The notes under the pieces are model-generated. The model ran no database searches. It saw nothing but the letters and a program-made list of their open reading frames with translations, and had not been told where the DNA came from. From Sabulicella rubraurantiaca (GTDB lineage: Bacteria > Pseudomonadota > Alphaproteobacteria > Acetobacterales > Acetobacteraceae): a DNA stretch of 64,000 nt. The translations under genes and the position numbers were made by a program. Positions 1 to 64,000 of the stretch are shown here, in pieces (the stretch's first letter is position 1; every line of letters starts with the position of its first letter). Location of the stretch: positions 186,001 through 250,000 of the forward strand of contig NZ_JAFEUU010000003.1 of assembly GCF_017355885.1 (NCBI RefSeq), in the 5' to 3' direction.

Positions 1-592
1 GCGCGGCCGCGACGGCGAAGGCGCCGGACAGCCCCGTCACCATGTCGGCCAGGGCCATGTTGGGCAGTTCCGGCGTGCCGTCCGGCCGGGCATGGCGATG
101 GGCGAAGCCGCTGAACCCTTCCACCAGGCTGCCGAAGCCCGGCAGTTCCCGGTAGGGGCCGGTCTGCCCCCAGCCGGAGATGCGGACGATGACGAGGCCC
201 GGATTTTCGGCGTGCAGCGCCTCGGGCGCCAGACCCATCGCCTCCAGCGTGCCCGGGCGGAAGCTTTCCACCAGCACCTGCGCCGTGCTGACGAGACGGC
301 GCAGCCAGCGCCCCGCCTCCGGGTCGCGCAGGTCGAGGGCAAGGCTGCGCTTGTTGCGGCCATAGGCCTGCCACCAGCCATCGAAACCGCCCGGATGGTC
401 CGGGTGCCGCTCCCGCCAGGCGCGCAGCGTGTCCCCGGCGCCCGCCGGCTCGACCTTGATCACCTCCGCGCCGAAATCCGCCAGCTGCAGCGTCAGCATG
501 TTGCCGGCGACGAGGCGCGACAGGTCCACGACCCGCACCCCGGAGAGCGGGCCGGTGCGCGACGGATCGGGATGGACGACCGGCAGGCTCAT
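1..592 (-). CDS. CaiB/BaiF family CoA-transferase (C-terminus cut by window edge)
   Basis: Family III CoA-transferases move CoA between carboxylic acids in the cytoplasm. The first 197 codons are visible. The N-terminal family signature is clear (GVRVVDLSRLVAG at residues 18-30, GAEVIKVEP at 41-49), followed by the RNKRSLALDLRDPE segment typical of the family. The ATG overlaps the TGA of the upstream Bug-protein gene in an ATGA arrangement, so it belongs to the minus-strand operon that starts near 9085. It is the third CaiB/BaiF gene of that operon. The substrate cannot be read from the sequence. The family call is secure; the catalytic Asp lies beyond or near the visible end and was not checked. 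Confidence 0.9.
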   Translation of the reverse strand, partial: MSLPVVHPDPSRTGPLSGVRVVDLSRLVAGNMLTLQLADFGAEVIKVEPAGAGDTLRAWRERHPDHPGGFDGWWQAYGRNKRSLALDLRDPEAGRWLRRLVSTAQVLVESFRPGTLEAMGLAPEALHAENPGLVIVRISGWGQTGPYRELPGFGSLVEGFSGFAHRHARPDGTPELPNMALADMVTGLSGAFAVAAA

Positions 593-1554
593 TCGAGGCG
601 CAGGTCGAGCTGGCGCACCAGGGACCGCCAGACCGGTTCCTCCTCGCGCAGCCGGGCGACGAAGGCCTCGCGAGCCTCGCGCAGGATCTCGGTCTGCGAG
701 GCCTGGAAGCGGGCCGCCACCTCCGGGTCGGCCAGGGCGCGATCCGTCGCCGCCGCGAGGCGCGCGACGCGGGCCGCGGGCGTGTCGCGCGGCGCGAAGA
801 GCCCGCCCAGCACGGCGATCGGCGCGCCGGGCAGCCCGGCTTCCGCGAGGGTGGGCACGTCGGGCAGCACCGCCTCGCGCCGCTCCCCCGTCACGGCCAG
901 GGCGCGCAGCCTTCCGCCCGTGATGTGCGGCATGGAGGCGGTGAGGGAGTCGGCGGCAAAGACCACCTGCCCGCCGATCAGGTCCGTGAGCGCCGCGCCG
1001 CTGCCGCGATAGGGGACATGCACCGCCTCGACCTGCGCGCGGCGCAGGAAGGCCTCGGCGGCGAGGTGCGTCATCGTGCCCACCCCTGCAGAGGCATAGG
1101 CGGTGCGGTCCCGGCGCAGCCGCGCCACCAGATCCGCCAGGGTCGCGGGCGCGCCCGGTGCGGTGGAGGCGAGGATGGCGAAGGGCGCGCGCAGCACCGG
1201 CGCCACGGCGGTGAAATCATCCATCGCGTAGCGGACGCCCGGGTTGACCAGCGGCAGCACCAGCAGCGCGGCGGTGGAGGAGAAGATGATGGTGTTGCCG
1301 TCCGGCTGCGCCCGCGCCACGGATTGATGCGCGATGGCACCGCCGCCGCCCGTCCGGTTCTCCACCACCACGGGCTGGCCCAGCACGGCGCCCATGGTGC
1401 CCGCGAGCAGCCGCGCGCTGATGTCGCTGCCCGAGCCGGGTCCCTGCGCGACGACGAGGGTGATCGGACGGCTGGGCCAGGTTTCGGCCCGCGCCAGGTT
1501 GGGCAAGCCGAGGGTAAGGCCGGCTAAGGCGGCGCGGCGGGGAAGGGGGAGCAT
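589..1554 (-). CDS. Bug/TctC-family tripartite tricarboxylate transporter substrate-binding protein
   Basis: This is a 321-residue periplasmic solute-binding protein. It has an N-terminal signal peptide (RRAALAGLTLGLPNLARAE, cleavage probably after about residue 23). The Bug-family signature follows: WPSRPITLVVAQGPGSGSD, then the VVVENRTGGGG and PDGNT motifs, and later HVPYRGSGAALTDL. Such proteins usually bind carboxylates or other small acids. An AGAGGA-like Shine-Dalgarno lies about 8 nt before the ATG. It sits inside the CoA-transferase operon, 97 nt after the CitE-like gene and overlapping the next CoA-transferase gene by 4 nt. This suggests it delivers the acid that the operon degrades. 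No TctA/TctB membrane genes are in the window. Confidence 0.93.
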   Translation of the reverse strand: MLPLPRRAALAGLTLGLPNLARAETWPSRPITLVVAQGPGSGSDISARLLAGTMGAVLGQPVVVENRTGGGGAIAHQSVARAQPDGNTIIFSSTAALLVLPLVNPGVRYAMDDFTAVAPVLRAPFAILASTAPGAPATLADLVARLRRDRTAYASAGVGTMTHLAAEAFLRRAQVEAVHVPYRGSGAALTDLIGGQVVFAADSLTASMPHITGGRLRALAVTGERREAVLPDVPTLAEAGLPGAPIAVLGGLFAPRDTPAARVARLAAATDRALADPEVAARFQASQTEILREAREAFVARLREEEPVWRSLVRQLDLRLE

Positions 1555-1651
1555 GGCGGATTCCTCTCGCGCCGGAAGCTAGGCCAGTTCCGCTCCCCCT
1601 CCAATCGCGCACCCTTCGCCGGCCATGCTGGTGCCAGCCGGGCTAGGCCGC

Positions 1652-2512
1652 TCAGCGCGCCCGGGCCAGTACCTTGCGCGCCCGGTCCACCACCGGCAGG
1701 TCGATCATCGCGCCCTCGAAGGCCACGGCGCCGCGCCCTTCCGCCACCGACTGATCGAAGGTGGCGATCAGGCGCCGCGCCCGGTCCACCTCGGCGGGGG
1801 AGGGGCCGTATTCCTCGTTGATCGGTGCGACTTGCGACGGATGGATGCAGGCGGCGCAGCCGAAGCCGAGCCGCCGCGAACGGCGCAGCGAGGCGCGATA
1901 GGCGTCGAGGTCGGAGAAATCCGCGAAGGGACCGACGGAGCCCATGGGCAGCACGCCGGCCGCACGCGCTGCCGCCACCACCTGCATGCCGAAGGCGTAG
2001 AGCGCATCCGCGCCCGGCTCCGCCTCCAGCTCCGTGCACAGATCCTCGGCGCCGACGCCGATGGCCGCGACGCGCGGATGGGCGCGCGCGATCTCGGGCA
2101 GCAGCGGCAGGGATTCCGCCGTCTCCACCACCGGGATCAGCCGCACCTGGCCTTCGGGCAGGCCCAGCGCCGCCTCCCGCGAGGCGACCACCTCGGCCAG
2201 GAGGCGCACATGCTCCGGCCCCATCGCCTTGGGCAGCATCAGCGCCGACACTTCGGGCAGCACGGTGGCGACGATGTCGGGCACGGCCAGTTCCAGTGGC
2301 CGGTTGATCCGCACGCAGACCTCCGGTCCGCCGCCGCGCACCTGCCGCGCCGCGCCGGGCAGGGCGGTGCGCGCCGCCTCCTTCTCGCCGGGCGGGATGC
2401 TGTCCTCCAGGTCGAGGATGATGACATCCGCGCCGCGCGTATGCGCCTTGGCGACGAATTTCTCAGCCGTCGCCGGCACGAAGAGCAGAGAACGCCAGTT
2501 GGGGGCGGCCAT
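1652..2512 (-). CDS. HpcH/HpaI aldolase/citrate lyase beta (CitE)-like CoA-ester lyase
   Basis: This 286-residue protein belongs to the CitE-like lyase family, which cleaves beta-hydroxyacyl-CoA esters such as citramalyl-CoA or malyl-CoA. The RSLLFVP N-terminus, the DLEDS metal/CoA motif at residues 34-38, the INRP arginine and the VVETAESL and GAEDLCTEL acidic motifs are all present. I take the ATG that forms a TGATG junction with the upstream CoA-transferase stop; a GTG one codon earlier is possible. Beside a MaoC-type hydratase and a CaiB/BaiF transferase it corresponds in position and family to Ccl, the citramalyl-CoA lyase of itaconate degradation. The substrate is inferred from context only. 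Confidence 0.88.
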   Translation of the reverse strand: MAAPNWRSLLFVPATAEKFVAKAHTRGADVIILDLEDSIPPGEKEAARTALPGAARQVRGGGPEVCVRINRPLELAVPDIVATVLPEVSALMLPKAMGPEHVRLLAEVVASREAALGLPEGQVRLIPVVETAESLPLLPEIARAHPRVAAIGVGAEDLCTELEAEPGADALYAFGMQVVAAARAAGVLPMGSVGPFADFSDLDAYRASLRRSRRLGFGCAACIHPSQVAPINEEYGPSPAEVDRARRLIATFDQSVAEGRGAVAFEGAMIDLPVVDRARKVLARAR

Positions 2513-3714
2513 CACGCTACATCCTCGAAGGCGGCGCCGGTTTCGATCATGGTGGCGATGCTCTCCTCGTCATGGCCCAGTTCGCGCAGCACGGCGCGGG
2601 TGTCGCGGCCCAGCCGCGGCGCGGGAAGCGTCTCCTCCCGCATGCCGCCGCTGAAGCGGTTGGCGACGCGGGCGCGCCGGATGCGCCCTTCCGTCGGATG
2701 GTCGTCCATCTCCCAGAACCCCACCTCGTTCAAGTGCGGGTCCTCCAGCAGATCCTCCAGCCGGTTGTAGGGCGCGGCGGGCACGTCCGCCGCCGCCAGG
2801 ATCTCCAGCCATTCCGCGGTCGTCTTCTCGCGCAGCGCGGCGGCGCGCAATTCGAAGAAGGCGGCGGCGTTCTCGCTGCGCGCCTTGGGGGTGTTGAAGC
2901 GCGGATCGTCCTTCATCTCCGGCTGTCCGATCACGTCGAAGAAGGCGAAGGCCTGGCGGTTGTCGTTGGGATGGGCGGTGATGTAGCCGTCCTTCGTCGG
3001 CAGCGGGCGGTAATAGGGGCTCAACAGCCGCTCATCGCCCGCCTGGCCGAGCGGCGGGTCGAAGGTGGCGGCGCCCAGATGCTCGCTGGCGACGAAGCTG
3101 GCCATGTTCTCGAACATCGGCACCTCCACCGCCTCGCCCACACCCGTGCGCTCGCGGCGAAACAACGCGAAGCCGATGCATTGCGCCGCGACCAGCCCGG
3201 CGATGTGGTCGGTCATCACCATGGGCACGAAGCGCGGCTCGCCCGTTGCGCGCTCGAAGGTGCCGGCGACGCCGGACAGGGACTGGATCACCGGGTCATA
3301 GGCCGGGCGGTTGAAGTAGCGCCCGCCGCGCCCGAAAGCCTGGATTGAGCAATGGATGAGGCGCGGGTTCAGTGCGGAGAGCGTCGCGAAGTCCAGCCCG
3401 GCACGCTCCAGCCCCGCCGGGCGCACGTTGCTGACGAAGACATCCGCCCGGGCCAGCAGCGCCCGCAGCGCGGCCGCGCCCTCGGGCCGCTTGATGTCGA
3501 GGCCGATGCTGCGCTTGTTGCGATTGAAGTTGATGAACTTGCCGCTCATTGCCGGGGAGCGGCTGCCAGCGGCGAGGTAGCGCAGGATGTCGCCGCCTGG
3601 CGCCTCCACCTTGATGACGTCCGCGCCCTGATCGGCGAGGGTGCGCGTGCAGATGGGACCGACGACCACGGTGGTGAGATCCACCACGCGCACCCCGTCG
3701 AGCGGGCCGCTCAT
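2512..3714 (-). CDS. CaiB/BaiF family CoA-transferase (Ict-like candidate)
   Basis: This is a complete 400-residue family III CoA-transferase. The ATG (ATGA overlap with the MaoC-like gene) is followed by SGPLDGVRVVDLTTVVVGP and GADVIKVEAPGGD. The RNKRSIGLDIKRPEG segment and the PAYDPVIQSLSG region, which lies near the catalytic Asp of the family, are also seen. The gene lies between a MaoC/FAS1-type hydratase and a CitE-like lyase. That is the gene set used to activate, hydrate and cleave itaconate (Ict, Ich, Ccl) in Pseudomonas. I infer a succinyl-CoA:itaconate-like transferase, though another C4-C5 dicarboxylate would fit as well. Confidence 0.9.
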   Translation of the reverse strand: MSGPLDGVRVVDLTTVVVGPICTRTLADQGADVIKVEAPGGDILRYLAAGSRSPAMSGKFINFNRNKRSIGLDIKRPEGAAALRALLARADVFVSNVRPAGLERAGLDFATLSALNPRLIHCSIQAFGRGGRYFNRPAYDPVIQSLSGVAGTFERATGEPRFVPMVMTDHIAGLVAAQCIGFALFRRERTGVGEAVEVPMFENMASFVASEHLGAATFDPPLGQAGDERLLSPYYRPLPTKDGYITAHPNDNRQAFAFFDVIGQPEMKDDPRFNTPKARSENAAAFFELRAAALREKTTAEWLEILAAADVPAAPYNRLEDLLEDPHLNEVGFWEMDDHPTEGRIRRARVANRFSGGMREETLPAPRLGRDTRAVLRELGHDEESIATMIETGAAFEDVA

Positions 3715-4586
3715 GCGAAGCGCAGCTCCATCTGGGCGCAGAGCGCGCCGCCGCGATCCGCCACCCAGGCCGACATCGCGCCGTCCGCGACCTCGCTCCC
3801 CGCCAGCGTCACCGTGTCGCCGATCGAGATAGGCCGGGTGAGGCGGGCGGTGAAGCCAGCCAGCCGCTGCCCCGGTGCGTGAGCCACCGCCGCGTCCAGC
3901 AGGAGCTGCATGGTCAGCCCGCCATTCTGCACCAGCGCCGGATAGCCCTCGACCTCGCGCGTGTAGTCGGCGTCGTAGTGGATGCGGTGGGCGTTCCAGG
4001 TGATGGCGGAGTAGCGGAAGACCAGCGTGCTCGGCAGGTGCTGCTCCACCCCCCAGGCCGCATCCGTGGGCGCGGGCGTGCCCGCATTGACCGGCGAGGA
4101 GGTGCCGGGCGGCACAGCCTCGCGATACACCGCGTCGAACTCGTCCACCGCCACGGGGCGGCCGCCCACGCTGAAGGAGTGGCGCATGGTCAGGACGCAG
4201 ATCGTGCCGGTGCGCGCCTGTTTCGGCTCGATGGCGGCGACCTCGGCACGCTTCGTGAGCACCTCTCCGACGCGGAACCCGCCTTCGAGCTGGACACGGC
4301 GCCCCGCGCCCATGCGGCGCGGCAAGGGGATGGGCGGCAGCACCACGCCGGGCGCCGGATGACCATCGGCGCCGATCTCGCCCTGACGCGCGGATTCCGC
4401 GCAGAACAGGCTGAACCAATGCGCCGGCACTTCCGCCCCGCGCGGAAACGCATCCGGGTCCATGTCCAGCATGGCGGCGATGCGGCGCATCGTGGCCGGG
4501 GTCACGTCATCCTCGACGGTCCAGCTTCGGCCCAGCCATTCCTCGCGCACCCGCGCGACGCGTGCGTCGAAATCCGCCACGCTCAT
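3711..4586 (-). CDS. MaoC-family acyl-CoA hydratase, FAS1-like N-terminal domain (Ich/mesaconyl-CoA hydratase type)
   Basis: This 291-residue double-hotdog hydratase is of the itaconyl-CoA / mesaconyl-C4-CoA hydratase type. The N-terminal half is the FAS1-like dehydratase domain; the C-terminal half carries the hydratase motif with H200, R201, H203, Y204 and D205, followed by EGYPALVQNGGL. The start at 4586 is preferred over the longer ORF because its ATG overlaps the MmgE/PrpD stop as ATGA and the upstream extension is Arg-rich and unconserved in appearance. Its neighbours (Ict-like transferase and CitE-like lyase downstream, MmgE/PrpD upstream) place it in a dicarboxyl-CoA degradation pathway. 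Confidence 0.88.
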   Translation of the reverse strand: MSVADFDARVARVREEWLGRSWTVEDDVTPATMRRIAAMLDMDPDAFPRGAEVPAHWFSLFCAESARQGEIGADGHPAPGVVLPPIPLPRRMGAGRRVQLEGGFRVGEVLTKRAEVAAIEPKQARTGTICVLTMRHSFSVGGRPVAVDEFDAVYREAVPPGTSSPVNAGTPAPTDAAWGVEQHLPSTLVFRYSAITWNAHRIHYDADYTREVEGYPALVQNGGLTMQLLLDAAVAHAPGQRLAGFTARLTRPISIGDTVTLAGSEVADGAMSAWVADRGGALCAQMELRFA

Positions 4587-5929
4587 GCCCGGCCGCCCAG
4601 CGCGCCGAGGCCGGGCAAGGTTTCCAGCCGCGACAACTGGTCGAGCAGCGCTGCGCCGCCATTCCAGCCGCGCGTGCAATCGGCGAATTTGGCGTGAAGC
4701 TCCGCCTCCTCCATCGGGTTCTGCGAGTTGCCGCGCGGGAAGCGGATCTCGCCGCTGTCCAGCACGTCGCCCTTGGTGGTGCGGAGGATGACGCGGTCCG
4801 TCTCGGCGAAGGCGGGTTCCAGCGGGCAGCGCGTGTCGCGCGTCGTGATGCTCACCTTCGGGAAGAGGGCCCGCACCTCCGGCCTCCCGACGAATCCGTC
4901 GGTCAGCTCGCCCAGGCCGACATTGCGCGCGACCACGGCGGAGGCGACGGCGAATTGCAGGCTGAACTTCGCCTCCAACCCGGTCTTCGGCGCGTGGTTG
5001 CGCAGCATGGAAGCCTGGGTCTCGCCGATGCTCGCCTCCACCGAGGCCACCTCATCAGGTTGCAGGTCATGCTTGGTGACGAGATTCAGCACGCCGTCGA
5101 TGGTGCGATGCGTGGCGTAGCACATCGGGTAGCGCTTCACGTTCAGCCCCACCTCGCGGATGCGGAGCGTCTGGCCCAGCGTCGCGGCTGCGTCGCGATC
5201 CGCCCGGCCCTTGGGCGACAGCGCGGCCAGGAACCCCGCGCGATGCTCCAGCGCGTCGGGCGAAGCCGTGAAGCCGCGCGCCGCCAGCCGCACCGCTTCC
5301 ACCGCCGCGGCAGCTGCCCGCCCGGCATGGAGCGGCTTGGTCATGCTGCCGAAATTGGCGACGAGCCCGCCGGCCATGCTGCCCGCCAGCGCCACGGCCT
5401 GCGCCGCTTGGGCAGCGTCCATCCCGTGCAGCGAAGCCAGCGCCGCCGCGGCGCCCACCGTGCCGAACACGGCGGTGGGGTGCCAGCCCTTCTCGTGCAG
5501 CGGGTCCGGCTCACGCGCAATCAGCTCGCCCCAGACCTCATAGCCCACCAGATAGGCGGCCATGGCGCGCGCGCCCGTGGCGCCGATGCGCTGCGCCTCG
5601 GCCAGGATGGCGGGGACCAGCACGGTGGACGGATGCCCGCCCAGCGCCACGTCGTCGTAGTCGAGCGCGTGCGCCGCCGTGCCGTTGAGCAGCGCCGCGT
5701 CGGCGGAATGGGCGCGCTCCGCCCCCAGCAGCACGGAGGCTTCGGTGGCGGTCGCGCCGCGCTCTGCCAGATGCTCGCGCAGCAGGGTCACCGCGGGCTC
5801 GTCCCGGCCCGCGATCATCGTGCCCAGCGTGTCGATGAAGGCGGAGCGCAGCAGCGGCAGCAGGTCCTCGGGCGGCGCCGTGGGGGCATCCGCGACATAG
5901 GCGCCGATCGCCTGGGTCAGTCCGGTCAT
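4583..5929 (-). CDS. MmgE/PrpD family protein
   Basis: This is a 448-residue member of the family containing 2-methylcitrate dehydratase and cis-aconitate decarboxylase. Family hallmarks seen are FIDTLGTMIAG near the N-terminus, LLNGTAAHALDYDD, GGHPSTVLVPAILA, the HEKGWHPTAVFGT segment and a YPMCYATHRTIDG motif. The start at 5929 is chosen because the alternative 18 codons upstream run into non-conserved sequence and the gap to the previous gene is 13 nt. In pseudomonads a MmgE/PrpD gene accompanies the ict-ich-ccl genes, which matches the arrangement here. Whether it acts as a dehydratase, a decarboxylase or an isomerase cannot be told from the sequence. Confidence 0.9.
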   Translation of the reverse strand: MTGLTQAIGAYVADAPTAPPEDLLPLLRSAFIDTLGTMIAGRDEPAVTLLREHLAERGATATEASVLLGAERAHSADAALLNGTAAHALDYDDVALGGHPSTVLVPAILAEAQRIGATGARAMAAYLVGYEVWGELIAREPDPLHEKGWHPTAVFGTVGAAAALASLHGMDAAQAAQAVALAGSMAGGLVANFGSMTKPLHAGRAAAAAVEAVRLAARGFTASPDALEHRAGFLAALSPKGRADRDAAATLGQTLRIREVGLNVKRYPMCYATHRTIDGVLNLVTKHDLQPDEVASVEASIGETQASMLRNHAPKTGLEAKFSLQFAVASAVVARNVGLGELTDGFVGRPEVRALFPKVSITTRDTRCPLEPAFAETDRVILRTTKGDVLDSGEIRFPRGNSQNPMEEAELHAKFADCTRGWNGGAALLDQLSRLETLPGLGALGGRA

Positions 5930-5942
5930 GGCCTTTCCTCCC

Positions 5943-7133
5943 TCAATAGGTGCGCGGCATGCCGAGCACGTGCTCGCCCACATAGGCGAGGATCATGTTG
6001 GTGGAGATGGGCGCGGTCTGCAGCAGCCGCGTCTCGCGCCACTTGCGCTCCACGTCGTATTCGCGCGCGTAGCCGAAGCCGCCATGGCATTGCAGGCAGG
6101 CCTCCGCCGCGCTCCACGACGCCTCGGAGGCGAGGAGCTTCGCCATGTTGGCCTCCGCGCCGCAGGGCAGCCCGGCATCGAACAGCGCGGCGGCCTTCCG
6201 GATCATCAGCTCGGCGGCTTCCGTCTCCACATGCGCGCGGGCGATGGGGAACTGCACCGCCTGGTTCTTCCCGATGGGGCGGTCGAACACCACGCGCTCA
6301 TTCACGTAGGCGGCGGCCTTCCTGATGAACCAGCGCGCATCGCCCAGGCCTTCGGATGCGACCAGCACGCGCTCGGCATTCATGCCGTCCAGGATGTAGC
6401 GGAAGCCGCGCCCTTCCTCGCCGATCAGGTTCTCCGCGGGAACGCGCAGATTGTCGAGGAAGACCTCGGTGGTGTTGTGGTTGATCATCGCGGGCAGGGG
6501 ACGGATCTCCATCCCCTTGCCGAGCGATTCGCGGATATCCACCAGGAAGACCGAGAGTCCCTCGGTCTTCTTCTTCACCTGGTCGCGCGGGGTGGTGCGG
6601 GCCAGCAGCAGCATCAGGTCGGAATGCAGCGCGCGGCTGGTCCAGACCTTCTGCCCGGTGACGACATAGTGGTCACCCTCCCGCATCGCGCGGGTGCGCA
6701 GGCTGGTGGTGTCGGAGCCGCTGGTGGGCTCGGTGACGCCGAAGGCCTGCAGGCGCAGCGCGCCGCTGGCGATCCCCGGCAGGTAGCGCCGCTTCTGCTC
6801 CTCGCTGCCGTGCCGCAGCAGCGTGCCCATGATGTACATCTGCGCGTGGCAGGCGCCGGCGGAGCAGCCGCTGCTGTGGATCTCCTCCAGGATGACCGAG
6901 GCCGCACGCAGCGGCATGCCGGAGCCGCCATATTCCTCGGGGATGAGGGCGCCGAGATAGCCGGCCTCCGTCACCGCGCGCACGAATTCGGTCGGGTATT
7001 CCTCGCGCTTCTCCAGGTCGCGCCAATAGGCGCCGGGAAACCCGGCGCAGATGCGCCGCACGCTTTCGCGGATTTCCGGATAGTCCTGATCGAGAGACAT
7101 GAGGGCGCTGCCGCCCGTTGCGTTGACGTCCAT
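5943..7133 (-). CDS. Acyl-CoA dehydrogenase family protein with non-canonical C-terminal active-site segment
   Basis: This 396-residue flavin acyl-CoA dehydrogenase has the signature FGVTEPTSGSDTTSLRT in the beta-barrel domain and CHGGFGYAREYDVERKWRETRL near the C-terminus. Where medium-chain enzymes carry the catalytic Glu in a YEGT motif, this protein reads TAPIST. The base is therefore absent at that place, as I recall for the homologue in the Pseudomonas itaconate cluster. The start at 7133 has AAGGGG about 9 nt upstream inside the previous gene; Met12 is a weaker alternative. It follows enoyl-CoA hydratase by 3 nt in the same operon. The substrate is unknown, and the base may be supplied elsewhere, as in isovaleryl-CoA dehydrogenase. 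Confidence 0.88.
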   Translation of the reverse strand: MDVNATGGSALMSLDQDYPEIRESVRRICAGFPGAYWRDLEKREEYPTEFVRAVTEAGYLGALIPEEYGGSGMPLRAASVILEEIHSSGCSAGACHAQMYIMGTLLRHGSEEQKRRYLPGIASGALRLQAFGVTEPTSGSDTTSLRTRAMREGDHYVVTGQKVWTSRALHSDLMLLLARTTPRDQVKKKTEGLSVFLVDIRESLGKGMEIRPLPAMINHNTTEVFLDNLRVPAENLIGEEGRGFRYILDGMNAERVLVASEGLGDARWFIRKAAAYVNERVVFDRPIGKNQAVQFPIARAHVETEAAELMIRKAAALFDAGLPCGAEANMAKLLASEASWSAAEACLQCHGGFGYAREYDVERKWRETRLLQTAPISTNMILAYVGEHVLGMPRTY

Positions 7134-7136
7134 CTC

Positions 7137-7931
7137 TTATCGCCCCTTGAAGACCGGCTTGCGCTTCTCGTTGAAGGCGCGCACGCCCTCGATGCGGTCC
7201 TCGGTGTCCACCAGCCGGTTATAGGCCTCGATCTCGAAGCGGAAGGCGGAGCGCACGTCCATCTGCAAGCCGAAATGGATGGCTTTCTTCGCCTGCCGCA
7301 CGGAAAGCGGCGCGTTGCCGGCGATGATCCGCGCCGTTTCCAGCGCCGCCTCCAGCGCCGCGCCCGGCTCCACCAAGCGGTTCACCATGCCCCATTCCAG
7401 CGCTTCCTCCGCGCTGAAGGGCCTGCCGGTCAGGATGATCTCCTTGGCGCGCCGCTCGCCCACCGCGCGGGGCAGGGTCACCGTGCCGGTGCCGCCAGGC
7501 ATGATGCCGATCGTCACCTCGGTCAGCGCGAAGCGGGCGGTGCGGACCGCGTAGATGAAGTCGCAGCCCAGCGCCATCTCCAGCCCGCCCGCGAAAGCAT
7601 GGCCGTTCACCGCGGCGACCACCGGCACCGGGCAATCATGCAGCGCCCAGTAGGAGCGCTCGAAGATCTCGTGCTGGTGTTTCCAGGCGGCGACGCTCAT
7701 CCCGTTGCGCTGCTTCAGGTCGCCGCCGCCGCAGAAGGCCTTGTCGCCCGCGCCGGTGAGGATGGCGCAGCGCACCTCGCCCGGCTCGGCAGTCAGGCGC
7801 GTCCAGACATCCAGAAGGTCCAGCCCCATCTGCGTGTTGAGCGCGTTGGACACTTCCGGCCGGTTCAGCCGCACCACCATCACCTCCGGCGATGGGCGCT
7901 CGATCGCCAGCGTTTCGTAGGATGCGCTCAT
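7137..7931 (-). CDS. Enoyl-CoA hydratase/isomerase (crotonase) family protein
   Basis: This is a 264-residue crotonase-fold enzyme. Both catalytic glutamates of the hydratase subfamily are present: E118 in GGLEMALGCDF and E138 in ALTEVTIGIMPGGTG, 20 residues apart as in rat enoyl-CoA hydratase. The oxyanion-hole segment GDKAFCGGGDL is intact. The start overlaps the stop of the upstream CoA-transferase gene by 4 nt, and the acyl-CoA dehydrogenase gene follows after 3 nt, so all three are co-transcribed. It most likely hydrates an enoyl-CoA intermediate of the same acid-degradation route. Confidence 0.93.
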   Translation of the reverse strand: MSASYETLAIERPSPEVMVVRLNRPEVSNALNTQMGLDLLDVWTRLTAEPGEVRCAILTGAGDKAFCGGGDLKQRNGMSVAAWKHQHEIFERSYWALHDCPVPVVAAVNGHAFAGGLEMALGCDFIYAVRTARFALTEVTIGIMPGGTGTVTLPRAVGERRAKEIILTGRPFSAEEALEWGMVNRLVEPGAALEAALETARIIAGNAPLSVRQAKKAIHFGLQMDVRSAFRFEIEAYNRLVDTEDRIEGVRAFNEKRKPVFKGR

Positions 7932-9085
7932 GCGGCGTTGCCTCCCAGCAGCGCGTTGTCTGCTCCACGCGCCGGCACCGGGCCGCGCGGCTCGGGCCGG
8001 GTTCCGTCAAAGGAGATGGGCAGGCCAATCGCCTGGACGCCCGTGCCCGGCAGGGATTGCAGCAGGCCCAGCGCCTGGGTTTGCGGATGCTCCAGCATCG
8101 CGCCCACATCCTGCACCGGGGCGCAGGGGATGCCAGCGATGTCCAGGCGCCGCATCCACTCGGCGTTGGGGCGCTTCAGCATCTCCGCCTCGATCATCGG
8201 ATACAGCAGATCCTGATGCGCGACGCGGTCGGGATTGGAGCGGAAGCGTGGGTCATCCAGCCATTCGGGCCGCTCCAGCACCCTCGCCAAGGCGCGGAAC
8301 AGCGCGTCATTGCCAGCGGCCACCACCAGCTCGCCATCCGCGGTGCGATAGGCGCGGTAGGGCACGATGCCTTGCGCGCCCGAGCCCTGCCGCTCCGGCG
8401 CTTCGCCGGAGGAGAGGTATTGCGCCACCGGCACGCTCATCCAGGCTGCGGCCGTCTCGAACAGGGACACGTCCACCACGCCGCCGATGCCGGTCATGGC
8501 GCGGCGCTGCAGCGCTGCCAGGATGCCGATCACCGCCCACATCCCCGTGCCCATGTCCACCATGGAGACGCCGACGCGCACCGCCGGGCGCCCGGCCTCG
8601 CCGGTCACGCTCATCAGCCCGCCAAAGGCCTGCATCAGCGGATCGTAGCCTGGGGCCTGCGCCAGCGGGCCGGTGCGGCCAAAGGCGCCCAGGTTGCAGC
8701 AGACCAGCGAGGGCTTGGCCGCCAGCAGCGCCTCTGCCCCCAACCCGAGCGACTCCGCCTGGCCCGGCCGCATGTTCTGCAGGACGACGTCGCCGCGTTC
8801 GAGGAGCAGCGCCTTCAGCCGCGCGATCGCCGCCTCGTCCCGCAGGTCGAGGCAGAGGGAGCGCTTGCCGCGATTGAGAGTCTGGAAGATCGCGCTCTCG
8901 CCCTCCCAGAAGGGCGGTCCCCAGCGGCGCGCATCGTCGCCGGCGGGCTTCTCCACCTTGATCACCTCCGCCCCCATGTCGCCGAGGATCTGCCCGGCGA
9001 AGGGCGCAGCCACGCTGTGGCCAAACTCGAAGACGCAAAGACCTGCCAGCGGCAAGGCCGCGCCCGGTGCGCGCTGTCCTGTCAT
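7928..9085 (-). CDS. CaiB/BaiF family CoA-transferase, first gene of the catabolic operon
   Basis: This 385-residue family III CoA-transferase reads from MTGQRAPG. The longer ORF upstream would add 68 residues of Pro/Arg-rich sequence reaching into the divergent promoter region, so the start at 9085 is preferred. Signature segments are GLCVFEFGHSVAAPFAGQILGDMGAEVIKVEKP near the N-terminus (read as two adjacent motifs) and LNRGKRSLCLDLRDE further on. APGYDPLMQAFGG matches the region around the family's catalytic Asp. It heads the minus-strand operon; the 188-bp gap to the divergent Bug gene at 9274 should hold promoters in both directions. The substrate is unknown. Confidence 0.9.
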   Translation of the reverse strand: MTGQRAPGAALPLAGLCVFEFGHSVAAPFAGQILGDMGAEVIKVEKPAGDDARRWGPPFWEGESAIFQTLNRGKRSLCLDLRDEAAIARLKALLLERGDVVLQNMRPGQAESLGLGAEALLAAKPSLVCCNLGAFGRTGPLAQAPGYDPLMQAFGGLMSVTGEAGRPAVRVGVSMVDMGTGMWAVIGILAALQRRAMTGIGGVVDVSLFETAAAWMSVPVAQYLSSGEAPERQGSGAQGIVPYRAYRTADGELVVAAGNDALFRALARVLERPEWLDDPRFRSNPDRVAHQDLLYPMIEAEMLKRPNAEWMRRLDIAGIPCAPVQDVGAMLEHPQTQALGLLQSLPGTGVQAIGLPISFDGTRPEPRGPVPARGADNALLGGNAA

Positions 9086-9273
9086 GCGGAGCGGCCGTTT
9101 CCTTCCCAATTCCTTGCCCGGAAGCTTCGGCCCGGCCCCGCGTGGCGTCAATTGCATGCCAAGGACTTCCGGGGTGCGCGACCGCGCGACTAAGCTGGCC
9201 CCGGCGCCGCATCCGTGGCGCGAGATGGGAAGACGCCGCGCCCACGAAGGCGCGGCGCTTGGAGGACGTGCCA

Positions 9274-10260
9274 ATGGAACGCAGGACAATGCTGCGCGGA
9301 GCCGCGCTTGGTTCCCTCGCCCTGACGGGCGCCCTGCCGCGCGAGGGCGCGGCGCAGCAGGCCTATCCGAACCGCCCCATTCGCATGGTGATCCCCTGGC
9401 CGCCGGGTCAGGCCACCGACATCATCGGGCGGCTCATGGCGCAGTCGCTCTCGCAATCCCTCGGCCAGTCCGTGGTGCCGGACAACCGCGCGGGCGCGGG
9501 CGGAACGATCGGCACGGACAACGTCGCGAAGTCGCCGCCCGACGGCTACACGCTGCTGGCCGGCTCCTCCGGCCCGGTCAGCATCTCGCCGCTGCTGCGC
9601 CGCCTTCCCTTCGATGCAGAGCGCGACCTGGCGCCCGTGGCCATGACCGGCAACTCGCCTTACCTGCTGGTGATCCGGCCCGGCTTCCCGGCGGAGAACA
9701 TGCAGGAGTTCATCCAGGCCGTGCGCGCGGCGCCGGGGCGCTATAGCTTCGCCTCCTCTGGCATCGGCGCCACGGCGCATCTGGTGGCGGAGGCGATCAA
9801 TCGCCGCCTCGGCCTCGACGTTACGCATGTTCCCTTCACCGGCAGCGCCGCGGGCGTCTCGGCCGTCGCGGGCGGGCAGGTGGATTACGTGGTGGAGACG
9901 CTGGCCGCGACGCAGCCGGTCATCCGCGCCAACAACCTCCGGGCCCTCGGCATCTCGCTGCTCAATGGCAGCAAGCTGGCACCGGAGGTGCCGCCGCTGT
10001 CGCGCGTGCCGGGGCTGGAGGGGATGGATCTCGGCGCGTGGCTCGGGCTGATGGTGCCGGCGCAGACGCCGACCCCCATCATCAACCGGCTGGCGGAGGC
10101 GATGCGCGAGGGGATGCAGAACTCGGAGATGGTGTCGCGCATGGAGATCGCGGGGCTGGAGCCGGCCTACAAGGACGCGGAAGGCTTCGCCGCCCATCTG
10201 CGCCAGCAGCGCGAGGTGTTCGGCGACGTGATCCGCCGCGCCAATATCCGCATCGAGTGA
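9274..10260 (+). CDS. Bug/TctC-family tripartite tricarboxylate transporter substrate-binding protein
   Basis: This is a 328-residue exported solute-binding protein. The start at 9274 is fixed by a strong GGAGGA Shine-Dalgarno 7 nt upstream (9261-9266). The N-terminus is a signal peptide (RRTMLRGAALGSLALTGALP, ending in the Ala-rich GAAQQ). Bug motifs follow: YPNRPIRMVIPWPPGQATD, AGAGGTIGTDNVAKSPPDGYT and HVPFTGSAAGVSAVAGGQVDY. It diverges from the CoA-transferase operon, so it is plausibly the uptake receptor for that operon's substrate, alongside the second Bug gene at 589. The Tct membrane components are not encoded nearby. Confidence 0.93.
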   Translation: MERRTMLRGAALGSLALTGALPREGAAQQAYPNRPIRMVIPWPPGQATDIIGRLMAQSLSQSLGQSVVPDNRAGAGGTIGTDNVAKSPPDGYTLLAGSSGPVSISPLLRRLPFDAERDLAPVAMTGNSPYLLVIRPGFPAENMQEFIQAVRAAPGRYSFASSGIGATAHLVAEAINRRLGLDVTHVPFTGSAAGVSAVAGGQVDYVVETLAATQPVIRANNLRALGISLLNGSKLAPEVPPLSRVPGLEGMDLGAWLGLMVPAQTPTPIINRLAEAMREGMQNSEMVSRMEIAGLEPAYKDAEGFAAHLRQQREVFGDVIRRANIRIE

Positions 10261-10266
10261 GTTGCC

Positions 10267-10902
10267 TCAGCTTCGCCCGGTCACCACGCGGGCGCCGCGC
10301 GTGCTGCGCTCCAGCGCCATCGCGGCGATGGCGGCGGCGATCTTCTCGCCGCCCTGCGCGCTCGGCTCGATCGGGTTGGCGAAATCGCCCGCCTCGCTGC
10401 AGATCAGCCGGAGGTCCAGCAGCGCGATGCCGCGTAGGAAGCACTCGCGCAGGATGATGTCGTTGAAGAAGGCGAGGGCGGTGACGGCGCGCCGTTGCCG
10501 GTCCGCATCCGGGAAGCGCGGGTCATAGATGGCGCAGGCCGTGACCGGCACCCCCTGCGCCAGGGCCGCGTCGAGCATCGCGACGTAATCCTGGCGGAAC
10601 GCCCCGCGCAGATCGGCGAAGAGATCCAGCGAATCCGACACCAGGCGCGATGGCCGGCCGAGCATCCACTCCTGGCTCAGCGCATCATTGCCACCCGCGC
10701 TGATGACCAGATGCGTCGTGTCCGCGGGCAGGGTGGCGATCTGACGGGGGACGTCGCGCACCACCGCACCATCCAAGGCCACGAGGCTCGCCTGGGCACC
10801 CGCAGGAAGCGCCGCCCGCAATTGCCGAACCACGTCTGGCTGGCCCGGGACATAGACGCCGTTGTCGAAGACCGAGTCGCCGGCCAGCACGATATGGGTC
10901 AT
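10267..10902 (-). CDS. SGNH/GDSL-hydrolase family protein lacking the usual C-terminal Asp-x-x-His
   Basis: This 211-residue cytoplasmic protein has SGNH block I (GDSVFDN, S10 as nucleophile) and block III (GGND, residues 70-73). The block V position, where SGNH enzymes have a DxxH dyad, reads IEPS (178-181) followed by AQGGEKIA, so the canonical catalytic His is missing by eye. I have the impression that a subgroup of annotated SGNH proteins shares this NPIEPS motif. The start at 10902 puts GDS at the usual distance; the ORF extends upstream without conserved sequence. It converges on the Bug gene with a 6-nt gap. The substrate is unknown. Confidence 0.8.
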   Translation of the reverse strand: MTHIVLAGDSVFDNGVYVPGQPDVVRQLRAALPAGAQASLVALDGAVVRDVPRQIATLPADTTHLVISAGGNDALSQEWMLGRPSRLVSDSLDLFADLRGAFRQDYVAMLDAALAQGVPVTACAIYDPRFPDADRQRRAVTALAFFNDIILRECFLRGIALLDLRLICSEAGDFANPIEPSAQGGEKIAAAIAAMALERSTRGARVVTGRS

Positions 10903-11100
10903 GGAAGATCTCCTGGCGCCCTCGCGGGGCTTCGTGGCAGCGCCTGCCCGGCTCGGGGGCGATGAAGACCGCCGCGCATCAACGCGCCAACGACGCATAC
11001 CGGCTTCAACATGCGACGGTGTCGGCGATCATGCGTCCCTGCCCCCGCGCCATCATTGCGCGGGTGCCTGCTCACGCCGCCCGGCGCCCGGATCACGTCA

Positions 11101-11550
11101 TCAGGCGCCGCAGCGCAGCCGGGCCCAGCTATAGGCGGGGGAAAGCTCCCCTGATTGCGCAGCGCGCCAGCGCCAGGTTTCCACGAGCACCATGCCCGTC
11201 TGCTCCAGCGTCACCAGGGTGAAGGCGGTCTCGGACGCGGGCTGGCCCGGGGCAGCTGCCTCCAGCGCCGCGCCGTAGGACACGCCCGGCCGTGCGGCGC
11301 GCAGGGTGGTCCGAGGCGCCGGTGCCTGGCCGGTGCGCGGCTGGACCGCCACGACGTGACGTTCCGCACCGTCGCCGAGAAAGGCGAGGCCGATCGACGC
11401 GGCCTCCGCGGGGGCGCGGAGCCCATCGGACTGCACGACGGAGCAGTCGGTCAGGGCCGGTTGCTGCGCGGCCCGATCCTGTGCCGCGGCACCCGCGGCA
11501 AGGAGCGGAACCATGGACAGGGCGAGGAGGAGACGGCGGTGGTCACGCAT
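11101..11550 (-). CDS. Hypothetical small secreted protein
   Basis: This 149-residue protein has a clear signal peptide (RRLLLALSMVPLLAAGAAAQD, cleavage after the AAA). The mature part contains two cysteines, one near the N-terminus (LTDCSVV) and one four residues from the end (RLRCGA), which could form a disulfide. The rest looks like a beta-rich domain with the motif TLEQTGMVLVETWRWR. I do not recognise the family. It is separated from the SGNH gene by about 200 bp in which I see no gene, and from the DedA gene by 161 bp. It is probably periplasmic. Confidence 0.6.
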   Translation of the reverse strand: MRDHRRLLLALSMVPLLAAGAAAQDRAAQQPALTDCSVVQSDGLRAPAEAASIGLAFLGDGAERHVVAVQPRTGQAPAPRTTLRAARPGVSYGAALEAAAPGQPASETAFTLVTLEQTGMVLVETWRWRAAQSGELSPAYSWARLRCGA

Positions 11551-11711
11551 GGGGCGTCGCTCCGGAGTGGCTCACGAATGCACGAACGCCCGAGCGGGCC
11601 GGAGGACGCACAGGGCCTGAAGCCGCCACGTCAGGGATATCCCGAGCCTAAGGATGAGCCGCCTCCGGCTCCTGCGCCTCGCCAACGCGCTTCACCGGCC
11701 ACGGCGGAAGA

Positions 11712-12296
11712 TCAAGGGCCGGGCGAGGCACCCTGCCGTGCCGGGGAAGCCGTCATGCCACGTCGCCACCAATGCCGGATCAGCACACCTCCCACGGCGG
11801 CCAGCACGACGCAACCGAGCGCAATGGCGACCCCCTTGGGGCCGAGTAGCGCTCCAAGGAAATAGCCGCCGGCGACGAAGCTGGCTGACCAGAGTGCGGC
11901 GGCCAGGAAGTTCCAGAGTGCGAATTTGGTCCAGCTCATCGGCGAAAGGCCGATCGCCACGCTCGCTACGTTGCGGATGCCGTAAAGGAAACGGAATGAG
12001 AGGATGAAAAGGACGCCGTAGCGGTCCAGCAAATGGAGGGCGCGCTCGACACGGGCGGCTAGCCTGGGCCGCTTGGCCACGAATGGCCTCCCCCAGCGCC
12101 GGCCTACAAAGAACCAGCACTGGTCGCCCAGGAAGGATCCCCACCAAGCCACCAGGAACAAGATGAATGGGTCGGGAGTGCCAAACACGCGCGCGGCGGC
12201 TCCACCAACCAGAACGACCGTTTCGCCTTCAAAGAACGTCCAGATGAAAACAAGCGGATAGGCCCACCATCCATGCTCGGCCCACAGATCCTCCAT
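11712..12296 (-). CDS. DedA-family (VTT/SNARE-associated) membrane protein
   Basis: This is a 194-residue integral membrane protein of the DedA family, members of which include flippases and transporters for lipid carriers and phospholipids. Family features are the membrane-embedded acidic motif near the N-terminus (WTFFEGETVVLVGG), GDQCWFFVGRRWG, and the re-entrant SFRFLYGIRNVASVAIGLSPM segment with the conserved Arg. Four to five hydrophobic segments are visible. The start at 12296 gives the normal family length; the ORF upstream of it is polar and unconserved in appearance. The C-terminal tail is short and basic. Confidence 0.87.
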   Translation of the reverse strand: MEDLWAEHGWWAYPLVFIWTFFEGETVVLVGGAAARVFGTPDPFILFLVAWWGSFLGDQCWFFVGRRWGRPFVAKRPRLAARVERALHLLDRYGVLFILSFRFLYGIRNVASVAIGLSPMSWTKFALWNFLAAALWSASFVAGGYFLGALLGPKGVAIALGCVVLAAVGGVLIRHWWRRGMTASPARQGASPGP

Positions 12297-12581
12297 CACG
12301 CTCCCCGGCTTCGTGTCGCGCCCCTTTGGGCTCTTGTCGTTTCGGCCCCGCGCGGCGGTGCCGCGCTGGCTCTCCCTTCTGGCGGAAAGCGGCAAGCCTC
12401 GTCCACTTGTTTCGCGGCTGCGCCGGGGTGAAGCTTTTACCGATCGGGCCCTTGGCGGAGGGATGCGGTCGCAGCCGTCGTGGCGCTCGCCATCGGACCC
12501 GATCCGGCCCTTGACGGTCCAAGGCTTGGCGCGAGACTGGGACGAGCGCCTCCCAGCTCGCAGCCTGAAGCGTGAAACGCC

Positions 12582-13010
12582 CTACCTGATCAGGAAATCG
12601 TCCTTGGACTTGCCGTCGGCCTGGGCGACTTGCAGCCATCGCGGCATGCGACCACGACCGCTCCAAAGCTCCCCGCCCGGTCCCCGGTACTTCGGCGCAG
12701 GCCCTTCGGATCCGGCTTTCCTGCCCGACCTTCCCCGACCACGGCCGGCCGCCTGGACGGGCTCGCCAAAGAGATCGCGAAGGCTGATGCCCAGATCGGC
12801 TGCCCGGCGCTCGATCTCCTCCTTCAGGGATCTCTTCTCGTCCTCGCTCTTCCGCTGGATCAAGCCCTCCGCCGTGCTGATGATCTGGCGCAACTGCCCG
12901 ACACCCATCTCCTGGAGCGCAGCCATCACTCGGTCGGCGGCTTGTGTGCCTTCGTGTCCTGCCTCGCGCCCGCGCGGCCGGGATTTGGATTCAGCTTCAT
13001 GATCTGACAT
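12582..13010 (-). CDS. H-NS family nucleoid-associated protein
   Basis: This is a 142-residue protein with the H-NS/HvrA layout: an acidic coiled-coil oligomerisation region (about residues 20-75) and a C-terminal DNA-binding domain with KYRGPGGELWSGRGRMPRW, close to the family signature. The ATG at 13010 is chosen because an AGGAG Shine-Dalgarno lies 8 nt upstream; the in-frame GTG at 13019 overlaps that site. The family silences AT-rich acquired DNA, and the gene itself sits in the least GC-rich part of the window. A candidate promoter with an overlapping inverted repeat lies upstream. Confidence 0.88.
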   Translation of the reverse strand: MSDHEAESKSRPRGREAGHEGTQAADRVMAALQEMGVGQLRQIISTAEGLIQRKSEDEKRSLKEEIERRAADLGISLRDLFGEPVQAAGRGRGRSGRKAGSEGPAPKYRGPGGELWSGRGRMPRWLQVAQADGKSKDDFLIR

Positions 13011-13318
13011 GGAAATCACTCCTACGCAGAATGCGGCCCGTGTTGTTCAAGTCATTCGAGGCAAGGCCGCAAATTCTCATCCCCCAAATATGGCTGAATT
13101 GACAGGGGTCAATGGCTTGGAAAGCCCATCAAAATTCTTGTCTCAAGCCACATTCTTTCCCCACATGATTATTCACACTTTGACGTCACGATCAGGCCCA
13201 TCCTCAAAGGTACATGTGGCCCGTTGAGGATAGGGTCTGAGCGACAACCTTGCGGGCCACAGCTTCCTACTTCTACCTGTGGCTGGCCCGGCGAAGTGAC
13301 GACATGGGGAATCGCTGA
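13011..13318. other. 308-bp AT-richer intergenic region with overlapping inverted repeats
   Basis: No convincing gene is present between the divergent H-NS and hydrolase genes. ATCCTCAA (13200-13207) pairs with TTGAGGAT (13224-13231). TGTGGCCCG (13215-13223) pairs with CGGGCCACA (13253-13261). That second arm, extended to CGGGCCACAG, can instead pair with CTGTGGC...GGCCCG (13277-13290). The last two pairings exclude each other, which is the layout of a switching leader for the hydrolase gene at 13319. Function is inference. Confidence 0.4.
13085..13112 (-). promoter_or_regulatory. Candidate promoter of the H-NS-family gene with overlapping inverted repeat
   Basis: On the minus strand TTGACC (13107-13112) is followed after 16 bp by TATTTG (13085-13090). 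The -35 box lies inside an inverted repeat TTGAC-AGGG-GTCAA (13099-13112, + strand reading), which could be an operator for autoregulation. This was found by eye, and no transcription start is known. Confidence 0.4.
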
Positions 13319-14149
13319 ATGTGGCTTGCGCATGTCGCATTGACGTTGGCGGCGCTTTACACCGCTCTCCTGGCTGGGGTGTATTTCGCCCAAACTTGGA
13401 TCATTTTTCCGACGACGCTTGCCGGAACCGCACGGGTTCAACTCCCTTCATCGGCGCAGCGCCTAGAGGTCAGGACATCTGACGGCGAGACCCTCATAGG
13501 CGTGCGTATTCCAGGCGCCAGACAGGCGTTCCATGAAAACGCGTCGAAGCTGCTGGGTTTTGGCGGCAATGCGTGGAATGCCGAGGCCATGGCCCTGTAT
13601 CTTCACGGCCTTTTCCCAGAGCACGAGGTCTCCGCTTTCCACTACCGCGGCTACGCGCCAAGCAGCGGCCGGCCGAGCGCAGAGATGCTGTTGTCCGATT
13701 CCACGGTGATCTTCGACCATCTCCAGCAGGATGCCCAAGCCCCTGTCGTCGCGGTCGGGTTCAGCATCGGTGCCAGCATTGCGGCTTACTTGGCCCAACA
13801 CCGGCCTGCTGCTGGCCTGATCCTGGTCACGCCATTCGATTCCCTGGAGGGCGTGGCAAAGGACCATTACTGGTGGGCTCCGGTTGGCCTGCTCCTGCGC
13901 CACCACATGCCAACGATCGAGTTCCTGCGAGGCTCCCCCGTGCCGACGGCCCTCATTATGGCAGGGCGAGATACGATCGTGCCGGCCCGACGCAGCGCGG
14001 CGCTGCGCCCGGTGATCGAGAAGCTGGTCTTCGAGAGCACCATCAATGCCGGACATAACGACCTTTATGGCCATGCTGACTTCGCGCCGGCCATGCGTGA
14101 GGCGCTGGCGAAGATCGTTGCGGCGCCTGATCACGCCGCAGGGCGGTAG
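13319..14149 (+). CDS. Membrane-anchored alpha/beta hydrolase
   Basis: This is a 276-residue alpha/beta-fold hydrolase of the ABHD12/13-like type. An N-terminal hydrophobic segment (residues 3-30) should anchor it with the catalytic domain in the periplasm. The nucleophile elbow is GFSIG with S149. The probable acid is the Asp in AGRDTIVP, and the histidine is in NAGHNDLY near the C-terminus. FHYRGYAPSSG matches the conserved segment before the elbow. Base composition and codon choice are less GC-biased than in flanking genes, and it lies in the patch next to the tRNA with the H-NS gene, so acquisition by transfer is plausible. The substrate is unknown. Confidence 0.85.
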   Translation: MWLAHVALTLAALYTALLAGVYFAQTWIIFPTTLAGTARVQLPSSAQRLEVRTSDGETLIGVRIPGARQAFHENASKLLGFGGNAWNAEAMALYLHGLFPEHEVSAFHYRGYAPSSGRPSAEMLLSDSTVIFDHLQQDAQAPVVAVGFSIGASIAAYLAQHRPAAGLILVTPFDSLEGVAKDHYWWAPVGLLLRHHMPTIEFLRGSPVPTALIMAGRDTIVPARRSAALRPVIEKLVFESTINAGHNDLYGHADFAPAMREALAKIVAAPDHAAGR

Positions 14150-14383
14150 GCTGGCAGTGCCGAAAGTGGTGGGCGTGAGTGTCGGAGCTGAACTCTGTTT
14201 TGGAGGGGCAATCTCGAAGACCGGCCATCAGTCCGGATTTGCCTCTGAACGGCGTACCATTCCGGTCGGCGCAAAGGCAGGCAGAAAAGACAAGCGAACG
14301 CCTCGCCGGAATGGAAGCGCCATTGGGAAGGCAGCGTCAGTGCCGCCGAAGCCTTCGCCACATCACTTGTCTTTGGAAAAACC

Positions 14384-14459
<76 letters not shown>

Positions 14460-14472
14460 ACAGGTGGGCGGG

Positions 14473-14501
14473 GCTATAGCCCTGCTGCGCGAAGCCCGCA
14501 A
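14473..14501 (-). promoter_or_regulatory. Probable promoter of tRNA-Ala(GGC)
   Basis: On the minus strand TTGCGG (14496-14501) is followed after exactly 17 bp by TATAGC (14473-14478). The -10 box is 13 nt before the mature 5' end, giving a short leader. The -10 box is embedded in the perfect palindrome GGGCTATAGCCC (14471-14482). Confidence 0.55.
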
Positions 14502-14588
14502 GCCCACCCCCGCGCTTCCTTTCGGCCCTTTCGCACCGGCCGCCCCGCCGCTAGGTTCCCGCGCACCGGAACGGGACGAGGGTTCAGG

Positions 14589-15335
14589 ATGGGCAAGGTT
14601 TATCCCGACGCGACAGCGGCGCTGGCCGGGCTGCTGCGCGACGGCATGGTGATCCACTCGGGCGGATTCGGCCTGTGCGGCATCCCCGACGTGCTGATCG
14701 AGGCAGTGAAGGAGAGTGGGGTGAAGAACCTCACCGTCGTCTCCAACAATGCGGGCATCGACGATGTGGGCCTCGGCAAGCTGCTCCGCACGAAGCAGAT
14801 CAGCAAGATGATCGCCTCCTACGTGGGCGAGAATGCGGAGTTCGCGCGCCAGTTCCTGGCCGGGGAGCTCGAGATCGAGTTCAACCCGCAGGGCACGCTG
14901 GCCGAGCGCATCCGCGCCGGCGGCGCCGGCATCCCCGCCTTCTTCACCAAGACCGGCGTCGGCACCAAGGTCGCGGAGGGCAAGCCCACCGCCGAGTTCG
15001 ACGGCGAGACCTTCGTGATGGAGCGCGGCATCGTCGCCGACCTCGCCCTGGTGCATGCCTGGAAGGGCGATACGGAAGGCAACCTCGTCTACCGGCGCAC
15101 CGCGCGCAACTTCAACCCGATGATGGCCACCGCCGCCAAGGTAACGGTCGCGCAGGTGGAGAACCTGGTGGAGGCCGGCGAGATCGACCCGGATCACGTG
15201 GTCACGCCTGGCATCTACGTGAAGCGCATGATCGCCCTGCCTTCGGGCTACGAGAAGCGCATCGAGCAGCGCACCGTGCGCCCGCGCGGCGCCCCCGCCA
15301 CGCCGGCCGCGGCGGGCACCGAAAAGCTGGCCTGA
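14589..15335 (+). CDS. scoA: 3-oxoacid CoA-transferase subunit A
   Basis: This is the 248-residue alpha subunit of a family I CoA-transferase (succinyl-CoA:3-ketoacid or acetate:acetoacetate type). The N-terminus [20 protein letters not shown] and the glycine-rich [13 protein letters not shown] segment are typical. The C-terminal half has [19 protein letters not shown] and [19 protein letters not shown]. It is followed after 11 nt by subunit B, so the pair is an operon. The physiological role is usually acetoacetate activation for ketone-body or polyhydroxyalkanoate turnover. Confidence 0.95.
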
Positions 15336-15346
15336 GGAGACACGAC

Positions 15347-15985
15347 ATGCCCTGGACGCGCGACGAGATGGCGGCCCGCGCCGCCCGCGAATTGCAGGAC
15401 GGCTTCTACGTCAACCTCGGCATCGGCATCCCGACGCTCGTGGCGAACCACATCCCCGAGGGGATGTCGGTCCAGCTGCAGAGCGAGAACGGCATGCTGG
15501 GCATCGGCGCCTTCCCCTTCGAGGGGGAGGAGGATCCGGACATCATCAACGCCGGCAAGCAGACTGTGACGATGCTGCCCACCACCAGCATCTTCAGCAG
15601 CGCGGATTCCTTCGCGATGATCCGCGGCGGGCACATCGACTGCTCCATCCTCGGCGCGCTTCAGGTGGCGGAGAATGGTGATCTCGCCAACTGGATGATC
15701 CCGGGCAAGATGGTGAAGGGCATGGGCGGCGCCATGGACCTCGTCGCCGGGGTGAAGCGCGTGATCGTGCTGATGGAACACACGGCGGGCGGCAAGTCCA
15801 AGCTGCTGAAGCAGTGCACCCTGCCGCTCACCGGGCAGCGCGTGGTGGACATGGTGGTGACCGACCTCGCGGTCTTCTCCGTCGCCCGGCGCGGCGACAC
15901 CGAGCTGCGCCTCATCGAGATGGCGCCGGGCGTGTCGCTCGACGAGCTGCGCGAGAAGACCGAGGCGCAGTTCCTCGCGAACTGA
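15347..15985 (+). CDS. scoB: 3-oxoacid CoA-transferase subunit B
   Basis: This is the 212-residue beta subunit carrying the catalytic glutamate: E47 in [10 protein letters not shown] forms the glutamyl-CoA intermediate in this family. The GIGIPT motif near the N-terminus and the [20 protein letters not shown] segment are diagnostic. The start is set by a GAGGAG Shine-Dalgarno in the intercistronic gap, 11 nt after the scoA stop. It acts as a heterotetramer with subunit A in the cytoplasm. Confidence 0.95.
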
Positions 15986-16001
15986 CCGCGAAGGGCGGGC
16001 G

Positions 16002-16241
16002 CTAGCTTTCGTTGCGCAGCGCCTGCCCCGCTCCCGTTCCGGCGGCGTGGTCCTTCTCGGCCTTGCCCTGCGTGGCCTTGCTGGTCCCGTCGGTCGGGTT
16101 GCCCTCCGCCTCGGCGCGGGAAGTGGCGGGCTTAGGCTTGCCCGGCCCGTCCGTCGGGCTGGGCGCCTTGCCGCCTTCCGTCACGTCGTCGCTGGAGGGA
16201 AGGTGGTTGCCCCGCACCAGCGGCTTCTCGTCCTGGCTCAT
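16002..16241 (-). CDS. Small hydrophilic, probably disordered hypothetical protein
   Basis: This 79-residue protein is rich in Gly, Lys, Glu, Ser, Pro and Thr, with no hydrophobic core and no cysteine, so it is probably intrinsically disordered. The start at 16241 is backed by a strong GGAGG Shine-Dalgarno 5 nt upstream, a good argument that it is translated. Its composition recalls stress-associated hydrophilins, but that is only an analogy. It converges on scoB with a 16-nt gap and diverges from addA. Confidence 0.6.
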   Translation of the reverse strand: MSQDEKPLVRGNHLPSSDDVTEGGKAPSPTDGPGKPKPATSRAEAEGNPTDGTSKATQGKAEKDHAAGTGAGQALRNES

Positions 16242-16311
16242 CGCGTCCTCCAATCGGTGAACGGGATGAACCGCGCGGACGGCGGCACGGTTTCGGGCTA
16301 GCCTCCCTCCC

Positions 16312-19300
16312 ATGCCGAATCCGCAAGCCCGGGACATCGCCGCCGAACGTCAGCGCCAGGCTTCGGATCCCGCCGTCTCGGCCTTCGTCACCGCCTCTGC
16401 GGGTTCGGGCAAGACCAAGCTGCTGACCGACCGCATCCTGCGCCTTCTGCTCGCCGGGGCACGGCCGCAGGGCCTGCTCTGCCTCACCTTCACCAAAGCG
16501 GCGGCGGCGGAGATGGCGACGCGGCTCAACACGCGGCTCGGCGATTGGGCGGTGGAGACCGACGCCGCGTTGCTGGGCGACCTGCGCGCCCTGCTGGGCC
16601 GCGTGCCGGAGCCAGAGGAGGCGGCCCGCGCCCGCCAGCTTTTCGCCGAGGTGCTGGAACTGCCCGGCGGCATGCGCATCGCCACTATCCACGCCTTCGC
16701 GCAGTCGCTCCTGCGCGGCTTCCCGCTCGAAGCGGGCCTCGCCCCCGGCTTCTCGCTGATGGAGGAGATGGACGCCGCCGCCGAACTTGCCGGCGCCCGC
16801 GAGGCTGTGCTGCCGGAGGCGGCGGAGGCCGCGCTCCTTGCCCCGCTCGCGGGCGGGGAGCAGCTGGCCCGGCTGATGGCCGAGCTTCGCGGCGCCGAGG
16901 CGTGGCTGACCGAGGCGGTCCAGGCCTCGGGCGGGCTGGAAGGGTTGCTGGCCCGCATCGCCCGGCGCCTCGGCATTCCCGCGGGAATGGACGAGGACGG
17001 GCTGCTGCACGAACTCACCCATCCCCGGGAGGAGGCGGCCATTCGGCACGCCGCCGCCGCCCTCGCGAACAGCCGCAACGCCAACGATGCCGAGCGGGGC
17101 GAGCAGATTCTGGGCTTCCTCGACCGCGACGCAGAGGCGCGCGCCGCGACCGCGGCGGAGTGGGAGGCCATCTTCCTCACCAAGGAGAAGGAGCCGAAGA
17201 AGAACCTCGCCACCAAGCAGAGCGGCGACAAGGAGGGCATCGAGGCTGTGCTGAAGCCGGAGGCAGAACGCCTCGCGGAGCTGCACGGGCTGCGCGCCGC
17301 CATCAATCTTTGGCGCGCCACGGGGGCGGCGCTGGGCCTCGCCCTGCCGGTTCTGCGCCGCTTCCGCGACAGCAAGTCCGTGCTGGGACGGCAGGATTAC
17401 GACGACCTGATCGCCGGGGCTCGGCGCCTGCTGGAGAATCCGGGGGCGGCCTGGGTGCTCTACAAGCTGGATGGCGGCATCGAGCACCTGCTGCTGGACG
17501 AGGCACAGGATTCCAACCCCGAGCAATGGGGCATCGTCCGCGCCCTCACCAACGAGTTCTTCGCAGGGGAAGGGGCGGAGTTCCGCGGCCGCTCGGAGCG
17601 GACGGAGCTGCCGCGCACGATCTTCGCGGTGGGCGACGTGAAGCAGAGCATCTACGGCTTCCAGGGCGCCGATGCCGCCGGGTTGCCGCGCGCCCTGGAC
17701 CAGTATGGGCGCGACGTGACAGCCGCGAAGGAGGCGTTCCGTGCCGTGCCGTTGGAGGTGAGCTTCCGCTCCGCCCCCGCCGTGCTGGCCCTGGTGGATG
17801 CCGTCTTCGCCGAAGGCCCGGCGCGGCAGGGCGTCGTGGCCGATGGCGAGGTGCTGCGCCACATTCCCGACCGCGCCGGGGCGGCCGGTCTGGTCGAGAT
17901 GTGGCCCCTCCAAGCCGGTGGCGAGGCGGAGGGCGCCCCCGCCTGGGACGTGCCGGGCGAGGCGCGCGACGAGACCGGCCCCGATGCTCGCCTGGCCGAG
18001 GCGTTGGCTGCCCGCATCCGCCACATGCTGGACCACGAAACGCTGGAAGCACGGCATGAGGGTGACCCTTCGCGCGGCCGCCGCATCCGCCCCGGCGACA
18101 TCCTGGTGCTGGTGCGCCGCCGCAACGCCTTTGTCGGCCAGCTGGTGAAGGCTCTGAAGAACCAAGGCGTGCCGGTGGGTGGCGCCGACCGCATGGTGCT
18201 GATCGAGCAGATCGCCGTGCAGGACGTGCTGGCGACGCTGGACGCCATCCTGCTGCCCGAGGACGACCTCCAGCTCGCCGCCGCGCTGAAATCGCCCATC
18301 TTCGGGCTGGAGGAGGAGGATCTCTTCGCCCTGGCTTGGAAGCGTGGAACCAGCCTCCACGCAAGGCTGATGGCGCAGCGCGGCGCGGAAACGCCGATCG
18401 GCCGCGCCGCCGACCTGTTGGCCGCGCTGGAGGAACGCGCCGACCACGTGCCCCCGCACGCGCTGATCGCGGAATTGCTGGGCGAGCGGGGCGCGCGGGC
18501 AAGGCTGCTGGCACGGCTTGGCCCCGATGCGGCGGACCCGCTGGATGAATTGCTGAACGCCGCGCTGGCACATGAATCCGCCCACCCGCACGCGTTGCAA
18601 TCCTTCCTGCACTGGCTGCGCCGCGCCGCGCCGGAGGTGAAGCGCCAGGCGGAGTCTGGCGCGGATCAGGTGCGGATCATGACGGTGCATGGCGCCAAGG
18701 GGCTTCAGGCGCCGGTGGTGATCCTTCCCGACATCACCGGCAGCCGCCCGCGCGAGTCTGGGCTGCGCTGGACCTCGGACGGGCTGCCGCTCTGGGCGCC
18801 GAAGCGCGAGGGCTTCGCCACGCCGGATTACGACGCCGCCGTGTCCGAGGGCGCGGCGCGCGAGGCGGAAGAGATGAACCGCCTTCTCTACGTCGCGCTG
18901 ACGCGGGCGGAGGACCGGCTGCTGGTCTGCGGCTGGTATCGCGCCAAGCTTCCCGAGGATTGCTGGCACACGCGCCTCCTCGCCGGGTTCCGCCGCCTGG
19001 GCGCGGAGGAGGCGCAATTCGAGCCGGAGGGGTTCGGCGCCCGCCCGGATGGGTTCGAGGACGGGCCGCTCCTGCACCATGCCACGCCGCAGCGCGACCG
19101 GCGTCGCGAAGAATCCCGCCCCGAGCGCGCCGAAGCAGAGGCGCTGCCCGCCTGGGCGCGGCTGCGTGCCACGGCGGTGGAGCCGGAACCGATCCTCACC
19201 CCCTCGCGCCAGGAGGATGAGGGGGAAGGGGATGGCCCGGCCCTGGCGCCGCATGGCGAGGGCGATCGGCGCGCGGCGCGGTTCCGCCGCGGTAACCTCG

Positions 19301-19773
19301 TCCACGCCCTGCTGCAATCCCTGCCCGGCCTGCCGCCCGGACGCCGCGCGGCGGCAGGTGCGGCCTTCCTGGCACGCTCGGCCCACGCCCTGTCGCCTGA
19401 GCAGCAGGCGGAAATCCTGCGCGAGGCGCTGGCAGTGATGGAGCACCCGGCGCTGGCCGCCGCCTTCGGCCCCGGCTCCCTGGCCGAGGCGCCGCTCGCG
19501 GCGCGGCTGCGCGGGCGGCTGGTGGCCGGGCAGGTGGACCGCCTCCTGCTGGAGCCGGACCGCGTCACCATCCTCGACTATAAGACCAACCGCGAGCCGC
19601 CCGGGTCGCCGGAGGCGGTGCCGGAGGCCTATCTGCGCCAGATGGCGGCCTATCGCGCCGTGCTGCGGCAGATCCACCCGGAGAAGGCGGTGGAATGCGC
19701 CCTGGTCTGGACAGTGGGGGCGCGGGCCATGCCACTGCCCGGCGAGCTGCTGGACCGCTTCGCGCCCTTCTGA
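16312..19773 (+). CDS. addA: Double-strand break repair helicase-nuclease AddA
   Basis: This is a 1153-residue UvrD-family helicase with a C-terminal nuclease, the alphaproteobacterial AddA that works with AddB in recombinational repair. Walker A is ASAGSGKT at about residues 27-34; further helicase motifs are CLTFTKAAAAEMATRL, LLLDEAQDSNPEQW, GDVKQSIYGFQGA and MTVHGAKGLQAPVV. The C-terminal PD-(D/E)XK nuclease motif ILDYKTN includes D1089 and K1091. Length is normal for the family. addB normally precedes addA in alphaproteobacteria, but the flanking genes here are scoB and a small hypothetical gene, so the partner must be elsewhere or absent. Confidence 0.95.
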   Translation: MPNPQARDIAAERQRQASDPAVSAFVTASAGSGKTKLLTDRILRLLLAGARPQGLLCLTFTKAAAAEMATRLNTRLGDWAVETDAALLGDLRALLGRVPEPEEAARARQLFAEVLELPGGMRIATIHAFAQSLLRGFPLEAGLAPGFSLMEEMDAAAELAGAREAVLPEAAEAALLAPLAGGEQLARLMAELRGAEAWLTEAVQASGGLEGLLARIARRLGIPAGMDEDGLLHELTHPREEAAIRHAAAALANSRNANDAERGEQILGFLDRDAEARAATAAEWEAIFLTKEKEPKKNLATKQSGDKEGIEAVLKPEAERLAELHGLRAAINLWRATGAALGLALPVLRRFRDSKSVLGRQDYDDLIAGARRLLENPGAAWVLYKLDGGIEHLLLDEAQDSNPEQWGIVRALTNEFFAGEGAEFRGRSERTELPRTIFAVGDVKQSIYGFQGADAAGLPRALDQYGRDVTAAKEAFRAVPLEVSFRSAPAVLALVDAVFAEGPARQGVVADGEVLRHIPDRAGAAGLVEMWPLQAGGEAEGAPAWDVPGEARDETGPDARLAEALAARIRHMLDHETLEARHEGDPSRGRRIRPGDILVLVRRRNAFVGQLVKALKNQGVPVGGADRMVLIEQIAVQDVLATLDAILLPEDDLQLAAALKSPIFGLEEEDLFALAWKRGTSLHARLMAQRGAETPIGRAADLLAALEERADHVPPHALIAELLGERGARARLLARLGPDAADPLDELLNAALAHESAHPHALQSFLHWLRRAAPEVKRQAESGADQVRIMTVHGAKGLQAPVVILPDITGSRPRESGLRWTSDGLPLWAPKREGFATPDYDAAVSEGAAREAEEMNRLLYVALTRAEDRLLVCGWYRAKLPEDCWHTRLLAGFRRLGAEEAQFEPEGFGARPDGFEDGPLLHHATPQRDRRREESRPERAEAEALPAWARLRATAVEPEPILTPSRQEDEGEGDGPALAPHGEGDRRAARFRRGNLVHALLQSLPGLPPGRRAAAGAAFLARSAHALSPEQQAEILREALAVMEHPALAAAFGPGSLAEAPLAARLRGRLVAGQVDRLLLEPDRVTILDYKTNREPPGSPEAVPEAYLRQMAAYRAVLRQIHPEKAVECALVWTVGARAMPLPGELLDRFAPF

Positions 19774-19813
19774 TCATCTCCGCGGCGGGGTGCCCGTCGC
19801 GGGGAAGGCCCGT

Positions 19814-20536
19814 TCAACCCGCCCGCAGCTGGCGAAGGCCGAAGCCCCCGAGCAGCAGTGCGGTGCCGAGCAAGGCCAGGCTCGAGGGTTCGGGAACGGG
19901 CTTCTGCGAGAACTGGTTGTCGAAGCTGAGCAGCTGCGCCAGCCCGTTCTGCCCACCGGACAGGAGCAGCTGCTTGAACACTTCGCAGCTCGTCGCCGGG
20001 GCCTGCGTGAGCGCCGTGTCCGTCGCCCCGGTCGCGGTTCCGGCCACGTTGAGCTCGCGACGCGGCTGCAGGCCGGTTTCGCCGCGACAATTCGCCACCT
20101 CAATCCCGGCGATGCTTCCCGTGCCGGCGACCGTGAAGGGCGAGTTGAGGTCGAACTGGATGTCGGTGATCCGCATCGTGCTGCCCGGCACGAGCGAGAC
20201 CGTGTAGTTGATGATGAAGTTCTGGCCCTGGTTGACGCCGGTGCGGAACTCGGTCGGGCTGGAGAAGCGCAGGCCGGGCGCGTTCGTGCCGACACCCGTG
20301 CCCGTCACCGTGATCTGCGACGGCTGCGGCGCCGGATCGCTGCCGGTGGGGGAGAAGGTGAACCCGGTGAAGATCTTGTCGTCGACCTGGATGGTGCCGC
20401 CGCTGGTCAGCTCGAGGAGGAGACAGTTGGGCGGGTTCTCGCAGCCCGTCGTGATGACCTCGGCAAGGCTCGCGACGGGGAAGGCGGCGCAAAGTGCCAC
20501 GAGGACCGCGGCTGGACGAAGGGAGCGCTCGGGCAT
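19814..20536 (-). CDS. PEP-CTERM sorting domain-containing exported protein
   Basis: This 240-residue protein has a signal peptide (RPAAVLVALCAAFPVASLAEV) and a canonical C-terminal PEP-CTERM tripartite signal: VPEPSSLALLG, a hydrophobic stretch LLLGGFGL, and a basic end RQLRAG. Proteins of this kind are processed by exosortase and displayed on or released from the surface, often alongside exopolysaccharide. The mature domain looks beta-rich with four cysteines (TTGCENPPNC, ANCRGE, TSCEVF). A good AGGAA Shine-Dalgarno precedes the ATG. No exosortase gene is in the window. It lies between addA and trxA on the opposite strand. Confidence 0.9.
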   Translation of the reverse strand: MPERSLRPAAVLVALCAAFPVASLAEVITTGCENPPNCLLLELTSGGTIQVDDKIFTGFTFSPTGSDPAPQPSQITVTGTGVGTNAPGLRFSSPTEFRTGVNQGQNFIINYTVSLVPGSTMRITDIQFDLNSPFTVAGTGSIAGIEVANCRGETGLQPRRELNVAGTATGATDTALTQAPATSCEVFKQLLLSGGQNGLAQLLSFDNQFSQKPVPEPSSLALLGTALLLGGFGLRQLRAG

Positions 20537-20661
20537 GTCTCATTCCTTCCATGCAACGGGGGTGCTGCTGTTCCTGATCCTGTGCCCTCCTTTCAGCCGG
20601 GATGTTCTGAACCGAGGAAAATCCACCCATCGGCACCCGCCTGGCAACAGGAATCGGGCGT

Positions 20662-20676
20662 GGCCAATCATTGGCC
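20662..20676. promoter_or_regulatory. Palindrome GGCCAATCATTGGCC in divergent promoter region
   Basis: A perfect 7-bp inverted repeat with a single central base lies midway between the divergent PEP-CTERM gene (start 20536) and trxA (start 20788), in a 251-bp gap without genes. It is a candidate operator for either; no cognate regulator is known. Confidence 0.3.
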
Positions 20677-20787
20677 CGGCGGGGCGGGCGTTTCCCGCGC
20701 TCGGGGGACCAGTACGGGAGGGCGGCTCCTTGACCGCGGCCCCCTCCGACCCGACCTTCAGGGTAACCGAACGAAGGAACGCTTTCC

Positions 20788-21117
20788 ATGAGCGAAGTGA
20801 CCAAGGCCGTCAGCGACGAAACTTTCGAGAGTGAGGTGCTGAAGGCCCAGGGGCCTGTCCTGGTGGATTTCTGGGCTGAATGGTGCGGCCCCTGCCGCAT
20901 GGTCGGCCCCATCCTGGACGAGATCGCCAAGGAATACGCGGGCAAGTTGACGGTCGCGAAGGTCAATATCGACGAGAACCCGATGACTCCCACCCAGTTC
21001 GCGGTGCGCGGCATCCCGACCATGATCCTGTTCAAGGATGGCAAGCCGGTGGACACCAAGGTCGGCGCCGCCCCCCGGTCCGAGATGAAGGCCTGGGTGG
21101 AGCGCAGCCTCGGCTGA
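20788..21117 (+). CDS. trxA: Thioredoxin TrxA
   Basis: This is a 109-residue cytoplasmic thioredoxin with the active site WCGPC (C33 and C36) in the context FWAEWCGPCRMVGPILDEIA, and the conserved cis-Pro in RGIPTMILFKDG. Length and sequence match bacterial Trx1. An AAGGA Shine-Dalgarno lies about 9 nt upstream. In many alphaproteobacteria trxA directly follows addA; here a PEP-CTERM gene on the other strand has come between them. Confidence 0.97.
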   Translation: MSEVTKAVSDETFESEVLKAQGPVLVDFWAEWCGPCRMVGPILDEIAKEYAGKLTVAKVNIDENPMTPTQFAVRGIPTMILFKDGKPVDTKVGAAPRSEMKAWVERSLG

Positions 21118-21179
21118 TCCGCGGGAAAGGCGCGAGATGTGCCTTCCCCGGCATACATCTTCGGTTGCATGGTGTTGTG

Positions 21180-21191
21180 TCCGCATGCGGA
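21180..21191. promoter_or_regulatory. 12-bp perfect palindrome TCCGCATGCGGA just before the HTH-like gene
   Basis: The palindrome ends 9 nt before the ATG at 21201, over the ribosome-binding region. Its position suggests an operator, possibly autoregulatory because the gene product looks DNA-binding. This is inference from position and symmetry only. Confidence 0.3.
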
Positions 21192-21200
21192 GATAGCACC

Positions 21201-21647
21201 ATGCGCGAGTTCAAAGGCCGCCCGCCCGGTGCCGGGGCGGGCGACATGTCCCGGCTCACCGAGGCGCTGCGCCCCAGCATCGCCCTGACCCCCCGCCAAG
21301 CGGGCGATGCCCGCCGGATGCGGCGCGAGGGCAAGGAGCCGCCCGAGATCGCCGCCCTGCTCGATGTCCCGATGGATGAGGTCGAGAAGGCGCTCTGCCA
21401 GATGCGGATGCCGCGGCCCGAGACCACGCGCGGCACGCTGAACGTCACCCTCGCCGCCCATGCGGTGGTGATGCGCGAAAGGCAGGGCAACGAGCCGCTC
21501 TGGGTCACGATGGACCGGCTGCTGGACGAGTTGTTCCGCCTCCGCGCCGAGGCGGGGCGCCGCGTCTCGCCGCCCCGCAACTCCGCGCGCCGCCGCACGC
21601 CGGAGGCGCCGCTGCTGGACCTGATGGGCAGCGCGCGCCGGCACTGA
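21201..21647 (+). CDS. Hypothetical protein with resolvase-like helix-turn-helix segment
   Basis: This is a 148-residue basic protein. Residues about 25-65 (TPRQAGDARRMRREGKEPPE, then IAALLDVPMDEVEKAL) have the pattern of a resolvase- or sigma-like helix-turn-helix. The C-terminal third is Arg/Pro-rich and probably disordered. I do not recognise a named family; it is likely a DNA-binding protein confined to related bacteria. It stands between trxA and hrpB in the same direction, 83 bp after trxA and 51 bp before hrpB. A palindrome overlaps its ribosome-binding region. Confidence 0.6.
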   Translation: MREFKGRPPGAGAGDMSRLTEALRPSIALTPRQAGDARRMRREGKEPPEIAALLDVPMDEVEKALCQMRMPRPETTRGTLNVTLAAHAVVMRERQGNEPLWVTMDRLLDELFRLRAEAGRRVSPPRNSARRRTPEAPLLDLMGSARRH

Positions 21648-21698
21648 CGCCCCGCCCGTGGGCGGGGAGAGCGCCGTGCGGTAGGAACCGCACGGACC

Positions 21699-24110
21699 AT
21701 GATGAACCCCGGAACCGACCTTCCCATCCAGGAGGCACTGCCCGCCCTGCGCAATGCGCTGCGCGCCGGGCCGAATGCCGTGCTGGTCGCCCCGCCCGGG
21801 GCGGGCAAGACCACCGTCGCGCCGCTGGCGCTGATGGAGGAGCCCTGGGTGGAGGGCGGCAAGCTGCTGGTGCTGGAGCCGCGCCGCGTCGCTGCCCGTG
21901 CCGCCGCGCGCCGCATGGCGGAATTGCTGGGCGAGGGGGCGCCGGGCGGGACGATCGGCCTCGCCACGCGGCTGGACCGCGCGGGCAGCGCGCGGACACG
22001 GGTGGAGGTGGTAACCGAAGGGCTGCTGGTGCGGCGGCTGCAATCCGACCCCGGCCTCGAAGGCGTCGCGGCGGTGCTGTTCGACGAGGCGCATGAGCGC
22101 CACCTCGACACCGATCTCGGCCTTGCCCTCTGCCTCGACCTGCAACGGGCGCTGCGGCCGGAGCTGCGCCTCCTTGCCATGTCCGCCACGCTGGACGGGG
22201 CGCGCTTCACCGATCTGATGGAGGCGCCGCTGGTGGAAAGCCTGGGCCGCGCCTTCCCGGTGCGCGTCGAGCACGCCAAGCGCGACATCCTGGAGCCGCG
22301 CGACCTGCCCGAAGCGATGGCGCGCGCCATCCGCGAGGTGATGGGCCGCGAGGGGGGCGACGTGCTCGCCTTCCTGCCCGGCTGGGGCGAGATCCGCCGC
22401 ACCGCCGAGCGTCTGGGCGGGCTGGACGCCGACGTGCTGCCGCTGCACGGCGAACTCCCGCCCGCCGAGCAGGACCGCGCCCTCTCGCCCGGCCCGCGCC
22501 GCCGCGTCGTGCTGGCGACGAGCATCGCCGAGACCTCGCTCACCGTGCCCGGGGTCAGGATCGTGGTGGATGGCGGGTTCCGCCGCACGCCGCGCCTCGA
22601 CCCCGCGACCGGCCTGTCGCGCCTCGTTACCACCCGCATCTCCCGCGCCGCAGCCGAGCAGCGCGCGGGCCGTGCCGGGCGCACCGAGCCGGGCGTGGCC
22701 GTGCGGCTCTGGAGCGAGGCGACGCAGCGCGGCATGGCGCTGCAGGACCGACCGGAGATGCTGGAAAGCGAGCTGTCCGGCCTCGTGCTCGACTGCGCCG
22801 CCTGGGGCGCCGCGCCCGCCGATCTGTCCTTCCCCGACCCGCCCCCCGCCGGTGCGGTGGAGGCGGCGCGCGCCCTGTTGCGCGACCTGGACGCGCTGGA
22901 CGCGGAGGGGCGCATCACCGTGATGGGACGGCGCATGGCGCGGCTGGGGGCGCATCCGCGCCTCGCCCGCATGATGTGCGCGGTGGAGAATGAGGAGGAA
23001 GCGGCACTGGCCGCCGAACTCGCCGCGCTGCTGGAGGAGCGGGATCCGCTGAGGGGCCGCGAGCCGCCCGCTGACATCACGCTGCGCCTCGACCATCCCG
23101 CCGATGGTGACCCGGTGGCGCTGCGCGCCATCCGCCGCACCGCCGCGCTGCACCGACGACGTCTGGGGGTGCACGGCAATGTCCACGCGGCGGGGGACGC
23201 GGGGGCGCTGCTGGCCGCGGGATTCCCCGACCGCATCGCGCTGCGGCGCGGCAACATGGATGGCGCCTTCCGCATGGCCTCCGGCCAGGGCGCGCGGCTG
23301 CCCGCCACCGACCCCTTGTCGCGCGAGCGCCTGCTGGCCGTCGCCGATCTGGAACTCAAGGGCATGGAGGCTCGCATCCGCATGGCGGCGCCAATCGGCC
23401 TCGCCACGCTGGAAGAACGCTTCCCGGAGCGGTTCCGCGTAGAGGAGGGCGCTTCCTTCGATGCGCGCGCCGGGGCGGTGCTGGCACGGCGGCGGCGGAT
23501 GTTCGGCCCGCTGGTGCTGGAGGAAACCCCGCTGCCATCCGCCGACCCGGAGGCGATGGCCCGCGCCCTGGCCGAAGCGGCAGCGGGGCGCGGGTTCCGC
23601 GACCTCGACTGGACAAAGGGCGCCGAGCAGCTGCGCGCCCGCATCGCCCGGATGCGCGCGCTGGAAGGCGAACCCTGGCCCGATTCGCTGACCGCCGAGG
23701 CGCTGGCGCCGCATCTCTACGGGCTGACGAAGCTGTCCGAGCTGAAGTCGCTGGACGTGGCGCAGATCCTCCTGCCGCACGATCTCCGCCGCCGCCTGGA
23801 TGCGGAGCTTCCGCCGCGCATCGCCCTGCCGCAGGGCCGCTCCGCCGCCGTGGACTACGCGGCGGAGGTGCCGACGCTGGAGGCAAGGGCGCAGCACCTC
23901 TACGGCATGTCGTCGCTGCCGCCTCTCGCGGGCGGGCGCGTGCCCTTGCAGGTGGCGCTGCTGTCCCCCGCTGGGCGGCCCATCGCCATCACGCGGGACC
24001 TCGCGGGGTTCTGGAAGGGCGGCTGGCTCGATGCGCGCAAGGACATGCGCGGCCGCTATCCGAAGCATGATTGGCCGGAAGACCCTAGCTCGGCGCTTGC
24101 GCCGAGCTAG
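21699..24110 (+). CDS. hrpB: ATP-dependent RNA helicase HrpB
   Basis: This is an 803-residue DEAH-box helicase, essentially the same length as Escherichia coli HrpB. Walker A is APPGAGKTT with K37, the DEAH box starts at D129, and the SATLD motif III and QRAGRAGRTEPGVAVRLW motif VI are clear. The C-terminal HrpB domain is present (LSELKSLDVAQILLP, KHDWPEDP at the end). Two adjacent ATGs (21699 and 21702) are possible starts. The stop codon lies inside a perfect terminator-like hairpin. The biological role of HrpB in bacteria is poorly defined. Confidence 0.95.
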   Translation: MMNPGTDLPIQEALPALRNALRAGPNAVLVAPPGAGKTTVAPLALMEEPWVEGGKLLVLEPRRVAARAAARRMAELLGEGAPGGTIGLATRLDRAGSARTRVEVVTEGLLVRRLQSDPGLEGVAAVLFDEAHERHLDTDLGLALCLDLQRALRPELRLLAMSATLDGARFTDLMEAPLVESLGRAFPVRVEHAKRDILEPRDLPEAMARAIREVMGREGGDVLAFLPGWGEIRRTAERLGGLDADVLPLHGELPPAEQDRALSPGPRRRVVLATSIAETSLTVPGVRIVVDGGFRRTPRLDPATGLSRLVTTRISRAAAEQRAGRAGRTEPGVAVRLWSEATQRGMALQDRPEMLESELSGLVLDCAAWGAAPADLSFPDPPPAGAVEAARALLRDLDALDAEGRITVMGRRMARLGAHPRLARMMCAVENEEEAALAAELAALLEERDPLRGREPPADITLRLDHPADGDPVALRAIRRTAALHRRRLGVHGNVHAAGDAGALLAAGFPDRIALRRGNMDGAFRMASGQGARLPATDPLSRERLLAVADLELKGMEARIRMAAPIGLATLEERFPERFRVEEGASFDARAGAVLARRRRMFGPLVLEETPLPSADPEAMARALAEAAAGRGFRDLDWTKGAEQLRARIARMRALEGEPWPDSLTAEALAPHLYGLTKLSELKSLDVAQILLPHDLRRRLDAELPPRIALPQGRSAAVDYAAEVPTLEARAQHLYGMSSLPPLAGGRVPLQVALLSPAGRPIAITRDLAGFWKGGWLDARKDMRGRYPKHDWPEDPSSALAPS

Positions 24111-24115
24111 GAGTT
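24085..24115 (+). terminator. Terminator hairpin overlapping the hrpB stop codon
   Basis: CTAGCTCGGCGC (24085-24096) and GCGCCGAGCTAG (24099-24110) form a perfect 12-bp stem, closed in practice by a C-TT-G tetraloop. GAGTTTT follows. The UAG stop of hrpB is the last three bases of the stem. Confidence 0.65.
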
Positions 24116-24122
24116 TTGCTGG

Positions 24123-24230
24123 GCCCTCAGGCGACGGGCGCGGCCTCTGGCCGCTTGGCTTTCGCCGCGCCACGGTCGCGTCTGCTGGTTGGGTGGTCTG
24201 GCGGTGCCGGTCGCTCTGCGGCCGGATCTC
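24123..24230 (+). repeat. Structured intergenic repeat, copy A
   Basis: This stretch aligns over its whole length with 41286-41393, sharing the GCCCTCAGGCG start, the GCTTGGCTT-CGCCGCGC centre, TGGTCTGGCGG and the GCGGCCGGAT end. Two stems are preserved. Stem 1 is GCGGCC-TCT-GGCCGC (24140-24154) and stem 2 is CCGGTCGC-TCT-GCGGCCGG (24207-24225, one G-U pair). It begins 12 nt after the hrpB terminator hairpin. There is no coding sequence in it. Confidence 0.75.
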
Positions 24231-24332
24231 TGTTGGCACCCTCCACCTCTGACGGACGGAGCCCCGCACCTTCGCGATTGACGCGCCTCTCCCTTCCCTG
24301 CGCAATGCGCGCAACGATGGGAGGGACCAGGG

Positions 24333-25076
24333 ATGGCCGGCAGGCTTCAGGGCAAGCGCGTCTTCGTCAGCGCGGCGGGGCAGGGGATCGGCCGCGCCGC
24401 CGCCATCATGATGGCGCAGGAAGGCGCGGACGTGCTGGCGACCGACAGGGACGTGGGCAAGCTGCGCGGCCTGGAGGGCATCGAGACCCAGGGCCTCGAC
24501 GTGATGGACGACACGGCGCTGCGCGAGGCGATCACGCGCGGCGGGCCCTTCGACGCCATCTTCAACTGCGCGGGCTTCGTCCACCAGAACACGGCGCTGA
24601 CCTGCACGGATGATGAGTGGGACTTCGCCTTCGCGCTGAACGTGCGCGCCATGTGGAAGGCGATGCAGGCGGCGCTGCCGGCGATGATCGAGCGCGGGCG
24701 CGGTTCCATCATCAACATGTCCTCCGCCGCCTCCTCCATCAAAGGGGCGCCCAACCGCTTCGTCTATGGCGCGAGCAAGGCGGCCGTGGTGGGCATGACG
24801 CGCGCTGCGGCGGCCGACGTGGTGAAGCAGGGGATCCGCGTGAACTGCCTCGCCCCCGGCACGGTGGAGACGCCCTCCTGGGAGGAGCGCGTGGCGGCGA
24901 ATGCGGACGAGGCCGGCGGGATGGAGCAGGCGCGCGCGGCCTTCGTCGCGCGCCAGGCGATGGGGCGCCTCGCGCGGCCGGAGGAGATCGCCTCGCTCGT
25001 CGTGTATCTCGCGAGCGACGAGAGCGCCTTCATGACCGGGCAGGCCGTCATCATCGACGGAGGCTGGACGCTGTAG
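24333..25076 (+). CDS. SDR-family dehydrogenase (2-keto-3-deoxy-L-fuconate dehydrogenase-like)
   Basis: This is a 247-residue classical short-chain dehydrogenase. Cofactor motif AAGQGIG lies at residues 14-20, the NCAG motif at 78-81, and the catalytic residues S131, Y145 and K149 in MSSAAS...YGASK. The overall sequence resembles the DHRS6/BDH2 and bacterial 2-keto-3-deoxy-L-fuconate dehydrogenase group. The next gene, an FAH-family hydrolase, is the enzyme that would split the product in the non-phosphorylative L-fucose (or L-rhamnose) route. The pathway assignment is inference from the pair. A GGGAGG Shine-Dalgarno precedes the ATG. Confidence 0.87.
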   Translation: MAGRLQGKRVFVSAAGQGIGRAAAIMMAQEGADVLATDRDVGKLRGLEGIETQGLDVMDDTALREAITRGGPFDAIFNCAGFVHQNTALTCTDDEWDFAFALNVRAMWKAMQAALPAMIERGRGSIINMSSAASSIKGAPNRFVYGASKAAVVGMTRAAAADVVKQGIRVNCLAPGTVETPSWEERVAANADEAGGMEQARAAFVARQAMGRLARPEEIASLVVYLASDESAFMTGQAVIIDGGWTL

Positions 25077-25147
25077 CGCCCCGCCCCTTCAACCGCGCTG
25101 CTTTCCCCCCTAGGCTCCCGCCCGATCAAATCGGGAGAGGGAACCCC

Positions 25148-25999
25148 ATGAAGCTCTTGCGCTACGGCCCCAAGGGGAAGGAGAAGCCGGGTCTGCTCGA
25201 CGCCTCGGGCGCGATCCGCGACCTGTCCGGCATCTGCGACGACATCGCGGGCGACGTGCTTTCGCCCAACGGCCTCAAGAAGCTCGCCGCGCTGGACCCG
25301 AGCACCCTGCCGAAGGTCGAGGGCAATCCGCGCCTCGGCCCGCCGGTCTCGGGCTTCACGCAGCTGATCTGCATCGGGCTGAACTACGCCGACCACGCGG
25401 CGGAGACGGGCGCCGATATCCCGAAGGAGCCGATCGTCTTCCTCAAGGCCAATGGCGCGATCAGCGGCCCGAATGACGACATCGTGATCCCCAAGAACAG
25501 CTCCAAGACCGACTGGGAGGTGGAGCTGTGCATCGTCATCGGCAGCAAGGCCACCTGCGTCAGCGAGGATCAGGCGCTGGACCACGTCGCCGGCTACGCC
25601 ACGGGCAATGACGTGAGCGAGCGCGAATGGCAGATCGAGCGCGGCGGCGCCTGGGACAAGGGCAAGGGCGCCGACACCTTTGGCCCCGTCGGCCCCTGGC
25701 TCGTCACCAAGGATGAGGTGCCTGACCCGCAGGCGCTCGACCTGTTCTGCGAGGTGGACGGCACCATGCGCCAGAAGGGCAGCACGAAGACCATGATCTT
25801 CGGCGTGAAGACCATCGTCTCCTACGTGTCGCACTTCATCACGCTGCACCCGGGCGACATCATCTTCACCGGCACGCCGCCCGGCGTCGGCCTCGGTGTG
25901 AAGCCGAACCCGGTCTTCCTGAAGCCGGGCCAGACGCTGCGCCTCGGCGTGCAGGGGCTGGGCGAGCAGCGTACGCGCACCGTCGCGTATTCCGGGTGA
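25148..25999 (+). CDS. Fumarylacetoacetate hydrolase family protein (2,4-diketo-3-deoxy-L-fuconate hydrolase-like)
   Basis: This 283-residue FAH-fold hydrolase cleaves C-C bonds of diketo acids using a divalent metal. Diagnostic segments are CIGLNYADHAAE, the metal-binding KTDWEVELCIVIG with its acidic residues, YATGNDVSEREWQ, and the C-terminal TGTPPGVGLGVKP. The ATG has a GGGAGAGGGA ribosome-binding site. It lies 71 nt after an SDR gene of the keto-deoxy-fuconate dehydrogenase type and overlaps the next SDR by 3-4 nt, so the three genes form a transcription unit probably devoted to a deoxy-sugar acid. Ureidoglycolate lyase is the main alternative annotation in this family. Confidence 0.88.
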   Translation: MKLLRYGPKGKEKPGLLDASGAIRDLSGICDDIAGDVLSPNGLKKLAALDPSTLPKVEGNPRLGPPVSGFTQLICIGLNYADHAAETGADIPKEPIVFLKANGAISGPNDDIVIPKNSSKTDWEVELCIVIGSKATCVSEDQALDHVAGYATGNDVSEREWQIERGGAWDKGKGADTFGPVGPWLVTKDEVPDPQALDLFCEVDGTMRQKGSTKTMIFGVKTIVSYVSHFITLHPGDIIFTGTPPGVGLGVKPNPVFLKPGQTLRLGVQGLGEQRTRTVAYSG

Positions 26000-26742
26000 C
26001 GCGACGCGTCCTCATCACCGGCGCTTCCTCCGGCATCGGCGCGGCGACGGCACGGCGCCTCGCCGCGCCGGGCGTCGCCCTCGTCATCCACGCCCGCGGC
26101 AACGAGGCGGGCGCGGTGGCGGTGGCGAAGGAGGCGCGCGCCAAGGGCGCGGAGGCGCATGTCGTCCTGGCCGACCTGTCCGATCCCGAGGCCCCCACCG
26201 GGCTGGTGGAAGCGGCAGCGGAGCGACTGGGCGGGCTGGACGCGGTGGTGAGCAACGCGGGCTTCGCCGACCGCACCCCGGCCAGCGACCTGTCGGACGC
26301 GACGCTGGCGAAGAGCCTGGACACGATCCTCTGGGCCTTCCTCCGCCTCGCCCGCGCCGCCGGGCCGCATCTACGGCGGGGTACGCATCCGCGCCTCGTC
26401 GCCGTGTCCTCCTTCGTCGCGCACCTGTATCGCCATGACGCGCACAACTTCCCGGCCACAGCCGTCGGCAAGCTGGGGGTGGAGGCGCTGCTGCGCACCC
26501 TGGCGATGGAATGGGCGCCGGCGGTGACGGTGAACGCCATCGCCCCCGGCTACACCCAGAAGGATCCCGGCGCCCATGCCTCCTATTCGGAGGAGCAGCG
26601 CCAGGCCCTCACCGCCAAGGTGCCGATGCGCCGCCTGGGCACGCCGGAGGAGATGGCCGCCGCCATCACCTTCCTGCTCGGCGAGGAGGCCGGCTACGTC
26701 ACCGGCCAGGTGATCCACGTGAATGGCGGCCTCGTCGTTTGA
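25996..26742 (+). CDS. SDR-family oxidoreductase lacking the catalytic tyrosine
   Basis: This is a 248-residue short-chain dehydrogenase fold starting at a GTG that overlaps the FAH stop (GTGA). The nucleotide-binding motif TGASSGIG (8-15), NAG (87-89) and the C-terminal GQVIHVNGG are intact. In the active site the serines SS (138-139) are present, but the usual YxxxK reads T155-A-V-G-K159, with Thr where the catalytic Tyr belongs. The surrounding LYRHDAHNFPAT sequence is unlike classical SDRs. It may be a non-redox or altered-chemistry member. It is co-transcribed with the SDR and FAH genes upstream. Confidence 0.82.
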   Translation: MTRRVLITGASSGIGAATARRLAAPGVALVIHARGNEAGAVAVAKEARAKGAEAHVVLADLSDPEAPTGLVEAAAERLGGLDAVVSNAGFADRTPASDLSDATLAKSLDTILWAFLRLARAAGPHLRRGTHPRLVAVSSFVAHLYRHDAHNFPATAVGKLGVEALLRTLAMEWAPAVTVNAIAPGYTQKDPGAHASYSEEQRQALTAKVPMRRLGTPEEMAAAITFLLGEEAGYVTGQVIHVNGGLVV

Positions 26743-27067
26743 CGAGCCGCCGCCCGTTACGCCGGACGGGCGCTACATCGTGGTGCGCGGTCGGCTGTGG
26801 CGCCGCGCAAACCCCCATCTGCCCGAGGCGGAGCGCGACTCGCTGGTTCGTGCCCTGATGGCGGCGCGGCGGGCGGTGGGCGCAGCCCGCCGTGCCGGCG
26901 ATCGCGACGCTCTTGCCAATGCCGGCGCATCGGTCCATGCCGCCAAGGTCGCGCTGGGCGAGCGAGGACCTGTCTGGTGGACAGACGGGGCGCCCGATTG
27001 GAACCGCCGCCTGGCGAAGAACTCTCCCTATGCGGAATGGTTCGCCGCGCTGGGAGGCGGGGAATGA
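26723..27067 (+). CDS. Conserved hypothetical protein
   Basis: This 114-residue protein has the segment GRYIVVRGRLWRRANPHLPE followed by a helical Ala/Arg-rich stretch and the compact motif HAAKVALGERGPVWWTDGAPDWNRRLAKNSPY (seen as adjacent short blocks). I recognise it as a small conserved family of unknown function in alphaproteobacteria and other proteobacteria. The ATG lies 20 nt inside the end of the upstream SDR gene, so translation is probably coupled. It has no signal peptide and no membrane segment. Confidence 0.75.
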   Translation: MAASSFDEPPPVTPDGRYIVVRGRLWRRANPHLPEAERDSLVRALMAARRAVGAARRAGDRDALANAGASVHAAKVALGERGPVWWTDGAPDWNRRLAKNSPYAEWFAALGGGE

Positions 27068-27128
27068 GCCGGGGCTGACACCTCCACCCAGCCGGCGAGT
27101 TTCAGCGAAGCCAAGCCAGGGAGAAAAG

Positions 27129-28676
27129 GTGAACTCAGTGTCCGGCCCGGCCCGTTCCGGCCTCCCCTTCCAATTCCATTCCGGCGTGGACGGTGCCGTG
27201 CCCCATGCCGGCTGGCGGCGCGCCCGCGCGGCCGTGCTGGGGGCGTTGCGGCCCGGCCAGCCCGTGCTGCTGCTCGGCCAGCCGGGCGCGGGCAAGACCT
27301 TGCTGCTGCGGGAAGTGGAGCGCACCCTGCGCGAGGAGGGCCGCCCAGCGCAGCTTCACGAACACGCCCTCACCGCCGAGCCGGACCCGCCCGAAACGGT
27401 GCGGCTGCTTGACGAGGCGGATGCGCTGGACGACGCGGCGCTGCGTGGCCTGGGCGAGGACGGACCCTCCGTCCTGGCGGCGCTGCCCGGCTTCGCCGCG
27501 CGGTTGGAGGCGCTGGGCCTGCCCTTCGCCGTGGTGCCCCTGCCACCGCTTTCCCTCGAGGATGTGGGCGAATTCGTCGCCGCGCGGCTGGAGGCGGTGG
27601 GCGAGCCGCCCGATCTGTTCGAGGCCGAGGCCGTCGAATCGCTGGCCCTGCACGCGCGCGGCCTGCCCCGGCTGGTGGCGACCCTGGCCCAGGGCGCGAT
27701 GTTCATCGCCCGGATGGGCGGCTCGGCGCGGGTCGGCCCCCATCACGTCGAGGCGGCGGATGCGATGCGCTCCGGCGGGCCCACCCCGGCTCCGCCCATC
27801 TCAGCCCCGCCCGCGCCGGAGCCACCGCCCGCCCCCGAGCCGCCACCCGAACCGGCGCCAGCGCCCAAGCCGGAACCCAGGCCCGAAGCCGCGCCCCCTC
27901 CTGCGCCGCCACCGCCAGCGCCCCCGCCGGAGCCTGTGCCGGTCGCCGCCGCTTCGGCGCTGCGCCGGCCCTCCGCAGCGCCGGTGGAGATGCCGCCCGA
28001 TATCGTGGCCGACGCGCCCCTGGCCCCGCCGCACCCGTCCCGGCGGCCGGCGCGGTCGCGCCGGCGCCGCTGGCCGGTGGCTGTGCTGCTGCTTCTGCTG
28101 GTCGCGCTGATCCCGTTGGGCTGGGAATGGGCCGGAATGCCGCTTCCGGTCGCGGAGCCAACCCCAAGCGCTGAGCCCGCCCCGGCCCAGGAGGCAGCCC
28201 CGGCCCGGGAGGCGGCCCCAGCCCCGGCCGCGCCAGCACCCGCATCGCCTGGGCCAGCCCCCGCCGTAAAGGTACCACGCGCTTCCCCGCCAGCGGCCCC
28301 GCCCGCCCCGCCACCGGAAGCCACGCCCGCCGAGCGGCCCGGCAGCTTCCGCGGCGCAAATTTCAACGAGACCTTGCAGCGCGGCGGAAGGCTGCGGCTG
28401 ATCGTGCGGCCGACCGGGGAAGGGGATGCGGTGGCGGTGCGCTTCGAATCCTGGGCAGGGCTGATCGGCACGGGCGAACTCCGCGGCCGGCTCGCTCCCG
28501 ACGGGACGCTGATCGCCTCGGGCACGCTGACGATGGGGCGCAACCCCTTCACGACGGAGCTGGAGGGGCGCATCGCCGGCAACCAGCTGACCGGATCAGC
28601 GCGCTACACCCGCGTGCCCGGGCCGGGCATCCGCGTCTCCACGACCGAAAGCACCTTCCGCCTCCTGCGCGAGTGA
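27129..28676 (+). CDS. ExeA/GspA-like AAA ATPase fused through a transmembrane segment to a C-terminal domain
   Basis: This is a 515-residue multidomain protein. The start is a GTG with AGGGAG 5 nt upstream; the longer ORF before it is not plausible coding sequence. Residues 1-200 form a P-loop ATPase (Walker A GQPGAGKT at 50-57, Walker B VRLLDEADAL) like ExeA/GspA or TniB-type ATPases. Residues about 217-275 are very Pro/Ala/Glu-rich, 312-335 form one membrane helix preceded by an Arg-rich stop, 340-402 are another Pro/Ala linker, and 404-515 form a beta-rich domain (FRGANFNETLQRGGRLRLIV). The architecture suggests an inner-membrane ATPase with a periplasmic sensing or cell-wall-binding domain. 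It is not a named family to me. Confidence 0.78.
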   Translation: MNSVSGPARSGLPFQFHSGVDGAVPHAGWRRARAAVLGALRPGQPVLLLGQPGAGKTLLLREVERTLREEGRPAQLHEHALTAEPDPPETVRLLDEADALDDAALRGLGEDGPSVLAALPGFAARLEALGLPFAVVPLPPLSLEDVGEFVAARLEAVGEPPDLFEAEAVESLALHARGLPRLVATLAQGAMFIARMGGSARVGPHHVEAADAMRSGGPTPAPPISAPPAPEPPPAPEPPPEPAPAPKPEPRPEAAPPPAPPPPAPPPEPVPVAAASALRRPSAAPVEMPPDIVADAPLAPPHPSRRPARSRRRRWPVAVLLLLLVALIPLGWEWAGMPLPVAEPTPSAEPAPAQEAAPAREAAPAPAAPAPASPGPAPAVKVPRASPPAAPPAPPPEATPAERPGSFRGANFNETLQRGGRLRLIVRPTGEGDAVAVRFESWAGLIGTGELRGRLAPDGTLIASGTLTMGRNPFTTELEGRIAGNQLTGSARYTRVPGPGIRVSTTESTFRLLRE

Positions 28677-28683
28677 GGGGCGC

Positions 28684-29256
28684 TCAGCGCCGGAAGGCGA
28701 CCAGAAGGTTGTTGGCCGGCATCTCCGTGACTTCGGGCGAACCCCAGCCATTCCGCGCCGCCAGCGCCGCCACGTCTTCCAGCCGCCGCACGCCCCAGCG
28801 CGGGTCGCGTTCGCGGAGGTCCTGATCGAAGGCGAGGTTGGAGGGGGCGGTAAGGACGCCGTCGCGGAAAAATGGTCCATACAAGAAGAGCAACCCGCCC
28901 GGCGCCTTGCGGAACAGCCCCTCGCAGGCCGCCCAGGGCGCGATGTGGATCATGTTGATGCACAGCACCGCCTCGGCGCGCGGGAAGGACGCTTCCCCGG
29001 CCGCGTCCAGCGCGAGGGGCGGGCGGAGATTGGGCAGCCCGGCCTCGCGCACATAAAGCGCGATGGAGGCGCGCGCCTCCCCATCCGGGTCGCTGGGCTG
29101 CCACAGCAGATGCGGGAAGCGCCGCGCCAGATGGACGGCGTGCTCGCCCGAGCCGCTCGCCACCTCCAGCACCACGCCGCGCGCGGGCAGGAGCGGCACC
29201 AGCGCCTCGGCGATGGGGTCCCGGTTGCGCTGCGCGGCGGGCGACTCGCGCTTCAC
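28684..29256 (-). CDS. DUF938 family SAM-dependent methyltransferase-like protein
   Basis: This 190-residue class I methyltransferase fold belongs to the DUF938 (METTL26-like) group. SAM motif I is VLEVASGSGEHAVHLA, followed by WQPSDPD, and the conserved CINMIHIAPW and YGPFF segments identify the family. The N-terminus (KRESPAAQRNRDPIAEAL) is typical, so the GTG at 29256 is chosen; it overlaps the stop of the upstream reductase as GTGA. The substrate is unknown. It converges on the ATPase gene at 28676 with a 7-nt gap. Confidence 0.87.
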   Translation of the reverse strand: MKRESPAAQRNRDPIAEALVPLLPARGVVLEVASGSGEHAVHLARRFPHLLWQPSDPDGEARASIALYVREAGLPNLRPPLALDAAGEASFPRAEAVLCINMIHIAPWAACEGLFRKAPGGLLFLYGPFFRDGVLTAPSNLAFDQDLRERDPRWGVRRLEDVAALAARNGWGSPEVTEMPANNLLVAFRR

Positions 29257-30266
29257 CCGAGCGGCACGCCCTTGGAGGTGGAATACTCGAAATGCAGCGC
29301 CTCGCCGGGGAAGACCCGCGGATGGATGGCGTGCGCCGCCATCGCGGCCTCGCTGAAGCCTTGCAGGATCAGCTTCAGCTTGCCCGGATAGGTGGCGATG
29401 TCGCCGATGGCATGGACGCCAGGGATATTGGTCAGGCAGGTGGCCGGGTCCACGCGCACATGCTTGTGCTCGATGCCCAGCCCCCATTCGGCAATGGGGC
29501 CGAGTTCCATGGACAGGCCGAAGAAGGCCAGCAGATGGTCGGCCTCGACGCGCTTCTCCTCGCCCTTCAGCGTGGCGAGCACCACGGCGGAAAGCCGGCC
29601 TTCCGTGCCTTCCAGCCCATGCAGCTGGTAGGGGATGGCCATCTCCACCTCGCCGCGCGCGGCGGCTTCGGCCAGTTGCCGCGCGCTCTCGGGCGCGGCG
29701 CGGAACTTGTCGCGCCGATGCACCATGGTGACGTGGGCGATGTCCTTCAGGCTGAGTGCCCAATCCACCGCGCTGTCGCCGCCCCCGGCGATCACCACGC
29801 GCTTGCCGCGGAACTCCTCGCGCTTCGTCACCAGGTAGCGCACGGCGCCCGTCGCCTCGTAATCCGGCAGGTGGTCCAGCGGCGGGCGGTTGGGGCCGAA
29901 GGCACCCGCCCCGGCGGCGAGGATGACGGCCTTGCAGCGGATCACCCGGTCCGTGCTGGTGCGCAGGGTGAAGCCCTCGTCGCCCTGCGTCATCGCCTCG
30001 ACGCGCTGGCCGAGCAGGTAGCGCGGCTCGAAGGGCAGGGCCTGCTCGGCCAGCTGCTCGATCAGCTTCGCGCCCTCGATGCGCGGATGCGCCGGGATGT
30101 CGAAGATCGGCTTCTCGGGATACAGGGCGGCGCATTGGCCGCCGATCTCCTCCAGCGTGTCCACCACGGCGCAGCGCATCTTCAGCATGCCGCACTCGAA
30201 GACGGCGAAGAGGCCGCAGGGCCCCGCGCCGATGATGCACACGTCGGTCTCGATCACGTCGCTCAT
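29253..30266 (-). CDS. Ferredoxin--NADP reductase, thioredoxin-reductase-like type
   Basis: This is a 337-residue flavoprotein. The FAD motif is CIIGAGPCG at the N-terminus and the NADPH motif is VIAGGGDSAVDWAL. The C-terminal HAIGDIATYPGKLKLIL segment is diagnostic. The redox-active CxxC of thioredoxin reductases is absent, and the EIGGQCAALYPEKPIFDIP segment matches the YumC-type ferredoxin/flavodoxin-NADP reductases. It supplies or withdraws electrons for low-potential iron-sulfur proteins in the cytoplasm. It is followed by the DUF938 gene with a 4-nt overlap and diverges from tsaE with a 57-bp gap. Confidence 0.92.
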   Translation of the reverse strand: MSDVIETDVCIIGAGPCGLFAVFECGMLKMRCAVVDTLEEIGGQCAALYPEKPIFDIPAHPRIEGAKLIEQLAEQALPFEPRYLLGQRVEAMTQGDEGFTLRTSTDRVIRCKAVILAAGAGAFGPNRPPLDHLPDYEATGAVRYLVTKREEFRGKRVVIAGGGDSAVDWALSLKDIAHVTMVHRRDKFRAAPESARQLAEAAARGEVEMAIPYQLHGLEGTEGRLSAVVLATLKGEEKRVEADHLLAFFGLSMELGPIAEWGLGIEHKHVRVDPATCLTNIPGVHAIGDIATYPGKLKLILQGFSEAAMAAHAIHPRVFPGEALHFEYSTSKGVPLG

Positions 30267-30323
30267 GCCCGACCGCTTGCCCCGCTTTGCCTCGCCCGTC
30301 CAGGGCGTGCGACAAGCCGGGCC

Positions 30324-30758
30324 ATGGAGATGGTGCTGAACGGCCTCAGCGAGACCGAGGCCCTGGCCGCGCGACTGGCCCAGGCGGTGCGGGCGGGGGA
30401 TGCGATCCTGCTGGAAGGGCCACTGGGCGCGGGGAAATCCGCCCTCGCGCGCGCCTTCCTCCGCGCCCTCTCCGGCGACGCGGCGCTGGAGGTGCCGAGT
30501 CCCACCTTCACCCTGGTGCAGCTCTATGACATGCCGGGGGGCATGATCGCCTCCCACTTCGACCTCTACCGCCTCGACGGTCCCGATGCGCTGCACGAGC
30601 TGGGTTGGGAGGAGGCGCTGGAGGGCATCGCCCTGGTGGAGTGGCCCGACCGGCTCGGCCCCCTGGCGCCGCCAGGGGCGCTGCGCGTCGCGCTGGAGCC
30701 GCTGGAGGGCGATGCGCGCCGGGTGGTCGTCACGGGCTGGGAGAAGCGCGCGTGGTAA
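30324..30758 (+). CDS. tsaE: tRNA threonylcarbamoyladenosine biosynthesis ATPase TsaE
   Basis: This is a 144-residue P-loop ATPase with Walker A GPLGAGKSALAR, the PSPTFTLVQLYD segment and the HFDLYRLDGPDALHELGWEEAL motif that define TsaE. It acts with TsaB and TsaD in making the universal t6A modification of ANN-decoding tRNAs. The amgK gene starts 7 nt before its end, giving the tsaE-amgK-murU arrangement common in alphaproteobacteria. Confidence 0.95.
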   Translation: MEMVLNGLSETEALAARLAQAVRAGDAILLEGPLGAGKSALARAFLRALSGDAALEVPSPTFTLVQLYDMPGGMIASHFDLYRLDGPDALHELGWEEALEGIALVEWPDRLGPLAPPGALRVALEPLEGDARRVVVTGWEKRAW

Positions 30759-31669
30759 CGGAACTCCTCGCCCGCGCCGGCTTCGCCGCGGCGCGCGCCG
30801 AGTCGCTTCCTGGCGATGCCAGCAAGCGCTACGCCAGGCTGCATGGCGGTCCGCGCCCGGCCCTGCTGATGGAGACGCCAGGCCAGGACTACCTGGACGC
30901 CTTCCTGCGCGTGGCGCGCCACCTCGATGCCATCGGCGTGCCCGCCCCGGCGGTGCTGGCCGAGGCGCCGGGCGCGGCGCTGGTCGAGGATCTGGGGCCG
31001 CAGAGCATGGCGGATGCGCTGGATGCCGGGGCGGACCCGGTGCCGCTCTATGCCGCCGCCGCCCGCACCCTGGCGAAGCTGCACGGAGCGCCGCCCCCCG
31101 ATGGCCTGCCCGCCTGGGACGTGCCCCGGATGACGGAGGCGGCGATGGCCACGTTTCTCGACTGGTGGTGGCCCGCCGTGTTCGGCACGCCTCCGGATGA
31201 CGCGATGCGGGCCGGGCTGCGCGCCGCGCTGACCGAGATGCTGGCTCCCTTCGCCGCCGAGGGCTTCGTCCATCGCGATTATTTTCCCGCCAACCTCGTC
31301 CCCACCGCTCGCGGCATGGCGGTCATCGACTTCCAGGACGCGGCGCGCGGCCACCCGTTCTACGACCTCGTCTCCCTCGTCGAAGATGCGCGGCGCGACG
31401 TTTCGGCGGCGGCGCGCGAGGCGGCGTTGCGCGCCTATGGCGGCACCCCGGATGCGGCGGCGATGGCCGCGCTCGGCGCACAGCGCCACTTGCGGGTCGC
31501 GGCGCTCTGGGTGCGGCTCGACCGCCGCGACGGCAAGCCGCACTACCTCGCCCACGGGCCGCGCTGCTGGGCGCATCTCGCCCGCGCGCTGGAGCACCCG
31601 GCGACGGCACCGCTGCGGCGTTTCCTGGACGCGCATGTCCCGCCCCGGCTGCGCGGCAACCCGGCGTGA
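30752..31669 (+). CDS. amgK: N-acetylmuramate/N-acetylglucosamine kinase AmgK
   Basis: This 305-residue aminoglycoside-phosphotransferase-fold sugar kinase phosphorylates MurNAc at C1 in cell-wall recycling. The catalytic loop is VHRDYFPANL with H174 and D176, and the metal motif is IDFQDAARG. The GTG at 30752 is taken as start because GGGAG lies about 9 nt upstream and tsaE ends 7 nt into the gene. It forms an operon with murU, which starts in its stop codon. Together AmgK and MurU bypass de novo UDP-MurNAc synthesis, which in other bacteria confers intrinsic fosfomycin tolerance. Confidence 0.9.
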   Translation: MVTELLARAGFAAARAESLPGDASKRYARLHGGPRPALLMETPGQDYLDAFLRVARHLDAIGVPAPAVLAEAPGAALVEDLGPQSMADALDAGADPVPLYAAAARTLAKLHGAPPPDGLPAWDVPRMTEAAMATFLDWWWPAVFGTPPDDAMRAGLRAALTEMLAPFAAEGFVHRDYFPANLVPTARGMAVIDFQDAARGHPFYDLVSLVEDARRDVSAAAREAALRAYGGTPDAAAMAALGAQRHLRVAALWVRLDRRDGKPHYLAHGPRCWAHLARALEHPATAPLRRFLDAHVPPRLRGNPA

Positions 31670-32391
31670 TTCGGCGCGGCATGGTGCTGGCGGCCGGGCT
31701 TGGCACCCGGATGCGCCCGCTGACGGATCAGACGGCGAAGCCGCTGCTGACGCTGCTCGGCCGCTCGCTGCTGGACCACGCGCTGGACCGGCTGGCCGAG
31801 GCCGGGGTGGAGCAGGCGGTGGTGAACGCGCACTGGAAGGCGGAGAAGGTCGCCGCTGCACTCACCGCGCGCACGGCGCCTCCCCGCACCCGCCTCCAGC
31901 TTGAGCCGGAGTTGTTGGAAACCGGCGGCGGCATCCGCCGCGCCCTGCCCCTGCTGGGCGAGGAACCCTTCGCCATCATCAATGGCGACGCCTTCTGGCG
32001 CGAGGGGCCGGTGCCGGCGCTTCAGCGCCTCGCCGAAGCCTTCGATCCGGCGCGCATGGATTCGCTGCTGCTGCTGATGCCCACCGCGCGCATCGAGGGA
32101 ACGGTGGGGCGCGGCGACTTCTTCCTGGATGGCTGGGGCCGGCTGCGTCGCCCGAAGCCCGGCGAGGTCGCGCCCTTCCTCTTCGCCGGGGTGCAGCTGA
32201 TGGCGCCCGCACTGGTGGCCTCGGAGCCGGACGGGGTGTTCAGCCTCAATCGCTGCTTCGACCGCACCCTCGAGGCGGGGCGGCTGCACGGCATCGTCCA
32301 TGATGGCGAGTGGTATCACCTGTCCACCCCGCCCGATCTCGACCGCGCCGAGCGGCGCCTGCGCGAAGGCAAGGGAATCAACTGGCTGTGA
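31666..32391 (+). CDS. murU: N-acetylmuramate alpha-1-phosphate uridylyltransferase MurU
   Basis: This is a 241-residue sugar nucleotidyltransferase that makes UDP-MurNAc from MurNAc-1-phosphate. The signature LAAGLGTRMRPLT lies at residues 8-20, followed by KPLLTLLGR, the LETGGGIRRALPLLG segment and the metal-binding INGDAFW. The GTG start overlaps the amgK stop as GTGA. Its stop in turn overlaps the lnt GTG, so tsaE-amgK-murU-lnt should be one transcript. Confidence 0.92.
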   Translation: MIRRGMVLAAGLGTRMRPLTDQTAKPLLTLLGRSLLDHALDRLAEAGVEQAVVNAHWKAEKVAAALTARTAPPRTRLQLEPELLETGGGIRRALPLLGEEPFAIINGDAFWREGPVPALQRLAEAFDPARMDSLLLLMPTARIEGTVGRGDFFLDGWGRLRRPKPGEVAPFLFAGVQLMAPALVASEPDGVFSLNRCFDRTLEAGRLHGIVHDGEWYHLSTPPDLDRAERRLREGKGINWL

Positions 32392-33908
32392 AGCAACTGG
32401 TGCAGCGTCCCGCCGCCCTGGCCACCGTGCTGGGCGCGCTCTCCGCCCTCGCCCTGCCGCCAGTTCATCTCCTGCCGGTTCTGCTGCTGACCGTGCCGGG
32501 TTTCGTGCGGCTGGTGGGCCGGGCGCCTACTTGGCGGCGCGCCGCGCTGCTCGGCTTCCTGTTCGGCTTCGGGCACCACGTGGCCGGCCTGTACTGGGTC
32601 ACGCATTCCCTGTTCACGGATTTCGGGCGCTGGTTCTGGCTGGTGCCGATCGCAGCCCCGGGTCTGGCCCTGCCGCTGGCGTTGTTCTCCATCCTGCCGG
32701 CGCTGGTGGCGTGGCGGGCCGCGCCAGGATGGCCGCGCGTCCTGGGCTTCGCCGGCGCCTGGGTGCTGGCCGAGGGGCTGCGCGGCCTCCTGTTCACCGG
32801 CTTTCCCTGGAACCTGATCGGGACGGGCTGGGCCTTCCACCCGCTGCCGCTCCAGCCCGCCGCCATCATCGGCACGCATGGCCTGTCCCTGGTGACGATC
32901 CTGCTGGCAGGGCTGCCGCTGCTGGGCCTGCGGCGCGCGGTGCCGCTGGCGCTGCTGATCCTGCTGCCCTGGATGGGGTTCGGCGCTTGGCGCCTCGGCC
33001 AGCCCGAGCCGCCCGCGCCCGGCATTCGCCTTGTCCTCGTCCAGGGCAACGTGGCGCAGGAGGTGAAATGGGACGAGGCGCAGCGCCTGCCCATCTTCCG
33101 CCGCTACCTCGACCTGACGCGCGAGGGCACGGCCCGTGCCGCCGCGTCGGGGGAACGCGTGGTGGCGATCTGGCCCGAGACCGCCAGCCCCTTCCTGCTG
33201 GCGCAGGATCCGGAGGCGATCCGCTTGGCAGCACTGTCGCTCGCGCCCGGCGCGACGCTGCTGGCCGGGACGGTGCGCGCCGAATGGGGCGAGGACCGGC
33301 GCCTGTCAGGGCTTTGGAACTCCCTGGTCGCGCTCTCCGCGGAAGGCGAGACGCTGGCGGTGTTTGACAAATTCCACCTCGTTCCGTTCGGGGAATACAT
33401 GCCGCTGGGGGGGCTCATCCCCATCCGGGTGGTGACGGGGGGAATCGATTTCTCCGCCGGGCCGGGACCGGTGACGCTCTCCGTAGCGGGGCTGCCCGGC
33501 TTCTCGCCGCTGATTTGCTACGAGGTGATCTTTCCCGGTGCGGTGACGGGGACGGAGCGGCCTGCCTGGCTGGTGAACATCACCAACGATGCATGGTTCG
33601 GTGTCTCGGCCGGGCCGTTCCAGCATTTCGCGGCGGCGCGGATGCGGGCGGTGGAGGAGGGACTGCCCCTGGCGCGGGCCGCGCAGACCGGGATCAGCGC
33701 GGTTGTGGACGCGCGAGGTGATATCGTTTCGCACTTAGAGCTTAACGCAACCGGAAGCCTTGAAGTCAGTTTACCAGGAAGACTTCCGCCTACCGTTTTT
33801 GGACGGGCAGGATCTATGCTGCCGCTTACACTGGCGCTCCTGCTTGTGATTTTGAGTTTCCTGCGAAATAGATTAGAAACCGACAACCATGACGTGCATT
33901 ATGGTTGA
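32388..33908 (+). CDS. lnt: Apolipoprotein N-acyltransferase Lnt
   Basis: This 506-residue inner-membrane enzyme completes lipoprotein maturation. Several N-terminal membrane helices precede the nitrilase domain, whose catalytic triad is E264 (IWPETASPF), K328 (FDKFHLVPFGEY) and C377 (ICYEVIFP). A final membrane helix (MLPLTLALLLVILSFL) closes the protein. The start is a GTG overlapping the murU stop. From about 33720 the DNA becomes clearly richer in A and T with different codon choice up to and past the stop, though the encoded C-terminus still looks like Lnt. In many alphaproteobacteria addB follows murU instead. Confidence 0.94.
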   Translation: MKQLVQRPAALATVLGALSALALPPVHLLPVLLLTVPGFVRLVGRAPTWRRAALLGFLFGFGHHVAGLYWVTHSLFTDFGRWFWLVPIAAPGLALPLALFSILPALVAWRAAPGWPRVLGFAGAWVLAEGLRGLLFTGFPWNLIGTGWAFHPLPLQPAAIIGTHGLSLVTILLAGLPLLGLRRAVPLALLILLPWMGFGAWRLGQPEPPAPGIRLVLVQGNVAQEVKWDEAQRLPIFRRYLDLTREGTARAAASGERVVAIWPETASPFLLAQDPEAIRLAALSLAPGATLLAGTVRAEWGEDRRLSGLWNSLVALSAEGETLAVFDKFHLVPFGEYMPLGGLIPIRVVTGGIDFSAGPGPVTLSVAGLPGFSPLICYEVIFPGAVTGTERPAWLVNITNDAWFGVSAGPFQHFAAARMRAVEEGLPLARAAQTGISAVVDARGDIVSHLELNATGSLEVSLPGRLPPTVFGRAGSMLPLTLALLLVILSFLRNRLETDNHDVHYG

Positions 33909-33956
33909 TCGCAACACCGGAGAGTATGGTTTAAATCTTGAGACACGTTTAGATTA

Positions 33957-33984
33957 TTGACCACACCCCAACAATCCCTTAATG
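33957..33984 (+). promoter_or_regulatory. Candidate promoter of the XRE regulator gene
   Basis: TTGACC (33957-33962) and TTAATG (33979-33984) are separated by 16 bp in an AT-rich stretch of the 176-bp gap after lnt. An imperfect inverted repeat AACAATCC...GGTTGTT (33970-33990) overlaps the -10 box and could be an operator. This was found by eye. Confidence 0.35.
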
Positions 33985-34084
33985 GTTGTTTCGGCAGCCC
34001 CCCCGGTCCTGTCCGCCAGGTTCCCCCCGGTCCCAGGCATCACAGTCGGCTCGACTCGGGTGAAGGTCGAAGGAAGACGGACAG

Positions 34085-34585
34085 ATGAGGCATGCAATGG
34101 CGACTGAGGAAAACCTGGAGCGTGCTGCGGAGCGAGAGCATCGTCCCAGCCCCATCGACGTGCATGTCGGCTCCCGCGTCCGGCTGCGACGCACTCTCCT
34201 CGGCATGAGCCAGGAGAAGCTGGGCGAGGCGCTGGGCCTCACCTTTCAGCAGGTGCAGAAATACGAGCGCGGCGTGAACCGCATCGGCGCCTCGCGGCTC
34301 TACGACCTGTCGCGCGTGCTGGACGTGCCGATCTCCTTCTTCTTCGACGACATGCCGATGGGCGGCGGCAGCGTTTCCTTCGCGCAGCGCAACCATGGCG
34401 TGGCCGAGCCGGGGCAGGATCCCTTCGGTGCCCCCGCGAATGCGGCGGCCGCGGCGGGCATTCCGCCCGACCTGCTGCAGCAGCGCGAGACGCTGGAGCT
34501 GGTGCGCGCCTATAACCGCATCCAGGATCCCGCGATCCGTAAGCGCGTCTTCGATCTCATCAAGGCGATGACGCCGCCCGACTGA
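34085..34585 (+). CDS. XRE-family helix-turn-helix transcriptional regulator
   Basis: This is a 166-residue regulator of the type found next to lnt in many alphaproteobacteria. The XRE helix-turn-helix spans about residues 27-85: HVGSRVRLRRTLLGMSQEKL, then the recognition segment TFQQVQKYERGVNRIGASRL, and the LDVPISFFFDDM hinge typical of this subgroup. The C-terminal helix LVRAYNRIQDPAIRKRVFDL probably mediates dimerisation. An AGGAAGA ribosome-binding site precedes the ATG. In the usual synteny metK and trmB follow; here a metallo-hydrolase remnant follows instead. Confidence 0.92.
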   Translation: MRHAMATEENLERAAEREHRPSPIDVHVGSRVRLRRTLLGMSQEKLGEALGLTFQQVQKYERGVNRIGASRLYDLSRVLDVPISFFFDDMPMGGGSVSFAQRNHGVAEPGQDPFGAPANAAAAAGIPPDLLQQRETLELVRAYNRIQDPAIRKRVFDLIKAMTPPD

Positions 34586-34620
34586 GACGCCGGGCGCGGA
34601 GCGGCCCCGCGCCCTTTCGG

Positions 34621-34937
34621 TCAGATCGCCGTGCCGAAATGCAGCGGGCGCGGCACATAGAGGAAGCCCTCGCCGTCACGGATCACCCGGCCGAAGCCCG
34701 GCCAGGGCACGTGCGCCGCGCCCATCGGCATGGCTTCCTCGGCCAGCATGGTCAGCGTCTTCACGCGGCTCTCCACGCCTTCCGCCGGGTCCACGTCCAC
34801 GCCGAATCGGCATGCTTCTTGGGCGTCTGTCGGGGAAGAAGTTGCAGCTGCCTTCGTTTCGCGCCCTGCGTCGCGCCGTCCAGCAGCGCCATCACCTCGA
34901 AGTCCCCGAACTTCACGCGCTGGAACTGCGGCGGCAT
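34621..34937 (-). pseudogene. Remnant of an MBL-fold metallo-hydrolase gene (central part deleted, frameshifted)
   Basis: The minus strand encodes a plausible N-terminus, MPPQFQRVKFGDFEVMALLDGA (from 34937; two adjacent blocks), like MBL-fold hydrolases. About 100 nt later, in another frame, it encodes a C-terminus, VESRVKTLTMLAEEAMPMGA then HVPWPGFGRVIRDGEGFLYVP, ending at 34621. The whole central domain with the HxHxDH metal site is missing and the two pieces are out of frame, so the gene is dead. The 137 bp between it and the MDR gene holds nothing recognisable. A misassembly could produce the same picture but is less likely. Confidence 0.65.
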
Positions 34938-35074
34938 GTCGTCCTGCGGCGTTCGACGGGAGGGCTCATGGATGGTCTCCCGTGGGGCTGCTCCGTCCTG
35001 TGTTTGGGGAGGGTGCGCGGGGTTGTCACCCTGCTTCGCCACGCTAGACCCTTTGGGACGCTTGGGAGAACGCC

Positions 35075-36091
35075 ATGAAGGTCGTAGCCTACACGCAATG
35101 CCGCCCCTCCTCCGACCCGGAGGCGCTGCTCGACCTCGACCTACCCGAACCGCCTGCCCCAAAGGGACGCGACCTGCTGGTGGAGGTGCGCGCCGTGTCG
35201 GTGAACCCGCTGGACACCAAGCAGCGCGGCCGTGCCGACCCCAAGGGCGAGCCGAAGATCCTCGGCTTCGACGCAGCCGGGGTGGTGCGCGCCGTGGGCC
35301 CGGAGGCGCGTCTCTTCGGCGTGGGGAACGAGGTGTTCTATGCCGGCGCAGTGAACCGATCGGGATCGAACGCCCAGTTTCAGTTGGTGGATGAGCGCAT
35401 CGTCGGCCCGCGCCCGGCGAAGCTGGATTTCGCCGAATCCGCCGCCCTGCCGCTCACCTCCATCACGGCCTGGGAGGCGCTGTTCGACCGGCTCCGCATC
35501 CCGCACGGCGCTTCGGGCGCGGCGCTGCTGGTGGTGGGGGGCGCGGGCGGCGTCGGCTCCATGGCGATTCAGCTGGCGCGGGCGCTGACCGGGCTGACCG
35601 TCATCGCCACCGCCTCCCGGCCCGAGACGCGCGAATGGTGTGAGCGACTCGGCGCGCATCACGTGCTGGACCATGCGGGCGACCTCGCGGCGCAGGTGAA
35701 GGCGCTGGGCGTTGCCGTGCCGTGGATCTTCTGCACCACCCAGACGGAGCGCCATTGGCGCGCGATCTGCGACATCATCGCGCCGCAGGGCCTAGTCTGC
35801 GCCATCGACGAGCCGATGACGCTGGAGGTCGGGCGGCTGAAGCCCAAGGCCGCCGGGCTGGTGTGGGAGGCGATGTTCGCCCGCATCCTCTTCAGCACCG
35901 CCGACATCGAGGCGCAGCACGCGCTGCTGAAGGAAGTATCGCTCCTCGCCGATGCGGGAACGATCCGTTCCACCCTCACACGCCGCCTCGGCCCCATCTC
36001 CGCAGCCGCGCTGCTGGAAGGGCACCGACTGGTGGAGGAGGGGCGGATGATCGGCAAGGCGGTGGCGGAGGGCTGGAACGACCCCAACTGA
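35075..36091 (+). CDS. Zinc-type alcohol dehydrogenase-like MDR oxidoreductase
   Basis: This is a 338-residue medium-chain dehydrogenase/reductase. It shows the N-terminal GroES-like domain (VSVNPLDTKQR, GFDAAGVVRAVGP) and the nucleotide-binding LLVVGGAGGVGSMAIQLA motif. The zinc-binding cysteines of true alcohol dehydrogenases are missing, so it belongs to the quinone oxidoreductase-like group (ZADH/QorB type). GGGAG lies 6 nt before the ATG. The DUF4149 gene begins 5 nt after its stop, so they are probably co-transcribed. The substrate is unknown. Confidence 0.9.
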   Translation: MKVVAYTQCRPSSDPEALLDLDLPEPPAPKGRDLLVEVRAVSVNPLDTKQRGRADPKGEPKILGFDAAGVVRAVGPEARLFGVGNEVFYAGAVNRSGSNAQFQLVDERIVGPRPAKLDFAESAALPLTSITAWEALFDRLRIPHGASGAALLVVGGAGGVGSMAIQLARALTGLTVIATASRPETREWCERLGAHHVLDHAGDLAAQVKALGVAVPWIFCTTQTERHWRAICDIIAPQGLVCAIDEPMTLEVGRLKPKAAGLVWEAMFARILFSTADIEAQHALLKEVSLLADAGTIRSTLTRRLGPISAAALLEGHRLVEEGRMIGKAVAEGWNDPN

Positions 36092-36096
36092 GCGGA

Positions 36097-36522
36097 ATGG
36101 AATCCGTCCTGTCGCTCATCGCGATCTTCGCGCTCGCCCTGCTGCTGGGCGGCATGGTGTTCTTTGCCGCCGTGGTGGCGCCGCTGGTCTTCACGCGGCT
36201 GCCGCCCGTGGCCGCGGGGCCGTTCATCCGGCAGGTCTTCCCCGTCTATTACCTGTGGGTGCTGGCGCTCTCCGCCGCCGCCGCGGTGGCGCTGTTCCCG
36301 CTGAGCAAGGAGGCAGCGGGGATCATGGCCGCCACCGCCGGCCTCGCTTGGTTCCTGCGCCAGGTGCTGATGCCGCGCATCAACCATTTCTCCGACGCAG
36401 CCCAGGCGGGCGATGCGGCGGCGCGCCCGGTCTTCGCGCGGCTGCACCGGCTGAGCGTCGTTGCGAACCTGTTGCAGATGATCGCGGCCGGCGCGGTGCT
36501 GGCGATGTTCGCGCTGCGTTGA
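36097..36522 (+). CDS. DUF4149 domain-containing membrane protein
   Basis: This 141-residue integral membrane protein has four hydrophobic segments (about 5-30, 50-68, 72-90 and 115-138). The pattern GGMVFFAAVVAPLVFTRLP and the loop PRINHFSDAAQAGD with a following LHRLSVVANLLQM match the DUF4149 family. The function of the family is not established. It follows the MDR oxidoreductase gene by 5 nt. Confidence 0.85.
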   Translation: MESVLSLIAIFALALLLGGMVFFAAVVAPLVFTRLPPVAAGPFIRQVFPVYYLWVLALSAAAAVALFPLSKEAAGIMAATAGLAWFLRQVLMPRINHFSDAAQAGDAAARPVFARLHRLSVVANLLQMIAAGAVLAMFALR

Positions 36523-36613
36523 ACCCGCGTTGCCGCTTCCTGCGGCATGGACTTAACTCCCTGACGAGGCGTGGCGCCTCGGGTCGCGCCTCCACCACGG
36601 AGGAAACACGACC

Positions 36614-37588
36614 ATGCATCGCCGCAGCCTCGCCGCCGCGCTCGCCCTCGCGCCGCTTGCCGTTCCCGCCTTCGCGCAGGGCACGGCGTCCTGGCGGCCC
36701 GAACGACCCATCCGCTTCATCGTCGGCTTCGCGGCGGGCGGCAGCACCGACATCACCGGGCGCCTCGTTGCCGAGGCGATCTCCCCTGCGCTCGGCCAGC
36801 CCGTGGTGGTGGAGAACCGCATCGGCGGGGCGGGCAATATCGGCTCGGAAGCCGTGGCGCGGGCGGCACCGGATGGCCACACCTTCGTCGTCGCCTCGGT
36901 CGGCACGCACGCGACCAACCAGTTCCTGTATCCGAACATGGGGTTTCACGTGGTGAACGACTTCACGCCCGTGGCGCTGGTCCTCACCAGCGCCGCGGTG
37001 CTGGTCGTGCATCCTTCCGTGCGGGCGCGCAGCGTCGCGGAACTCGTGGCCCTGGCGCGGGAGAATCCGGGCGGGCTCAACCTCGGCACCAGCGGGTCGG
37101 GCGGGACGCAGCATTTCGCCGGCGCGCTGTTCGAGGAGAAAGCGGGGGTGCGCTTCACCCACGTGCCGTATCGCGGCGGCGCGCCGGCCATGGCCGACCT
37201 CCTGGCCGGGCGGGTGCAGGTGATCTTCTCGCCGCTCGCGGAGGCGATGGGTGCGATCCGCGCCGGTCAGATCATCCCGCTCGGCGTCACGCGCAACGGC
37301 CGCATGCCGGCGCTGCCGGATGTGCCGCCCATCTCCGACACCGTGCCCGGCTACGAGTTCAATTCCTGGATCGGCATCTTCGGCCCGCCGCGCCTGCCGC
37401 AACCCATCGTGCGCCGCATGTCCGAGGTGATCGCCGAGGCGGTGCGGAGCCCGGCGACGCGGCAGCGCATGGAGGATCTTGGCTACCTGCCGGAAGGCGG
37501 ATCGGCCGAGGACCTCGCGCGCATCCAGCAACGCGACTTCGCGCTGATGGAGCATCTGGTGCGCGTGACCGGCGCCGCGCAGCAGTAA
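36614..37588 (+). CDS. Bug/TctC-family tripartite tricarboxylate transporter substrate-binding protein
   Basis: This is a 324-residue exported binding protein. The signal peptide is RRSLAAALALAPLAVPAFAQG with cleavage after AFA. Family motifs are RPIRFIVGFAAGGSTDI, VVVENRIGGAGNIGSEAVARAAPDG and HVPYRGGAPAMADLLAGRVQ. GGAGG precedes the ATG. It is a third orphan Bug protein in the window, with no tctA/tctB or degradative genes beside it. Its ligand is unknown. Confidence 0.93.
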   Translation: MHRRSLAAALALAPLAVPAFAQGTASWRPERPIRFIVGFAAGGSTDITGRLVAEAISPALGQPVVVENRIGGAGNIGSEAVARAAPDGHTFVVASVGTHATNQFLYPNMGFHVVNDFTPVALVLTSAAVLVVHPSVRARSVAELVALARENPGGLNLGTSGSGGTQHFAGALFEEKAGVRFTHVPYRGGAPAMADLLAGRVQVIFSPLAEAMGAIRAGQIIPLGVTRNGRMPALPDVPPISDTVPGYEFNSWIGIFGPPRLPQPIVRRMSEVIAEAVRSPATRQRMEDLGYLPEGGSAEDLARIQQRDFALMEHLVRVTGAAQQ

Positions 37589-37607
37589 AAATGGGAGCAC
37601 GTGCCGG

Positions 37608-38921
37608 TCAGTGGACCGGCAGCGCCTCCAGCCCGGCCACCGGGATGCCGCGCGGTCCGGGGCGGCGCCTCGCCAGCAGGCGTCGCGCCTCCTCGTGCCT
37701 CCCGCAGGCAAGAAAGGCCTTCAGCAGCGTGAACTCGACGAGGTCGATCTGCGCGCGGCTGCCGCCCATCCGCTCCCGCTCCGCGAACACGCTCTCGATG
37801 CCGGCGATCGCTGCGTCGTAGTCCCGCTTCTCGAAGGCGATGAAGGCGCGGGCCAGGGCGGCGACGACCTGCCCCGCCGGGTAGCGTCCGGCGCTGACCA
37901 TCTCGTCCATTTCCGCGAGGCGCGCCTCGGTTTCCGCGGGGTCGCCGGCCACGGCGTCGACCAGGGCGATGTGCCAATCCGCATAGGGCAGGCCCGGGTG
38001 CGGAAAGAGGCGGCGCACGAAGCCGTGCAGCGCCTCCCAGCGCGCATGGTCGCGCGGATGCCCCGCAAGCTCGGCGCGCCACAGGAATGAGGGCGCGTCG
38101 AAGATCTTGATCAATGCCGGACCTGGATGGTCCTCGCCCGCGAAGCCCTGATCGAAGAGCTGCAGCCCCTCGTTGAACTCGCCCTCGTGCAGCCGCACGA
38201 GCGCTAGGTGCCAGCTCAGATGGCCGTGGAGGGCGCCGTTGCGCGGATAATCGGCGAGCCAGGAGCGGAGGAAGGACGTGGCGGCCTCGGCCTCGCCATT
38301 CTCGTAGTGGAAATGCGCCAGCGTGTGCGCCGCATAGGCGTTGCGCGGGCATTGCGCGATGGAGGCTTCGATGCGCGGCCGCGCGGCATCCTGGTGGCCA
38401 AGCTCGGAAAGGGCGAAGGCGTAGTGGCTGTTGAACCACCAGTCGTCGCCATAGTGCGGTTCCAGCATCGCCAGGAAATCCAGCTGGTCCTGCTCCCGCG
38501 TCGCGCTGCCGGAGATGCCGATCAGGCCGGTCTGGTTGGCCGCGAGGCTGACCGCGACCGCATCGCGCGGCCAGTCCACCGCGTGGCGCCGCAGCGCCTC
38601 CAGCGAGAAGGCGGGCTTGCCGCCCAGCAGCCGGTCGATCACCTCCACGTGGCTCCTATCCCGGTCCGATGCCTTCCTGCCCAGGACGCCGCGTGCCGCC
38701 GCGATGGCGTCGCGGGCCTCGGCGATGTTGCCCGCCAGTTGCAGCGCCCGCGCGCGGCCGGCATGGGCCAGCGCGAAGTCCGGATCGGCGAGGGACGCGC
38801 GTTCGAAGGCCTCGGCCGCGCCGGGATACATCCGCAGCAGGATGTCGCATCCCTCGACATAGGCATCGCGCGCCTCTGGCGATGTCGTGGAGAGGGGAAG
38901 GCCGTATCGGTCGGTGAGCAT
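37608..38921 (-). CDS. Tetratricopeptide repeat protein, TTC38-like
   Basis: This 437-residue soluble protein is made of helical repeats. The N-terminus MLTDRYGLPLSTTSPEARDAY and the segment SLADPDFALAHAGRARALQL match the TTC38-like family found in bacteria and animals. Further repeat-like pairs are visible (CPRNAYAAHTLAHFHYENGE and HGHLSWHLALVRLHEGEF). The start at 38921 gives normal family length; the longer ORF adds unconserved sequence. Family function is unknown, probably a protein-interaction scaffold. It converges on the Bug gene with a 19-nt gap. Confidence 0.85.
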   Translation of the reverse strand: MLTDRYGLPLSTTSPEARDAYVEGCDILLRMYPGAAEAFERASLADPDFALAHAGRARALQLAGNIAEARDAIAAARGVLGRKASDRDRSHVEVIDRLLGGKPAFSLEALRRHAVDWPRDAVAVSLAANQTGLIGISGSATREQDQLDFLAMLEPHYGDDWWFNSHYAFALSELGHQDAARPRIEASIAQCPRNAYAAHTLAHFHYENGEAEAATSFLRSWLADYPRNGALHGHLSWHLALVRLHEGEFNEGLQLFDQGFAGEDHPGPALIKIFDAPSFLWRAELAGHPRDHARWEALHGFVRRLFPHPGLPYADWHIALVDAVAGDPAETEARLAEMDEMVSAGRYPAGQVVAALARAFIAFEKRDYDAAIAGIESVFAERERMGGSRAQIDLVEFTLLKAFLACGRHEEARRLLARRRPGPRGIPVAGLEALPVH

Positions 38922-39033
38922 GGGCCGTGTCCCACAGGGAGGGGAAACTCTCGCCCGGCGGTGGAAGTCTAGGTGAGGGAGGCGGGCGGCGGCAACGAAA
39001 GATGCGGCCCCGCCCGGCTTCGGTTTCGCAGCC

Positions 39034-40254
39034 TCAGTAGGCGCGCACCTCCTCCTTCGCGCGTGCAGCTCCGGCGCCGCGCGCCTCCGCCGCCGCTTCG
39101 CGCAGGGCGGCGACGTATTCCTCTGCCACCTCGGCATGGAGCGGGTTCAGGTGCAGGTGGATGCCCTCCGGCTCCACCTGCCGCGACACCAGCCAGCCGC
39201 GCCGCTCCAGCCCTTCCGCCACGGCGGCAATGGGTAGAGCCGGGTCGGTGGAGCGATACACCAGGATGGCGTGCTGGCCCGGCAGGGCCTCCAGGCCGGG
39301 GATGGCTTCCACCGCTGCCACGATGATCGCGCGGGCGCGCATCACCCGCTCCGCGCAGTCGCGGTAGCCCGCGCGGCCGAGGAAGCGCATCACTGCCCAG
39401 GCGGCGGCCACCGCACCGCCCGGTCGCGTGCCCTGCGCGGTGTAGGCGGCGTAGAGGCCGCGCGCCCAGGCGCGGCTCTCGAAGCGGTGGAAGCGGCGCA
39501 GCGCCTCGTCGCGCACCAGCAGCAGCGAGGCGCCCTTGGGGGCCATGCCATGCTTGTGGATGTCGGCGCTGATGCTGGAAACGCCCGGCACGGCGAAGTC
39601 CCATTCGGGCAGGCCGGACAGGAATGGGTTGATGAAGCCGCCGACGCAGGCATCCACGTGCAGCCACGCCCCGCGCCGCTGCGCCAGCGCGCCGAGTTCG
39701 CGGATCGGGTCCACCGTGCCGAAGGGATAGCAGGGCGCGGAGCCGACGATCGCGACGGTCCCCTCATCGCAGGCGGCCTCCATCGCCGCCACGTCGCCGC
39801 GCCGGTCCGCGCCCACGGGCACGCGCCGCGCCTCGAGGCCGAGATACCAGCAGGCGCGGTCGAAGGTGAGGTGCGCCGTGTCCGGCATCACGACATTTCC
39901 GCCCGTCTTGCCGCCCGATTTCTCGCGCGCCGCCAGCATCGCCAGGAAGATGCTCTCGCTGCCGCCGGAGGTCATGGTGCCGCCCGCGCCCTCCGGTGCG
40001 TGCACGAGGTCCAGCGCCATCGAGACCACCTCGCCCTCCAGCTTCGCCAGCGAGGGGAAGGCGCGGCCCGCGCCCAGGTGGTTCTCCGTCCAGAACAGCC
40101 GGTACGCGTCCTGGCCGACGCGCTCCAACTCCTCGTCCAGGTAGTAGAAGAACACGGCCATGCGGCCCTTGCGCCAGGAATGGTCACGCGCCTTGGCGTC
40201 GTGCAGCGCCTGCTCCAGGGCGGGCCACGCCTCGCCCTTTTCCGGCAGCTTCAT
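39034..40254 (-). CDS. Pyridoxal phosphate-dependent group II decarboxylase / sphingosine-phosphate lyase-like protein
   Basis: This is a 406-residue fold-type I PLP enzyme. Signatures are TSGGSESIFLAMLAAR, the cofactor-binding HVDACVGGF, and SADIHKHGMAPKGASLLL with K234 as the probable Schiff-base lysine. Group II includes glutamate and tyrosine decarboxylases and the sphingosine-1-phosphate lyases; the HVDACVGGFI and DIHKHG patterns fit the lyase-like branch best. A sphingoid-lyase role is worth noting because the window also encodes an alpha-oxoamine synthase, but the two genes are 11 kb apart and no link is shown. It diverges from gnd. Confidence 0.85.
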   Translation of the reverse strand: MKLPEKGEAWPALEQALHDAKARDHSWRKGRMAVFFYYLDEELERVGQDAYRLFWTENHLGAGRAFPSLAKLEGEVVSMALDLVHAPEGAGGTMTSGGSESIFLAMLAAREKSGGKTGGNVVMPDTAHLTFDRACWYLGLEARRVPVGADRRGDVAAMEAACDEGTVAIVGSAPCYPFGTVDPIRELGALAQRRGAWLHVDACVGGFINPFLSGLPEWDFAVPGVSSISADIHKHGMAPKGASLLLVRDEALRRFHRFESRAWARGLYAAYTAQGTRPGGAVAAAWAVMRFLGRAGYRDCAERVMRARAIIVAAVEAIPGLEALPGQHAILVYRSTDPALPIAAVAEGLERRGWLVSRQVEPEGIHLHLNPLHAEVAEEYVAALREAAAEARGAGAARAKEEVRAY

Positions 40255-40317
40255 TGGACTTTCCTCCCCATCGCGTTTCCGTCATCACAGCATGAGGATG
40301 CGCGGGGAGGAAACTTC

Positions 40318-41280
40318 ATGACGCTCGGCATGGTCGGTCTGGGCCGGATGGGGGCCAATATCCTGCGCCGCGCGATGCGCGCGGGCATCGCGGGGGCGGG
40401 GTTCGACCGCGACGCATCTGCTGTCGCCGCGCTGGTGGCGGAAGGCGCGGCGGGGGCGGACAGCCTGGAGGGGCTGGTGGCGCTGCTGGACGCGCCGCGC
40501 ACCGTCTGGGTCATGCTGCCCGCCGGCGAGGTCACCGAAGCCGCGCTGCGCGAACTTCACGCGCTGCTTGCCCCCGGCGACACGATCATCGAGGGCGGCA
40601 ACTCCCTCTACAAGGACAGCATGCGCCGCGCTGCCGAAGCGCGGGCGAAGGGGCTGCATTACCTTGATGTCGGCACCTCGGGCGGGGTGTGGGGGCTGCA
40701 ACGCGGCTACTGCCTGATGATCGGCGGCGACGTGGAGGCGGTGCGGGCCCATGAGACGCTGTGGCGCGCCCTCTCCCCCGGTGAAGGCGCCGCGCCGCCC
40801 ACGGGCGGGCGCGAGGGGCGCGACAAGCGGCCGGAGGCGGGCTTCGTCCATTGCGGGCCGAGCGGCGCCGGCCACTACTGCAAGATGATCCACAACGGTA
40901 TCGAGTACGGGATGATGCAGGCCATGGCCGAGGGTCTCGACCTCCTGCGCCGCGGCCCCTTCCCGGAGCTGCCGCTGCCCGACGTGACGGAGGCGTGGCG
41001 GCGCGGTTCAGTCGTCTCTTCCTGGCTGCTGGACCTGACGGCGCAGGCCCTGGCGCTCGACCCCGACCTCAAGGAATACGGCGGCGTGGTGAGCGACAGC
41101 GGCGAGGGGCGCTGGACGGTGGATGCGGCGGTGGAGCACGCCGTGCCCGCGCCGGTGCTGGCCGCCGCGCTCTTCGCACGCTTCCGCTCGCGCGGGACGG
41201 AGAACTTCGCCGACAAGGCGCTTAGCGCCATGCGCAAGGGTTTCGGCGGGCATCTGGAGCCGAAGGCTCCAGATGTTTGA
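40318..41280 (+). CDS. gnd: 6-phosphogluconate dehydrogenase, decarboxylating, short type
   Basis: This is a 320-residue short-form 6-phosphogluconate dehydrogenase, which yields ribulose 5-phosphate. The N-terminal dinucleotide motif is GMVGLGRMGANI; the substrate motif is DVGTSGGVWGLQRGY, and the catalytic helix reads HYCKMIHNGIEYGMMQ. GGGGAGG lies 7 nt before the ATG. The gene ends in a hairpin that includes its last codons, and gluconokinase follows 168 bp later, so the two form a gluconate-use pair. Short-form enzymes are often NAD-linked; cofactor preference is not readable here. Confidence 0.93.
   Translation: MTLGMVGLGRMGANILRRAMRAGIAGAGFDRDASAVAALVAEGAAGADSLEGLVALLDAPRTVWVMLPAGEVTEAALRELHALLAPGDTIIEGGNSLYKDSMRRAAEARAKGLHYLDVGTSGGVWGLQRGYCLMIGGDVEAVRAHETLWRALSPGEGAAPPTGGREGRDKRPEAGFVHCGPSGAGHYCKMIHNGIEYGMMQAMAEGLDLLRRGPFPELPLPDVTEAWRRGSVVSSWLLDLTAQALALDPDLKEYGGVVSDSGEGRWTVDAAVEHAVPAPVLAAALFARFRSRGTENFADKALSAMRKGFGGHLEPKAPDV
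41251..41278 (+). terminator. Terminator hairpin within the last codons of gnd
   Basis: CATCTGGAGCC (41251-41261), loop GAA, then GGCTCCAGATG (41265-41275) form a perfect 11-bp stem followed by TTT; the TGA stop is at 41278-41280. The hairpin therefore lies in coding sequence, as at the end of hrpB. Confidence 0.6.
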
Positions 41281-41285
41281 TTTCT

Positions 41286-41393
41286 GCCCTCAGGCGCCGG
41301 GCGCCGGCTCCGCCGGCTTGGCTTCGCCGCGCTACTGGCGTGCTGGTTGCCCGGTTGGTCTGGCGGCGCCGGCCGCCGTGCGGCCGGATTCTC
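41286..41393 (+). repeat. Structured intergenic repeat, copy B
   Basis: This is the second copy of the element at 24123-24230. Stem 1 is GCCGGC-TCC-GCCGGC (41303-41317); compared with copy A the stem bases differ but still pair. Stem 2 is CCGGCCGC-CGT-GCGGCCGG (41369-41387), where copy A has one G-U pair. It begins 10 nt after the gnd hairpin and ends 55 nt before gluconokinase. It is non-coding. Confidence 0.75.
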
Positions 41394-41448
41394 CATGGGC
41401 ATCGCGATGTGTCGGGGTGGGTCGGTTGACTGGTGACCTGCTGGCCGC

Positions 41449-41964
41449 GTGGCCGTGACCCCACGCCGCGTCCTGGTCATGGGCGTCTCCGGCTCCGGCA
41501 AGTCCACGCTGGGGGCGCTGCTGGCCGAGCGCCTTGGCCTGCCCTTCGCTGATGCGGACGCGTTCCACCCCGAAGCGAATATTCGCAAGATGAGCGCAGG
41601 GATCCCGCTCACCGACGCGGATCGCTGGCCCTGGCTGGATGCGCTCGGACAGTGGCTCGCGGCGCAGGCGGGGGGAGGGGTGATTGGCTGCTCGGCGCTG
41701 AAGCGCTCCTATCGCGACCGTCTCCGGGAGCATGCGCCCGGGCTGCTTGTGGTGCACCCGCATGGCGAATTCGCGCTGATCGCGGCGCGGCAGGCGGCGC
41801 GGCCCGGCCATTTCATGCCGCCCGCGCTGATGGAAAGCCAGTTCGCCACGCTCGAACCCCCTACGCGGGAGGAAGCGGCGCTCGCCCTCGACGTCACGGA
41901 CCCGCCCGAGGCGCTGGCGCAGCGCGCCGCCGCCTGGGTGGACGCGCGGGCAGGCCGCGCATAA
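41449..41964 (+). CDS. gntK: Gluconokinase
   Basis: This is a 171-residue P-loop kinase converting gluconate to 6-phosphogluconate, the substrate of the gnd product upstream. Walker A is GVSGSGKST (12-20), followed by DADAFHPEANIRKMSAGIPL, the signature of the GntK family, and CSALKRSYRDRLR. The start is a GTG (41449), with another GTG two codons on; the ribosome-binding site is weak. Copy B of the structured repeat lies in its leader region. Confidence 0.93.
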   Translation: MAVTPRRVLVMGVSGSGKSTLGALLAERLGLPFADADAFHPEANIRKMSAGIPLTDADRWPWLDALGQWLAAQAGGGVIGCSALKRSYRDRLREHAPGLLVVHPHGEFALIAARQAARPGHFMPPALMESQFATLEPPTREEAALALDVTDPPEALAQRAAAWVDARAGRA

Positions 41965-41998
41965 AGCGAACGGGACCGAAAGGAACGGGGAACCGACC

Positions 41999-42715
41999 AT
42001 GGCGCTGTCCGCCGAGACCAAGAGCAAGCTGGAAGGCATCACCACCGCGACGCTGACGACGGTGCTGCTGAAGAAGGGCCTTCGCAACGTGTGGATGCGC
42101 GGCGCCGCCCCCTTCACCCCCGCCGCCCAGGGCAAGCGCCTGGTGGGCGAGGCCTTCACCCTGCGCTTCATCCCCGCGCGCGAGGATCTCGCCACGCCAG
42201 AATCCTGGTCTTCGCCGAAATCCACCCGCGCCGCCATCGAGGCGATGCCTGAGGGCGTGATCGTCGTGGCCGACGCCATGGGGGTGAAGGATGCCGGCAT
42301 CTTCGGCGACATCCTCTGCGCCCGCCTGCAGAAGAAGAACGTGACCGCGCTGGTAACGGATGGCGCGGTGCGCGACGTGGCCGGCGTGAACGGTACCGGC
42401 CTGCCCGTGTGGTGCGCGGGCGGCGCGGCCCCGCCCTCCGTCGCCGGCCTCACCTTCGTGAACTGGCAGGAGCCCGTGGGCTGCGGCGGCGTCGCCGTCT
42501 TCCCGGGCGATGTGATCGTGGCCGATCCGGACGGCGCCGTGGTCATCCCCGCCGACCTCGTCGAGGCGGTGACGGAGATGGCCGTGGAGCAGGAGCGGCT
42601 GGAAGGCTGGATCATGAAGCAGGTGGAAGCGGGCCAGGCCCTGCCCGGCCTCTACCCCGCCAATGCCGAGAACAAGGCCCGCTACGAGGCTGACAAGGCC
42701 GCCGGACGCATCTGA
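41999..42715 (+). CDS. RraA-like / HMG-aldolase family protein
   Basis: This 238-residue protein belongs to the RraA superfamily, which includes class II HMG/CHA aldolases, oxaloacetate decarboxylases and the RNase E inhibitor. The phosphate/keto-acid motif is GVKDAGIFGDILCARLQKKN, and VTDGAVRD supplies the conserved Arg-Asp pair. Proteins of this length with an N-terminal extension are often labelled ribonuclease activity regulator, but aldolase or decarboxylase activity is more likely in a metabolic neighbourhood. It lies 34 nt after gntK in the same direction. Confidence 0.85.
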   Translation: MALSAETKSKLEGITTATLTTVLLKKGLRNVWMRGAAPFTPAAQGKRLVGEAFTLRFIPAREDLATPESWSSPKSTRAAIEAMPEGVIVVADAMGVKDAGIFGDILCARLQKKNVTALVTDGAVRDVAGVNGTGLPVWCAGGAAPPSVAGLTFVNWQEPVGCGGVAVFPGDVIVADPDGAVVIPADLVEAVTEMAVEQERLEGWIMKQVEAGQALPGLYPANAENKARYEADKAAGRI

Positions 42716-42747
42716 CACCCGCGCCCCGGCGCGGCGTTGGGAGGGGG

Positions 42748-43098
42748 ATGATGCTCCGCCTCCTCCCCTTTCTGGCCCTGCTGGCAGGCTGCTCCCCCGT
42801 GGTGGTGGTGCAGCCCATCGACATCCGCATCCCGGCCTGTGACGGCCGTTTCCAGGTGGTGAACGTCTCGGGCGCCACCGTCCGCAACCTCGTCGTCCGC
42901 ACGCCCGGCGGGGCGGAGCGCGATGTGCTCGGCCTTGCGAACCTGCCACCGGGGACGGAACTTACCGTGGCGGCACCGCCCGGCCCCAATCTGATGCGCG
43001 CCATCATGGCCGATGGGCGCGAGATGGCGCTGGGCGGCTTCGACCCCTGCCGCGCCGAGATCCTGCGCGTGACGCCGGCGGGGCTGCGGCCTCAGTAG
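42748..43098 (+). CDS. Small predicted lipoprotein
   Basis: This 116-residue protein has a signal sequence ending in a lipobox LLAGC, with C15 as the lipidation site. After processing, the protein keeps two more cysteines (PACDGRF and FDPCRAE), likely a disulfide, in a small beta-rich domain. GGGAGGG precedes two tandem ATGs (42748, 42751). It overlaps the asparaginase-like gene tail-to-tail by 7 nt. I do not recognise a named family. Confidence 0.7.
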   Translation: MMLRLLPFLALLAGCSPVVVVQPIDIRIPACDGRFQVVNVSGATVRNLVVRTPGGAERDVLGLANLPPGTELTVAAPPGPNLMRAIMADGREMALGGFDPCRAEILRVTPAGLRPQ

Positions 43099-44069
43099 CG
43101 CTCGAACAGCGTCCGCAGTTCCGCCCGGTCCCGCGTCCGCGTCAGCCCGAGCATCAGCAGCACCCGCGCCTTGGCGGCGTTGAGGTTGTCCGCCGGGATC
43201 AGCTCCGCCGCGCGGCTGCGCGTCGTTTCCACCACGCGGCCGCCCCCCGCGCGGGTGGTGGCGGCCACCGGCACGGGGGCGTCGCGCAGCGCCTGCATCA
43301 GCGCGGGCGTGCCGCCGCTGGGCGCGAACCCGTCCAGCACCAGCCCCTCGGCCCCGGCGCGCAGGAAGGCCTCCACCGCCGTCCCGTCCGCCCCGGCATA
43401 GCAGGGCACGATATCCACCCGCGGGAGGGCGGCGAGGCCGGAGACATCGAAATCCCCCGGCGGGCGCAGCGGGCGGCGATACCAATGCACCGCATCGGCC
43501 TCGGCCTGGCCCAGCGCGCCGAAATCCGGGCTCTGGAAGGCCTGGAGGCGGGCGGTGTGGGTCTTGGTCACCTCGCGCGCCGCGTGTACCTCGTCATTCA
43601 TCGCCACCAGCACGCCGAGGCCCCGCGCGCCCGGGTCGCCCGCCACGCGACAGGCATTGGCGAGGTTCATCCCGGCATCGGTCGACAGGGCGCTGGACGG
43701 GCGCTGCGCCCCCACCAGCACCACGGGCGGCTGCGCGCCCCCGGCGGCGGTCAGGTGAAGGAAATACGCCGTTTCCTCCAAGGTCGCCGTGCCATGGCCG
43801 ACCACGATGCCGTCCACCCCCCGCGCGGCCGCCTCGTTCACCACCCGGCGCAGTTCCAGCCATTCCGCCGGGCCGATCGCGGTGGACGGGATGGCGCGGA
43901 AGGCGATGGGCTCCACCGAAGCCACTCCCGCCGCCTCCGGCCAGCGGGCGAGCAGGGTGGCGGCATCCATCACCTGGCCGAGGCGGCCATAGTCCTGGAT
44001 GTCGAACGGACCGTCGCCGAGCGAGGCGATGGTGCCGCCCGTGCCAATGAAGGCGATCTGCTTCTTCAC
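43092..44069 (-). CDS. Asparaginase-family protein with substituted active-site Asp
   Basis: This is a 325-residue member of the type I/II L-asparaginase family. The first catalytic motif FIGTGGTIAS is intact (T13). The second motif, normally HGTDTxEET, reads HGTATLEET (92-100), so the aspartate that contacts the amino-acid substrate is Ala95. STDAGMNLANA around the family's lysine region also deviates from the usual sequence. It starts at a GTG (44069). It is cytoplasmic, with no signal peptide. I expect either a different substrate or reduced asparaginase activity. Confidence 0.83.
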   Translation of the reverse strand: MKKQIAFIGTGGTIASLGDGPFDIQDYGRLGQVMDAATLLARWPEAAGVASVEPIAFRAIPSTAIGPAEWLELRRVVNEAAARGVDGIVVGHGTATLEETAYFLHLTAAGGAQPPVVLVGAQRPSSALSTDAGMNLANACRVAGDPGARGLGVLVAMNDEVHAAREVTKTHTARLQAFQSPDFGALGQAEADAVHWYRRPLRPPGDFDVSGLAALPRVDIVPCYAGADGTAVEAFLRAGAEGLVLDGFAPSGGTPALMQALRDAPVPVAATTRAGGGRVVETTRSRAAELIPADNLNAAKARVLLMLGLTRTRDRAELRTLFERY

Positions 44070-44103
44070 GCTTCGCTCCGGTGCGCGAACAGGCGGGGGC
44101 GCT

Positions 44104-44532
44104 TCACTTGCGCTCCAAGATCGCCGTGGTGAGGCGGGAGACGCAGGACACCTCGCCGTCGTCGCGCCGCAGCTCGATGTTCCAGACATGGACGGACCGG
44201 CCAATCCGGACGGGGGTGCAGCGCCCGCGCACAGTCCCGCCCTTGGGCACCGGCCGCAGATGATTGGCGTTCACCTCCAGCCCCACCGCGCTGAAGCCCG
44301 GATCGCAGCACATCACGGAGGCGAGGGAGCCCAGCGTCTCCGTCAGCACCACGGACACGCCCCCGTGCAGGATGCCGAAGGGCTGCACGTGCCGCCCATC
44401 CACCGGCATCTCCCCCTCGATGTAATCCGGCCCGACCTCGATGATGCGGATGCCGAGGAGGCCGTTCACCGTCTCCGGGCTGAAGCGCTGGTTGATCTCC
44501 TGCGCGGTGGCCGGTTGGCGCCAGATGCTCAT
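44104..44532 (-). CDS. PaaI-type hotdog-fold thioesterase
   Basis: This 142-residue hotdog thioesterase has the substrate-binding motif QPFGILHGGVSVVLTETLGS, where the His-Gly-Gly and the downstream Glu match the active site of the PaaI/YbgC-like hotdog-fold II group. A second conserved strand is AVGLEVNANHLRPVPKGGTV. It hydrolyses acyl-CoA esters in the cytoplasm; the chain type is unknown. It diverges from the polyketide synthase operon, sharing a 175-bp promoter region that contains a long palindrome, and lies upstream of the asparaginase-like gene. Confidence 0.88.
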   Translation of the reverse strand: MSIWRQPATAQEINQRFSPETVNGLLGIRIIEVGPDYIEGEMPVDGRHVQPFGILHGGVSVVLTETLGSLASVMCCDPGFSAVGLEVNANHLRPVPKGGTVRGRCTPVRIGRSVHVWNIELRRDDGEVSCVSRLTTAILERK

Positions 44533-44615
44533 GGGGGCTGTCCTTCGCGTTCGGGGCGAGGCCACGCCAGGATGGAGGGGCTGTCAACCGGCGAAGCGGC
44601 GAAGGTGCAACCCTG

Positions 44616-44633
44616 GGGCGAAAACTTTCGCCC
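44616..44633. promoter_or_regulatory. 18-bp palindrome upstream of the polyketide synthase operon
   Basis: GGGCGAAA-AC-TTTCGCCC is a perfect 8-bp inverted repeat, 74 nt before the synthase ATG and 83 nt from the divergent thioesterase start. Its spacing and symmetry suit an operator for a dimeric repressor controlling the operon; the regulator is not identified. Confidence 0.4.
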
Positions 44634-44707
44634 GCCTGTTTCCATTACGGGCGTGGACCCTTAACCTATCGTCATTCAATGAACAGTCCGGGGATCTAGG
44701 CGCTGGA

Positions 44708-47700
44708 ATGAGCGGGGGCCGAAGCCGCAAGCGAAACGGGGTGCTCGGCCCGAGCGCCATTGCCGTGGTGGGGGCGGCTTGCCGCCTGCCTGGCGCGCCC
44801 GACCGCGCGGCCTTCGCCGAGCTTCTCATCGAGGGAAGGGACGCGGTCACCAGCGTCCCACCCGACCGCTTCAACCAGGATCGCTTCCTCCACCCCCGCC
44901 CCGGCGAGCGCGGCCGCGTGCCCCACTTCGCCGCCGGCACGATCGGCGAGGTTCATCGCTTCGACGCCGCCGCCTTTGGCATCTCCCCGCGCGAGGCCGA
45001 GGAGATGGATCCGCAGCAGCGCCTTCTCCTCGTGCTCGCCCGGCGGGCGCTGGAGGATGCGGGCTGGCCGGAGGAAAGCGTGGCCGGCCAGCGCATCGGC
45101 GTCTTCGCTGGCGCCTCGACGACGGATTGGTCCGACCTGCGCCAGCACGACATGGGCGGCGGCGACCGCTACGCCATGACGGGCGGCGCCCTTTCCATCC
45201 TGGCCAATCGCCTGACCCACGCCTTCGACTGGCGCGGTCCGGCCATGACGGTGGACACGGCCTGCTCCTCCGGCCTCGTCGCGCTGCACCAGGCGATGAC
45301 GGCGATCCGCGCCGGGCTTCCGGCGGCGCTGGTGGCGGGGGTGAATCTGCTCCTCTCGCCCTTTCCCTTCGGCGGGTTCTGGCGGGCCGGGATGCTCAGC
45401 CGCCGCGGCCGCTGCCAGGCCTTCGGCGCCGGGGCCGACGGCTATGTGCGGGCCGAGGGCGGAGTGGCGCTGCTGCTGAAGCCGCTGGAAGCCGCGCTAG
45501 CGGATGGCGACGCGGTGCGCGGCGTGCTGCTCGCTAGCGGGGTGAACGCGGCCGGGCGCACCAATGGCATCTCCCTGCCCGATGGCGCCGCCCAGGCCGC
45601 GCTGATCGCCGAGACCCTCGCCGCCTCCGGCCTCGACCCCGACGAGATCGGCTATTTCGAGGCGCATGGCACCGGCACCCCGGTGGGCGACCCGATCGAG
45701 GCCGAGGCGATCGCGCGCGGCATCGGCGCCCGGCGCCGCCCGCTCCCCATCGGCTCGGCCAAGAGCAATATCGGTCACACCGAAGCGGCGGCCGGGCTTG
45801 TCGGCGTGCTGAAGGCGCTGGTCGTGCTTGAAGCCGGGCGAATCCCGCCCACGCTGCACGCCGATCCGCCCAACCCCGCCATCCTCTTCGCGCAGCTCGG
45901 CCTCGCCCCGACGGTTTCGGCCCGCAAGCTGGCGGGGCGGGGGGTGATGGTGAACGCCTTCGGCTTCGGCGGCACCAATGGCTGCGCTGCCCTGGCCCGC
46001 GCCCCCCAACCGGGCCGGCCGCGTACCGCGAAGGCCGGTCCCTCCGCGCCGCCCCTGCTGCTTTCCGCCCATTCGGAGGCGGCGCTGCGCGGCCTCGCCC
46101 GCGCCTGGGAGGCGTTGCGCGCCACCCCCGCCCTGCTTCGCGGCCAAGCCCGCCACCGCGACCTCCGCCCGCACCGCCTCGTGCTGCGCGACCCCGCCGC
46201 CCTCGGTCCCTGGCTGCGCGGGGAGGAGGTGCCGGGCGCGGTGTCCGGCCTCGCCGGGCCGGGCGCTGGCGTGGCCTTCGCCTTCAGCGGCAACGGGGCG
46301 CAATGGGCCGGGATGGGGCAGGGGCCGATGCGCCACTCCGCCGCCTTCCGCGCGGCGGTGGAACAGGCGGACACCCATCTCCGCCCCCTGCTCGGCTGGT
46401 CGGTCGCCGAGGCGCTGGCGCGCGGCGCCTCGCCGGAGGAGGTGGAGGGGACGGATCGCGCCCAGCCTCTGCTCTATGCGCTGCAGCTGGGCGTCGTGGC
46501 GGCGCTGGAAGAGGAGGGCATCCGCCCGGCCCTCGTGCTCGGCCATTCGGTGGGTGAGGTCGCGGCGGCGCAGGTGGCCGGGCTGCTCGCCCCGGCCGAG
46601 GCGGCGCGCCTCGTCGCCGTGCGCTCGCGCCACCAGCATGCGACGCGGGGCGCGGGCCGCATGGCCGCCCTCAGGGCCCCGATGGAGGAGGCGGCGCCGG
46701 TCCTCGCCACGCTGGGAATCGAGCTCGCGGCGGAGAACGCCCCCGCGGCCCTCACCGTGGCGGGCGGGGAGGCGGCGCTGGACCGGCTGCGCGCCGAGGC
46801 CGAGGCGCGGCGCTGGTCCTTCGTTCCGCTCGGCCTCGACTACGCCTTCCACTCGGCGGCGATGGAGACGGTGCGTGACGCGCTGCTGCGCGACCTGCGT
46901 GGGCTGCGGAGCCGCGCGCCGCGCCTGCCCATGATCTCCTCCGTCTCGGGCGAGGAATTGCGCGAGGCGCCGGCGGAATACTGGTGGCGCAACCTGCGGG
47001 AGCCGGTGCGCTTCCGCGACGCCGCCCGCGAGGTGGCCGCGCACCGCCCCGCCGTGCTGCTGGAGATCGGGCCGCACCCCATCCTCCAGGCCTATCTGCG
47101 CGGGACCTCCCGCGCGGCCGGATGGGATGCCGCCATCCTGCCGACGCTGCGCCGCGCCCCGGAGCCGGAAGCAGCCGATCCTTTCTCTGCCATCGCCGAC
47201 CGCGCCACCGCAGCAGGGGCCGATCCGCGCGGCGGTCCCTGCTTCGCCGGACCTGCCGAGTGGCGTGACCTGCCGCCCTTGCCCCTGGAAGGCGAGGTGC
47301 TACGCCCTGTCGCCTCGCCGGAGGCGCGCAGCCTTGTCGGCCCGCGCCGCGACGGAAGGCTGCTCGGCTTCCGCCACGACGAGGAAGGCGGCGAGGAATG
47401 GCGCCGCACCCTCGACACGCTGGAGGAGCCCTGGCTGGCCGACCACGCGCTGCGCGAGGGCGTGGTGCTGCCCGCCGCCGCCATGGCCGAGATCGCGCTC
47501 GAAGCCGCTGCGCATCGCTTCCCGCAGGCCCCGGCGCTGGAACTGCGCGACTTCGCCATCTTCCAGCCCATCCCGCTTTCCGCCGAGGCGCCGCGCGAGA
47601 TCCGCGCCCGGCTGGATGCGGCGGGCGTCTTCACCCTGGAATCCCGCCGCCGCCTGTCGGGCGAGGCCTGGTCGCGCCATGCCACCGGCCGGGTCGCCGC

Positions 47701-50700
47701 CCTGCCGGGCCTCGCCGCCCCCGGCCCCGCCGCCACTGAGGCCCCCTGGCGGGACGGCGCGGCGATCACCGAGCGGGCACGGCTGCGCGGCCTGCATTAC
47801 GGGCCCGCCTTCCGACCGGTGCGAAGCTGGCGCCTGGGCGCGGCGGCGCTGGAGGCGGAACTCGCCCTGCCGGACTCCGCCCCGCCCGACAGCGATTTCG
47901 TTCTGCATCCGGTGCGGCTGGACGGTGCCCTCCAGGCGCTGCTGGGCCTGCCGGGAGAGGGCGAAACGGAGGACGGGTTCCTGCCCGTGCGCTTCGGCCG
48001 CATCGCCTTGCGGCGCGGCGCCGCCGCCCCGGTGCGGGCGGAGCTTCGTCCCGTCGCCGCCGGTGCCCGCTCCCTCTTGGCCGATGGCGTCCTGCGCGAT
48101 GCGCTGGGCGAGGCGGTGGCGGTTCTGGAAGGGGCGGAACTGCGCCGCGTCTTCCGGCCCGAACCGGGCCAGGACCTGCTGTTCCGCGCCAAGATGGTGC
48201 CCGCTGCCCCGCCGCCCGCCTTTCCCGCCGCCCCGCCCGTGCTGGACCCGGCGCGCCTTGCCCCCGCCATGGGGGAGGATCTGAGCGAAGCGGCGATGCT
48301 GCTCGATGCCTTCACGGAAGCCGCCCTGGCCGAGGCCGGCCTCGCCACCGCCCCCGGCGCCCTGGCGGAGGCGCTGCGCGCCCGGCTTCTCGGCCTCGAC
48401 GCCGCCTCCCTTCCCGCTGCCGGCGACATTTGGGGGGAGGTCTGGGCGGAGCGCCCGGCGCTGGCGCATGAACTCGCCCTGCTGGCCGAGGCGCGCGAGG
48501 CGCTGCCCGCCGCCCTGAGCGGCGCCGCCATCCCGCGCCCGCGCCTGTCGCCCCATGCCGAGAGCCTGCGCCGCCTTGCCGAATGCTTGGCGGAACAGGC
48601 GGCGCGGCTCCTCGCCGGCTGGCCCGCCGACCGACCCTGCCGCGTCTTGGTGGTGGGGGCGGAGGAAGGCCCGCTGCTTCCCGCACTGCGCCGCACCTTG
48701 CGCTTTCTGGGCCCGGCGCTGCGCCTCACCCTGGCGCCGTTGCCGGAGGCGCGGCTTCCTTCCGTGCCCCCGGGAACCGGCCTCGTCGAATGGAATCCGG
48801 CCGCCGCGCCCGAGGCGGAGGCGGAACTCGTGCTGGGCCTCGGCCTGTCCGGCCGCGCCGGCCCGGCCGGGACGATCGCCGCGCGGCTGCGCCCATCCCT
48901 CGCCCCCGGCGGCGCACTGCTGCTGGCGGAGCCGGCGCCGCACCTGTTCTGGGACATCACGGAGGGGCTGCATCCCGATTCTCGCGCCCCTGGCCGCCTT
49001 GCCGGAGCGGAAGGGTGGGAGGCGATGCTGCTTCAGGCCGGGCTGGATGGGGTGCGCGCCCTCGCCCTCCCGCCCGTGCCCTGGCCGGCCCTGCTGCTGT
49101 GCGGGGCCGCCCCCGCAGGGGCGCGGCTCCTGGCCGCCGCGCCAGGGCGCCGCTTTGTGCTCTCCGCCGCTCCGGCCATGGCGGGCCTCGCCGCGGCGCT
49201 GGCAGAGGCGCTGGAAGCGGCGGGCGCCCAGGTTTCGCTGGCGGAAGGTGAGCCCGCGCCGCGCCAGTTGCGCGGCGCCGCGCTGGTGGCGCTGCCCGGC
49301 CCGGGCCCCGACTCTCTGGTCGCGCTGGGCCGCCTAGCTGCCGCTGCCGAAGGCTCGGCCGCCTCCTTCAACTTGGTCGTGCGCAACGGCGAGACGGATC
49401 CGGACGCCGCCGCCGCGTTGGCGCTGGGCCGCGTCCTGGCCAATGAAGCGCCCCGGCTGAAGCCGCGGCGGCACGATCTGTCCCCTAGGCTTTCCCCCGA
49501 GGAAGCCGGGCGAGCCCTGGCCGCTGCCCTGCTCGCATCGCCGGATGGGGAAGGGGAGCAGCGCATGACGCCGGCCGGGCGCTTGGTCCCACGCCTGCAG
49601 GCTGGGCTGGCCGAGGCACCCCTGGCCGGGATGCTGCGCCTGGAGGCGGCACGGCCCGGAAGGCTGGACAGCCTCGCTTGGCGCCCCGCCGCCCTTCCCG
49701 AGCCTGGGCCGGGCGAGGTCCGCATCGCGGTCGCCGCCGCCGGGCTGAACTTCCGCGACGTGCTCTGGGCGCAGAACCTCCTGCCGGAGGAGGCGCTGCT
49801 GCCGGGCTTTGCCGGGCCGGGGCTGGGGATGGAGGTGGCGGGCACGGTGGAGGCGGCGGGCGAAGGCGCGCCCTTCCAGCCGGGCGATCGCGTCTTCGGC
49901 GTCGCGCCGCGCGGCCTCGCCACCCATGCCGTCACCGGCGCCGCTGCCCTGGCCCCGCTGCCGCCCGGCCTGTCCATGGAGGAAGCGGCTTCGCTGCCCG
50001 TCGCCTTCCTGACGGCGCTGCACGCGCTGGAGGAACTCGGCCGGGTCGAGGCAGGCGACCGGGTGCTGATCCATGGCGGGGCGGGCGCGGTCGGCCTCGC
50101 CGCCCTGCAGGTGGCGCTGGCGCGTGGCGCCCGTGTCGCCGTCACCGCCGGCACTCCGGCCCGCCGCGCCCTGCTGCGCGCCGCTGGGGCCGAGCTGGCG
50201 CTGGACAGCCGCGACGCCTCCTTCGCCGATGCGCTGCGCCTCCATTGGGAAACGGCGCCGGGCGAGGGCTGCGTGGATGTCTGCCTGAACTCCCTGGCCG
50301 GCGAGGCGATGGAGCGCTCCCTCGGCCTCATGGCGCCCTTTGGCCGCTTCCTGGAACTGGGCAAGCGCGACTTCGCCGAGGCGACGCGCGTGGCGCTGCG
50401 CCCGCTGCGCCGCAACGTCGCCTGGTTCGCGGTGGACCTGGACGAGCTGGCGCGCGCCCGGCCCGCAATCGCCGCGCGCCACATGGCGACGTTGACCCGG
50501 CGCTTCGCCGAAGGGGAGTTCCTGCCCCTTCCGGTGCGCGCCCACCCGGCCGAGGAGGCGGAGGAGGCGTTCCGCCGCCTTCAGGCCGGCGGGCATGTCG
50601 GCAAGCTGGTGATCCGCCCCCCTGTTCCTGCTTCCACCGCGCCCCACGCCTGGTCGCCCGGGGGGACGGCCGTGGTGACCGGCGGCACGGGCGGTTTCGG

Positions 50701-51751
50701 GCTGGAGGCAGCCGTGGCTCTGGCGCGGGCGGGGGTGCGGCATTTCGCCCTTCTTTCCCGGCGCGGCCCGGCCACGCCCGGAATTGCGGATGGGCTGGCA
50801 CGGCTCCGGGCGCTGGGGGCAAAGGTGCGGGTGCTGGCCGCCGATGCCGCCGACCGAGATTCCCTCGCTGCCGCCCTGGCGGAGGTGCGGCGCGACATGC
50901 CGCCCATCGCCCACGTGGTCCACGCCGCCGCGGTCTTCGCCGACGCGCTGGCCGCACGCATGGACGAGGCGCGGCTGCGCGCCGTGTGGGACAGCAAGGT
51001 GACGGCCGCGCGGAATCTCGACGCGCTGACGGAGGGCGACGCGCTGCGCTCCTTCCTGCTCTTCGCCTCGGCCACCGTGCCGATCGGCGCGCCGGGGCAG
51101 GGGGGGTATGTCGCCGCCAATGCGGGGCTGGAGGCCGTTGCGCGCGGCCGCCGCACGCGGGGACTGCCGGGCCTCGCTGTCCAGTGGGGACCCATCGCCG
51201 ATGCCGGGGCGCTCGCGGCCGATGGCGCCGCCGCCCTGTCGCACCGCCTCGGCGCCAAGCCCATGGCGGCTGCCGAGGCGCTTTCCTTCCTGCCCCGGCT
51301 CCTCGCCGGGCCGGATGCGGTCGTGGCGGTGGCGCGGATCGACTGGAGCGGCGCGCGCCGCTCCCTGCCCGTCCTGGCCGAGGCGCCCTTCCACGTCCTG
51401 GCCGGCGAGGCCGCGCCCGAGAACGAGGAGGGCGAGGACATCGCCGCCCTGCTGCGCCGCCTCGGCCCGGAGGAGGCGCTGGATGCGCTGCGCCGGGGCA
51501 TCGGGCGAGAGGTGGCGCGCATCCTGCGCCTGCCCGAAGGCGCGGTGGCGGCGCAGGCCCCCCTGCAGCGCCTGGGCCTCGATTCGCTCGGCGGCCTGGA
51601 ACTCCGCACGGCGCTGGAGCGCCGCTTCTCCGCCGCCCTGCCACTGGAAGGGCTTTCCGAGGAACTGACCGTGGATCTTCTCGCACGGCGCCTGCTCGCC
51701 GGGGCTGCCGCCCTGCCGGATGCCGCCCCCCAGCCGGAGGCGGCGGAGTGA
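44708..51751 (+). CDS. Highly reducing type I polyketide/fatty acid synthase (RkpA-like)
   Basis: This is a 2347-residue multidomain synthase. The KS (about 13-430) has C186, H320 and H357. The AT (520-815) has GHSVGE with S614 and a YAFH selectivity motif at 712-715. The DH (875-1150) has H913 and D1072, though the usual HxxxG glycine is Glu followed by Gly. Residues about 1165-1475 look like a C-methyltransferase whose SAM motif is degenerate (VLVVGAEEGPLLPA). The ER (1645-1970) has HGGAGAVG. The KR (1985-2215) has VTGGTGGFG, S2121, Y2134 and N2138. The ACP has S2293. There is no thioesterase, so an in-trans enzyme must release the chain; the AONS gene overlapping the stop (GTGA) is the obvious one. 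The layout matches rhizobial RkpA and fungal Fum1. Confidence 0.93.
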   Translation: MSGGRSRKRNGVLGPSAIAVVGAACRLPGAPDRAAFAELLIEGRDAVTSVPPDRFNQDRFLHPRPGERGRVPHFAAGTIGEVHRFDAAAFGISPREAEEMDPQQRLLLVLARRALEDAGWPEESVAGQRIGVFAGASTTDWSDLRQHDMGGGDRYAMTGGALSILANRLTHAFDWRGPAMTVDTACSSGLVALHQAMTAIRAGLPAALVAGVNLLLSPFPFGGFWRAGMLSRRGRCQAFGAGADGYVRAEGGVALLLKPLEAALADGDAVRGVLLASGVNAAGRTNGISLPDGAAQAALIAETLAASGLDPDEIGYFEAHGTGTPVGDPIEAEAIARGIGARRRPLPIGSAKSNIGHTEAAAGLVGVLKALVVLEAGRIPPTLHADPPNPAILFAQLGLAPTVSARKLAGRGVMVNAFGFGGTNGCAALARAPQPGRPRTAKAGPSAPPLLLSAHSEAALRGLARAWEALRATPALLRGQARHRDLRPHRLVLRDPAALGPWLRGEEVPGAVSGLAGPGAGVAFAFSGNGAQWAGMGQGPMRHSAAFRAAVEQADTHLRPLLGWSVAEALARGASPEEVEGTDRAQPLLYALQLGVVAALEEEGIRPALVLGHSVGEVAAAQVAGLLAPAEAARLVAVRSRHQHATRGAGRMAALRAPMEEAAPVLATLGIELAAENAPAALTVAGGEAALDRLRAEAEARRWSFVPLGLDYAFHSAAMETVRDALLRDLRGLRSRAPRLPMISSVSGEELREAPAEYWWRNLREPVRFRDAAREVAAHRPAVLLEIGPHPILQAYLRGTSRAAGWDAAILPTLRRAPEPEAADPFSAIADRATAAGADPRGGPCFAGPAEWRDLPPLPLEGEVLRPVASPEARSLVGPRRDGRLLGFRHDEEGGEEWRRTLDTLEEPWLADHALREGVVLPAAAMAEIALEAAAHRFPQAPALELRDFAIFQPIPLSAEAPREIRARLDAAGVFTLESRRRLSGEAWSRHATGRVAALPGLAAPGPAATEAPWRDGAAITERARLRGLHYGPAFRPVRSWRLGAAALEAELALPDSAPPDSDFVLHPVRLDGALQALLGLPGEGETEDGFLPVRFGRIALRRGAAAPVRAELRPVAAGARSLLADGVLRDALGEAVAVLEGAELRRVFRPEPGQDLLFRAKMVPAAPPPAFPAAPPVLDPARLAPAMGEDLSEAAMLLDAFTEAALAEAGLATAPGALAEALRARLLGLDAASLPAAGDIWGEVWAERPALAHELALLAEAREALPAALSGAAIPRPRLSPHAESLRRLAECLAEQAARLLAGWPADRPCRVLVVGAEEGPLLPALRRTLRFLGPALRLTLAPLPEARLPSVPPGTGLVEWNPAAAPEAEAELVLGLGLSGRAGPAGTIAARLRPSLAPGGALLLAEPAPHLFWDITEGLHPDSRAPGRLAGAEGWEAMLLQAGLDGVRALALPPVPWPALLLCGAAPAGARLLAAAPGRRFVLSAAPAMAGLAAALAEALEAAGAQVSLAEGEPAPRQLRGAALVALPGPGPDSLVALGRLAAAAEGSAASFNLVVRNGETDPDAAAALALGRVLANEAPRLKPRRHDLSPRLSPEEAGRALAAALLASPDGEGEQRMTPAGRLVPRLQAGLAEAPLAGMLRLEAARPGRLDSLAWRPAALPEPGPGEVRIAVAAAGLNFRDVLWAQNLLPEEALLPGFAGPGLGMEVAGTVEAAGEGAPFQPGDRVFGVAPRGLATHAVTGAAALAPLPPGLSMEEAASLPVAFLTALHALEELGRVEAGDRVLIHGGAGAVGLAALQVALARGARVAVTAGTPARRALLRAAGAELALDSRDASFADALRLHWETAPGEGCVDVCLNSLAGEAMERSLGLMAPFGRFLELGKRDFAEATRVALRPLRRNVAWFAVDLDELARARPAIAARHMATLTRRFAEGEFLPLPVRAHPAEEAEEAFRRLQAGGHVGKLVIRPPVPASTAPHAWSPGGTAVVTGGTGGFGLEAAVALARAGVRHFALLSRRGPATPGIADGLARLRALGAKVRVLAADAADRDSLAAALAEVRRDMPPIAHVVHAAAVFADALAARMDEARLRAVWDSKVTAARNLDALTEGDALRSFLLFASATVPIGAPGQGGYVAANAGLEAVARGRRTRGLPGLAVQWGPIADAGALAADGAAALSHRLGAKPMAAAEALSFLPRLLAGPDAVVAVARIDWSGARRSLPVLAEAPFHVLAGEAAPENEEGEDIAALLRRLGPEEALDALRRGIGREVARILRLPEGAVAAQAPLQRLGLDSLGGLELRTALERRFSAALPLEGLSEELTVDLLARRLLAGAAALPDAAPQPEAAE

Positions 51752-53046
51752 TCCGTCGCGGCTTGTCTCCCGAGGCGCGTGCCAGCCTGCTGGGCCGCTT
51801 CCGCACCGGCAGCGGCGCACCCGCGCCCTCCGGCGGCTCTCCGGCGCGCGACTTCGCCACCCTGCCCAATGCGCGCGAATTGGCGGAGGCGCGGCGCCTC
51901 GGCCAGCGGCACAATCTCAGCAATCCGTTCTTTCAGCCGCATGATGGGGTGGCCGGCGCCCGCACCCGCATCGCCGGGCGGGAGATGCTGAACTTCGCCT
52001 CCTACAACTACCTCGGCTTCAACGGCGACCCGCGCGTGAACCTGGCGGCGGCGGAGGCGCTGGCACTGCACGGAAGCTCCGCCTCCGCCTCGCGCATGGT
52101 GTCGGGGGAACGGCCGGTGCACGCGCAGCTCGAAGCCTCGCTGGCCCGCAACTACGGGGTGGAGGAGGCGCTGGTGCTCGTCTCCGGACATGCCACCAAT
52201 GTCTCGGTGATCGGCCATCTGCTGGGGCCGGAGGACCTCGTGGTCCATGACCAGCTGATCCACAATTCCTGCGCCGAGGGGATGCGGCTTTCCGGCGCGC
52301 GGCGCGTCGCCTTCCCGCACAACGACCCCGAGGCGGCGGAACGCGCGCTGGCCGGGGCGCGGGCGCGGCACAAGCGGGCGCTGGTGCTGATCGAGGGCCA
52401 CTACTCCATGGACGGCACCGTGCCCGACCTCGCGCGGTTCCGCGACATGGCGCGGCGATACGATGCCTGGCTGATGGTGGACGAGGCGCATGGGCTCGGC
52501 TGCCTCGGCCCCACCGGGCGTGGCGTGTGGGAGGCGCAGGGCGTCGCGCCCGACGCGGCCGATATCTGGATGGGCACGCTCAGCAAGACGCTTGCCTCCT
52601 GCGGCGGCTTCATCGCCGGGTCGCGGGCGCTGGTGGACTGGCTGCGCCACACCCTGCCGGGCTTCGTGTATTCCGTCGGCCTGCCGCCCCCGATGGCGGC
52701 GGCGGCGGAGCGCGCCCTCCTGCTGATGGAGGAGGAGCCCTGGCGCGTGGAGCGGCTGCAGGCAAATACGCAGCGCTTCCGCGCCGCGCTTCAGGCGCGC
52801 GGCTTCGACACGGGCGGCTCAACGGGCGGGTCCATCGTGCCGGTGATCCTCGGCGCCTCGCTGCGCGCCGTGCGCCTCGCTGAGAAGATGGCGGCGCAGG
52901 GCATCAACGTGCAGCCCATCGCCTTTCCCGTCGTGCCGGAAGGCCAGGCGCGGCTGCGCTTCTTCCTTTCCTCCGAGCACGAGGCGGCCGATCTGGACGA
53001 GGCGGCCGAAGCGATGGGCCGCGCGGCACGCGAGGTGGCGGCGTGA
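51748..53046 (+). CDS. Alpha-oxoamine synthase (AONS) family acyltransferase (RkpG-like)
   Basis: This 432-residue fold-type I PLP enzyme condenses an acyl thioester with an amino acid, losing CO2, as in 8-amino-7-oxononanoate synthase and serine palmitoyltransferase. LNFASYNYLGFNGDPRV, SGHATN, VDEAHGLGCLGPTGRG and the PLP lysine K280 in GTLSKTLASCGGF are all present. An N-terminal extension of about 60 residues precedes the core, as in longer family members. The GTG overlaps the synthase stop. It is expected to offload the ACP-bound chain as an alpha-amino ketone, a sphingoid-like product. RkpG and Fum8 are the relevant precedents. Confidence 0.92.
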   Translation: MIRRGLSPEARASLLGRFRTGSGAPAPSGGSPARDFATLPNARELAEARRLGQRHNLSNPFFQPHDGVAGARTRIAGREMLNFASYNYLGFNGDPRVNLAAAEALALHGSSASASRMVSGERPVHAQLEASLARNYGVEEALVLVSGHATNVSVIGHLLGPEDLVVHDQLIHNSCAEGMRLSGARRVAFPHNDPEAAERALAGARARHKRALVLIEGHYSMDGTVPDLARFRDMARRYDAWLMVDEAHGLGCLGPTGRGVWEAQGVAPDAADIWMGTLSKTLASCGGFIAGSRALVDWLRHTLPGFVYSVGLPPPMAAAAERALLLMEEEPWRVERLQANTQRFRAALQARGFDTGGSTGGSIVPVILGASLRAVRLAEKMAAQGINVQPIAFPVVPEGQARLRFFLSSEHEAADLDEAAEAMGRAAREVAA

Positions 53047-53810
53047 AGCCACGCATCGCGCTCTTCACCCTGGAAGGCGCGGCCAGCGCCGAGGCGGCGC
53101 TGCGCTTCGCCGAGGCGCAGTCGGACCGCATCGCCCTGGTCGGCTGGTCCTCGCCCTTCCGCGCCACGCGGGCACTGGGACGGGCGCTGCGGCGCGGCGG
53201 GCCGGGGTTGCTGCCCTACCTCTTCGTGAACCACGCCCTGCCGGCGCTTTTGGGTCGCCCGGGCCTCGCGGCGCTCTGCCGCGCCCACGGCATCCCGGTC
53301 CTGCGCCTGGGCGACGAGGCGGCGACGATCCGCGCCCTGCGCGACAGCGGGGCGGAGCTGCTGGTTTCCTTCCACCTGGACCGCATCCTCTCCCCCGCCA
53401 TCCTCGCCGTGCCGAGGCTGGGGGGGATCAACGTGCATCCTTCGCTGCTGCCGCGGCATCGCGGGCCTATCCCCGCCTTCCACGGTCTGGCCGAGGGGCG
53501 GACCGGCATCTCGGTCCATGCGCTGACGCCGGAGGTGGATGCGGGCGGGGTCTGGGCGCAGCGGGAAGTGGCGCTGCCGCCGAGCCTCTCCGCCTCCGCC
53601 GCCGCGCGCGAACTCCATCTCGCCGCCCTGCCGCTGCTGGAGGAGGCGATTGCCCGCATCGCCGCGGGTGAGGCGCCGCCGGAACCGCCGCCGCGCCTTC
53701 CCTACGCGCCCTGGCCCGACCGCACCACCCGGCGTCGTGCCGGAGTGCCCTTATTGCGGCTTTCCGACATCGGCGCCGCCTGGCGCGCCCCGGCCGGAGG
53801 GTGGCGGTGA
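53043..53810 (+). CDS. Formyltransferase-fold protein without the methionyl-tRNA-binding domain
   Basis: This is a 255-residue protein with a formyltransferase (GART/FMT-like) domain. The catalytic triad is complete: N130 and H132 in GGINVHPSLLPRHRGPIPAF, and D166 in TPEVDAGGVW. The C-terminal OB-type domain of methionyl-tRNA formyltransferase is missing, so tRNA is an unlikely acceptor; formyltransferases of this size modify amino sugars or amines. It starts at a GTG overlapping the AONS stop and ends overlapping the KpsS-like gene. From context I infer N-formylation of the amino-ketone lipid or of a sugar amine in the attached polysaccharide. Confidence 0.87.
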   Translation: MKPRIALFTLEGAASAEAALRFAEAQSDRIALVGWSSPFRATRALGRALRRGGPGLLPYLFVNHALPALLGRPGLAALCRAHGIPVLRLGDEAATIRALRDSGAELLVSFHLDRILSPAILAVPRLGGINVHPSLLPRHRGPIPAFHGLAEGRTGISVHALTPEVDAGGVWAQREVALPPSLSASAAARELHLAALPLLEEAIARIAAGEAPPEPPPRLPYAPWPDRTTRRRAGVPLLRLSDIGAAWRAPAGGWR

Positions 53811-55099
53811 GGCGCTCCTTCCTGTTCCTCCAGGGGCCGACCAGCCCCTTCTTCCGCGAACTGGGCGCGGCGCTGGCGGCGCGCGGCCACGCGGTGCGGC
53901 GCATCAATCTGTGCCTGGGCGACCGGCTCTTCTGGAAGGACGAGCGCTCAGAAGACTTCACGGGCCGCGCCGAGGATTGGCTGCACTTCCTCGAAGCCCG
54001 CCTCGAAGGCGTCACCGACCTCGTCCTGCTCGGCGAGCAGCGGCCGCTGCACCGCGCCGCCATCGAGGCCGCCCATTCGCGCGGCATCGCGGTGACGGTG
54101 ACGGATTTCGGCTATCTCCGCCCCGACTGGATCGTGCTGGAGCGGGATGGGATGAACGCCCTGTCGCGCTACCCGCGCGACCGCGCCGGTATCCTCGCCC
54201 TGGCGGCCGAGGCGCCGCCGCTGGACACGGCGCTGCGCCATCCGGGGCGGTTCAGCTTGCTGGCGCGCGGCGACATGGCGTTCCACCTCGCCTCCGCCTT
54301 GCCTTGGCCCTTCCCGCATTGGCGGAGCTTCGCCGTCCACTCGCCCTTCCTCGCCTATCCGGCGACGGGGCTGCGCCTACTGCTGCGAAGCCGGGAGGCG
54401 CGGCTCGCCCGCGAGTTCGTGGAATCCATCCCGGCGGAGGCGCCGGTCTTCCTCTTCGCCATGCAGATGGAGACGGACTACTCCATTCGCGCCTATTCGC
54501 CCTTCCCCGACATGGACACGCCGCTGCGCGCCGCCATCCGTTCCTTCGTGCGCGAGGCCCTGGCCGAAGCCCGCCTGCTGGTGAAGCCGCACCCCTACGA
54601 TGCCGGGCTGAAATCCTGGCGCGCCCGCGTTTCGGCCATGGCGCGGGATGAAGGGGTGGAGACCCGCGTCGCGCTGGTGGACGGCATCCCGCTCGACCCG
54701 CTGCTGGAGCGCGCTGCCGGCCTCGTCACGGTGAACAGCACCACCGGCATCCGCGCCCTGCAACTGGGCCGTCCCGTGCTGGCGCTGGGGCAGGCGCTAT
54801 GGGACGTGGAGGGGCTGGCGCATCGCGGCGGGCTCGACTCGTTCTGGGCGGCACCGCAAGCCCCGGACCCGGTGCTGGCAGATGCCTTCCTGCGCGGCAT
54901 CGCGCACCACCTGCACATCCGGGGCGATTACTACGAGCCCAGCGGCCGCCGTGCCGCCGTCGCCGCAGCGGTGGAGCGGCTGGAGCAGGGCGCCGGCCCG
55001 CCGGAGGTCGCCACGCCGCCGCGCCCGCGCCTCGTCGCTTCGGTTACGCCGCAAGCAGCGGCTGCGGATCCAGCCACACGGGCCCGAGCCCCAGGCTGA
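53807..55099 (+). CDS. KpsS/LipB-like capsular polysaccharide biosynthesis protein (RkpJ-like)
   Basis: This 430-residue cytoplasmic protein of the KpsS/LipB family helps join or modify the lipid end of capsular polysaccharides; KpsS/KpsC of Escherichia coli are Kdo transferases on the lipid anchor. RRSFLFLQGPTSPFFREL at the start, TDFGYLRPDW, FAMQMETDYSIRAYSPF, VKPHPYD and TVNSTTGIRALQLGRPVLALG are family segments. The GTG at 53807 overlaps the upstream stop as GTGA, the pattern used throughout this operon; GTG at 53801 is possible. Its 3' end overlaps the convergent M23 peptidase gene by 56 nt. No kpsC, ABC exporter or outer-membrane exporter gene is in the window. Confidence 0.9.
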   Translation: MRRSFLFLQGPTSPFFRELGAALAARGHAVRRINLCLGDRLFWKDERSEDFTGRAEDWLHFLEARLEGVTDLVLLGEQRPLHRAAIEAAHSRGIAVTVTDFGYLRPDWIVLERDGMNALSRYPRDRAGILALAAEAPPLDTALRHPGRFSLLARGDMAFHLASALPWPFPHWRSFAVHSPFLAYPATGLRLLLRSREARLAREFVESIPAEAPVFLFAMQMETDYSIRAYSPFPDMDTPLRAAIRSFVREALAEARLLVKPHPYDAGLKSWRARVSAMARDEGVETRVALVDGIPLDPLLERAAGLVTVNSTTGIRALQLGRPVLALGQALWDVEGLAHRGGLDSFWAAPQAPDPVLADAFLRGIAHHLHIRGDYYEPSGRRAAVAAAVERLEQGAGPPEVATPPRPRLVASVTPQAAAADPATRARAPG

Positions 55100-55829
55100 A
55101 ATGCAGATGCGGGCCGGTGACGCGGCCCGTCGCCCCGATATCGGCGATGCGCTGGCCCTGGCGCACCTCCTCCCCCGCGCCGACATGCTGCGCCGAAAGA
55201 TGGGCGTAGAGCGTGTGGACGGCGTGGCCGTGCTCGACGACCAGCAGGCGGCCGAAGAAGTGGAAGTCGCCCGCCAGCGTCACCCGCCCGGAGGCAGCGG
55301 CCAGCACCGGCGTCCCCACCGGCCCCGCCACGTCCAGCCCGTAATGCGGCGCGCGGGGCTGGCCGTTCAGCACGCGCTGCGAGCCATAGACGCCGCTGAT
55401 CCGCCCGCGTGCCGGCCAGGCGAAGCCGCGCGCAAAATCCGTGCGCTCGGAAGCGAGGGCACGGGCGCGCGCCAGCTCCTCCCGCTCGCGCGCGATGCGG
55501 CGCAGCGCCTCGGCATCGGGCGTCACCTGGGCGGGAGGCAGGCCGGAAATGTGCTGCACGTCCCATTCGCGCGGCCGCACCTCCAGCTCCTGCGCCGTGC
55601 CGTCCACGGAGAGCACGGCGCGCGGGCCGTGGTCGCGCCCGAAGCCCAGGGCGAAGACCCCCTCGGGCGAGACGCGCACGGGGCGCCCGTCCAGCGCGAT
55701 GCGGCGCCCGGCCGCGCCGCTGCCCAGCACCAGTGCGCCCTGGGTGGAAGCGGCGTGCAGCATCACCGCCGCCCGGGCCGGGCGCGCGGCCAGCAGGGCG
55801 GGCGCGGCGAGAAGGATCCGGCGGTGCAT
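55044..55829 (-). CDS. M23-family murein metallopeptidase
   Basis: This is a 261-residue exported peptidase with a signal peptide ([18 protein letters not shown]). The LytM/M23 domain occupies the C-terminal half: [20 protein letters not shown] supplies the H and D zinc ligands and [10 protein letters not shown] the HxH pair, so the site looks active. It cleaves peptide cross-links in peptidoglycan, or activates amidases. Its ATG shares one base with the xseA stop (TGATG), so it is transcribed with xseA. Its 3' end overlaps the KpsS-like gene. Confidence 0.92.
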
Positions 55830-57322
55830 CAGAACAGCCTCCCCTGGCGGTCGCTTTCCTCGCGCACCGTGGCACTGCCATCGGCGAAGACGAGGGTGAG
55901 TTTCTCCCCGCGCTTCAACGCGGCGGCCTCGGTGACGGCGGCACCGCCGGCGCGCTGCACCAGGGCGAAGCCGCGCCGGAGCACGGAATTGTAGCTCACC
56001 GCCTCCAGCCGGGCCGACAGCGCCTCCAGCCGCACCCGCGCCTCCCGGCCCGGACGCCCATCCGAGCCCAGCGCCTCCAGCCGCGTGCCGAGGTCACGCA
56101 CGCGGTCCGAGCCGGCGCGCAGCCGCGCCACGATGGGCGCGGGGGAGAGGCGCTGGAGGGCAGGGGCGGAGCAGCGGCGCTGATGCGCCTGGCCCCAGGC
56201 GGCGAAAAGGCGGCCAGCCGTCTCGCCCAGCGTGCCGCGCTTCGCCGCGATCACCTCACGCGGGTGGCGCAACGATCCGGCAAGGCGCGACAGGACGAGG
56301 CGGCGACCATCCAGGAAGCGGGGCAGGGCGCCGTCCAGCCGCTCCGCCCGCTCATCCAGGCGCTGGCGCGCATTGGCGACCAGGGCGGGCAGGTCGGGCA
56401 GGCCGCGCCCGGCCACGCGCAGCCGCAGCCTTGCATCGCCCAGATGCGAATCCGCGCGCCCCTTCAGCCGCGCGCCCAGCTGCGCGAGGCCGGCGGCCAT
56501 CTCGTCGCGCGAGGGCACGGCCATCTCGGCGGCAGCGGTGGGGGTCGGGGCGCGGCGATCGGCGGCGAAGTCGATCAGCGTGGTGTCCGTCTCGTGCCCC
56601 ACGGCGGAGATCAGCGGGATCGTGCATTCCGCCGCCGCGCGCACCACCGCCTCCTCGTTGAAGGCCATGAGGTCCTCCAGCGAGCCGCCGCCGCGCGCGA
56701 CGATCAGCACGTCCGGGCGCGGCACCGCGCCGCCGGCGGCCAGCAGCGAGAAGCCGCGGATCGCCGCCGCCACCTGTTCCGCCGCCCCAGCGCCCTGCAC
56801 CTGCACCGGCCACAGGATGACGCGGCGCGGGAAGCGCCGCGCCAGCGTGGTGCGGATGTCCTGGATCACCGCGCCGCTCTCGCTGGTGACGACGCCGATC
56901 ACCTCGGGCAGCAGGGGAAGAGGGCGCCGCCGCTCGAACAGCCCTTCTTCCTGGAGACGCTGGCGCAGCATCTCGATGCGCTTCAGCAGCGCGCCCTCGC
57001 CCGCATATTCCAGCCGCTCGATGATGAGCTGGTACTTGGAGCGGTCGGCATAGGTGGAGATGCGGCCGGTGGCGATCACCTCCACCCCGTTCTCGGGCTT
57101 CAGCCCGACGCGCGGCACGGTGCCCTTCCACACCACCGCCTCGACCTTGGCCTGGCCGTCCTTCAGCGAGAGATAGACATGGCCCGAGGAATAGGGCTTC
57201 ACCTCCGTCATCTCGCCGCGCACGCGGATGCGGCCGAAGGCGGATTCGAGGGTGCGCTTGATGGCGCCGCCCAATTCGCCCACACCGTATTCGGGAATGT
57301 TGCCGCTGGCGCCGCTCGTCAT
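55829..57322 (-). CDS. xseA: Exodeoxyribonuclease VII large subunit
   Basis: This is a 497-residue XseA. It has an N-terminal OB-fold domain ([24 protein letters not shown]) and the catalytic domain with [18 protein letters not shown], the [14 protein letters not shown] motif and [28 protein letters not shown], all hallmarks of the family. The C-terminal coiled-coil region ends with [12 protein letters not shown]. With the small subunit XseB it degrades single-stranded DNA. xseB is not adjacent. It diverges from purD with only 42 bp between the starts. Confidence 0.95.
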
Positions 57323-57364
57323 GAGCCCTCTTACCGCCACGGCGCCGGAATGCGGAGTGGTCTC

Positions 57365-58639
57365 ATGAACATCCTCGTCGTCGGTTCCGGCGGGCGGGAG
57401 CACGCGCTGTGCTGGAAGCTCGCCCGCTCGCCGCTCCTCGCCAAGCTGTGGTGCGCGCCGGGCAATCCCGGCATCGCCGAGGTGGCGGAGTGCGTCGGGA
57501 TCGGCGCGACCGACATCGAAGCGCTGGTCGCCTTCGCGCGCGACAAGAAGGTGGATCTCGTGGTGGCGGGGCCGGAGGCGCCGCTGACGCTGGGCCTCGC
57601 CGATGCCTGCGCGGCGGCGTGCATCCCCTGCTTCGGCCCTTCCGCCGAGGCGGCGCGGCTCGAAGGCTCCAAGAGCTTCTTCAAGGAGATCGCGCTCGCC
57701 GCCGGCGCCCCCACGGCGCGCTACGCGGAGTTCACCGATGCGCAAGCCGCGCGCGAATACATCCGCCGCGAGGGCGCGCCCATCGTGGTGAAGGCCGATG
57801 GCCTCGCCGCCGGCAAGGGCGTGGTGGTGGCGATGTCGGTGACGGAGGCGGAGGAGGCCATCGCCGATTTCATGGAGCGCCGCATCCACGGCGAATCCGG
57901 CGCGCGCGTGGTGGTCGAGGAGTTCCTGGAGGGCGAGGAAGTGTCCTTCTTCGCGCTGTGCGACGGCACGCGCGCCGTGCCGCTGCAAGGCGCGCAGGAC
58001 CACAAGCGCGCGGGCGACGGCGACACCGGGCCGAACACGGGCGGGATGGGCGCCTATTCCCCAGCCCCCGCCTTCACCCTCGCCTTGCAGCAGGCGGTGA
58101 TGGAATCCTGCATAACCCCCGTCCTGGCCGAGATGGCCCGGCGCGGCACGCCCTTCCGCGGCGTGCTCTTCGCCGGGCTGATGCTGACCGCGCAGGGGCC
58201 GAAGCTCCTCGAGTTCAACGTCCGCTTCGGCGACCCAGAATGCCAGGCGCTGATGCTGCGCCTTGAATCCGACCTTTTGCCCGCATTGCTCGCCGCCGCG
58301 CGTGGCGACTTGTCGGACGTGTCGCTCGAATGGTCGCCGGAGCCGTCGCTGCTGGTGGTGATGGCGGCGGAGAACTACCCCGGCACGCCGCGCACCGGCA
58401 CGGTGATCCGGGGATTGGCCGAAGCGGCTTCCGTGCCCGGCGTGTCCGTCTTCCACGCCGGCACGAAGGCGGGTCCGGACGGGCAGACCCTCGCTGCCGG
58501 GGGGCGCGTGCTCGGCATCGGCGCCCGCGCGGCCACGCTGCGGGAGGCGCGGGACGCGGCCTACCGCGCCGTGGATGCGATCAACTGGCCCGAGGGATTC
58601 TGCCGCCGCGACATCGGGTGGCGCGCCTTGGGGCGTTAG
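57365..58639 (+). CDS. purD: Phosphoribosylamine--glycine ligase
   Basis: This is a 424-residue GARS enzyme of purine biosynthesis. The N-terminus [19 protein letters not shown], the ATP-grasp segments [14 protein letters not shown] and [13 protein letters not shown], the signature [11 protein letters not shown] and [14 protein letters not shown] are all typical. Length is normal. The divergent xseA-purD arrangement is common in alphaproteobacteria. Its 3' end overlaps the convergent SRPBCC gene by 4 nt. Confidence 0.96.
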
Positions 58640-59031
58640 CCCTCAGCCCAGTCGCGCAGCGCCTCGAGGTCGCGCCGCATCCAGGCGAAATCGGCCTCGA
58701 ACTGCTCCTCGGTCATGCCGGGCTGGCGGAACAGGGTGAGCATCACCTCCGCCCCCGCCCCGTTCGGCAGCACGCGCATCGGGACGTGGATCTCCGGCCC
58801 GTCGCCCGTGTCCACGAAGTGGTCCATGACGCCGAAGGCATTGTGGCCGGTGAAGTGGATGCGGATCGGCCCCTGCGGGCCTTGCGCGGTCCACGCATCG
58901 CCATCCGGCTGGAGGCTGGATCGGCTCAGCCCGGAGGCCCAGCGCGGAAAGCACTCAGGCCGCCAGATCGCCTCGTAGAGTTCCCGCCAGGGGCGGTTGA
59001 CCGAGACACTGACCGTGCGAGCTTCCAGCAT
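58636..59031 (-). CDS. SRPBCC-family (polyketide cyclase-like) protein
   Basis: This 131-residue single-domain protein has a START/SRPBCC fold, seen in [19 protein letters not shown] at the N-terminus, the [15 protein letters not shown] central strands, and a final long helix ([18 protein letters not shown]) closing the ligand pocket. Such proteins bind hydrophobic ligands or act as small enzymes; the ligand is unknown. It is 9 nt downstream of the dienelactone-hydrolase-like gene, so the two are co-transcribed. Confidence 0.8.
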
Positions 59032-59040
59032 GCGGTGACC

Positions 59041-59964
59041 CTATCCAGCCCAATCCTTGGTCACTAGCCGGTCGCCCGGCTGGAGCAGGGCGCCTGCGCC
59101 ACGCCCAATCTCCGCCGCCGCCTCGGCATCGGCCAGCAGCGCGGCGCGCAGGAACAGCACGGCAAGCGTGGCGGTCCGGGCATGGAAAGTGGGCGCGACA
59201 TGGCCCGCGCCGGCTTCCTCCCGGCCCGCGAAGGCCAGGTGCCCGGCCTCGGCGAAGACCACGGCCGCCTGCGGCGTGCCGCTGATCGCCTCGAAGATCG
59301 CCAGCCTTTCCTCCGGCCCCGCGCGGTCCAGCACCGTCCGGTCCTCCGAGCCCGTCACGTGCAGCAGCGGTACGCGGATGGCGTTCGCGGCGGGCGGGCC
59401 GAAGAAGCCCAGCACGGGCGAGATGAGGATGCCCGCGCGCAGCCGCCCATCCGGGATGCGGGGCAAGGATAGCGGCAGCGCCTGGCCCAGCGCGTGCTGC
59501 GCCGTCCAGGATCCGAAGGAATGACCGGCGATCGCGATGCGCGCGGAGTCGAGCCGCGCGCCCAGGCGCCGCTGCGCCTCGTCCAGGGCGAAGGGAACGT
59601 CCAGCAGGCGGTTCGCCGCGGCCATCGGGTCGCGCGCCGCATTGCGCATGGCGGCGAAGGGATCGGCCCGGTCACGCCAGATCGCGGTGTCGCTGCCCGC
59701 GTGCTGCAGGTGCAGCGCGATGAAGCCCGAGCCCGCGAGCGCCTGGCCCAGGTAGGCCATGCCTTCGCGCGAGCCGCCGAGGCCGTGGGAGATGAGGATG
59801 AGCGGCGCGGGCTCGTCGCCTGCGGGCAGGCGCAGCAGCACCGGCACGTCGCGGTTTCGAGCGGCGTCGCGCCAGGTTTCGCGCCGCTCCGCCGGGACGG
59901 CGGCGCCGGCAGCGGTGGGAAGAATGAAGGGCAGGCTCATGGCGAGGCGGCGGGGCGGCGTCAT
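59041..59964 (-). CDS. Exported alpha/beta hydrolase (PAF-acetylhydrolase/dienelactone-hydrolase-like)
   Basis: This is a 307-residue hydrolase. The start at 59964 gives a signal-like N-terminus with a twin-arginine (TPPRRLAMSLPFILPTAAGA); Met9 at 59940 is an alternative that would remove the arginines. The fold is clear from LILISHGLGGSREGM, the nucleophile elbow AGHSFGSW, TGSEDRTV (acidic residue) and FAEAGHLAFAG (histidine). It resembles the platelet-activating-factor acetylhydrolase-like bacterial group. Probable location is the periplasm. It is followed by the SRPBCC gene and divergent from the dehydrogenase at 60044. Confidence 0.85.
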   Translation of the reverse strand: MTPPRRLAMSLPFILPTAAGAAVPAERRETWRDAARNRDVPVLLRLPAGDEPAPLILISHGLGGSREGMAYLGQALAGSGFIALHLQHAGSDTAIWRDRADPFAAMRNAARDPMAAANRLLDVPFALDEAQRRLGARLDSARIAIAGHSFGSWTAQHALGQALPLSLPRIPDGRLRAGILISPVLGFFGPPAANAIRVPLLHVTGSEDRTVLDRAGPEERLAIFEAISGTPQAAVVFAEAGHLAFAGREEAGAGHVAPTFHARTATLAVLFLRAALLADAEAAAEIGRGAGALLQPGDRLVTKDWAG

Positions 59965-60043
59965 CCCGCCCCCAACGCGCCGGGCTTCGCGTGGCTGCCC
60001 CGAGGGGCCATGCTGACACGAAGCTTTCACAAGGGGGATTCGC

Positions 60044-60937
60044 ATGGAACGTGTGGGATTCATCGGGCTGGGCAATATGGGCCGGCCCATGGCCGCCAAT
60101 ATCCGGCGGCGGCAATTTCCGATGACGGTGTTCGACCTCGCGCCCGGCCCCGTCGCCGCACTGACAGAGCTTGGCGCCGAGTCGGCGCCCGATGCCGGCA
60201 CGGTGGCGCGAGCCAGCGACGTGGTGATCACCATGCTGCCCGGCCCGCGCGAGGTGTCCTCCACCGTGCTCGGCCCAGTGCTGGAGAACGCCAGGCCCGG
60301 CGCGCTGGTGCTCGACATGTCCACGGTGGATCCGGAGACCACGGATGCTCTCGCCAAGGCCTGCGCGGAACGAGGCCTGGGCTTCGTGGACGCGCCGGTC
60401 GGTCGCCTCGCCGCCCATGCGGAGCGCGGGGAAAGCCTGTTCATGGTGGGCGGCTCCGACGCCGACGTGGCGCGGGCGCGGCCGCTGCTGGAGGCGATGG
60501 GAAGCACCATCCACCATTGCGGCGGGCCGGGGGCGGGGACGCGCACCAAGCTGGTGAACAACTACCTCGCCATTCTGCTCTGCCAGATGAACGCGGAGGC
60601 GCTGAGCCTCGCCACCGCCTTCGGCCTCGACCTGTCGAAGACGCTGGAGGTGCTGCACGGCACCACTGCCACCAACGGGCAGCTGGCGGTGAACTGGCCC
60701 AACAAAGTGCTGAAGGGCGACACCAAGCCCGGCTTCGCCATCGACCTCGCGCACAAGGACCTGTCCCTGATCCTCCAGGCCGCGAATACGGCGCGGGTGC
60801 CGCTGCCCATGGCGGCGGCGGGGCGCGAGGCCTTCACGGCGGCGCGGGCGCGCGGCATGGGGGGGCAGGATTTCTCCTCCATGCTGGACGCGCAATGCGC
60901 GGCTGCCGGAGTCGCGCCGCCGCGTCTCCCTTCCTGA
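60044..60937 (+). CDS. Beta-hydroxyacid dehydrogenase, sulfolactaldehyde reductase (YihU)-like
   Basis: This 297-residue NAD(P)-dependent oxidoreductase has the cofactor motif GFIGLGNMGRPMAANI and catalytic K169 in GTRTKLVNNY. DAPVGR (R121) and WPNKVLKGD followed by IDLAHKDLSL closely resemble YihU, the sulfolactaldehyde reductase, and gamma-hydroxybutyrate dehydrogenases. By my hand alignment a serine that contacts the sulfonate in YihU is Ala176 here, so the substrate is uncertain. No other sulfoquinovose genes are near. A phosphate symporter gene follows after 21 nt. Confidence 0.87.
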   Translation: MERVGFIGLGNMGRPMAANIRRRQFPMTVFDLAPGPVAALTELGAESAPDAGTVARASDVVITMLPGPREVSSTVLGPVLENARPGALVLDMSTVDPETTDALAKACAERGLGFVDAPVGRLAAHAERGESLFMVGGSDADVARARPLLEAMGSTIHHCGGPGAGTRTKLVNNYLAILLCQMNAEALSLATAFGLDLSKTLEVLHGTTATNGQLAVNWPNKVLKGDTKPGFAIDLAHKDLSLILQAANTARVPLPMAAAGREAFTAARARGMGGQDFSSMLDAQCAAAGVAPPRLPS

Positions 60938-60958
60938 TCGCGGCACGTTGGGCGGGCG

Positions 60959-62494
60959 ATGCAGGAACTAGCCTTTCTTCTCGAGTTCGCTGGTGAGGCG
61001 GCGCTGCTGCTCTGGGGGCTGCACATGGTGCAGACCGGGGTGCAGCGCGCCTTCGGCACGCGGCTGCGGGCGGGCCTCTCGCTTGCCCTCGGCACGCGGC
61101 GCCGCGCCTTCCTGGCGGGGCTGGTGACCACCTTCGCGCTGCAATCCTCCACCGCCACCGCCTTGATGGTGGCGGGCTTCGCTGCCTCCGGCTCCGTGGC
61201 GCTGGCCCCGGCGCTGGCGGCGGTGGCGGGGGCCAATCTCGGCACCGCCATCCTGGTGCCGCTGCTGTCGCTGGACACCGGGCCGCTCGCCTTCGGGCTC
61301 ATCCTCGCGGGGGTGGCGGTGTTCCGGCGCCGTCCCTCCTCGCGCCTGCGCGACCTTGGGCGCGTGGCGATCGGGCTGGGGTTGATCCTGCTCGCCCTGC
61401 ACATGCTGACGGCGACGCTGACGCCCATCGAGCAATCGCCGGGGCTGCGCGCGGTACTGGGCGCGATGGAGGGCAGGCCGCTGCTCTTCGTGCTGGTGGC
61501 GGCGGTGCTGGCCTGGGCCGCGCATTCCTCGCTGGCGGGGGTGTTGCTGGTCGCCTCGCTCGCCGCCTCGGGCAGCGTGGCGACGGCGGATGCGCTGGCC
61601 ATGGTGCTGGGCGCCAATCTCGGCTCCGCGCTCAACCCGCTGATCGAATCCGCCTCCGGCCCCGCCGGGCGGCGCATGCCGTTGGGCAATCTGCTGAACC
61701 GGCTGGCGGGGGTGGCGCTCGGCCTCGCTCTGCTGCCCTGGCTGGCCCCCGCCCTCGCGGCGCTGGAGCTCAAGCCCGCCACGCTGGTCGCCCTCGCGCA
61801 CCTGCTGTTCAACGTGGCGACGGGGCTGCTCTTCCTGCCCTTCCTGCCCGCCCTTGCGCGCCGGCTGGAGCGCCTGCTGCCCGACCCGCCGCCCGGGCCG
61901 GACCCCGGTGCACCACGCTTCCTGGACCGCGCGGCGCTGCGCGCCCCCTCGGTCGCGCTCGCCCAGGCGCAGCGCGAGGTGCTGCGCATGGCGGAGATGA
62001 TCGAGGACCGCATCGAAGGGCGCGAGACCGGCAATGGCGCCGCGACCGGACGGCTACAATCCGCCATCCACGCCTATCTGTCCGAGCTTCCTTCCGAATC
62101 CCTGGGCGAGGAGGAGGCGCGCCGCGCGGCCGATCTGCGCCACTTCGCCCAGGTGCTGGACCACACCATGCTGGCGCTGGAGGCAGACCTGCTGAAGCCG
62201 CTGGCACGGCGCCGCCGCGCCGGCGAGGCGGGGGAGGCGGTGCTGCGGGCGCTCAGGACGCAGATGCAGCTGGCGCTGACCGTCATGGTGCTGGACGACG
62301 CCACGGCCGCCCGCCGCCTCGTGGAAGCGAAGGAGGAGCTGCGCGAGGCGAATGGGGGCGAGGTGGCGCGCGAATTGGCGCGCGGGCTGCGGGTGGTGAC
62401 CGGCCAGCTGGCCGCCATCGCCCATCCGCTGCTGCTGCGGCGCGGCGAGCTGCTGCCGACGCGCCTCGTGGGTGGGCTCAGCTCCCCAGGCTGA
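60959..62494 (+). CDS. Na/Pi cotransporter family protein with PhoU-like C-terminal domain
   Basis: This is a 511-residue inner-membrane protein of the NptA/YjbB family. Two inverted PNaS repeats contain the QSS-type motifs (FALQSSTATALMVAGFAASG, and the second-repeat AHSSLAGVLLVASLAASG) and the paired GANLGTA and GANLGSALNP segments. About eight membrane helices lie before residue 310. Residues about 335-500 form a helical PhoU-like domain (QREVLRMAEMIEDRIEG). It moves phosphate, by coupling to sodium in characterised members; export is also known in the family. It overlaps uppP tail-to-tail by 17 nt. Confidence 0.92.
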   Translation: MQELAFLLEFAGEAALLLWGLHMVQTGVQRAFGTRLRAGLSLALGTRRRAFLAGLVTTFALQSSTATALMVAGFAASGSVALAPALAAVAGANLGTAILVPLLSLDTGPLAFGLILAGVAVFRRRPSSRLRDLGRVAIGLGLILLALHMLTATLTPIEQSPGLRAVLGAMEGRPLLFVLVAAVLAWAAHSSLAGVLLVASLAASGSVATADALAMVLGANLGSALNPLIESASGPAGRRMPLGNLLNRLAGVALGLALLPWLAPALAALELKPATLVALAHLLFNVATGLLFLPFLPALARRLERLLPDPPPGPDPGAPRFLDRAALRAPSVALAQAQREVLRMAEMIEDRIEGRETGNGAATGRLQSAIHAYLSELPSESLGEEEARRAADLRHFAQVLDHTMLALEADLLKPLARRRRAGEAGEAVLRALRTQMQLALTVMVLDDATAARRLVEAKEELREANGGEVARELARGLRVVTGQLAAIAHPLLLRRGELLPTRLVGGLSSPG

Positions 62495-63272
62495 GCACGA
62501 GCAGCATCACGAGGCCGATGGCGATCCGGTACCAGCCGAAAGGCGTGAAGCCGATCCGCGCGATGAAGGCCATGACGACGCGCACCGTCACCAGCGCCAC
62601 CAGGAAGGCGGAGACGAAGCCCACGGCGATCAGCCCGAGCCCATCCGCCGACAGCTCGTTCCGCACCTTGAACAGGGAGAAGGCGGTCGCCGCCAGCATG
62701 GTGGGAATGGCGAGCAGGAAGGAGAATTCCGCCGCCGCCTTGCGCTCCACCCCGCAAAGCAGGGCGGTGATGATGGTGGCGCCGGAGCGCGAGGTGCCGG
62801 GGATCATCGCCAGCACCTGGCCAAAGCCGATCAGCAGCGCCGCGCCCGGCCCCATCTCCTCCAGCGTGCGGATCGTGGGCACGCGGATCTGCCGCTCGAT
62901 CACGATGATGGCGATGCCACCCGCGATCAGCGCGAAGCACACCACCCAAGGGTCGAAGAGCAGCCGCGTGATCGTGCCGTGCAGCGTCGCGCCGATCACC
63001 AGGGCGGGCAGGAAGGCGAGGAGGAGGTTCACCGCCAGCGCCCGCTCATCCGTGCCCGGCACCCAGGCGCGCCGCGCCAGCGCGAAGAGACGGTCGCGGA
63101 ACAGCCAGATCACGGCCAGGATGGCGCCGAGCTGGATCGAGATCTCGAACACCTTGCCGGGCGGGCCCTGGAAGCCGATCAGCTCCCCCAGCAGGATCAG
63201 GTGGCCGGTGGAGGAGACGGGGAGGAACTCGGTAAGCCCCTCCAGCACGCCCATGAGGATTGCGTCGAGCAT
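62478..63272 (-). CDS. uppP: Undecaprenyl-diphosphatase UppP
   Basis: This is a 264-residue integral membrane phosphatase that recycles undecaprenyl pyrophosphate for cell-wall and polysaccharide synthesis. The two catalytic motifs are intact: EGLTEFLPVSSTGHLIL near the N-terminus and IPGTSRSGATI in the middle. About eight membrane helices are seen. It lies 3 nt downstream of proB, so the two are co-transcribed. It contributes to bacitracin tolerance in other bacteria. Confidence 0.96.
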   Translation of the reverse strand: MLDAILMGVLEGLTEFLPVSSTGHLILLGELIGFQGPPGKVFEISIQLGAILAVIWLFRDRLFALARRAWVPGTDERALAVNLLLAFLPALVIGATLHGTITRLLFDPWVVCFALIAGGIAIIVIERQIRVPTIRTLEEMGPGAALLIGFGQVLAMIPGTSRSGATIITALLCGVERKAAAEFSFLLAIPTMLAATAFSLFKVRNELSADGLGLIAVGFVSAFLVALVTVRVVMAFIARIGFTPFGWYRIAIGLVMLLVLSLGS

Positions 63273-63275
63273 GGT

Positions 63276-64000
63276 TCAGTCCTGAGTCAGGACGAGGTCG
63301 TCCCGGTGGATGATCTCGTCCCGGCCGCGCCAGCCGAGCAGGGTCTCGATCTCGTCGCTGCGATGGCCGGCGATGCGCGCGGCATCGGCGCTGTCATAGG
63401 CGCAAAGGCCGCGCGCCAGTTCGCGCCCCTCCAGGTCCTGCACGGAGACGGCGTCGCCGCGCGCGAACTCTCCCGAAACCTGGCGCACCCCAGCGGGGAG
63501 CAGGGAGCCGCCGCGCCGCAGCGCCCCGGCCGCCCCCGCATCCACCAGCAGCGCCCCCTGCGGCTGCAGCGAGCCGCCGATCCAGCGCTTGCGGGCGGTG
63601 CGCCCCTCCGGCGCGGGCAGGAACCAGGTGCAGCGCCCGCCGCCGCGCAGCGCGGCCAGCGGGTTCATCCCCTCGCCCTTGGCGATGGCCATGGCGCAGC
63701 CCGCGGCGGTGGCGATGCGCGCCGCGATCAGCTTGGTGCGCATGCCGCCGGAGGAATAGCCGGGCGGCGGCTCGCCCCCCATGGCCATGATCTCGTCGGT
63801 GATGCGCTCCACCACCGGCAAGTGCGCAGCGCCGGGATCCTTGCGCGGGTCGGCAGTGTAGAGCCCGTCAATGTCGGAGAACAGGATCAGCGCGTCGGCG
63901 CCGATCATCTCCGCCACGCGGGCGGCGAGGCGGTCATTGTCGCCGAAGCGGATCTCCGCCGTCGCCACCGTGTCGTTCTCGTTGATGACGGGCACGCATC
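63276..64000 (-). CDS. proB: Glutamate 5-kinase (N-terminus cut by window edge)
   Basis: The last 240 or so residues are visible. The amino acid kinase domain shows [20 protein letters not shown] and [14 protein letters not shown], the [21 protein letters not shown] segment and [14 protein letters not shown]-terminal PUA domain follows ([24 protein letters not shown]). It catalyses the first step of proline synthesis. The start lies upstream, beyond position 64000. The uppP gene follows after 3 nt. Confidence 0.96.

Follow-up and report, generated by a model that had tools for sequence, protein, structure and literature searches.

The window analyzed here, a 64,000-nt stretch of DNA from Sabulicella rubraurantiaca, contains two copies of a structured intergenic repeat. 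Protein family matches place copy 1 between hrpB and an SDR-family gene and copy 2 between gnd and a gluconokinase gene, all four on the + strand. The features at the two junctions are as follows:

21699-24110, + strand: hrpB (ATP-dependent helicase HrpB, TIGR01970), 5′ neighbor of copy 1
24084-24111, + strand: perfect hairpin across the hrpB stop codon, outside the repeat; the left arm is coding (DPSSA) and the right arm holds the stop codon
24112-24121, + strand: T-rich tract AGTTTTGCTG between the gene-end hairpin and the tag of copy 1
24122-24161, + strand: head of copy 1 (from the covariance model and the family pairs), with the CCTCA tag at 24125-24129 and an imperfect hairpin whose stem 1, GCGGCC/TCT/GGCCGC, lies at 24140-24154
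24162-24227, + strand: tail of copy 1, with the long-range stem partner, the 3′ hairpin CCGGTCGC-TCT-GCGGCCGG (24207-24225) and the end GGAT
24333-25076, + strand: SDR-family oxidoreductase gene, 3′ neighbor of copy 1
40318-41280, + strand: gnd-type phosphogluconate dehydrogenase gene (NF007161, TIGR00872), 5′ neighbor of copy 2
41251-41275, + strand: perfect hairpin CATCTGGAGCC-GAA-GGCTCCAGATG at the gnd end; the left arm encodes the conserved GHLEP end
41276-41284, + strand: T-rich tract TTTGATTTC of copy 2, which includes the gnd stop codon (TGA, ending at 41280)
41285-41324, + strand: head of copy 2 (from the covariance model and the family pairs), with the CCTCA tag at 41288-41292 and a hairpin whose stem 1, GCCGGC/TCC/GCCGGC, lies at 41303-41317
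41325-41389, + strand: tail of copy 2, with the long-range stem partner, the 3′ hairpin CCGGCCGC-CGT-GCGGCCGG (41369-41387) and the end GGAT
41449-41964, + strand: gluconokinase gene gntK (TIGR01313), 3′ neighbor of copy 2

The stretches 24123-24230 and 41286-41393, which had been reported to match end to end, can indeed be aligned over their full span, with a mean column identity of 78% in a 179-column alignment that includes the flanks, and copy 1 used as a blastn query against its own genome finds copy 2 at E = 1.3e-18 and 23 more places (25 in total, itself included). A covariance model of the 40-nt head scores 48 bits at 24122-24161 and 67 bits at 41285-41324 and gives no third strong head in the window, the next best match reaching 14.5 bits (E 0.023). 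The element itself is better delimited as about 24122-24227 and 41285-41389, each copy being preceded by a T-rich tract. Compared with dinucleotide shuffles, the + strand folds with z values of -3.9 (copy 1) and -2.4 (copy 2) and the - strand with -3.0 and -0.9. At the gathering threshold neither copy is matched by Rfam, whose sole match in the window is a tRNA gene (14387-14459, - strand), and for 24060-24340 at E <= 5 it returns below-gathering scores only.

The sequence-only reading took the element to have two copies and proposed a covariance-model search of the genome and its relatives; that search finds 32 copies in the 5.02-Mb draft genome itself (E <= 0.01) and copies in 21 of 21 genomes of the genus, from 2 to at least 110 each (E <= 1e-4; 110 candidates were scored per genome, so the top count is a lower bound). 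Outside the genus it occurs in 2 of 15 genomes from the family's remaining genera and in 3 of 24 genomes from different families (E <= 1e-4), and across the order Acetobacterales it is present in 40 of the 200 genomes sampled and in 11 of the 51 genera (E <= 1e-6), with 33 candidates scored per genome and hence lower bounds for the per-genome counts. The exact head pattern occurs in at least 119 stretches of GTDB genomes, the 80 matches listed coming among others from Roseococcus, Roseomonas, Falsiroseomonas, Rubritepida, Paramagnetospirillum, Niveispirillum and Azospirillum. Copy 2 is without a match in plasmids at E 1e-5. The head also occurs in six contigs of viral data (IMG/VR; L412-L417), for which prophage and host contamination are both possible. 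Six 16-nt versions of the head occur in none of the papers searched, and the titles and abstract openings listed do not describe this repeat family.

The family repeat is about 105 nt long, with a conserved head of about 40 nt and then a long-range stem and a 3′ hairpin that vary by subfamily and taxon; the tails differ between taxa. The head reads, in order, T-rich tract, (T)GC, the tag CCTCA, RRCGCCGGGCG, a variable stem around TCC and CTTGGCTT, with exceptions in single copies. T makes up 59-70% of the tract at -9 to -6 relative to the tag (197 copies), and the tract is seen as well in copies that have no hairpin before them and in reversed copies. Since the pattern used to select the A3/R1 and GTDB sets holds the tag, GGGCG and CTTGGCTT constant, these sets say nothing about how well those letters are conserved.

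The head folds by an RR/TT extension, GCC/GGC, two G.U pairs, a 2-nt bulge and stem 1. Because of the letters fixed by the pattern, pairs were counted solely in 27 own-genome matches to model R1 (27 of 30 own heads, three with longer alignments being omitted), a model itself built from the pattern-selected set: the extension is paired at 9-40 in 25 of 27 heads (20 G.T, 5 A-T) and at 10-39 in all 27 (17 G.T, 9 A-T, 1 G-C), and the two fixed G.U pairs are present at 15-35 in 25 and at 16-34 in 26 of the 27. The opposite strand would carry A.C mismatches at the fixed G.U positions. Stem 1 exists in 30 versions among the pattern-selected heads, most of them complementary (CTCGC/GCTCG and TTCGC/GCTCA are not), and the long-range stem alternates between CGCCG/CGGCG and CGCGC/GCGCG.

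The change of stem 1 from GCGGCC/GGCCGC to GCCGGC/GCCGGC with its pairing kept, on which the idea of selection on structure was partly based, is as described. In 21 own copies 96% of cells are paired in the consensus structure (stem 1, long-range stem and 3′ hairpin), and the covariation score is 0.284 compared with 0.087 +- 0.014 in shuffles, none of 500 shuffles being as high; seven pairs are changed on both sides, a count that 14 of 500 shuffles reach, and both figures refer to a structure taken from the same alignment on which it was scored. The structure is thus conserved, but compensatory changes alone are insufficient to establish selection, as the comparison of sister genomes suggests (below). 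Neither of the outcomes named beforehand as refuting the sequence-only reading, a lack of further genomic copies or of covariation, was obtained.

Some copies carry additional hairpins. Two own copies, L172 (C36:91850) and L173 (C36:94310), and one in the sister genome of the same genus, G012 (L331), have an extra hairpin of variable sequence between CCTCA and CGCCGGGCG. Two further own copies, L175 (C36:63978-64020) and L176 (C4:38121-38163), have a longer stem 1; the hairpin that precedes them, GCACGAAGGC..GCCTTCGTGC, is nearly identical in both and immediately adjoins the tag. By eye, the third hairpin of some relatives' copies appears to contain a nested palindromic repeat of another kind, the CCATGCGCGTTGC..GCAACGCGCATGG type (L114, L134).

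The position of the copies relative to genes comes from a home-made gene caller, whose codon log-odds were learned from 20 window ORFs, and individual distances may therefore be inaccurate. As to whether copies always follow stop codons, the tag side of 25 of 30 own copies adjoins a gene end in sense (14 in tandem and 11 in convergent gaps), and the other five comprise four antisense tandem copies and one divergent copy (two of the 32 matches, which have no locus, are omitted, and L171 was moved by eye from (END,END) to (start,END)). Tandem gaps in the own genome therefore hold 14 sense and 4 antisense copies. Among 121 GTDB copies there are 44 sense tandem, 35 antisense tandem, 37 convergent and 5 divergent (7 of 128 were omitted, with two called neighbors missing or a position inside a called ORF), and all gene gaps in these loci number 508 tandem, 116 convergent and 110 divergent. 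Thus, divergent gaps are avoided, and in the GTDB set strand preference is weak.

A start codon lies at the tag side of 40 GTDB copies, within 40 nt in 24 of them and at 42-998 nt in the other 16. Of those 24 reversed copies, 19 have 4-9 nt between their TGAGGGCA-type ends and the start, which puts TGAGG, the tag as read in reversed copies, 7-12 nt before the start codon; for starts beyond the opposite end of the element there is no comparable peak (1 of 49 at 4-9 nt). This TGAGG resembles a Shine-Dalgarno sequence, a possible role judged from its position, and at L171 and L160 the element-free relatives G010 and G018 have a native GGAGGG in the same place (by eye, among the matches listed). 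The same spacing is what one would expect if the repeat were an antisense regulatory leader, that is, a structured 5′ UTR with its own Shine-Dalgarno sequence, but we regard this as extremely improbable: a gene end rather than a start lies at the tag side in 81 of 121 copies, and the own reversed copies L160, L171 and L177 are absent from the readable genomes beyond G012 (L177 from G012 too), L161 being common to the own genome and G004 (among the matches listed).

Occupancy of individual sites is patchy. The gnd-gntK junction can be read at both genes in 17 of 21 genomes, the own genome (G000) included, and the element is there in six (G000, G012, G009, G017, G003 and G011); in the 11 without it the two genes abut or overlap in nine (gap <=26 nt) and are 68 and 91 nt apart in the other two. 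At the 30 own sites G012 has a recognizable copy at 23, a degraded copy at three (L150, L151 and L156, by eye) and none at four (L157, L175, L176 and L177); L175 and L176 are occupied there by a different hairpin without the element. Site orthology here means the best blastn match of a 105-nt flank, with the far neighbor checked in a minority. Of 100 readable site-genome pairs in four more distant congeners (G010, G018, G004 and G016), eight have a sense head within 200 nt by regular expression: one at L150, two each at L152, L153 and L156, and one at L161. A reversed head is present in two pairs. The expression errs both ways, with at least one chance match in coding sequence (L150 in G004) and with degenerate copies such as L157 in G016 (by eye) being missed. 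Some sites (L152 and L153) are occupied in four species (among the matches listed), which might point to a function and counts against the DNA-level reading preferred below.

These results bear on the proposal that the repeat is a functional RNA element of mRNA 3′ ends, either a stability or processing element or a 3′-UTR-derived small RNA, which selection on the transcript would maintain; two of the three options first offered were of this kind. Such an element would account for the 25 of 30 own copies that follow a stop codon in sense, for the covariation and the fixed G.U pairs, for the better folding of the sense strand and for the sites common to four species, and two hairpins within copy 1 are themselves terminator-like. 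The 14:4 bias of the own tandem gaps is likewise predicted by a role in mRNA and counts against the DNA-level reading that we prefer. Against an RNA element are the near-even orientation in GTDB tandem gaps (44:35), the patchy occupancy, the sense head in so few of the site-genome pairs of the distant congeners, the different variants that sister species carry at one and the same site and the lack of any Rfam family at threshold; moreover, part of the copies have a hairpin and T tract upstream which, if active, would keep the element out of the transcript. On balance we consider an RNA element unlikely.

Comparison with G012 also suggests how the stems change. The orthologous G012 copy is the nearest relative of the own copy at 8 of 23 shared sites and not the nearest at 15, a count inflated by degraded G012 copies (e.g., L170, L158, L161 and L163) and with small margins at L148, L154 and L155. 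At L149, L159, L167 and L169 the own genome and G012 differ in subfamily at the same place, so compensatory changes can come from replacement of whole stems. At the gnd site G012 already bears the alternative stem version; together with the 15 non-nearest copies, this makes one-step stem replacement, by conversion or template switching, possible. The abstract-level account of template switching that homogenizes the arms of inverted repeats (PMC8604942) offers an analogy to stem exchange in this family. No two dispersed own copies are more than 92% alike, and among 197 copies the highest similarities (97-99%) are between neighbors inside one locus; thus local tandem amplification is shown and recent long-range movement is not. 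L118 and L193 are direct tandem arrays of nearly identical copies, with periods of 93 and 144 nt.

The perfect hairpins at the gene ends, noted earlier as preceding each copy, are present at both window sites (12 bp at hrpB, 11-12 bp at gnd) but are not a family-wide feature. Of 18 own sense copies, 8 have a hairpin of at least 8 bp 5′ of the tag, compared with 3.9 on average among 46 control ends (p 0.002). In the GTDB set such hairpins precede 11 of 67 copies, compared with about 10 of 237 (p 0.0015), and 9 of the 11 start inside coding sequence. They are separate from the element, yet enriched beside it. The term terminator suits the hrpB hairpin, which a simple terminator scan accepts along with the two hairpins within copy 1, but not the gnd end, where the same scan finds no terminator-like site in 41200-41500; terminator activity at gnd is therefore conjecture.

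At gnd, hrpB, L154, L166 and L168 the left arm belongs to coding sequence alignable with element-free relatives, and the right arm is an inverted copy of it that is found in G000 and G012 and is absent from the other readable relatives (among the matches listed; at gnd, in these two of 17 readable genomes). The L168 right arm is imperfect in G012, and at L154 the palindrome is partly present in G004 and G016, both arms having changed between G000 and G012 with pairing retained (among the matches listed). Four genomes (G009, G017, G003 and G011) have the element but no hairpin at gnd, and the same holds for G004 at L153 and L156 (by eye, among the matches listed). We therefore reject a single insertion that brought hairpin and element together, and these sites suggest that the element arrived first, although independent insertions may also have produced them. 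A strict link between the two is contradicted by a stop-codon hairpin without the element at the L174 gene, which we take to be infA, in G010 and G018 (among the matches listed), and by the element-free hairpins of G012 at L175 and L176.

We searched for an enzyme that might mobilize the repeat and found none, either with the PF01797 profile of the Y1 transposase family in the 20 other congeners or among the neighbors of 127 loci. The 882 called proteins of these loci include no recognized recurrent transposase, and the largest clusters lie far from the copies, as judged from the size, the distance and the first residues of one representative of each. The thought that the copies might be the ends of a mobile element is not favored by this result. 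An autonomous element between the inverted pair L172/L173 was considered and set aside, the called genes there looking from their translations like ordinary metabolic genes. No target-site duplication is definable, and none was recognized by eye at the empty/filled pairs L157 and L177.

A miniature inverted-repeat element (MITE), that is, a remnant left by internal deletion of an insertion sequence and dependent on its parent's transposase for movement, would have the size (about 105 nt), intergenic location, structure and patchy occurrence seen here, with empty sites in relatives. By inspection, however, the ends of the repeat are not inverted repeats of one another, and with no target duplication and no recurrent transposase neighbor recognized, such an origin seems rather improbable. 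Much more so does a classical REP moved by a RAYT, the Y1 tyrosine transposase, in spite of the tagged extragenic palindrome, the tandem clusters and three PF01797 matches in the own genome. A loose head pattern at those three loci hits two coding-like stretches and no element, and PF01797 is found in none of the 20 other genomes of the genus, all of which bear copies; several of these are incomplete drafts, but they include the single-contig G004 (37 copies) and the two-contig G016 (92 copies). Mobilization by RAYT is thus very unlikely, and RAYT/IS200 mobilization was rejected for this genus, since among 60 genomes the eight with PF01797 include the own genome as the sole positive of its genus.

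The lack of Y1 in 20 of 20 other congeners, of the element beside the own three matches, of a plasmid match and of a recurrent neighbor together favor a REP-like repeat without a dedicated Y1 transposase. Overall, we think it probable that this is a dispersed, non-autonomous palindromic repeat of the REP/BIME kind, which spreads at the DNA level into junctions of tightly packed genes; of the options in the sequence-only reading, the REP-like DNA palindrome is the best fit. The copy number of REPs is often given as >100, and the 32 own copies fall below this figure, which counts against our reading, as do the negative search for a mobilizing enzyme, the lack of a definable target-site duplication and the lack of highly similar dispersed copies. 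The fixed G.U/G.T pairs would mean that one strand is read in single-stranded form, as a DNA hairpin or as RNA, by a factor other than a Y1 transposase, and stems would be exchanged among copies by conversion or template switching.

The position of the copies points to what they might do after insertion. In sense orientation the T tract would turn a hairpin arising from the preceding coding end into an intrinsic terminator; in antisense orientation TGAGG and the A-rich spacer would act as the Shine-Dalgarno region of the next gene, which would let insertions persist inside operons. A bolder version, which we put forward tentatively and think doubtful as a whole, is that the repeat is a portable junction module, with a terminator tract one way and a Shine-Dalgarno sequence and A-rich spacer the other way, so that it could enter either side of an operon junction; the perfect stop-codon hairpin would then be born as a copy of the preceding coding end, and terminators would be built repeat first and hairpin second, without a Y1 transposase. 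The gene-end hairpins resemble intrinsic terminators in that a perfect GC-rich hairpin is followed by a T-rich tract, and differ from them in that the left arm is coding, the stop codon lies in the loop or right arm (in several cases) and the T tract comes from the repeat; in addition, the gnd hairpin fails the simple scan.

Among known repeats, the closest in description are the CGTC-tagged REPs, which in the part of the survey available to us are mostly alphaproteobacterial, extragenic and palindromic, with a 4-nt unpaired tag CGTC (also TGTC or CCTC), G.T pairs in the stems, a location near gene 3′ ends and no associated transposase (PMC3733652). Our repeat is alike in its tag, CCTC(A), which is fixed by the pattern in A3 but is visible in most of the 25 blastn-found own copies, in its palindromic form with G.T pairs, in its extragenic location near gene 3′ ends and in having no Y1 in the 20 other congeners and no recognized recurrent neighbor. 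It is unlike them in other respects. The CGTC REPs, by the same partial account, have stems of 8-9 bp starting with two A-T pairs, loops of 4-5 nt and a CCA-like tail, and are mainly head-to-head dimers (PMC3733652); the stem here is bulged and has about 13 pairs (the first position is A-T in 10 of 27 heads and the second G.T/A-T in 25 of 27), the loop is a TCC-type triloop, CTTGGCTT and then a hairpin follow, with extra hairpins, and the copies seen are single or, where close pairs were noted, in direct tandem. It is therefore filed as REP-like and outside CGTC-1 to CGTC-4. The GTAG REPs and REPINs that have a RAYT (Nunvar et al. 2010, PMC2817692, as far as that account was available) are likewise tagged hairpins dispersed between genes, with a different tag, whereas no Y1 transposase occurs in the 20 other genomes of this genus; nor is there a repeat-flanked Y1 gene, the mark of a RAYT-driven REP or REPtron (0 of 20 congeners, the own three matches being element-free). 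BIME, ERIC and MITEs are named as intergenic repeats in the part of the survey at hand (PMC3733652). Our repeat can be likened, by description and not by sequence, to BIME, ERIC and similar modular intergenic repeats, having about 100 nt, modular hairpins and a position at gene junctions. BOX is another modular intergenic repeat of about 100 nt, with hairpins, found at gene junctions.

The survey of Di Nocera et al. (2013, PMC3733652), in the part available, reported CGTC-tagged REPs to be missing in Acetobacteraceae, and the genus studied here lies within or next to that group (Acetobacterales). The related genomes range from 2 to at least 110 in copy number, have both occupied and empty sites and show local tandem amplification, so that the spread of transposase-less REPs becomes testable. 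The repeat also suggests a route by which operon junctions might acquire terminators or ribosome-binding sites. It is a warning, too, that selection on RNA is not the necessary reading of compensatory changes in the stems of repeats.

Finally, one gene appears to recur beside the element: at L157, L147 and L405, in G000, G016 and one GTDB record, a copy precedes apparently the same gene, whose product begins MRII/MRIIAG... and which is presumably rsmD-like, while this gene in G012, G010, G018 and G004 is without the element in front (both among the matches listed). The start of this gene is a possible recurrent insertion site.
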